Below, one piece after another: positions 1-29,676 of a stretch of DNA of 29,676 nucleotides. The translations under genes and the position numbers were made by a program. Below the pieces are notes generated by a model. That model was given only the letters and a program-made list of their open reading frames with translations. It did not search any database and was not told the origin of the DNA. Location: NCBI GenBank assembly GCA_012513515.1, contig JAAZCA010000001.1, positions 1 through 29,676 of the forward strand, read 5' to 3'. This stretch comes from Myxococcales bacterium. Lineage in GTDB: Bacteria > UBA10199 > 2-02-FULL-44-16 > JAAZCA01. Every line of letters starts with the position of its first letter. Within the stretch, counting starts at the first letter, position 1.

Positions 1-64
1 ATAGGGCATCTCAGAAATGGACTATGCCGATAAGAAATTGGAAGCCCGCACTGAACAGATTCGC
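1..64 (+). repeat. 64-bp terminal direct repeat, left copy (identical to 29613-29676)
   Basis: Bases 1-64 and 29613-29676 are identical and in the same orientation, and both lie inside the IS256-type remnant. The simplest reading is that assembly stopped in a multicopy repeat at both ends. A closed 29.6-kb circle would be an odd carrier for dnaA, gyrB and rpmH. Joining the ends would also leave the element without a matching 8-bp target duplication: CAAAATAA on one flank, GTAAAACC on the other. Confidence 0.9.
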
Positions 65-95
65 CATAGAGTATGGAGTAAACTTTGAATTCTAA
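3..95 (+). pseudogene. IS256-family transposase, C-terminal remnant
   Basis: Read from base 3, the frame gives KWTMPIRNWKPALNRFAI followed by EYGVNFEF and a TAA at 93-95. The K-W-T-M-P-I-R-x-W-x-x-A-L-N-x-F pattern is the typical C-terminal signature of IS256-family (Mutator-type) transposases. The DDE catalytic core is absent, so this is not functional. The same frame at the right end of the window extends a little further upstream (FPSDDSALKLIYLAVN), as expected for this family. Whether a full-length copy exists elsewhere in the genome cannot be seen here. Confidence 0.8.
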
Positions 96-113
96 AATCG
101 CAGTTACACAGAA

Positions 114-2129
114 TTATTTACAGGCTCGTAAAACCGACAACGGCGATCCAATCGAACATATGATATGTCTTCCGGCAAGCTCTCCCATAAATCGCTCGCC
201 CATTTCTTCAACGGAATTAAGTTCATCTTTTTGCAGCACCGACACCTTGTTGCCCACAAGAGGATATCCATTTAGTTTCAGCGCTTCATCGTAGGCTCCG
301 GAAAAAGCAAAGCGCCTGCCTGCGATATAGATTATGTCGGATTCCAATGCGCGTATGTCATGCAAAAATCTCGCCGCACTGTGAACAAAGCCATCCGAAA
401 ATCTCTCGTCATCTATGTCGGCGACAACTACTGGGCTTACCCCGGCCTCCTTCGCCTGCCGCAACCTTTCTAATATCACGGAGGTTTGTTCCTGCCTTAA
501 AACCGCGGGGAGATCTTCAAAATCAAGCCTGTCGATGCCGCCAATGGACTCAAGCTCTCTGGCGAGAAGGACCGGGTCTGTGGTTAAAATTCCATCTCCT
601 ATACCGGCAGCGCCCGGAGGCATATCACCCTGAACATGGATGCGTATGCCATTGCCCCCACCTCTAAGCTTGGAATATCCGTTTAGATGATTGGGAGTAT
701 TATCCATGAAAGCCACATGCCACACCTCCTTATGACTGGCCAAGTACTCCCTAACCATAACCATCTTCTCCGGCTCCTTTTGAGAACCGGAGCTCCAATC
801 TATCTTGGCGCCCTTATGAAAAAGTGGTTCGCTATTTTCATCCCAGAGCCCTACATAGCGAAGCGCGAGCTCGGCAGCGGAAAGCCCGTTAGGCAGGCTA
901 TCATCCTGATCGCTTCTCAACGAAACGTAGACGGTCCTCAATGGAATTCCTTTTTTCTGGAGCCTTCTGCGCAGGAGTTTTACGAGATTGATCGTGCCCC
1001 ATATAGGATTCGCTCCTTCTACCCTCCTCGAAGGATCGAAAAAATGCTTGTCGTGATGACCTTGCGCAGGCGCAACAATCTCTTCGTCAAAAACACCTAT
1101 CTTAGCTAGTATATCTTTGGCATTCCAACCCAAGAGATCTACTCCCAAATCCTCCTTTTCAGAGATGCTCTTTTTTATCTCCGAAGCGCGAGGTCCATCG
1201 TAGCTTGCAAGCCATTCATCGAAAAGTCGCCTGGTAAATCTCCTCACATTGAAAAGGGTTCCGTCTATATCCAAAAACATGGTCGGTATTTTTTTTGCTC
1301 TTTCAAATCCCGTTGTCGCAGACCTCTCAAGCCTCTCCAATACATAGGCCGCGCTGACATTTTCCGTGAAACCGCCTGAAAGCTTCACCTCTGTGGAAGT
1401 GGGCACGCCGAGCTCCGTCTGACCTGGAGCCCTTATCGAAAAATGCGCCACTACGTTATCGTCACCCGATAGGCTTGAAATGTATATCCTGTAAGGTAGG
1501 ACCAGCCTTGCGCCGTTGGGAATTACCAGCATGCGCGCCCTCTGCGCAACCATATCCAGAACTTCGTTATCGCTGACTAGGTCCCTCATGCACGTAGCGA
1601 GCTGCCCTGTCAGCACCAAAGAGCTGGCACGCCATGACTCCATAGCAACTTCCGCTATGAAAAATTCGTCTCGAGGTTTGAAGCGCTGGAGTTCGACCTG
1701 GTGTCTCCCGGTTTCAGGATTGAAAATGAACTGCACCATCGAGTTCTGATTTTTGCCCATCCATCTGCCGACATAAGAAGGAAGGTAATGCTGGGGGTAG
1801 GTGGTGATATCTACCTTACCACCCCTGCTTGTGGCGCGTGGCAACTTTTTATTCCCTAGTTCTAAATTGCCGCTGCTTCTACCTTCCAATATAATCCGAG
1901 AAATCTTCTGCAAAATCTCCTGAAATTTACCCGGGGAATCTATGCTCTCGACATATTCTTTCATCAGAGCGGGATAGGCTGTTACGGCCCATGTCCAATC
2001 CTTCAGCCCTATATCCTCTGAAATGATCCGCTCGGACGCATTGATAAAATTCCGCTCTTCGTCGGAAAGTCCGGCGCCCGCAGATTTGGCCTGGTTATAG
2101 GGAATTATCACTATTGGTCTCAAAGACAT
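114..2129 (-). CDS. HAD-superfamily domain protein, 3' end replaced by IS sequence
   Basis: This is a 671-aa product in its present form. The N-terminal ~280 residues match no family I can name. A HAD-like motif I, FLDIDGT, lies at about residues 285-291, with a motif II candidate (YVSLRSDQ, ~401) and a motif IV candidate (FMDNTPNH, ~474). A second, degenerate HAD-like segment starts near residue 568 (VVADIDDERFSDGF) with YIAGR near 601. The ATG at 2129 is preferred to the GTG at 2171 because GGAGG lies 5 nt upstream. The final residues A-C-K and the stop are encoded by the IS terminal repeat (GAGCCTGTAAATAA), so the native C-terminus, probably the end of the second HAD-like segment, has been lost. 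A phosphatase or nucleotidase role is possible but the substrate is unknown. Confidence 0.7.
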   Translation of the reverse strand: MSLRPIVIIPYNQAKSAGAGLSDEERNFINASERIISEDIGLKDWTWAVTAYPALMKEYVESIDSPGKFQEILQKISRIILEGRSSGNLELGNKKLPRATSRGGKVDITTYPQHYLPSYVGRWMGKNQNSMVQFIFNPETGRHQVELQRFKPRDEFFIAEVAMESWRASSLVLTGQLATCMRDLVSDNEVLDMVAQRARMLVIPNGARLVLPYRIYISSLSGDDNVVAHFSIRAPGQTELGVPTSTEVKLSGGFTENVSAAYVLERLERSATTGFERAKKIPTMFLDIDGTLFNVRRFTRRLFDEWLASYDGPRASEIKKSISEKEDLGVDLLGWNAKDILAKIGVFDEEIVAPAQGHHDKHFFDPSRRVEGANPIWGTINLVKLLRRRLQKKGIPLRTVYVSLRSDQDDSLPNGLSAAELALRYVGLWDENSEPLFHKGAKIDWSSGSQKEPEKMVMVREYLASHKEVWHVAFMDNTPNHLNGYSKLRGGGNGIRIHVQGDMPPGAAGIGDGILTTDPVLLARELESIGGIDRLDFEDLPAVLRQEQTSVILERLRQAKEAGVSPVVVADIDDERFSDGFVHSAARFLHDIRALESDIIYIAGRRFAFSGAYDEALKLNGYPLVGNKVSVLQKDELNSVEEMGERFMGELAGRHIICSIGSPLSVLRACK

Positions 2130-2391
2130 CCGATCCTCCAAGCTATGATTTATGAAAATTATCTCCGGCACGCCCTTATCGGCGCATCGGAAAAAAGGTT
2201 GTGTGCTCCCTTAATGAGTTCCTCCTATTGGTTTCTTTTCTTATTCGACGCGACATCCAACAATCAATAGTTTTTATTCTTTTGACAAATTTTCAGTAAA
2301 GTGGCGAAAAATATCCGCTTGATATCCAAGCAAGACAGACAACTTTTTAAAAAAAATGCCGATAACTATAGCGGAGGAGGAGAAAGTCCAT

Positions 2392-2556
2392 ATGCTGCCA
2401 CCTGAGGTGCTGGACAAGATAAGACGGGAAAGAGAGGAGAGAGAGCGTCCCTCTTTCAAAATTCCTCTCTATCTACCTGAAATAGTTGATGAAGATTTCT
2501 ATCAGGAGGATGAAAAGTCCGTGATATCCAGAGTGGTGGTAATAGATCTCATGTAA
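2392..2556 (+). CDS. Small conserved-looking hypothetical protein, 54 aa
   Basis: The protein starts MLPPEVLDKIRREREERER, a charged probable helix, followed by a proline/acidic middle and a hydrophobic C-terminal strand (SRVVVIDLM). The frame stays open upstream to an ATG at 2356. I choose 2392 because GGAGGAGGAG (2373-2382) lies 9 nt before it, whereas 2356 follows a run of A with no ribosome site. A TTGACA at 2282-2287 could be a -35 element, but no convincing -10 follows at 16-18 nt. A strong intrinsic terminator begins 16 nt after the stop. It is the only + strand gene before gatE. I vaguely recall similar short proteins with a charged N-terminus and a VVxID tail in deltaproteobacteria/myxobacteria, but have no functional assignment. 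Confidence 0.65.
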   Translation: MLPPEVLDKIRREREERERPSFKIPLYLPEIVDEDFYQEDEKSVISRVVVIDLM

Positions 2557-2571
2557 ACATCGTAAAAATAC

Positions 2572-2609
2572 AAAAAACGGCAAAATCTTATCGATTTTGC
2601 CGTTTTTTT
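2572..2609. terminator. Bidirectional intrinsic terminator
   Basis: A perfect 10-bp stem, CGGCAAAATC / GATTTTGCCG (2578-2587 and 2593-2602), encloses the 5-nt loop TTATC. It is followed by seven T on the + strand and preceded by six A. It can therefore end transcription of the small + gene and, in the other direction, of the long minus-strand run ending with hppA (stop at 2693). Confidence 0.92.
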
Positions 2610-2692
2610 ATTATTTGATCAAATTAAGGAACCTCGACCATGGACAATTGACCATCGACCAAAACATCAAGAAGCTAGAATTCGGAGGTTAC

Positions 2693-4768
2693 TTAGATCA
2701 AAAGTGGCGCAATAACGAGGGCAAGCACGCTCATAAGTTTAATCAAAATGTTGAGCGATGGACCGGCGGTATCCTTGAAAGGATCGCCAACGGTATCGCC
2801 GGTGACAGCGGCTGAATGCCTCAGGCTCCCCTTCCCTGTATTTTCGCCAGGATTTTGGGGTTCCCCCTCGATCTGTTTTTTGGCGTTATCCCACGCCCCT
2901 CCAGAGTTTGCCATAAATATCGCCATCAAGACGCCAGTCACCGTAACGCCGGCCAAAAGACCGCCAAGGGCTGCCAAGTCCCCCCATACCCACTTAGATA
3001 CAAAGCCCACTACGACCGGAGCAAGGATGGCCAAAACCCCCGGCAAGACCATCTGACGTATCGCCGCTGATGTTGAGATATCGACGCACTTTGCATAGTC
3101 AGCCCTAGCATTTCCCTCCATGAGTCCGGGAATTCCGCGAAACTGTCTTCTTACCTCCTCTATCATTCTATTGGCCGCCTTGCTGACCGCCTTCATCGCC
3201 ATAGCGCTGAAAAGGAAGGGCAACATCCCACCTATCAAAAGTCCGGCAATTACATCGGGACGAGTGATATCTATCGTCTTGAGTCCTGCCTGCTCACGGA
3301 AAGCCGCAAAGAGCGAAAGTGCTGTAAGCGCTGCTGACCCTATCGCAAAGCCCTTTCCAATGGCAGCCGTAGTATTGCCCACGGAGTCGAGTAGATCGGT
3401 TCTTTTCCTTACCTCTTCACCAAGTCCGCTCATCTGAGCGATGCCGCCGGAATTATCCGCAATGGGGCCATAGGCATCCACAGAGAGCTGGATGCCTGTA
3501 GTCGAAAGCATTCCAAACGCAGCTATCGCTATTCCGTAGAGCCCCGCGAAATAATAGCTCGCAATTATCGCGACAACTATCGATGTAAGCGGCAGTGCGG
3601 TGGAACGCATACCTACAGCTATTCCAGATATTATGTTTGTGGCTGATCCTGTTCTGGATGAAACGACTATCTCTCTGACCGGAGGCTTGTCCATCGCACA
3701 GTAGTATTCCGTAAACAGCCCAACCGCTACTCCAGCCAGAAGCCCGGCAACCACAGCACCCCAAATTCTGAATGCGCTGACTACGCTGCCCTGAAACACG
3801 AAGCCTTCCGAGGCCATCGCATTGATTACAAAATACGCCGCAATCACAAAAATTACCGCAGCGAGAAATGACCCGGTATTTAAAGCGCGCTGCGGATTGC
3901 CGCCCTCGCTGGTCTTAACAAAAAATGTCCCTATTATGGATGCGATGATTCCTATCGCGGCAAGGACCACGGGAAGAGAAACCGCCACAAATCCAGCGGA
4001 TACACCAAGCACCATAGCGCTTACCAACGCACCTACGTATGATTCAAATAAATCAGCGCCCATGCCGCAGACATCGCCTACGTTGTCTCCGACATTGTCG
4101 GCTATCGTCGCGGGATTTCTTGGATCATCCTCCGGAATATTTTTTTCCACCTTGCCGACCAAGTCAGCTCCGACATCGGCGGCCTTCGTGTATATACCCC
4201 CTCCGACCCTCGCAAACAGGGCTATCGAAGATGCGCCAAAAGAAAATCCGACGAGTATAGGCAGAACCGTATCTTTCAAAGTATCGGGGTGTGAGCCGAA
4301 GCAATAAATAAGAATTAAAAAGACTACTCCCAACCCGAGAACTCCCAGCCCAACTACGCTCATTCCCATCACCGCACCACCGCGAAAGGCGATGCCAAGT
4401 GCCTTGTTAAGGCTTTCCCTCGCAGCGTTGGCGGTTCTGACGTTTGCCTTGGTAGCAACACGCATCCCTAAATATCCGGCGAGGGCGGAGCAGAAAGCGC
4501 CTATCATGAATGATACGGCCACCAGGCGCACAGCACCCTTGTTTATAATCGCAAAGATAAAGGCGACGATTACAACGAATACGGCGAGTGTTTTGTACTC
4601 TCTGGCTATGAAGGCCATGGCCCCCTCACGTATAGCGCGGGCGACCTCCTTCATTCTTTCAGTGCCTGGATCTGCTGATGAAACTTGATGAGTCAGAAAT
4701 GCCGCGTACGCCAGGGCGCAAATAGCGCCGATAACGGCCATCCACACAACAAAGATGCGCTCTGCCAT
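2693..4768 (-). CDS. hppA: Membrane-bound K+-dependent pyrophosphatase, probably Na+-pumping
   Basis: This protein hydrolyses cytoplasmic pyrophosphate and couples it to cation export across the inner membrane. It is 691 aa, normal for the family, with about 16 hydrophobic segments. Family signatures are visible: [11 protein letters not shown] near residue 198, DNVGDNVGD near 224, and a C-terminal [20 protein letters not shown] region. [10 protein letters not shown] near 464 has Ala and Gly at the two positions that mark K+-dependent enzymes (Lys and Thr mark K+-independent ones). ADLFESY near 238 places Glu where the Thermotoga Na+-PPase has it, although some H+ pumps share this. The ATG at 4768 is preferred to 4774 because AGGAGG sits 9 nt upstream of 4768 and only 3 nt from 4774. 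It lies 47 nt after the V-ATPase K gene and is probably the last gene of that transcript. Confidence 0.95.
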
Positions 4769-4815
4769 AGACATCTACCTCCTTTGCTGGTGATAGATCC
4801 ATAACCCGCAAAATA

Positions 4816-5223
4816 TCAGAGTAGAAATAAGCAGACAAAAGCAAAAACAGCGTAAGTCTCCGGCATAACCGCCGCAACTATAGCATTCCCCAGTGTATTT
4901 CTTCCCTCTCCTATGGCCCTGACTCCGGCGACACATACCCTGCCTTGGTATATCGCGCTTATAAAACAAACGATGCCAATCCATAATAGCAACGCACCTA
5001 TCGACGGGTTTGAAGCAAAGGCGTCTTTTTTAAGAATTCCGCCGAGCAGCGAATATATCCCCTGAGTACTTGGAAGGACTACGAGAGGCACAACTGAAAA
5101 AAACTTTTTCTCGCCTATGCCGATGGCCGCCTGGAAGGCTATCGAGAGACCCAACGCCGAACCGACGAGGCCGAGGCATACCCCACCATAAAAGGCCAAC
5201 TGACTGAAGAAGGACAGATCCAT
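4816..5223 (-). CDS. atpK: V/A-type ATPase subunit K (membrane rotor ring), Na+-binding signature
   Basis: This is the proteolipid that forms the ion-carrying rotor ring. It is 135 aa with four predicted membrane helices as two hairpins. Residues matching the Na+ ligands of Enterococcus hirae NtpK (L61, T64, Q65, Y68, Q110, E139) are all present: L50, T53, Q54 and Y57 in LPSTQGIY, Q93 in YQG, and E122 in MPETY. The spacings L-T-Q-Y and Q-to-E (29 residues) are the same as in NtpK. This points to sodium rather than proton transport, by inference. GGAGG lies 6 nt before the ATG. The gene follows subunit I after 60 nt and precedes hppA. Confidence 0.93.
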   Translation of the reverse strand: MDLSFFSQLAFYGGVCLGLVGSALGLSIAFQAAIGIGEKKFFSVVPLVVLPSTQGIYSLLGGILKKDAFASNPSIGALLLWIGIVCFISAIYQGRVCVAGVRAIGEGRNTLGNAIVAAVMPETYAVFAFVCLFLL

Positions 5224-5283
5224 TTAACACCTCCGATTAAGATAATGTTATTACACATTAAAATATAATATCCACCGCATAGT

Positions 5284-7038
5284 TTATATCTTTTCGAGAG
5301 GCTTGTACGGCGCGCCCGACAGCTGCACGCATTTTGGAAAGGCCTCGACAGCGTGCAGTCTGGCAGGGTGAACCAAAGCCCCCATAACCCCCATGGCGAA
5401 ATTAAATGAATGGCCCAGGAGAAGGACGATTATCGATAGCAGGATTCCTACCACAGGAACCGCGCCTCTGACGTCCACCGCAAGCACGTTGATGACAGAA
5501 GCTATCGCACCCGAGGCCACTCCAAGCCCGAAAAGTCTGGCATAGGACATCACATCCCCCAGAAGTCCGGTGAGGCCGTAAACTCCCCAAATCCCAGCGC
5601 CAAGCCTCTTGAGGGGATTTTTGGCGTCCGATGAAAAAGTTAATATCAATAATATCCCGGCCCCTGCGATGTACGGCCATATTGAGTATTTGATCATCGC
5701 GAGCGCGCCGCCCCACAAGACGAATAAGGTACCCGCTTTTATCATCCTTTCGGAAAAATTATTCGACGATATTATGGAAATCATAAGCGCTATGCTGATA
5801 TGCAGAACCCCGGCCACGATAGAAATTTTAAACAGCAGCATGGGATCTCCAACGTCCGGGGCCACATCGACCAGTATCCACTCCCTCTGAGCAAATGGAA
5901 TTCCGAAAATTGATCCTGTGGCGAGACCCCATACGACGGTGGTAAGCCCTAACAAAATGGTCATATTCGACACGAACCTGATAGCGGGAATTTTTGCCGA
6001 CAACAATTTCTTGGCTACGGCACCTATCAAAATCATGATCGCGCCGTACCCGGCATCGGAAAGACATATCCCAAAAAATAGCATCATCGACGGGGCAAAA
6101 AAGAGCGCCGGATCTATCCCTCCGTATTTCGGAAAACCGAGAATGTGCAAAAGAGGTTCGAATACACTGGCGAGCCATGAATTTTTCGTCTTGATCGGAG
6201 GGCTTTCATCCTCCATGGGGTCCCTCGCCTTCATGAAAACGCCCGGGAATGATTTGTGCACCATTTCTGCGACATGTTCGATGTTGTCGGCAGGGACCCA
6301 CCCGGCAAAGGCGGAGACAGACTCATCTTCAAATGCCCTGCCCAGCGTTTCATAAAAATCGCGCTCTTCTGTAAGGGCGGCATTCTTTTTCCTATAGCTT
6401 GGCAAATGCACCGTGGCTGAATCAATCTGCGCTGAAATTGATTCGAGGCGTCGCCTCAAATCGGAGAGCTCCTCCTTGAGTGCTGAAAGGCTTGACTTAG
6501 GAACCTCTCGTTCGACAGCGAATGGAATCTTCACCGGACCTTTTAATGAGAATGTTGCGAAGCATACATCATCATGCCTGCTTATCACATGAATATGCAC
6601 TTCCGATTTCTTGGCATACTCCTCAAATTCCTTCTTTGGCGCACCCCATAACTGCAATGACACCCCGCTGCCGGATAGATTCCCAACATCTTCCGGATCA
6701 AAATCTCCAAGGCAGGCCTGTTTTTCTATTTCCCTCTCGACTTTGGCAATGCCATCGATGAATTTCTTTTCATCCGAAAGCCATGATTCAACATCCCAAA
6801 TGCTGGGTAAAATCGCCGAGTCAGATATATGATTTTTTACATTCCTATCCGAGAGTGACTTGATGACTGTATTTTGGACATGGAGTTTGTGCTCCAGATT
6901 TTTTAGCTGCTCGCTTTCGGTTGCCCTTTTGAGATGCTCAGGGTGGAGGACTCCGATATCCTGAAGGCCGCGCAAAACGGCCTCCGACTCGCGAACATGC
7001 GAGAGGAACAGCACATATTTCATCGCCACTATCGCCAT
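5284..7038 (-). CDS. atpI: V/A-type ATPase subunit I (membrane stator, a-subunit homologue)
   Basis: The 584-aa stator subunit carries the ion half-channels at the rotor interface. The N-terminal ~300 residues are soluble and partly coiled coil (for example LKEELSDLRRRLESISAQID near 190). The C-terminal part has about seven hydrophobic segments, including a DAGYGAIMILIGAVAKKLL region, LLGDVMSYARLFGLGVASGAI, and a final GHSFNFAMGVMGALVHPARLH segment, all typical of NtpI/AtpI. The ATG follows the subunit D stop by 2 nt without a clear ribosome site, so translational coupling is likely. It is a little shorter than many archaeal homologues, which is common in bacterial members. Confidence 0.92.
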   Translation of the reverse strand: MAIVAMKYVLFLSHVRESEAVLRGLQDIGVLHPEHLKRATESEQLKNLEHKLHVQNTVIKSLSDRNVKNHISDSAILPSIWDVESWLSDEKKFIDGIAKVEREIEKQACLGDFDPEDVGNLSGSGVSLQLWGAPKKEFEEYAKKSEVHIHVISRHDDVCFATFSLKGPVKIPFAVEREVPKSSLSALKEELSDLRRRLESISAQIDSATVHLPSYRKKNAALTEERDFYETLGRAFEDESVSAFAGWVPADNIEHVAEMVHKSFPGVFMKARDPMEDESPPIKTKNSWLASVFEPLLHILGFPKYGGIDPALFFAPSMMLFFGICLSDAGYGAIMILIGAVAKKLLSAKIPAIRFVSNMTILLGLTTVVWGLATGSIFGIPFAQREWILVDVAPDVGDPMLLFKISIVAGVLHISIALMISIISSNNFSERMIKAGTLFVLWGGALAMIKYSIWPYIAGAGILLILTFSSDAKNPLKRLGAGIWGVYGLTGLLGDVMSYARLFGLGVASGAIASVINVLAVDVRGAVPVVGILLSIIVLLLGHSFNFAMGVMGALVHPARLHAVEAFPKCVQLSGAPYKPLEKI

Positions 7039-7040
7039 AT

Positions 7041-7634
7041 TTATGCCGTTTCGAACGTGCTCTTTTCGGCGAGCATTTCCGCCTGCGCTATTTTGGCCAC
7101 CATGACCGTGGCCCGCTCGTTGTCCTCGAGCCTGCCTTTTATGTATCTGATCTCGCCCTTGTACATCGGTATGAGCCTCTTCTCAAACAGGTTAATCCTC
7201 TGTGTAGTGACCGAAAGCTCCTCGCCGAGGAGTTCAAGCCCCTTTTTCATGGCGGCGTATTTTTCATTGGCCTCAAGAAGTTCTTTCCTCAGATTTACAA
7301 ACAGATCAAAAGAGGGGGGCGTCATAAGGACGGAATATCCCCGCACCTCGAAATCGACGCTCTCAACGGAACTTATAATTACGCCCGCTATGTTGAGCGT
7401 CGCAAGCGTCTTATCCTTGATTAAGACGAGAAAATCTATCTCCGGATGCGGATTTTGTTCGTAGTGATCCGAAAGCTTCTGACAGAGGCTTTCAAGCTCT
7501 GCCATCTTTTCTTCCCATGCCAGTATCTCACGATTGAGCTGCTTTCTGCGCAGGTCGAGCGTCGGCACGGCTCTGGAAAGCCTCTCCGCACGAAGCTTGG
7601 ACATCCTCATTGCGCCTTTGGTCACAGTCGGCAT
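7041..7634 (-). CDS. atpD: V/A-type ATPase subunit D (central rotor shaft)
   Basis: The 197-aa protein is predicted to be a long two-helix coiled coil that forms the rotor axle through the A3B3 head. The start, MPTVTKGAMRMSKLRAERLS, and the helical C-terminus (RINLFEKRLIPMYKGEIRYI) fit the family, whose usual length is about 200-220 aa. AAGGA lies 9 nt before the ATG. The start falls 5 nt after the subunit B stop. It belongs to the A-B-D-I-K order seen in chlamydial and spirochaetal clusters. Confidence 0.93.
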   Translation of the reverse strand: MPTVTKGAMRMSKLRAERLSRAVPTLDLRRKQLNREILAWEEKMAELESLCQKLSDHYEQNPHPEIDFLVLIKDKTLATLNIAGVIISSVESVDFEVRGYSVLMTPPSFDLFVNLRKELLEANEKYAAMKKGLELLGEELSVTTQRINLFEKRLIPMYKGEIRYIKGRLEDNERATVMVAKIAQAEMLAEKSTFETA

Positions 7635-7639
7635 TCAGA

Positions 7640-8944
7640 TTATTCCTTATAAAACTTATCGAGTATCTCTTTCTTTATCCTGAGAACCCTTCTTGGAAGT
7701 ATCTTTATCAGTTCCCATCCGAGGTCCAGAGTTTGTTCCAAAGTCAGATCCTGGTCGGCAGGTAAAAATCTTCTTTCAAATTCATCGGCGAACTTCAGAT
7801 AGGCGATGTCAACTTCGTCTGTGATGGAAAAGCCCATCTCTTTCTGTTCGCGCAACGAGAGAGCGTTCGCATATGCCGAAACGCATGCATCCATGATGGA
7901 GCCGTGGTCGGAACGCGTTTCCTTTCCAACGACGAGTCCCTTCAACCTAGAAAGACATTTCATTATGACGAACTTTCCCTTTTCAACGGGAAGCTGCCCC
8001 TCCGTTATGTAGCCGGTAAGGTTTGCGACTATGTGCGAGAGGTCATTGTCCGGGACGGAGTTCACTCCTATGATCGTCACCGATCCGCGCTCTCCTCCAA
8101 AATTAACGGCGCGTTCGTATATCCTGGCGAGCTTGCTATAGAGATCTCCCGGATATCCGTCGCGGCTGGGAATTTTGCCCTGCGCGTTGGAAACCTCCAT
8201 CAGCGCATCGGCATACCTAAGCATGTCCGCTATCACCACCAGGACGTGCTGGCCTAGTAACGCGAGTTTTTCCGCATAAGCGCAGCATATGTGCGGAACG
8301 TTAAGCCTCTCGATAGGGGATTCGCTCCCGAGATTTACGACCATCACCATTCTTTCTGCCGCCTCCTCAAGGACTTCCCTGAAGAAGATGTATTCTTCGT
8401 TGAGCAGCCCCAGCCCTCCGAAGACCACGCTGAAATTCTCCTGACCGGCAACTCTTGCCTGGCGTATTATCCTGGCGACTATGTTGTTGATATCTTCGCC
8501 CGGCAATTTGTAGATCGGTATCTTCTGCCCTCTTACGATTGTATTTGCTCCGTCTATTGAAGGGATGCCTGTCTCTATGTAGCCTTGCCCCATCGCCCTT
8601 CGGGAGGGATTGACTACCGGCCCTTCGACCGGAATCATCTCGCCCTTGACTGCAGGGCGCCCGTCCCTCGGCTTTCCGATTCCGTCGAATATCCTTCCCA
8701 TTATCAGCTTGGAATCGAATGGAAGTTCGAACGGCTTGCCGGTGAATTCGGTCCTCTGAGTGGTTACGACTCCGAGGCTCCCCTGAAGCGACTGAAGAAA
8801 GACCGTGTCCCCTTGAATCTTTACGACCTTTGCCGAACCAAAACCCGGAAGGTGAGCCTCCTCTCCCATTCCGACGCCGGTGACGCCGCGGACCTGGAGG
8901 ATAGGCCCCTCAATATTTTCTATATCGCAGTAGACGACTTTCAC
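7640..8944 (-). CDS. atpB: V/A-type ATPase subunit B (non-catalytic nucleotide-binding head subunit)
   Basis: The 434-aa protein alternates with subunit A in the head. Recognisable segments include MGRIFDGIGKPRDG, PSRRAMGQGYIETGIPSIDG, and ESPIERLNVPHICCAYAEKL. The canonical P-loop is absent, as expected for B (KLPGEDINNIVARIIRQA occupies that place). The start is a GTG overlapping the subunit A stop by 3 nt (GTGA), with GAGG 7 nt upstream. This indicates coupled translation with subunit A. Confidence 0.96.
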   Translation of the reverse strand: MKVVYCDIENIEGPILQVRGVTGVGMGEEAHLPGFGSAKVVKIQGDTVFLQSLQGSLGVVTTQRTEFTGKPFELPFDSKLIMGRIFDGIGKPRDGRPAVKGEMIPVEGPVVNPSRRAMGQGYIETGIPSIDGANTIVRGQKIPIYKLPGEDINNIVARIIRQARVAGQENFSVVFGGLGLLNEEYIFFREVLEEAAERMVMVVNLGSESPIERLNVPHICCAYAEKLALLGQHVLVVIADMLRYADALMEVSNAQGKIPSRDGYPGDLYSKLARIYERAVNFGGERGSVTIIGVNSVPDNDLSHIVANLTGYITEGQLPVEKGKFVIMKCLSRLKGLVVGKETRSDHGSIMDACVSAYANALSLREQKEMGFSITDEVDIAYLKFADEFERRFLPADQDLTLEQTLDLGWELIKILPRRVLRIKKEILDKFYKE

Positions 8945-10740
8945 CTCGCCACCTCGCCTTCCCGAACATCAGCCGCAGGTGCGGAAGCGCTCGTGATCGA
9001 TTCTATGATCCTGTCATATCCAGCCTTGTAGTCGCTGGCGTAGTTGGCCTGAACGATCTCAAAGAGAAGGTCTTCCTGCCGCCTTCTCATCGACCTCTTG
9101 TCCTCAAGCGGAAAGATGTCCAAAATATGCACCAGAAATCTCATCATGTCGTAATGCCGCTCCAGTGAACTCGCCCTGTCATTCTCGTCGAATGTGTTCT
9201 GATTCAGATATCCCTTCTGGACGATTTCGCCGAGGAGATACCTGCGATATTCCTCATCGCCGATTCCCTTTTCGCCCAGGATTTCCATCTGATCTCTTAT
9301 GCGCTCTCCCTCAACGACCGAGGACTTCAGCGCGGAAACAAACTTCAGCCACAGCGGAAGATCTTTCTGCTCGAATCGCCTCTGCAAAACTTCTACGGAC
9401 GTGTCGAGATATTTCGAGTGGCATTCTAGAGGATCGAATGCGGGGAAAAGACGAGCGGCCGCCCTCTTTCTCGAAAGTATCAGGGCAACCTTAGCTGTTT
9501 GAATTGCCGCCTGAGTCGGCGGATCTCCGGAGATGTCTCCTCCGTCTGGGGAAAGCGCGGCGATGATAGTCATACTCCCGCGACGCTCCGGCCCCGAGCC
9601 CAGGCATGCTATAGATCCGGCCCGTTCAAACCAGCGGGTCAGATATGCTCCTATGTAAGCGGGGAACGCCTGAGGACCTGGAATCTCGCCAAGCCTTCCG
9701 CTGATCTCCCTCATTCCCTGCGCCTGGCGGGAAAGGCTGTCGGTGAGAAGAAGAACATCGTATCCCATGTCGCGAAAATATTCGCCGACAGTTGCACCGA
9801 CAAGAATTGATCCCTCTCTGGCCGCCACCGGCATTGCGCTAGTATTGACGAATAAAACGGTTCTTTCTACGAGAGGCCTTCCCGTTTCCGGATCTATCAG
9901 TTTCGGGAATTCGTGCATCAACTCTACCATTTCGCCTGCGCGCTCGCCGCAACCTACGTATATCACAATCTTGACCTTGCTATGCCTCGCAAGATCGTGT
10001 TGGCACATCGTCTTTCCGGTTCCAAAATCTCCCGGCACACACGCCGTCCCTCCAAGCATGACGGGATTGAATGCGTCTATTATCCTTATTCCGGTATTCA
10101 GCACATCGGAAAGCTGTAGCCTGCTTTTTACGGGGCGTGGCATCCTGATCGGCCATCTCTGCAACATCTTGAGTTCCGAGATCTTGCCGTCATCTGAAAC
10201 CAGCTCTGCAATTTTATCTTCGATGACGAATTCGCCTGCGGCAATCCCCCTGATTGTTCCGCTTGGAGAATTGGCTGGCACCATTATCTTGTGAACAACG
10301 AGTTCAGTCTCCTTCACCTCGCCGATGATATCTCCAGCTAAGACGCGGGCGCCATCTTCGACCAGCGGTTTAAAGCTCCACTTCTTCTTTTTATCGAGCG
10401 GAGGGACGATCACGCCCTGAGGAAGAAAATCGCCGTAACCTGAAAGCCTGTTGCCAAGCCCGTCCAGCGTGGCACCTATCAGCCCAGGGCCCAGCTCCAT
10501 CTCTATAAGATGCCCCGTCAGTATGACGTTGTCGCCGACCATAAGACCCGTGGTATCCTCATAGCACTGAAGGTCGGCGAGGTTTCCCCTGACCCTGATA
10601 ACCTCGCCGCGCAGGTGGGCCGAACCTATGAAGGCCTCTTCGTTCATCATACAGGGGACGCCTTGACTTCCATGGCCGTGAAGGCTAACGACAACCAGGT
10701 TGTCATCCACCATGACTATTTTTACTATTCGCTCTTTCAA
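8941..10740 (-). CDS. atpA: V/A-type ATPase catalytic subunit A
   Basis: The 599-aa catalytic subunit hydrolyses or makes ATP. The N-terminal barrel (VKIVMVDDNLVVV) is followed by the A-specific non-homologous region, then the P-loop GDFGTGKT at residues 237-244. Further on are CGERAGEMVELMHEFPKL near 268 and PDGGDISGDPPTQ. The P-loop has Asp where many homologues have Pro (GPFGxGKT). The start is TTG at 10740. It gives the expected family N-terminus, but the nearby GAGAGGGG is close to the start codon, so the exact start is moderately secure. It begins 17 nt after the DUF2764 gene and overlaps subunit B. Confidence 0.96.
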   Translation of the reverse strand: MKERIVKIVMVDDNLVVVSLHGHGSQGVPCMMNEEAFIGSAHLRGEVIRVRGNLADLQCYEDTTGLMVGDNVILTGHLIEMELGPGLIGATLDGLGNRLSGYGDFLPQGVIVPPLDKKKKWSFKPLVEDGARVLAGDIIGEVKETELVVHKIMVPANSPSGTIRGIAAGEFVIEDKIAELVSDDGKISELKMLQRWPIRMPRPVKSRLQLSDVLNTGIRIIDAFNPVMLGGTACVPGDFGTGKTMCQHDLARHSKVKIVIYVGCGERAGEMVELMHEFPKLIDPETGRPLVERTVLFVNTSAMPVAAREGSILVGATVGEYFRDMGYDVLLLTDSLSRQAQGMREISGRLGEIPGPQAFPAYIGAYLTRWFERAGSIACLGSGPERRGSMTIIAALSPDGGDISGDPPTQAAIQTAKVALILSRKRAAARLFPAFDPLECHSKYLDTSVEVLQRRFEQKDLPLWLKFVSALKSSVVEGERIRDQMEILGEKGIGDEEYRRYLLGEIVQKGYLNQNTFDENDRASSLERHYDMMRFLVHILDIFPLEDKRSMRRRQEDLLFEIVQANYASDYKAGYDRIIESITSASAPAADVREGEVAR

Positions 10741-10757
10741 AGCCCCTCTCCATGTGT

Positions 10758-11450
10758 CTAGGTCAAATAGGAAAATTCCCTGTAAGTCATATACTGAGTG
10801 ACGTAGCTCATAATCTCGTCAAACGTAAATGAATACTCGGGAGCAAGCTCCTTCGCTTTTTTTATGCGAAGAGAAGCGACCATTGCATCAATATCCTTCC
10901 ACGCGTTGAATCCGCGTTCGAATTTAGAAGAGAGCCCTTCCGCAAGCGACTTGAATTCATGTGACCATACAAAACCTTCATCGTCAAAACGTGACTCATC
11001 GCCCTTGGCATACTGGAAAAGGGAAGCTCTTCTATCCGCCATGGCATTTCTCTGCGCCATCTCCCATCTCGAGTACGATACCACGAATGAGCTTCTGCAC
11101 TGTGAAGCCGTATGAATAAGTCGTGAGTAGTACTCCAACCACACGCTTTGAAAACCTCTTGCGATATTTTGATCGGACTTTTCTAGCAGTGTGGATATCC
11201 AAGTGGGACGTTTAGATTTATCAATGACGGACGCCTCGTCTATGACGGCAACTCCGTTCGGGTCGATCCCTAGAGACTCCATCTCCATGGCCCTGATATC
11301 GCACCTGTAAAAAAGGGCTCGGGCCACTTTCTCAACCTTTCCCCCTTCAGCGCAGACGAGCTGCCAAAGCTCAGCCGGACTGATGGCGACCTTGTCGCCG
11401 ATTTTTTCAGGAAGCAGAGGCAGCGCTGAGAATAGATATTCGTACGCCAT
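10758..11450 (-). CDS. DUF2764 family V-ATPase-associated protein (in the subunit C position)
   Basis: The 230-aa soluble protein begins MAYEYLFSALPLLPEKIGDK and is rich in aromatic and charged residues with no membrane segment. It matches the DUF2764 proteins that sit between atpE and atpA in chlamydial, spirochaetal and Bacteroidetes V-ATPase operons. From its position, and because no ordinary subunit C is present, it likely acts as the C-like socket between rotor ring and shaft; that is inference. AAGGA lies 5 nt before the ATG, and the start is 1 nt after the atpE stop. Confidence 0.82.
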   Translation of the reverse strand: MAYEYLFSALPLLPEKIGDKVAISPAELWQLVCAEGGKVEKVARALFYRCDIRAMEMESLGIDPNGVAVIDEASVIDKSKRPTWISTLLEKSDQNIARGFQSVWLEYYSRLIHTASQCRSSFVVSYSRWEMAQRNAMADRRASLFQYAKGDESRFDDEGFVWSHEFKSLAEGLSSKFERGFNAWKDIDAMVASLRIKKAKELAPEYSFTFDEIMSYVTQYMTYREFSYLT

Positions 11451-11451
11451 A

Positions 11452-12105
11452 TCAGTCCTTGGGAAATTCCCTTTTGTCGAGTAGGTAGTGGAAGCGCTCG
11501 GTTATAAAAGGTTTGAGGGCATCTACTATCGCATCCGCATCGGTGATGCGCAATCCTCCTCGGTCATCCACGGAAATTTTAAAACCGAACAGGCTTAATT
11601 CAGAATGAAGCGTTATGGCGCTGTCTATTCGCTCGCGCATCATATTAATCCACTCGCCTATGAATTTTCCCCGAAGCTCGTCCGGAACTGTCAGGCTGAT
11701 ATGCTTTGCGCCCTGTGCCCCTTCGCCCTTTAGAAAGACATCCATCATTTTGCTTATCAGTTCCTTCAAAAAATCAGCGTCCATCATCACACCCTTAACC
11801 TTCTCACGCAGCGGATTGATGGCGATGAGATCCTCCAGCTCACTCTTCGCCTTCAGCTTGAAATCGCGGAGGGCAAGCTCGAGTTGAGTTTCAAGACGCT
11901 CCATCGTATCGCTGGATTTTTTGGCAGCCGCATTCATGATCAGTTCTGCTTCGGTTCTGGCCTCGTATATTATTCTGGCGGACTCCACCTTCGCATCGTT
12001 CAGAACTTTCTCGGCTTCCTCGCGACCACGCGCGATGCCGTCTTTTTTCAAAACATCGATTAGACCAGCAAGATCATTACTTGGGACTTGAGCTTTGTTT
12101 TCCAC
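11452..12105 (-). CDS. atpE: V/A-type ATPase subunit E (peripheral stalk)
   Basis: The stator-stalk subunit has a long N-terminal helix (LIDVLKKDGIARGREEAEKV onward, then a heptad-like Ala/Glu/Lys-rich stretch) and a globular C-terminal domain, as in the family. The frame is open to an ATG at 12147 (231 aa). I prefer the GTG at 12105 (217 aa) because AAGGGGG lies 8 nt upstream and homologues start about 10-20 residues before this helix; the ATG at 12147 lacks a clear ribosome site. It is the first ATPase gene, 50 nt after the bactofilin stop. No separate subunit G/H or F gene is seen in the cluster. Confidence 0.88.
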   Translation of the reverse strand: MENKAQVPSNDLAGLIDVLKKDGIARGREEAEKVLNDAKVESARIIYEARTEAELIMNAAAKKSSDTMERLETQLELALRDFKLKAKSELEDLIAINPLREKVKGVMMDADFLKELISKMMDVFLKGEGAQGAKHISLTVPDELRGKFIGEWINMMRERIDSAITLHSELSLFGFKISVDDRGGLRITDADAIVDALKPFITERFHYLLDKREFPKD

Positions 12106-12155
12106 TTTTGAATCCCCCTTACAGAAGGCCGTTTCAATTTCAAACATACTACATC

Positions 12156-12581
12156 TTACATCATGAGAGAATCTCCATCCTCCTTTGAAAGATCAGGAGA
12201 TTTGGAATATCTTGAGAGATCAAGATCGGGTTTCCCTTCGGCACCTATCATGCTGCACTTTCCGTGAAAGATCGCGCCCTCTTCTATCATTATACTCTCA
12301 GTCACGACGTTGGCAACAAGACGGCCCCCATTTCTAAGGTCGATCTTATTCTTGACCTCCACTGTCCCTTTCACGCTTCCCTCTATTATAGCGACGCCGA
12401 CCTGGACGCTTCCTTCCACATTGGCCTCCGGGCCTATTATGAGCGTTCCGTCTGAAACGATGTCACCCCTAAAATCACCGTTGATCTGCACCGATCCATC
12501 AAATGCGAGCCTCCCCTCTATGCTGCATCCTTTGTCGATCAAGCCGTTGATCTTGACATTATTCCTGCCTGAACGTCCCAT
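12156..12581 (-). CDS. Bactofilin (cytoskeletal polymer protein)
   Basis: The 141-aa protein shows the beta-helix pattern of bactofilins. Short repeats spaced by Gly (IEGRLAFDGSVQINGDFRG, LIIGPEANVEGSVQVG, IIEGSVKGTVEVK) are flanked by short disordered ends. Bactofilins form filaments that organise cell shape, polarity or chromosome-segregation proteins. The ATG at 12581 follows GGAGG by 5 nt and is preferred to the TTG at 12593. It lies 47 nt downstream of parB, the parAB-bactofilin arrangement seen in myxobacteria, where bactofilin scaffolds position ParAB. A link to ParAB here is therefore plausible but inferred. Confidence 0.92.
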   Translation of the reverse strand: MGRSGRNNVKINGLIDKGCSIEGRLAFDGSVQINGDFRGDIVSDGTLIIGPEANVEGSVQVGVAIIEGSVKGTVEVKNKIDLRNGGRLVANVVTESIMIEEGAIFHGKCSMIGAEGKPDLDLSRYSKSPDLSKEDGDSLMM

Positions 12582-12628
12582 CTCATCCTCCAATATTTTA
12601 TTTTCGTCTCGCCGCGGCGGGCGGCTAT

Positions 12629-13489
12629 TTATCTCACAATATTTCTGTAGATTCTATCCAGATCTTGAGCATTGTAATATTCGATGACCAGCCTGCCGCC
12701 CCCCCCTTGCTGGTGTAACTGAACCTTGGTACCGAGAGCTTGCTTCATCTTTTCCACCAAGTCCGTCAAGTGTGGCGAAAGGCTCCGATCCTTCTTTTTC
12801 TGCCTTTTCTTCGCCCCTGTGGAATAGTCATGGACCATGACCTCGACATCCCTTACGGTCGGCATCTCCCGCATGATACGTTCGCGCATCTTCAGCTGAT
12901 CATGAAGAGTCGGCAGTGAAAGTAAAGCGCGCGCGTGGCCTGCGGAATATCTTTCGTTGGCGATATCCTCTTGAACCACATGCGGTAATTTTAAAAGCCT
13001 TATGCTATTGGCGACAGCCGCTCTGGATTTGCCGAGTTTTTCCGCCACATCTTCCTGAGTATAACCAAATTGGGCAATCAGCTCCTGATATGCTCTTGCC
13101 TCTTCTATTGGATTCAAATCTTCACGCTGAATATTCTCAAGCAGCGAAAGCGCGAGCATCTGTTCGCTATCCACATCTTTAATGAAGACCGGGACCTCTG
13201 AAAGTCCCGCGAGCTTCGAGGCGCGAAGTCTGCGTTCCCCGGCTATCAGTTCATAGCGTCCATCGCTCAAGGAGGACACCGCCAGCGGCTGTATGATCCC
13301 CTGCTCCCGAATGGAAGCGGAAAGTTCCTTTATCTTCTCCTCATCAAAAACCGTCCTAGGCTGAAGCCTGTTCGGCATTATGGAATCCACCGGAATCATC
13401 CTGAACTTTTTTGAAGCTCCCCCTTCACTCTCAATCGGCGGCGGAATCAAAGATTCTAGCCCCCTGCCAAGCCCTCTTTTTAACTGCAT
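12629..13489 (-). CDS. parB: Chromosome-partitioning protein ParB (CTPase, parS-binding)
   Basis: The 286-aa protein starts MQLKRGLGRGLESLI, the basic ParA-contacting N-terminus. The ParB/Srx CTP-binding motifs follow: LQPR near 44, GERRLRA near 84, and ENIQREDLNPIEEA near 117. The helix-turn-helix that reads parS is YTQEDVAEKLGKSRAAVANS near 143-162, and a dimerisation tail ends the protein. GGAGGG lies 4 nt before the ATG. It follows parA after 42 nt. Two parS-like palindromes are present upstream in and before parA, so the full ParABS system is here. Confidence 0.96.
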   Translation of the reverse strand: MQLKRGLGRGLESLIPPPIESEGGASKKFRMIPVDSIMPNRLQPRTVFDEEKIKELSASIREQGIIQPLAVSSLSDGRYELIAGERRLRASKLAGLSEVPVFIKDVDSEQMLALSLLENIQREDLNPIEEARAYQELIAQFGYTQEDVAEKLGKSRAAVANSIRLLKLPHVVQEDIANERYSAGHARALLSLPTLHDQLKMRERIMREMPTVRDVEVMVHDYSTGAKKRQKKKDRSLSPHLTDLVEKMKQALGTKVQLHQQGGGGRLVIEYYNAQDLDRIYRNIVR

Positions 13490-13531
13490 CTGACCCTCCG
13501 TAACATCATGATATTATTGACTAATATTGTT

Positions 13532-14347
13532 TTATTCCGATTGAGCTGTAGCTTCGCCGGGCAAAGCTATTCCAACTCCATCAGGCGAATTAAGCATCAA
13601 GACCTCTTTGGCCAGTTCAAAATAACTAAGCGCTCCCTTGGAGTTCACATCGTATAACAAAATAGGCTTGCCAAAACTAGGAGCCTCGCTAAGCCTTATA
13701 TTGCGCGGAATAACTGAATGAAAAACGACATCCTTGAAATGCCTTTGGACCTCGCTCATGACCTGACGAGAAAGGTTATTCCTGCCGTCGAACATGGTAA
13801 GGACAATCCCTGATATTCGCAACTCCGGATTTAATCGCCCTCTGACGAGGGATATTGTCCGCTGGAGATCGGCGATCCCCTCGAGGGCATAATATTCGCA
13901 CTGCACCGGAACAATGACTGAATTTGCCGCAGTTAAGGCGTTCAAGGTTAGTAAGCCGAGCGATGGGGGGCAATCTATTATGATGTAATCAAAATCGGAC
14001 TGAACGGACTGGATGAGATTTTTAAGGCGCATTTCACGTGAAACAACGCCGACGAGCTCCACCTCCGCGCCCACTAGTTCGGTATTCGAAGGGGCTATCT
14101 TTAGATACTTCAATTCCGTCGGCTGAAGTATTGATGTGAGATCTATGCCATCGATGAGTGAGTTGTATATTCCCTTTTCTATGGCGTGTTTATTAAAACC
14201 GAGCCCGGTCGTAGCATTCCCCTGGGCATCCATATCTATCAGAAGGGTTCTTTTTTCGGCGGCGGCCAGAGCGGCGGCCAGATTTACAGAGGTCGTAGTC
14301 TTTCCAACGCCGCCTTTTTGATTACAAACAGCGATTGTCTCTGCCAT
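13532..14347 (-). CDS. parA: Chromosome-partitioning ATPase ParA/Soj
   Basis: The 271-aa deviant Walker ATPase drives segregation of ParB-parS complexes over the nucleoid. The Walker A KGGVGKTTT lies at about residues 10-18, the switch region is LIDMDAQGNATTG near 37, and the Walker B is YIIIDCPPSLG near 120. The ATG at 14347, with GGAGG about 6 nt upstream, is preferred to the TTG at 14359. A parS-like site lies inside the coding sequence (14030-14045). The gene heads parA-parB-bactofilin and lies about 215 nt after rsmG, as is common near bacterial origins. Confidence 0.97.
   Translation of the reverse strand: MAETIAVCNQKGGVGKTTTSVNLAAALAAAEKRTLLIDMDAQGNATTGLGFNKHAIEKGIYNSLIDGIDLTSILQPTELKYLKIAPSNTELVGAEVELVGVVSREMRLKNLIQSVQSDFDYIIIDCPPSLGLLTLNALTAANSVIVPVQCEYYALEGIADLQRTISLVRGRLNPELRISGIVLTMFDGRNNLSRQVMSEVQRHFKDVVFHSVIPRNIRLSEAPSFGKPILLYDVNSKGALSYFELAKEVLMLNSPDGVGIALPGEATAQSE
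14030..14045. promoter_or_regulatory. parS-like site inside parA
   Basis: The sequence CATTTCACGTGAAACA matches the conserved bacterial parS TGTTTCACGTGAAACA at 14 of 16 positions, with the core TTTCACGTGAAA intact. It encodes part of a V-S-R-E-M stretch of ParA. It is 436 nt from the intergenic parS and would be a second ParB loading site or an autoregulatory site. Confidence 0.7.
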
Positions 14348-14479
14348 TACGACCTCCAATGAAAGAAGGACTATCTAATCCCCAGAGAACAAAAGTGCAA
14401 GTGGCTATAGATCAAAAATCGCTTTTTTCACGATAAAAAACCTGAACCGGAACTGAAATCGTCACGATGCGCGCAGAGA

Positions 14480-14499
14480 ATTGTTTCACGTGAAACAAT
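14480..14499. promoter_or_regulatory. parS centromere site
   Basis: ATTGTTTCACGTGAAACAAT is a perfect 20-bp palindrome. It contains the exact canonical chromosomal parS, TGTTTCACGTGAAACA, at 14482-14497. It lies between rsmG and parA, about 10 kb from the predicted oriC. Binding by the ParB encoded here is expected, and it may also tune parAB expression because it sits upstream of parA. Confidence 0.95.
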
Positions 14500-14562
14500 C
14501 AAGAAGTATGCCAAGTCAAATGGGAAATAAAACCAATTATTTCAAAGGTTTAGGGGTGGGGG

Positions 14563-15162
14563 TTATAAAATCACCTCTTTTTTAAGAGTGACTATAGCTC
14601 TCTTCTCTCCCCCCTTAAGTTCATATTCGTCGACAGAGGTGAGGGCGAGACCAACCCCCGAAAAACGCCCCTTTGCCGCAGCTAGCTCATGCGCCCACCT
14701 GGATCCCTTCATGGCAATACACCTTCCCCCTGCATCTATATAGTTCGCGCCGATTACCACATAATCGGATAACGACCATGTCGCCCTGCTTATCACGGCG
14801 TCAAATGCCCCCAGCCCACGCATAAGCCCCTCATCCTCAGCGCGCCCCCATATTACAAAAATATCCTTTAAATTCAATGCCCTACATGCTTCGCTGCAAA
14901 ATGAGACCTTTTTTCTAGTGGCTTCCACCATCGTCAACTCGATATCGGGGCGCATTATCTTGACCAAAATCCCGGGGAGACCGCCACCGGAGCCTAGATC
15001 GACGACCCTCCTGCACCCATCAAGCGGCTTTAGGATGTGCTTCACATCGGCGACATGCTTATCGTAAAATTCGGCCTCCCCTGCAACTGAGATCAGATTC
15101 ATCTTCGCATTCCACTTTTGCAGGAGATCAAAATATTTTTTTATTTTTTCATCTGCGCTCAT
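14563..15162 (-). CDS. rsmG: 16S rRNA (guanine527-N7)-methyltransferase RsmG
   Basis: The 199-aa SAM-dependent methyltransferase modifies G527 of 16S rRNA. The SAM-binding motif VVDLGSGGGLPGI lies near 49-61. The family segments MNLISV near 21 and SRATWSL near 124 (usually SRAVA) are present. The ATG at 15162 overlaps the stop of the MBL gene as ATGA, which indicates coupled translation; an in-frame upstream start at 15198 would overlap that gene by 40 nt. rsmG next to parAB is a standard origin neighbour, but its usual partners mnmE and mnmG are not here. Confidence 0.95.
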   Translation of the reverse strand: MSADEKIKKYFDLLQKWNAKMNLISVAGEAEFYDKHVADVKHILKPLDGCRRVVDLGSGGGLPGILVKIMRPDIELTMVEATRKKVSFCSEACRALNLKDIFVIWGRAEDEGLMRGLGAFDAVISRATWSLSDYVVIGANYIDAGGRCIAMKGSRWAHELAAAKGRFSGVGLALTSVDEYELKGGEKRAIVTLKKEVIL

Positions 15163-16010
15163 AGTCTGATTTTGAGTCCCTCCATCGCCATCCTGCATGC
15201 GCCACGAGGGGCGAGCTTCGAAAAAAACTTTTTCGCCTTGATGAATGTTTTTTGCAAATACAGATCATCTGCGTTCGGATCGAAATGAAAAAGAAAAACT
15301 TTTTTCACACCGGCCTCCGCGGCGACCGACAGCGGATACTTGTAAGGACTGTGTCCCCAGCCGATCTTATTTTTGTACTCCGCGTCGTCGTACTGTGCAT
15401 CGTGAATCATGATATCGGCTCCGGCGGCAACACTTACGATTTTTTTTCTGAAAATTTTTCCGCCCGGCTCGTTATCGGTAACATGCACGAGCGATTTTCC
15501 ATTCGGAAAATTAAACCGCCAGCCAAAAGCTCCCTGAGGATGATTCACTGCAAAAGGGATGACCTCGATTTCTCCAACCTGAAATTTTTTCTCTGGTATC
15601 GTAACGATATTTAGTTTCGATGGGATGGCGGAGATCGGAATCGGGAAATAAGGGGGCCGCATCACACGACTGATCGCGGATGAAAAACTCCCATTCGAGT
15701 TCTTCGGACCTCCGATTAAAAATATGTTTTTGCTGTTGTATAAGGGTCTGAAGAATGGAAATCCAAAGTAATGATCCCAGTGGATATGGGATAACAAAAT
15801 CGTCGCACTGAAGCCGCCATTCGGATATCGTCGCATAATAGACTCGCCTAAGGGGCGAATCCCGGTCCCGGCATCACATATAATGATATCACCCCCGTAG
15901 CTTATCTCCACGCATGCGGTGTTACCGCCAAATTTTATCGTTTTTCGCCCGGGCACTGGTATCGAACCGCGCACCCCCCAAAACCTGATTTCGGCCTTTG
16001 TATTTATCAT
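15159..16010 (-). CDS. Metallo-beta-lactamase-fold hydrolase, PhnP/phosphodiesterase-like
   Basis: The 283-aa protein begins IRFWGVRGSIPVPGRKTIKF, followed by GGNTACVEI and DAGTGIRPLG. It has the metal-binding motif SHIHWDH (HxHxDH) near residue 94, a further His in VNHPQGAFGW near 174, Asp in VTDNEPGG, and a C-terminal FHFDPNADD. This is the architecture of MBL-fold phosphodiesterase-like hydrolases often annotated as PhnP-like or cyclic-nucleotide phosphodiesterases. The substrate cannot be told from sequence. The ATG at 16010 has only a weak ribosome site. It is translationally coupled to rsmG (ATGA overlap), and appears to begin the long minus-strand run. Confidence 0.85.
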   Translation of the reverse strand: MINTKAEIRFWGVRGSIPVPGRKTIKFGGNTACVEISYGGDIIICDAGTGIRPLGESIMRRYPNGGFSATILLSHIHWDHYFGFPFFRPLYNSKNIFLIGGPKNSNGSFSSAISRVMRPPYFPIPISAIPSKLNIVTIPEKKFQVGEIEVIPFAVNHPQGAFGWRFNFPNGKSLVHVTDNEPGGKIFRKKIVSVAAGADIMIHDAQYDDAEYKNKIGWGHSPYKYPLSVAAEAGVKKVFLFHFDPNADDLYLQKTFIKAKKFFSKLAPRGACRMAMEGLKIRL

Positions 16011-16109
16011 GAATGATCAATATCACATCGGCGGGAAAAATCCCATTCGACATCACAACAGATGAAAAATATATTGCCCCGACGAATCTCGCATCGCCAG
16101 CTTGGGGAT

Positions 16110-16130
16110 AGCTGCAAAGAATTTGCAGCT
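16110..16130. other. Perfect 9-bp stem-loop in the gatD-MBL gap
   Basis: AGCTGCAAA and TTTGCAGCT pair around a 3-nt loop (GAA). The hairpin lies 20 nt downstream of the gatD stop and about 100 nt upstream of the MBL start. There is no T-run on either strand, so it is not a standard intrinsic terminator. It could separate the two transcripts or stabilise an RNA end. The rest of the 140-nt gap shows nothing recognisable. Confidence 0.45.
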
Positions 16131-16150
16131 GTGGGAATAGGGTGATCTTG

Positions 16151-17533
16151 CTATTTCTTGTAGGTGGAGAGAAATCTTTCAACTTCGGGTATTCCTCCCT
16201 GATAGACTAGATATCCGTTATGCGGTTCGCGCTCGGTAATCTCATTCGCTATCGGGGTAAGCATAATCCTCCTCACCTCATCAAGATTGCGCGTCTGGCC
16301 CAGAGTCCAGCATAGCTTCATATACGCGGCCTCCGGCAGCATATTCTCGCACGGGATGACGCCAAGTTCGAGAAGGTAGCGTCCGGTATCATAAACATTC
16401 ATGTGAACGTACCCCCACAGCGTCTGAACGGTCATAACTACAGCGATCCCCTTGTCAACAGCGCGCTTCAGCGCCGGGTTTAGTGCCGAATTGACGTGTC
16501 CGAGGCCGGTGCCGGCGATGACTATTCCGTGATATCCTCTATCGATAAGGCTGTCGACCATATCAGGAGCCATCCCGGGGTAATAGTACAGTATCGAAAC
16601 GCGCTCATCGTAATGAGGATGAATCTTCACTTCGCGATCATTGCGCCTGACTTTGTGCTCCCTCAATGGAACTATCTTGTCCGGCCAAACCATGGCGATA
16701 GGAACGTCGCTCAAGGTTCTGAAGGTGGAGCGATAACTGGAATGCATCTTTCTCACGCGAGTGCCCATGTGGAGCAACCCGTAATCGTCTGAGGTTGGGC
16801 CAAACATGCAGACCATAATCTCTGCCAGATTTGAGTGTGCAGCTGTGGAAACTGCGTTGAGAAGATTTCTTGCAGCATCCGAACTCGGTCGGTCGCTTGA
16901 CCGCTGCGAACCAACGATAACGATAGGAACCGGAGTGTCCTGAACCATGTAGGATAGAATCGATGCCGTGTGGTGCATGGTGTCAGTGCCATGACCGATC
17001 ACGATGCCATCGACTCCTTTCTCGATGAGCTTTCCTATCTCTTCAGCCAGGATCTTGTACTGCTCAGGTCCCATATTTTCAGAGAACACTCCAAAGAGCT
17101 TTACCGTGCTCAGATTGCAGATATCGGCCAGCTCCGGAACGGCACCATAAAGTTCACCTGGAGAAAATGCCGGCACGACAGCTCCTGTCGTATAGTCCAG
17201 CCTTGAAGCTATCGTCCCGCCAGTGCCGAGGAGAGTAACGTTCTTCTTGCGCTTGTCGTACGGAAATTCTTTTTCTGGAATCGCGTAATACCCCTCGCGG
17301 TGGCCGATTCGTTTGATGGACTTGATCGAATCTACATGGACGCCGGTGTTGTAGCCGCTCTCCATCTTGATGACGATATGTTCAGCATCTTCCGTCTTGG
17401 AACGAGGAAGTATCAGACCCGAAAAAATCCCCTTTGGAGTGTCGATTTCGATCCGATCCCAAACCGCCACGTCATGCTTCTTTAGAATGGCCAGCCCCGG
17501 ATCCCTGTAACCCTTGTATTTATCTTCGCTCAT
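16151..17533 (-). CDS. gatD: Archaeal-type Glu-tRNA(Gln) amidotransferase subunit D
   Basis: The 460-aa asparaginase-like subunit releases ammonia from glutamine or asparagine and feeds it to GatE, which converts Glu-tRNA(Gln) to Gln-tRNA(Gln). An N-terminal small barrel (~22-75, ...HIVIKMESGYNTG) distinguishes GatD from plain asparaginases. The catalytic set is intact: T107 in GTGGTIAS, T183 and D184 in HGTDTM, and K262 in TRVRKM. The spacing of 76/1/78 is very close to that of the Methanothermobacter enzyme (T101, T177, D178, K254, from memory). GSQRSSDRPSSDAA near 208 is GatD-typical. The ATG at 17533 has AGAAGG 9 nt upstream; a GTG at 17551 is less likely. It is divergent from gatE. This enzyme is classically archaeal, so its presence in a bacterial origin region is unusual. 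Confidence 0.93.
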   Translation of the reverse strand: MSEDKYKGYRDPGLAILKKHDVAVWDRIEIDTPKGIFSGLILPRSKTEDAEHIVIKMESGYNTGVHVDSIKSIKRIGHREGYYAIPEKEFPYDKRKKNVTLLGTGGTIASRLDYTTGAVVPAFSPGELYGAVPELADICNLSTVKLFGVFSENMGPEQYKILAEEIGKLIEKGVDGIVIGHGTDTMHHTASILSYMVQDTPVPIVIVGSQRSSDRPSSDAARNLLNAVSTAAHSNLAEIMVCMFGPTSDDYGLLHMGTRVRKMHSSYRSTFRTLSDVPIAMVWPDKIVPLREHKVRRNDREVKIHPHYDERVSILYYYPGMAPDMVDSLIDRGYHGIVIAGTGLGHVNSALNPALKRAVDKGIAVVMTVQTLWGYVHMNVYDTGRYLLELGVIPCENMLPEAAYMKLCWTLGQTRNLDEVRRIMLTPIANEITEREPHNGYLVYQGGIPEVERFLSTYKK

Positions 17534-17681
17534 GATGGGAAGCCTTCTCACTTGGAAAAGGTCCTGTCAACCGGCTTCGCCATGCACTCGACAGCATCCA
17601 TTTTCCCAACGCATCGACTAAAAGATTCGGCCCTATTTTTTCTTGCCATCTCAAAGGGTTATATCCTATGACAGGGCCGCG

Positions 17682-19409
17682 ATGACGGAAGGGCTCAAAA
17701 AATTAGGATTCATGTGCGGCGTTGAAGTCCATCAACAGCTGCTGACCCAAAAAAAGCTTTTCTGCCGCTGTCCTGCCGGCCTCTACAGCGACCGTCATCA
17801 TGCCGAGGTGCTGCGCCATATGAGGCCGACACTCTCTGAAATGGGAGTCTACGATGCCTGCGCCTTGATGGAGTTCAAAACTAAAAAAGAAATAATCTAC
17901 CTCCTGAATAAAAACTCTGTCTGCACGTACGACATGGACGACACTCCGCCTTTTCCGATCAACCGCGAGGCGCTAGACATCGCAATTGAAATCGCACTTC
18001 TCGTCGGATGTTCCATAGTCGATGAAATACACATCGTGAGAAAACAATATCTCGACGGATCGATACCGACTGGATTTCAACGAACGGCGATCATCGGCAT
18101 AAACGGGAGCATCCCATTCGAAGGAAAAAATATCGGAGTGCGTCAGATCTCCATTGAGGAGGACTCCTGTCGAGAGGTTCAAGATACGGGTCACCAAATA
18201 AAATTTAGAACAGACAGATTGGGCATGCCGCTGATAGAGGTGGTTACCGAACCCTGCTTCGAAACGCCCGAAGAGGCCGGAAGGGCAGTCAAACACATAG
18301 GAAGACTTCTGCGCGCAACCGGCAAAGTCCGCCGCGGGATCGGATCTGTAAGACAGGATGTAAATGTCTCTATCAAGGGTGGTTCGCGGGTGGAAATCAA
18401 GGGGGTTCCAAGATATCAGCTCATACCCGCCTTGACCGCCACAGAGGCTATGCGGCAGAAAGCCCTGCTTGAAATACGCGACGAACTAAGGCGCAGAAAG
18501 ATAACCGCTGAAAATCTTGAAACCTGGGAGAGCGATCTCACCGAGGATTTGAAATCCACCTGTTCGCCTCATCTGAAACAGGCCATCGAGAGCGGCCACA
18601 GGATTAGAGGAATAAGGCTCAACAGGCTTGCGGGAATACTGAATCATCCGACGCAACCCGGCAGGATGTTTTCATCAGAATTATCAGGAAGGGTGAGGGT
18701 TATCGCCTGCCTCGATGGAATCCCAAACATCTATCATACCGACAATTACCCTGAATATCAGCGCAGCCACATCGACAGAAGGGTCATACGCCTTGCACTG
18801 AATCTGAAGGAAGAGGATGTTGGCATAATCGCCTGGGGGCCTGAGGCAGACACCATAACGGCGACGACTGAAATCAAGAACAGGATTCTCGATGCGATCG
18901 AGGGAGTGCCACATGAAACCAGGCAGCACATGCGGGAAGGACTCACCGATTTTGAAAGGATTCTGCCAGGCGCAGACAGGATGTATCCCGATACCGATCA
19001 CCCGCCAATCAGAATAACTCCGGAACACGTCGCGAAAATAAAAGAGGACCTGCCCGAAGCAACATATGAAGTTGAAACAAGGCTGGCGTCCTACGGGATT
19101 CCTACGGACTCTATAGAGTTCCTAGCCCTGTCGGACAAAGTCGCACTGATCGACCATCTCCACAAAGCCGGAAAGAATATGAAGCTCGTCGGAAGAATTC
19201 TTGGACAGGCTGCAAGAAGCCTGCAACGGCAGGGGATAGACCTGTCCGCCATGAAAAATACTAGATGGACGGAACTGATAGAACAGTGCCACTCGAAAAA
19301 AATTCAAGCGAAGCATTTCGAAAATCTCATCATAAATGCTGCGGCCTATCCTGAACGAACGATAGCCGAGCTGGCGGATGATCTGGTAGCGGTGAAAGCT
19401 GAGGTCTAG
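17682..19409 (+). CDS. gatE: Archaeal-type Glu-tRNA(Gln) amidotransferase subunit E
   Basis: The 575-aa subunit activates Glu-tRNA(Gln) with ATP and transfers ammonia from GatD. The GatB/E kinase core runs ~1-290: CGVEVHQQL near 12, KLFCRCP near 25, DRLGMPLIEVVTEP near 178, and GSVRQDVNVSI near 221. It is GatE rather than GatB because a GAD domain (as in bacterial AspRS) is inserted at about 295-410 (RLAGILNHPTQPGRMFSSEL, GIIAWGPEAD), followed by PGADRMYPDTDHPP and a helical YqeY-like tail. The ATG at 17682 is preferred to a TTG at 17643; AGGG lies 6 nt upstream. It is divergent from gatD (148-nt gap) and ends 18 nt from the convergent PDGLE gene. It is slightly shorter than typical archaeal GatE (~620 aa). 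Confidence 0.93.
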   Translation: MTEGLKKLGFMCGVEVHQQLLTQKKLFCRCPAGLYSDRHHAEVLRHMRPTLSEMGVYDACALMEFKTKKEIIYLLNKNSVCTYDMDDTPPFPINREALDIAIEIALLVGCSIVDEIHIVRKQYLDGSIPTGFQRTAIIGINGSIPFEGKNIGVRQISIEEDSCREVQDTGHQIKFRTDRLGMPLIEVVTEPCFETPEEAGRAVKHIGRLLRATGKVRRGIGSVRQDVNVSIKGGSRVEIKGVPRYQLIPALTATEAMRQKALLEIRDELRRRKITAENLETWESDLTEDLKSTCSPHLKQAIESGHRIRGIRLNRLAGILNHPTQPGRMFSSELSGRVRVIACLDGIPNIYHTDNYPEYQRSHIDRRVIRLALNLKEEDVGIIAWGPEADTITATTEIKNRILDAIEGVPHETRQHMREGLTDFERILPGADRMYPDTDHPPIRITPEHVAKIKEDLPEATYEVETRLASYGIPTDSIEFLALSDKVALIDHLHKAGKNMKLVGRILGQAARSLQRQGIDLSAMKNTRWTELIEQCHSKKIQAKHFENLIINAAAYPERTIAELADDLVAVKAEV

Positions 19410-19427
19410 GTTAGGATAAAGAGGTTC

Positions 19428-19715
19428 CTAGTTCGATTTCTTCCTGCAAAAAATCCCAGTCAGAAAAAATACCGCGCCGGTGATGCTGGCTCCGAGAATC
19501 CCCGCAAGTAAAGTCGACCAGTAAGCTCCCTTCACACATGGTATTTCATAGTCCGGCATCGGCGCCTTCAAAATAGCTTCGGAGGAGTTGCCGATAAAAC
19601 CCATCTTTTCGGCAACCCATTCAAGCCCGTCCGGATGCGACGAAGCGTAGGCAGCGGCAAAAGCGATTACTACAGCGCTAATAACGAATATCAGGACGAT
19701 TCTTTTCTCATCCAT
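19428..19715 (-). CDS. PDGLE-domain membrane protein (CbiN-like partner of CbiM)
   Basis: The 95-aa protein has a hydrophobic N-terminal helix and the SHPDGLEWVAEKMGF motif (PDGLE domain) near 26. A linker ending in a possible metal/disulfide Cys and a second membrane helix near the C-terminus (LLAGILGASITGAVFFLTGI) follow. PDGLE proteins replace or accompany CbiN/NikN as the small partner of CbiM/NikM in ECF-type cobalt or nickel importers. The ATG at 19715 starts 1 nt after the cbiM stop, with GGAGA 7 nt upstream. Confidence 0.85.
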   Translation of the reverse strand: MDEKRIVLIFVISAVVIAFAAAYASSHPDGLEWVAEKMGFIGNSSEAILKAPMPDYEIPCVKGAYWSTLLAGILGASITGAVFFLTGIFCRKKSN

Positions 19716-19716
19716 A

Positions 19717-20349
19717 TCACGGTCTCCCCGAGCACACCTTCTGCACTCCAACTCTTTCGACGAAAGAGACGACAAGCGCTGTGATCAGCCCTTCACCTAT
19801 CCCTATAATCGCATGCACCCCTATCATGGCAGGCATGACAATTCTAGCGGCTATAGTACCGGAGGCTGCGAGCTCTATCGCGCAAGCGGCGGAAGCAATA
19901 ACCATAGAGGACCATGCGCCGATAAAAATCGCTGCCCAGCGAAACCCGCGCCCGGACAAAGCGCTAAGCGATCTGTAGATAGCCCAGCCTCCCCATGTAG
20001 CAAAAAGAGCCATGTTGAGCATGTTGGCGCCGAGCGCGAGCAACCCTCCATCCTGAAAGAGAAGGCACTGAACTATAAGAACGACCGAAATTATTATCGT
20101 AGCGGCCATCGGTCCGACGAGAACTGCCGCCAGGAATCCTCCCATAAGGTGACCGGATGTTCCTCCCGCTACTGGAAAATTGAACATCTGTGCAGCAAAG
20201 ATAAACGCAGCCAGCGCTCCCATAGTTGGGATCATCCTGTCCGCCATGTTTTTCTTGAGAGAGCGAATCGAGGCGCCGACTCCTATTGCAGAAGTCGCGT
20301 ATGAAACCACGCTTACCGGTATGCTTAAAAATCCGTCCGGGATGTGCAT
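19717..20349 (-). CDS. cbiM: Cobalt/nickel ECF transporter substrate-binding membrane protein CbiM
   Basis: The 210-aa membrane S-component has the mandatory N-terminus MHIPDGFLS, whose free amine and His2 bind the metal. Further typical segments are GTSGHLMGGFLAAVLVGP near 69 and QDGGLLALGANMLNM near 101. About six to seven hydrophobic helices are present. The ATG at 20349 is chosen because it gives MHIPDGF and follows GGAGGGGAGGGAA; upstream ATGs would bury the ligand. The start lies 14 nt after the yidC stop, so it is probably co-transcribed with the rpmH-yidC unit. No cbiQ or cbiO energising subunits occur in the window. Confidence 0.92.
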   Translation of the reverse strand: MHIPDGFLSIPVSVVSYATSAIGVGASIRSLKKNMADRMIPTMGALAAFIFAAQMFNFPVAGGTSGHLMGGFLAAVLVGPMAATIIISVVLIVQCLLFQDGGLLALGANMLNMALFATWGGWAIYRSLSALSGRGFRWAAIFIGAWSSMVIASAACAIELAASGTIAARIVMPAMIGVHAIIGIGEGLITALVVSFVERVGVQKVCSGRP

Positions 20350-20363
20350 TTCCCTCCCCTCCA

Positions 20364-22064
20364 TCAAGAGGCAGCTGGCTGCCATTTGCCGCGTATGAGA
20401 TCCCTCATCCTTATCCCCTTGTTATAGAGCCACTGCTGAGTAACGCTCATGACGGTGTTGACAAGGATGTAGAGCACCAGACCCACCGGCAGAAACAACA
20501 TGAAGATACAGAACATGATCGGCATAATCATCATCATCTTCTTCTGAGCAGGATCGGCCGATGCTGATGGGGTAAGCAACTGTTGTGCGGCCATGAAAAG
20601 ACCTAGCAGTATCGGCATTATGTAGTACGGATCGGGAGCAGAGAGATCTTTATAAAACCAGAAGAAAGGGGCGCGAAACAGTTCGATGGAATTCCAAAGC
20701 ACCTTGTAAAGAGCGATGTAGATAGGAAACTGCGCCAGCATCGGAAGGCACCCTCCCATCGGGTTTACTTTGTGCGCCTTGAACAGCGCCATCGTTTCCT
20801 GATTGAGCCTCTGTTTGTCATCCTTGAATTTTTTCTGAAGCTCTTTGAGCTGCGGCTGAACCCTCTGCATCTCTTTCATCGACTTGAGAGATTTAGCGTT
20901 GATCGGATGCAGCAGCAGCTTCACAAAAATCGTCAGCATGATGATCGCGATGCCGTAGTTGTTGATTATCTCGTGAAAAAACTGGAGTAAATATACGATC
21001 GGAATCGCAATTATTGTAAACCAGCCGTAGTCTATCGCCTTGTCCATTTCGACACCAACCCCCTTGAGCAGTTCCAGATCCTTCGGCCCTGCATAGGTCG
21101 AAAAGAGCGACTTCCCGATATCGCCAGCCGGGATTATCTTCTCCGGCAGCACTGCGGAGGTCCAAAGAGAGGCTACAGCCCCGCTCCCATCGGCACTTTT
21201 TATGACTCCGCTTTCCGATGAGAGCTCCTCTCCCTGAATCCTTGGAATGATCGATGCTATGAAATATCTTCCTTCCAGCGCCGACCAGAGAAGGGAGCCC
21301 GTCTCTTTTTTCATAAGCCCCAGTTTGGCGATATCGCTTTCGCGGTGGGCTTTCCCATTCATAAAATAAACCGGGCTCATGGCTTCGACAGGCTGCTGCC
21401 TTCCAAGTCCCAAAAAACCTCCGGATTTCATAGGAAGGTACCTGCTCCCCCATGCCATCTTGGGCTTTAGCCTGAGAGGTCTGGATGTGAGGTTTTTCAT
21501 CTCAATGGAAACGTCGGCTTGATAGGTACCTTTGACAAGCTCGATCGTCTTTAAAATTTCAATCTCGGCAGAGCGCCACCTGAACGAAACATGAGAGTCA
21601 TCCGCGGATATCATCTCGTACCTGGGGTTTTTAGGGAAAAAGATATCAGCATCGACAAATGAAAGCGCGAAGGCCGGGATGACCTCCGACGCGCTCGAAG
21701 AAAGGTCGATCAACGGGCTGTTTTTATCGATGGTCGCGTTGTATTTCTTCATTTTCCAAGAAGTAGCAACGCCGCCGTCGTTGGTAAATTCCGCCTCGAT
21801 TAGATCGTTGGATATCTTCCAGGTTCTGACCTCGATAGCCGTCTGCGGGTCATCTTCGGCCATTTGCGCCGGAGAGGGAGCCGGGGCTTCAGAGGAAACG
21901 GAGGTAGGAGCAGCTGTTGAAGCCTGAACACTTGCTGGCGCCTGCTGCTGGACTGCCGTCTCCTGCCTGGCAACCTCTTTGTTGGGATTTAACACGGTGT
22001 ACCAAAGGATAAAAAATGCCGTGGCAAGTACGATAGCTAAAACCATTCTATGCTCTGACTTCAT
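20364..22064 (-). CDS. yidC: Membrane protein insertase YidC
   Basis: The 566-aa insertase folds proteins into the inner membrane, with or without SecYEG. It is the Gram-negative form: an N-terminal helix (MVLAIVLATAFFILWYTVL), a Pro/Ala/Gln-rich linker, a large periplasmic beta domain (~75-345), then five hydrophobic segments including FFHEIINNYGIAIIMLTIFV and GGCLPMLAQFPIYIALYKVL. A cytoplasmic charged hairpin (LKSMKEMQRVQPQLKELQKK) lies between the second and third. It is 12 nt after yidD. The jag gene that often follows yidC is replaced by cbiM here. Confidence 0.96.
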   Translation of the reverse strand: MKSEHRMVLAIVLATAFFILWYTVLNPNKEVARQETAVQQQAPASVQASTAAPTSVSSEAPAPSPAQMAEDDPQTAIEVRTWKISNDLIEAEFTNDGGVATSWKMKKYNATIDKNSPLIDLSSSASEVIPAFALSFVDADIFFPKNPRYEMISADDSHVSFRWRSAEIEILKTIELVKGTYQADVSIEMKNLTSRPLRLKPKMAWGSRYLPMKSGGFLGLGRQQPVEAMSPVYFMNGKAHRESDIAKLGLMKKETGSLLWSALEGRYFIASIIPRIQGEELSSESGVIKSADGSGAVASLWTSAVLPEKIIPAGDIGKSLFSTYAGPKDLELLKGVGVEMDKAIDYGWFTIIAIPIVYLLQFFHEIINNYGIAIIMLTIFVKLLLHPINAKSLKSMKEMQRVQPQLKELQKKFKDDKQRLNQETMALFKAHKVNPMGGCLPMLAQFPIYIALYKVLWNSIELFRAPFFWFYKDLSAPDPYYIMPILLGLFMAAQQLLTPSASADPAQKKMMMIMPIMFCIFMLFLPVGLVLYILVNTVMSVTQQWLYNKGIRMRDLIRGKWQPAAS

Positions 22065-22075
22065 TTAAACCCCCA

Positions 22076-22300
22076 TTATTTTGAAGGTGGGTGATCAAGG
22101 CCGCCGGGATTCCACGGACCGCACTTGGAAAGCCTCTTCAGCGTCAGACAAAACGCCCGATGCGCTCTGAAATTCTCAAAGGCCTCCACGGCGTATTCGG
22201 AGCAGGTCGGATGAAATCTGCACCTTCCGCCAAGCGCCCCTATTATCGGAGCCGCAAGAAGCTGATATAACCGTATCAAAAAGATGAAAAATCTCCGCAT
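22076..22300 (-). CDS. yidD: Membrane protein insertion efficiency factor YidD
   Basis: The 74-aa protein has an amphipathic N-terminal helix (MRRFFIFLIRLYQLLAAPII) and the conserved motifs RFHPTCSEYAVEAF and KCGPWNPGGLDHPP with the family cysteines. It assists YidC-dependent insertion at the inner face of the membrane. It lies between rnpA (9 nt upstream) and yidC, its standard position. Confidence 0.95.
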   Translation of the reverse strand: MRRFFIFLIRLYQLLAAPIIGALGGRCRFHPTCSEYAVEAFENFRAHRAFCLTLKRLSKCGPWNPGGLDHPPSK

Positions 22301-22309
22301 GTCAAATTC

Positions 22310-22663
22310 CTACGAAATCCTGGCGACTAGGCGCTCGAGCGCGGCCCACAAATCGTCTCTGATGTCCATGTTGTCTATCTCGCCTGAGTCAGTCCCGAAG
22401 ATAACCACGGTCTCTCCGCTCGGAAAATCTTTTTTATTGAGCCTGAAAAAATCACGGGCTACCCGCTTGAGTCGATTACGAGAAACGGCATCGCCGCTTT
22501 TTTTCGTCGCGATGAGACCGAGCTTTTTTAGATTTCCAGGCAGAAAAGAAAGCGTCACGAAGCGACCGCGCGACCTGACCCCGCTGCACCTGACTTTTTT
22601 AAAGTCGTCGCCGCGCCTGATCCTCTCTTTTGGTGAAAATTTTTTCCGGTCATCGGATGTCAT
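22310..22663 (-). CDS. rnpA: Ribonuclease P protein component
   Basis: The 117-aa basic protein binds RNase P RNA and helps 5' maturation of tRNA. The conserved motif is [19 protein letters not shown] near 56-74, and an [11 protein letters not shown]-like N-terminal helix precedes it. Its ATG overlaps the rpmH stop as ATGA, so translation is likely coupled. The length is ordinary for the family. Confidence 0.95.
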
Positions 22664-22806
22664 TTCTCGCTGCTGACCGACAGGCTGGCTCTCTTTTTCG
22701 CGCGCCTGCTGGAGATCACCTTGCGCCCGCCTTTAGTTTTCATTCTCTTCCTGAAGCCGTGTTTGTTAGTTCTCTTTTTTTTGCTTGGTTGATACGTCCT
22801 CTTCAT
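22660..22806 (-). CDS. rpmH: 50S ribosomal protein L34
   Basis: The 48-aa product is [20 protein letters not shown] followed by [20 protein letters not shown] and a short tail [15 protein letters not shown] and HGFRxRMxTxxGRxVI are the L34 signature. AAGGG lies 8 nt before the ATG. It is the first gene of rpmH-rnpA-yidD-yidC, divergent from dnaA across the 306-nt intergenic region. Confidence 0.97.
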
Positions 22807-23112
22807 GACTTAGACCCTTCCTCAATTATATTAACTATATTAATAAATTCAGATAATTAGACGCCCTGACCGAACATATTTACACAATGACCGACTCGGC
22901 AGAAAAACTCGGCGCATAGAGCCATGAATCCCGATTGGAGTCAAGCCTTCGTTTTTCAGTGTTTTTTCGGAATTAATCCACAGGGGAAGGTAACAAATTT
23001 TGAGCTTGCAATGTATGGGGGCTTCGCAATAGGAATCATCTCTGTCAGTCGTTTAGTCTCCTAAATAATGTAATTGTCCACAGGTGTGGATAAATATGTG
23101 AATTGGTAAGCA
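22807..23112. promoter_or_regulatory. rpmH-dnaA divergent intergenic region with DnaA boxes
   Basis: No gene is seen in these 306 nt. Near rpmH an AT-rich tract holds an exact TATAAT on the minus strand (22825-22830), but its -35 (TCTGAA at 17 nt) is poor. DnaA boxes cluster nearer dnaA: a perfect TTATCCACA on the minus strand at 23085-23093, TTGTCCACA at 23074-23082 (1 mismatch) in opposite orientation 2 nt away, and TAATCCACA at 22974-22982 (1 mismatch). They fit dnaA autoregulation or an upstream half of a bipartite origin. Confidence 0.75.
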
Positions 23113-24456
23113 ATGGACTCAATTTTAGAACAGCTTAAAAGCAAAATACGGTTAAAAATCAGCGAGTTAAACTACAACACCTGGTTTTCCCCAATAGCGG
23201 ACGGCTCCCTTGACGGTGATGTATTCAGCCTGACTGTCCCCAACAAATTCATCGCCGATTGGATAAACGATTATTACAGCGACATCTTGATGGAGGAATT
23301 AAAGGATATCGTAGGCAGGACCATTAAAATATCATTTACCATCGCTCCTCAGGTCGAAAGGGAGGCCTCTGCCGAATCGCTTGCTAGCTCTGATGCCGCA
23401 CCACAGTACGCTCAGCCGGTGAAATGCAAAGCAACCGAGCAGCTAAACCCCAAATTCGCATTCGAAAAATTCGTCGTTGGGAATTCCAATCAGTTCGCTC
23501 ATGCCGCCTGTAAGGCAGTAGCCGACCTCCCCGGCGGTCACTACAATCCGCTCTTCATATATGGCGGAGTGGGGCTTGGTAAAACCCACCTGCTTCATGC
23601 CATCGGCCTACAGGCTTTAAACGCCAGACCGCACACCCGGATGATCTACATGAGCGCGGAGAGGTTTATGAACGAACTCATCAACTCCCTGCGATATGAA
23701 AAGATGAATGAATTCAGGGCAAAATTTCGTGAAAACTGCGATATGCTGCTCATCGATGACGTCCAGTTTATAGGCGGGAAAGAGCGCACTCAGGAAGAAT
23801 TCTTTCACACATTCAATACACTACACGAATCACAGAGGCAGATCGTCGTAACGAGCGACAAGCTGCCCCGCGACATTCCGGGGCTTGAGGAACGCCTGAA
23901 ATCCAGATTCGAATGGGGTTTGATAGCGGATATCGCCCCGCCAGACCTGGAAACCAGGATCGCAATTCTGAAAAAGAAGGCTGAAGCCGCCGGCATGAAA
24001 TGCCCGGATGACGTTGCTATGTTTCTGGCGAGCTCGATCGTATCAAATGTGCGAGAGCTAGAAGGTTCGCTGATACGCCTCAACGCCTTCGCCTCCCTTG
24101 CAGGTGCAGACCTTAGTGTTGATTTTGCAAGGGAAGTTCTTGGCAACATCATTCAGGAGCGGGAATCAGCTTGTTCGATAGAAGCCATCCAAAAAACCGT
24201 CGCCCGCTTCTATAAACTCAACGTCTCCGATCTCAAATCTCCCAAACGCTTAAAAAGTCTCGCATATCCGAGGCAGATAGCAATGTACCTGTGTAAAAAG
24301 CTAGTCCGAGCATCCTTTCCTGAGATCGGCGGTAAATTTGGGGGGAAGGATCATACTACAGTCATGTACGCCTGTAAAAAAATCGAACAGTTGCTCGAAA
24401 AAGATCAAAATCTACGACGAGAAATCAGCATTATCGAAAAATCCATTCTCAACTGA
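23113..24456 (+). CDS. dnaA: Chromosomal replication initiator DnaA
   Basis: The 447-aa AAA+ initiator binds DnaA boxes and opens oriC. Domain I (~1-80) has YNTWFSPI; a short linker (80-110) follows. The AAA+ core carries Walker A GGVGLGKT (151-158) and Walker B MLLIDDVQF (211-219). The C-terminal DNA-binding domain has the signature GGKDHTTVMYACKKIE near 415. The ATG at 23113 lacks a strong ribosome site (GGTAAG 2-3 nt upstream), which is common for tightly controlled dnaA genes. Perfect and near-perfect DnaA boxes lie just upstream. Confidence 0.98.
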   Translation: MDSILEQLKSKIRLKISELNYNTWFSPIADGSLDGDVFSLTVPNKFIADWINDYYSDILMEELKDIVGRTIKISFTIAPQVEREASAESLASSDAAPQYAQPVKCKATEQLNPKFAFEKFVVGNSNQFAHAACKAVADLPGGHYNPLFIYGGVGLGKTHLLHAIGLQALNARPHTRMIYMSAERFMNELINSLRYEKMNEFRAKFRENCDMLLIDDVQFIGGKERTQEEFFHTFNTLHESQRQIVVTSDKLPRDIPGLEERLKSRFEWGLIADIAPPDLETRIAILKKKAEAAGMKCPDDVAMFLASSIVSNVRELEGSLIRLNAFASLAGADLSVDFAREVLGNIIQERESACSIEAIQKTVARFYKLNVSDLKSPKRLKSLAYPRQIAMYLCKKLVRASFPEIGGKFGGKDHTTVMYACKKIEQLLEKDQNLRREISIIEKSILN

Positions 24457-24508
24457 TTATTTTCCACAGCGCCTATGGACAAACCTGTGAATGCTACTGA
24501 ATGAAATG

Positions 24509-24536
24509 TTGACAGTGCGCCGAAGGCTGTTCTAAT
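24509..24536 (+). promoter_or_regulatory. Candidate dnaN promoter
   Basis: TTGACA (24509-24514) is separated by 16 nt from TCTAAT (24531-24536), five of six bases matching TATAAT. The transcript would start about 160 nt before dnaN and cross the predicted origin, so initiator binding and dnaN transcription could affect each other. Confidence 0.55.
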
Positions 24537-24650
24537 CATAACCAGATGTTGATAAAACGCTGTTTTGCAAAACTTACACACATGTATCGTTGAATGTTTT
24601 TACTTTTATTTTTTAACCGTGTTGATCACTTATCAACATATCAACAGGAC

Positions 24651-24689
24651 CTACTACTACTACTGATTTTGAATTATATTAATAAAACC
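24651..24689 (+). other. DnaA-trio tract and AT-rich unwinding element
   Basis: CTACTACTACTACT (24651-24664) is four CTA trinucleotides plus CT. On the complementary strand this reads 3'-GAT repeated, the DnaA-trio pattern. It sits 4 nt after two tandem DnaA-like boxes, and is followed by GATTTTGAATTATATTAATA, an AT-rich segment suited to strand opening. Confidence 0.8.
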
Positions 24690-24700
24690 AGGAGAAGGCT

Positions 24701-25813
24701 ATGGAGATAAAAATATCCAGATCGGAAATTCTTAAAGGTTTAAGTCTTGTCCAAAGTATAGTTGAAAGAAAAACTACGATGCCAATTTTGGCGAATGTTT
24801 TATTTGAAGCAAGAAATAAACATCTTTCCATCACTGCAACGGATCTTGAAGTAGGGGTTAATGGAATTTTCAAGGCAGATGTTATTAAAGAAGGCAATGT
24901 GGCTATCCATGCCAGAAGTATATACGATATCGTCAAGGAATTGCCGGAAGATACGATCAATCTGAAAGTGGTGGACGGAAATTGGGTAGAGATAGCTTGT
25001 AATAAGAGCAACTTTAGAATTGTGGGGCTATCGGCGGAAGAGTTTCCGTCACTTCCTGTTAAGGGTTCCGGTGAGACGAGAAAGGTCGAAACTTCACTAC
25101 TCAGGGAGATGATGGATAAAACGTCATTCGCGATGTCAACAGATGAGACGAGGTATAACCTAAACGGAGTACTTATCGACGAGGCAGGTGCCAATGACGA
25201 TAAGAAAGTAAGGATGGTAGCAACCGATGGACACAGACTTTCTATAGTTGAGAGGAGTTTTAAGGCCGGTTGGAATCTTCAGAAGGGAGTTATAGTTCCA
25301 AGGAAGGGGGTTGCAGAGTTAAAAAGGCTTTGCGAGAGCGGTGATTCAAATATCGAGCTATGGATCGATGCTAAACATCTAATAGCGTACAAGGATAACA
25401 TGACGCTCGTCATAAGGTTGATCGACGGACAATTTCCTCCTTACGAGCAAGTTGTGCCGAAAAAGATTAAAAGAGTCGTTTCCGTTGAAAAGGATGGGTT
25501 GGCTAAGGCGCTTCGTAGGGTTTCTGTACTTTCGACCGATAGAACGCGTGGAGTGAAATTTTCATTTTCACCGAAAAATTTGGATATTTTCGCGTCCAAT
25601 CCTGATATGGGCGAGGCACACGAGGAAATTTCAGCTGACTACAAGGGAGATTCATTCGAAATCGGATTTAACGCCAGATATGTTCTAGATGCGCTCGGAA
25701 GTATCGGAGATGAAAGAGCAGTTCTGCAACTCGGAGATGAGACATCGCCATGCGTGCTTCAAAGCGAAAAGGATAGCGGATTTACTCATGTGATAATGCC
25801 TATGCGCCTATGA
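24701..25813 (+). CDS. dnaN: DNA polymerase III beta subunit (sliding clamp)
   Basis: The 370-aa ring-forming clamp tethers polymerases to DNA. It begins MEIKISRSEILKGLSLVQSI and continues with TTMPILANVLFEA. Three clamp domains of about 120 residues follow; DGHRLSIVERSF lies near 182 and the protein ends in HVIMPMRL, the family's typical close. AGGAGAAGG lies just before the ATG at 24701. Spacing to recF is 16 nt. Confidence 0.98.
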   Translation: MEIKISRSEILKGLSLVQSIVERKTTMPILANVLFEARNKHLSITATDLEVGVNGIFKADVIKEGNVAIHARSIYDIVKELPEDTINLKVVDGNWVEIACNKSNFRIVGLSAEEFPSLPVKGSGETRKVETSLLREMMDKTSFAMSTDETRYNLNGVLIDEAGANDDKKVRMVATDGHRLSIVERSFKAGWNLQKGVIVPRKGVAELKRLCESGDSNIELWIDAKHLIAYKDNMTLVIRLIDGQFPPYEQVVPKKIKRVVSVEKDGLAKALRRVSVLSTDRTRGVKFSFSPKNLDIFASNPDMGEAHEEISADYKGDSFEIGFNARYVLDALGSIGDERAVLQLGDETSPCVLQSEKDSGFTHVIMPMRL

Positions 25814-25829
25814 AGAAAAGGGCGTTGAG

Positions 25830-26975
25830 ATGTTCGTAAAATATTTAAAGTTGTGCAGGTTCAGAAATACCTTCGATCTGGAACTTCATCCAAATCCCAG
25901 GTTCAATCTTCTCGTTGGAAAAAACGCGCAGGGAAAGACTAATATAATAGAGTCGATCTATCTTTTTTCGTCTGGCACATCTTTTAGGAGCTCAGAATTC
26001 AGGGATATGATCGGGATCGACTGCGAAACTGCTTCGGCTGATATGGTAATCGCCCGTTCTTCGGGAGATGATAAATTAAAATTTTCAATGACCCGCACTA
26101 AAAAAGAATTTATCAGGAACAGTAAAAATTCACGCTTTTCATCTAAAACAGGATTGTACGCAGTTATATTTGCACCTGAGGAAATATTGTTGTTGAGGGG
26201 CTCTCCAGCGGGGAGACGAAAATATATAGACACTTTGATAAATCAGGTTTCGCCAGCACATTCCTCTCTCGTTAAAAAATATACGAAGGTGATTGCGCAA
26301 AGAAATAAACTGCTTCAGATGGTGTCTCTCAGTCGATGTGAAATTAAAAAAATCATTCCATCCTGGAATAGCCAGTTGATTCAACTTGGGGCAAGGCTTA
26401 CATTTGAAAGATCGAAGTGGATAGCACGGTTGAATAAATTAATTCCGGTCAAGTACAGCGCTATGGCGTCAGGAGATGGCGAGGCACGGTTTCACTATCA
26501 ACCAAATTGCGGAATCGAAAATATCGGACAAGACATTTCTATCATAGAAGGCCGAATGGAGGAAATGCTTAGCCAGAGGGAGGATGACGAGTTTGCAAGA
26601 TGTCTAACGCTGGTTGGGCCTCATCGCGACGATCTGGTAGCGATGATGGGTGATAGGCCAGTCAGGGAATACGGTTCCCAGGGCCAACATAGAACATTTA
26701 TGTTAGCCGTTAAGATGTCAGAGGTCGACTTTATCAAAAATGAAACGGGTGAATTGCCCGTACTGCTTCTAGATGACGTGGCAAGCGAGCTCGATGAAAG
26801 CCGTAACGCCTTTCTATTCAACTATCTAAGACACCTCGATGTTCAGGTCTTTATAACATCAACTTCGAGGAAGGATATACGCCTGCCGGATGCGGAAGAT
26901 GTAAATGTTTTTTATGTGGAGTCTGGGAGGGTATCAGACGGCAAATGCAGTAATAGCAATGTTTGCGCTGTATAG
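25830..26975 (+). CDS. recF: DNA replication and repair protein RecF
   Basis: The 381-aa SMC-like ATPase helps RecOR load RecA at gaps. Walker A is LLVGKNAQGKTNIIESIY near 28, with RNTFDLELHPNPRFN before it. The ABC signature YGSQGQHRTFMLAVKMSE lies near 281, and Walker B LPVLLLDDVASELDESR near 309. AAGGG is 9-10 nt before the ATG. It is placed between dnaN and gyrB as in many bacteria; the 70-nt gap to gyrB shows no terminator. Confidence 0.97.
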   Translation: MFVKYLKLCRFRNTFDLELHPNPRFNLLVGKNAQGKTNIIESIYLFSSGTSFRSSEFRDMIGIDCETASADMVIARSSGDDKLKFSMTRTKKEFIRNSKNSRFSSKTGLYAVIFAPEEILLLRGSPAGRRKYIDTLINQVSPAHSSLVKKYTKVIAQRNKLLQMVSLSRCEIKKIIPSWNSQLIQLGARLTFERSKWIARLNKLIPVKYSAMASGDGEARFHYQPNCGIENIGQDISIIEGRMEEMLSQREDDEFARCLTLVGPHRDDLVAMMGDRPVREYGSQGQHRTFMLAVKMSEVDFIKNETGELPVLLLDDVASELDESRNAFLFNYLRHLDVQVFITSTSRKDIRLPDAEDVNVFYVESGRVSDGKCSNSNVCAV

Positions 26976-27000
26976 CCTTTCCGATTTCGTCTTTACTTAA

Positions 27001-29523
<2,523 letters not shown>

Positions 29524-29560
29524 GACATAACACTCAAAATAAGAGCCTGTAAAAAATCGC

Positions 29561-29676
29561 AAAATTTTTCCGAGCGACGATTCAGCCTTGAAGTTAATCT
29601 ATTTGGCTGTTAATAGGGCATCTCAGAAATGGACTATGCCGATAAGAAATTGGAAGCCCGCACTGAACAGATTCGC
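29561..29676 (+). pseudogene. IS256-family transposase, C-terminal remnant (right copy)
   Basis: The frame reads KIFPSDDSALKLIYLAVN, then RASQKWTMPIRNWKPALNRF to the window end. FPxDxxALKLIYLA followed by KWTMPIRNW is the standard C-terminal block of the family. No start codon, catalytic residues or upstream coding sequence are present between it and the terminal repeat. Confidence 0.78.
29613..29676 (+). repeat. 64-bp terminal direct repeat, right copy
   Basis: This stretch is identical to bases 1-64 of the window and in the same orientation. It lies within the transposase remnant. See the left copy for why I read it as a multicopy repeat at assembly breakpoints rather than circular closure. 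Confidence 0.9.

Follow-up and report, generated by a model that had tools for sequence, protein, structure and literature searches.

Reviews place the two-subunit amidotransferase GatDE in archaea only (PMC9499178, PMC8007984). What, then, does a gatD-gatE pair do beside a bacterial origin of replication, and where did it come from? We address these questions for a stretch of 29,676 nucleotides from a Myxococcales bacterium (assembly GCA_012513515.1, contig JAAZCA010000001.1), the whole of which we call the window. An earlier note, made from the letters of this DNA, had described a complete archaeal-type GatDE and had proposed that the lineage either relies for its Gln-tRNA on an enzyme taken over from archaea or has a dual system. 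The argument concerns the following features, numbered from the first letter of the window:

16151 to 17533, minus strand: gatD, the glutaminase subunit, read from an ATG, with GatD_N and asparaginase-like domains.
17534 to 17681, no strand: the divergent intergenic gap between gatD and gatE, 148 nt as measured from the ATG starts.
17682 to 19409, plus strand: gatE, an ATP-dependent amidotransferase subunit of the GatB/GatE type, read from an ATG and assigned by sequence to the bacterial GatE branch.
18507 to 18902, plus strand: the GAD-type (AspRS-like) insertion of GatE, residues 289-420 (VIA-align Z 10.5-13.5).
19032 to 19409, plus strand: the shortened C-terminal helical region of GatE, in which the final YqeY-type helices are absent.

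Both genes are intact, as the earlier note had held. In profile searches GatD passes its curated family (NF003217, 513 bits, cut-off 310) and matches TIGR02153 at 507 bits. A Pfam search finds the GatD_N domain (PF18195, 5.7e-14), and the best solved relative is archaeal (PDB 1zq1_A, 1.5e-122). The catalytic Thr/Thr/Asp/Lys set named earlier is fully kept in the alignment as T113, T189, D190, and K268 (numbering of the 466-aa frame). A conserved stretch, NGYLVYQGGIPEVE, extends the C-terminus of bacterial GatD; archaeal GatD, where aligned, has no counterpart of it. Type I L-asparaginases share the catalytic residues, and GatD also scores above the cut-off of their model TIGR00519 (384 bits against 260.5). 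Unlike them, it has GatD_N and is found near gatE, at 65 of the best 80 of the loci surveyed below; a free-standing asparaginase is ruled out by GatD_N, by the adjacent gatE, and by far higher scores to the GatD models.

GatE passes its curated family as well (NF003107, 535 bits, cut-off 456) and matches PF02934 at 2.6e-54; among solved structures, the archaeal GatDE complexes 1zq1 (1zq1_C, 1e-104) and 2d6f come closest. Its best score of 159 bits falls far short of the 338 that a GatB model requires, and the identification as the GatB of a GatCAB complex was rejected. An AlphaFold2 model (mean pLDDT 90) has the cradle fold of the family, aligning in VIA-align with 2d6f_D at Z 37.5 and with 1zq1_C at Z 33.9. 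Residues 289-420 of the model resemble the insertion domain of bacterial and mitochondrial AspRS (Z 10.5-13.5); the GAD insertion that the earlier note had reported is thus present, despite the lack of any match to the Pfam GAD model in the window GatE. Twelve residues that bacterial GatE has in common with both archaeal GatE and GatB are kept in the window protein: E28, H30, R133, K134, E172, E173, D174, R237, D239, N241, E251, and K253.

The pair therefore invites comparison with 2 known systems. With the archaeal enzymes of Pyrococcus abyssi (1zq1) and Methanothermobacter thermautotrophicus (2d6f) it shares 2 subunits, a GatD built of GatD_N and an asparaginase-like domain, the catalytic T/T/D/K set, the GatE cradle fold, the AspRS-like insertion, and the active-site motifs. 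It differs from them in sequence (GatD 45-47% identical; GatE 30-35% by structural alignment), in its separate branch with about 36 branch-specific GatE positions, in the C-terminal extension of GatD, in the shortened GatE tail of the window's order, in a tRNA-Gln of bacterial type, and in the coexistence of GatCAB. With bacterial GatCAB the likeness lies in the catalytic fold and active-site residues shared by GatB and the window GatE, and bacterial GatE agrees with GatB rather than with archaeal GatE at Y136, P142, and D181. Unlike GatE, GatB has no AspRS-like insertion in the alignment, and its partners are GatA and GatC; the genome that holds the window encodes a separate GatB, on another contig than GatE.

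The C-terminus of GatE, whose shortening the earlier note had missed, departs from the canonical form. The window protein ends at position 564 of a 630-position profile, with about 60 C-terminal residues gone. It has 136 residues after the MYPDTD motif, as compared with 131-137 across family f1, 163 in family f2, where the C-terminus differs, and approximately 183-211 in other bacterial GatE, counted only on contigs that do not cut the gene. PF02637 matches 5 of 9 bacterial GatE sampled, and the window GatE is not among these 5. It thus lacks the YqeY-type tRNA-binding tail of canonical archaeal GatDE, whereas the GatB of the same genome retains a full YqeY domain. The tail of GatB and GatE is known from structures to help tRNA binding. 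Given this role, its loss suggests altered substrate recognition; it could also mean weaker tRNA binding and lowered function.

How widespread are such genes among bacteria? A pattern scan of genome contigs returned at least 588 stretches, at least 543 of which encode GatE relatives; we examined the best 80 of these, a sample skewed to window-like sequences. Their record names include Acidobacteriota, Ignavibacteria, Bacteroidota, Planctomycetota, Myxococcota, Gemmatimonadota, KSB1, Zixibacteria, and others. The usual order at these 80 loci is gatE followed by gatD, and ORF clustering revealed no recurrent partner besides these 2 genes; the other clusters were apparent overlapping or antisense frames of gatE and gatD, and small groups. 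A survey of 60 relatives of the window genome placed full GatE in f1 and f2 (same order), in f21 (same class), and in 3 genomes outside the class; the 4 f3 genomes sampled lack it. The earlier description of GatDE as archaeal thus agrees with the reviews, but is contradicted by genome data. A search of papers outside subscription journals turned up no account of bacterial GatDE, and priority is uncertain. One further bacterial-type GatDE (L087, 140-3659) comes from a contig that binning assigned to a Thermoplasmata archaeon.

We built GatE trees with GatB as outgroup; they hold 3 archaeal GatE, of which 1 is partial (a haloarchaeal plasmid copy), together with the archaeal-like sequence L009, and the GatE root is unsure. 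In these trees the window GatE groups with bacterial GatE rather than as an ordinary GatB, and a constrained clade of the window lineage with archaeal GatE (the 3 archaeal sequences and L009) is rejected (p-AU 0.0105). At approximately 36 positions, bacterial GatE is nearly invariant and every archaeal GatE sampled has another residue. Judged by sequence, the window GatE is a member of a distinct bacterial branch that spans many phyla. Since archaeal GatE sequences are few and the root is unsure, an ancient transfer may lie at the base of this branch. The L009 locus itself (59-3342) comes from a bacterial genome that is 82% complete. Its gatD-gatE pair is archaeal-like and falls with archaeal GatE, apart from the bacterial branch, which may reflect an independent transfer or faulty binning. 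On a plasmid of Natrinema thermotolerans, an unannotated gatE (L159, 3001-4667) loses its reading frame at about residue 322.

The bacterial oriC neighborhood recognized in the earlier note has the same arrangement in related genomes. The gene is a near neighbor of yidC in G001, G002, G003, and G004, and of dnaA as well where the contig extends so far; this position of the pair is maintained across f1 and f2. Further, cbiM is close by in G003 and G004, and in G002 gatD is followed, just as it is in the window, by rsmG, parA, and parB. GC and GC3 of gatD and gatE match those of the adjacent genes. The divergent layout is as first described, with a 148-nt gap between ATG starts; a consensus scan of this gap detected no sigma-70-like promoter. 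In G001 (L160, 9264-11374) the layout differs from that in the window, and other ORFs, over about 2.2 kb, stand between gatE and gatD. The window also carries, close to oriC, a V/A-type ATPase operon (5284-12147) and a proton-pumping pyrophosphatase (2693-4774).

We then turn to the supply of Gln-tRNA in the organism itself. Its genome (1.79 Mb, 42 contigs, 99.3% complete) yielded every gene that the earlier note had proposed to search for, except glnS. A complete gatCAB, which that note had missed, is present as an operon of gatC, gatA, and gatB on contig C32; there is 1 bacterial GluRS, plus AspRS and AsnRS, and no GlnRS was found in this 99.3% complete assembly. The dual-system option thus stands, with a complete gatCAB alongside GatDE and no GlnRS, and GatDE is not the only candidate Glu-tRNA-Gln amidotransferase of the cell. 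According to reviews, archaeal GatDE recognizes the D-loop and A1-U72 of tRNA-Gln (PMC9499178), and amidotransferases recognize tRNA-Gln through U1-A72 (PMC9976931). Both tRNA-Gln genes of the genome (anticodons TTG and CTG) have the bacterial pair U1-A72, and G73; the A1-U72 partner of canonical archaeal GatDE, for which a check had been suggested, is absent.

GatE-bearing genomes combine these routes in several ways; outside the organism's own genome, GatCAB was inferred from GatB. Among 51 distinct genomes, 26 have GlnRS only, 13 have GlnRS and GatB, 9 have GatB only, and 3 have neither, such that 48 of the 51 carry at least 1 of the 2. AsnRS occurs in 53 of 56 genomes searched. The genomes with GlnRS have mostly 1 GluRS and 1 GlnRS, surplus matches being mainly short or split; an additional full-length GluRS/GlnRS match in G071 is a possible exception. 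Neither GlnRS nor GatB was seen in G004 (83% complete), G043 (97%), and G062 (completeness not known), and GatDE could therefore be the only Gln-tRNA route in some bacteria, although gaps in assembly could account for all 3; the family of G043 consists of 2 genomes, 1 with GlnRS and 1 without. Within f1, GlnRS without GatB is seen in G002, and the reverse in G000, G001, and G003. Yet GatDE is kept in G000, G001, and G002, as is GatE in G003, where the contig ends; retention of GatDE therefore does not track the Gln-tRNA route. In G002 (L168, 358-3496), which is without GatB, GlnRS adjoins GluRS, which suggests that GlnRS took over from GatCAB in this genome.

Taken together, we consider it probable that GatDE is an active, vertically inherited bacterial amidotransferase, and not the main supplier of Gln-tRNA; it would serve in an auxiliary or rescue capacity, or act on another substrate. 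In the proposed mechanism, GatD would free ammonia from glutamine, and GatE would activate a side-chain carboxylate with ATP and then amidate it. By homology, the target of GatE may be the gamma-carboxylate of tRNA-bound glutamate. In the window's organism, the single GluRS together with GatCAB would provide the main supply of Gln-tRNA, and GatDE would amidate Glu-tRNA in an auxiliary or rescue role, or take a different substrate. We infer the activity of GatDE, the primacy of GatCAB, and the substrate; gene integrity, the preserved active sites, the fold of GatE, the synteny, the presence of GatCAB beside GatDE, the lack of GlnRS, the bacterial type of tRNA-Gln, and the lost tail are computational results.

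The first of these 2 branches is a true dual system, in which GatDE and GatCAB both amidate Glu-tRNA-Gln and GatDE is a standing backup or corrects errors; in other genomes, it would rescue tRNA-Gln mischarged by GluRS. We give this a little under an even chance. It would retain the chemistry of archaeal GatDE, in keeping with the conserved active sites. GlnRS is absent from the organism's own genome, and therefore Glu-tRNA-Gln must arise in its cells; the 9 GatE-bearing genomes with GatB and without GlnRS point the same way. Yet GatDE is also kept in the 26 of 51 genomes with GlnRS, no GatB, and mostly 1 GluRS, where little Glu-tRNA-Gln is therefore expected. The near-invariant positions that set bacterial GatE apart from all archaeal GatE sampled, a tRNA-Gln without the pair reported for archaeal GatDE recognition, and the loss of the GatE tail in the window's order weigh against it as well. 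We advance, tentatively and with less than even confidence, a further reading: bacterial GatDE would be a repurposed amidotransferase family, found in many phyla, that acts on something other than the Glu-tRNA-Gln of bulk protein synthesis; the window's order would have gone furthest, having dropped the end of the GatE tail.

An improbable arrangement has GatDE as the principal source of Gln-tRNA in this organism, with GatCAB retained for another purpose. Both enzymes are present and GlnRS is absent, as this would require; but AsnRS is present, and there is therefore no obvious need for GatCAB in Asn-tRNA formation. Moreover, it is GatB that has the whole YqeY domain and GatE that lost the end of its own, and within f1 GlnRS replaces the missing GatB though GatDE remains.

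We regard as very unlikely that a redundant GatDE is a decaying relic, losing function in the window's order. The GatE tail, of which about 60 residues are gone in f1 and which is altered in f2, could be read in this manner. However, the readable f1 and f2 genes keep open frames and active sites. In comparisons with G001 and G002, GatD is 83-84% identical and GatE 69-71%; across f1 genera the corresponding values are 58-67% for DnaA, 55-61% for YidC, 69-73% for GluRS, and 65-68% for GatB (G001, G003). Decay is therefore unlikely, as the catalytic parts are conserved and the identity of GatD between genera exceeds that of DnaA, YidC, GatB, and GluRS.

Least credible of all is a recent lateral gain of archaeal GatDE, or a contig joining archaeal and bacterial DNA: the closest characterized proteins are archaeal and reviews restrict GatDE to archaea, but the oriC-linked locus shared by related genomes, the matching base composition, and the GatE tree contradict both, and these, with the U1-A72 of tRNA-Gln, also weigh against the earlier proposal of an acquired archaeal enzyme that makes Gln-tRNA.

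The view that GatDE occurs only in archaea serves the arguments of reviews on early tRNA-dependent amidation, and a large bacterial branch alters this picture. The persistence of GatDE beside GlnRS or GatCAB raises a testable question: what does bacterial GatDE amidate?
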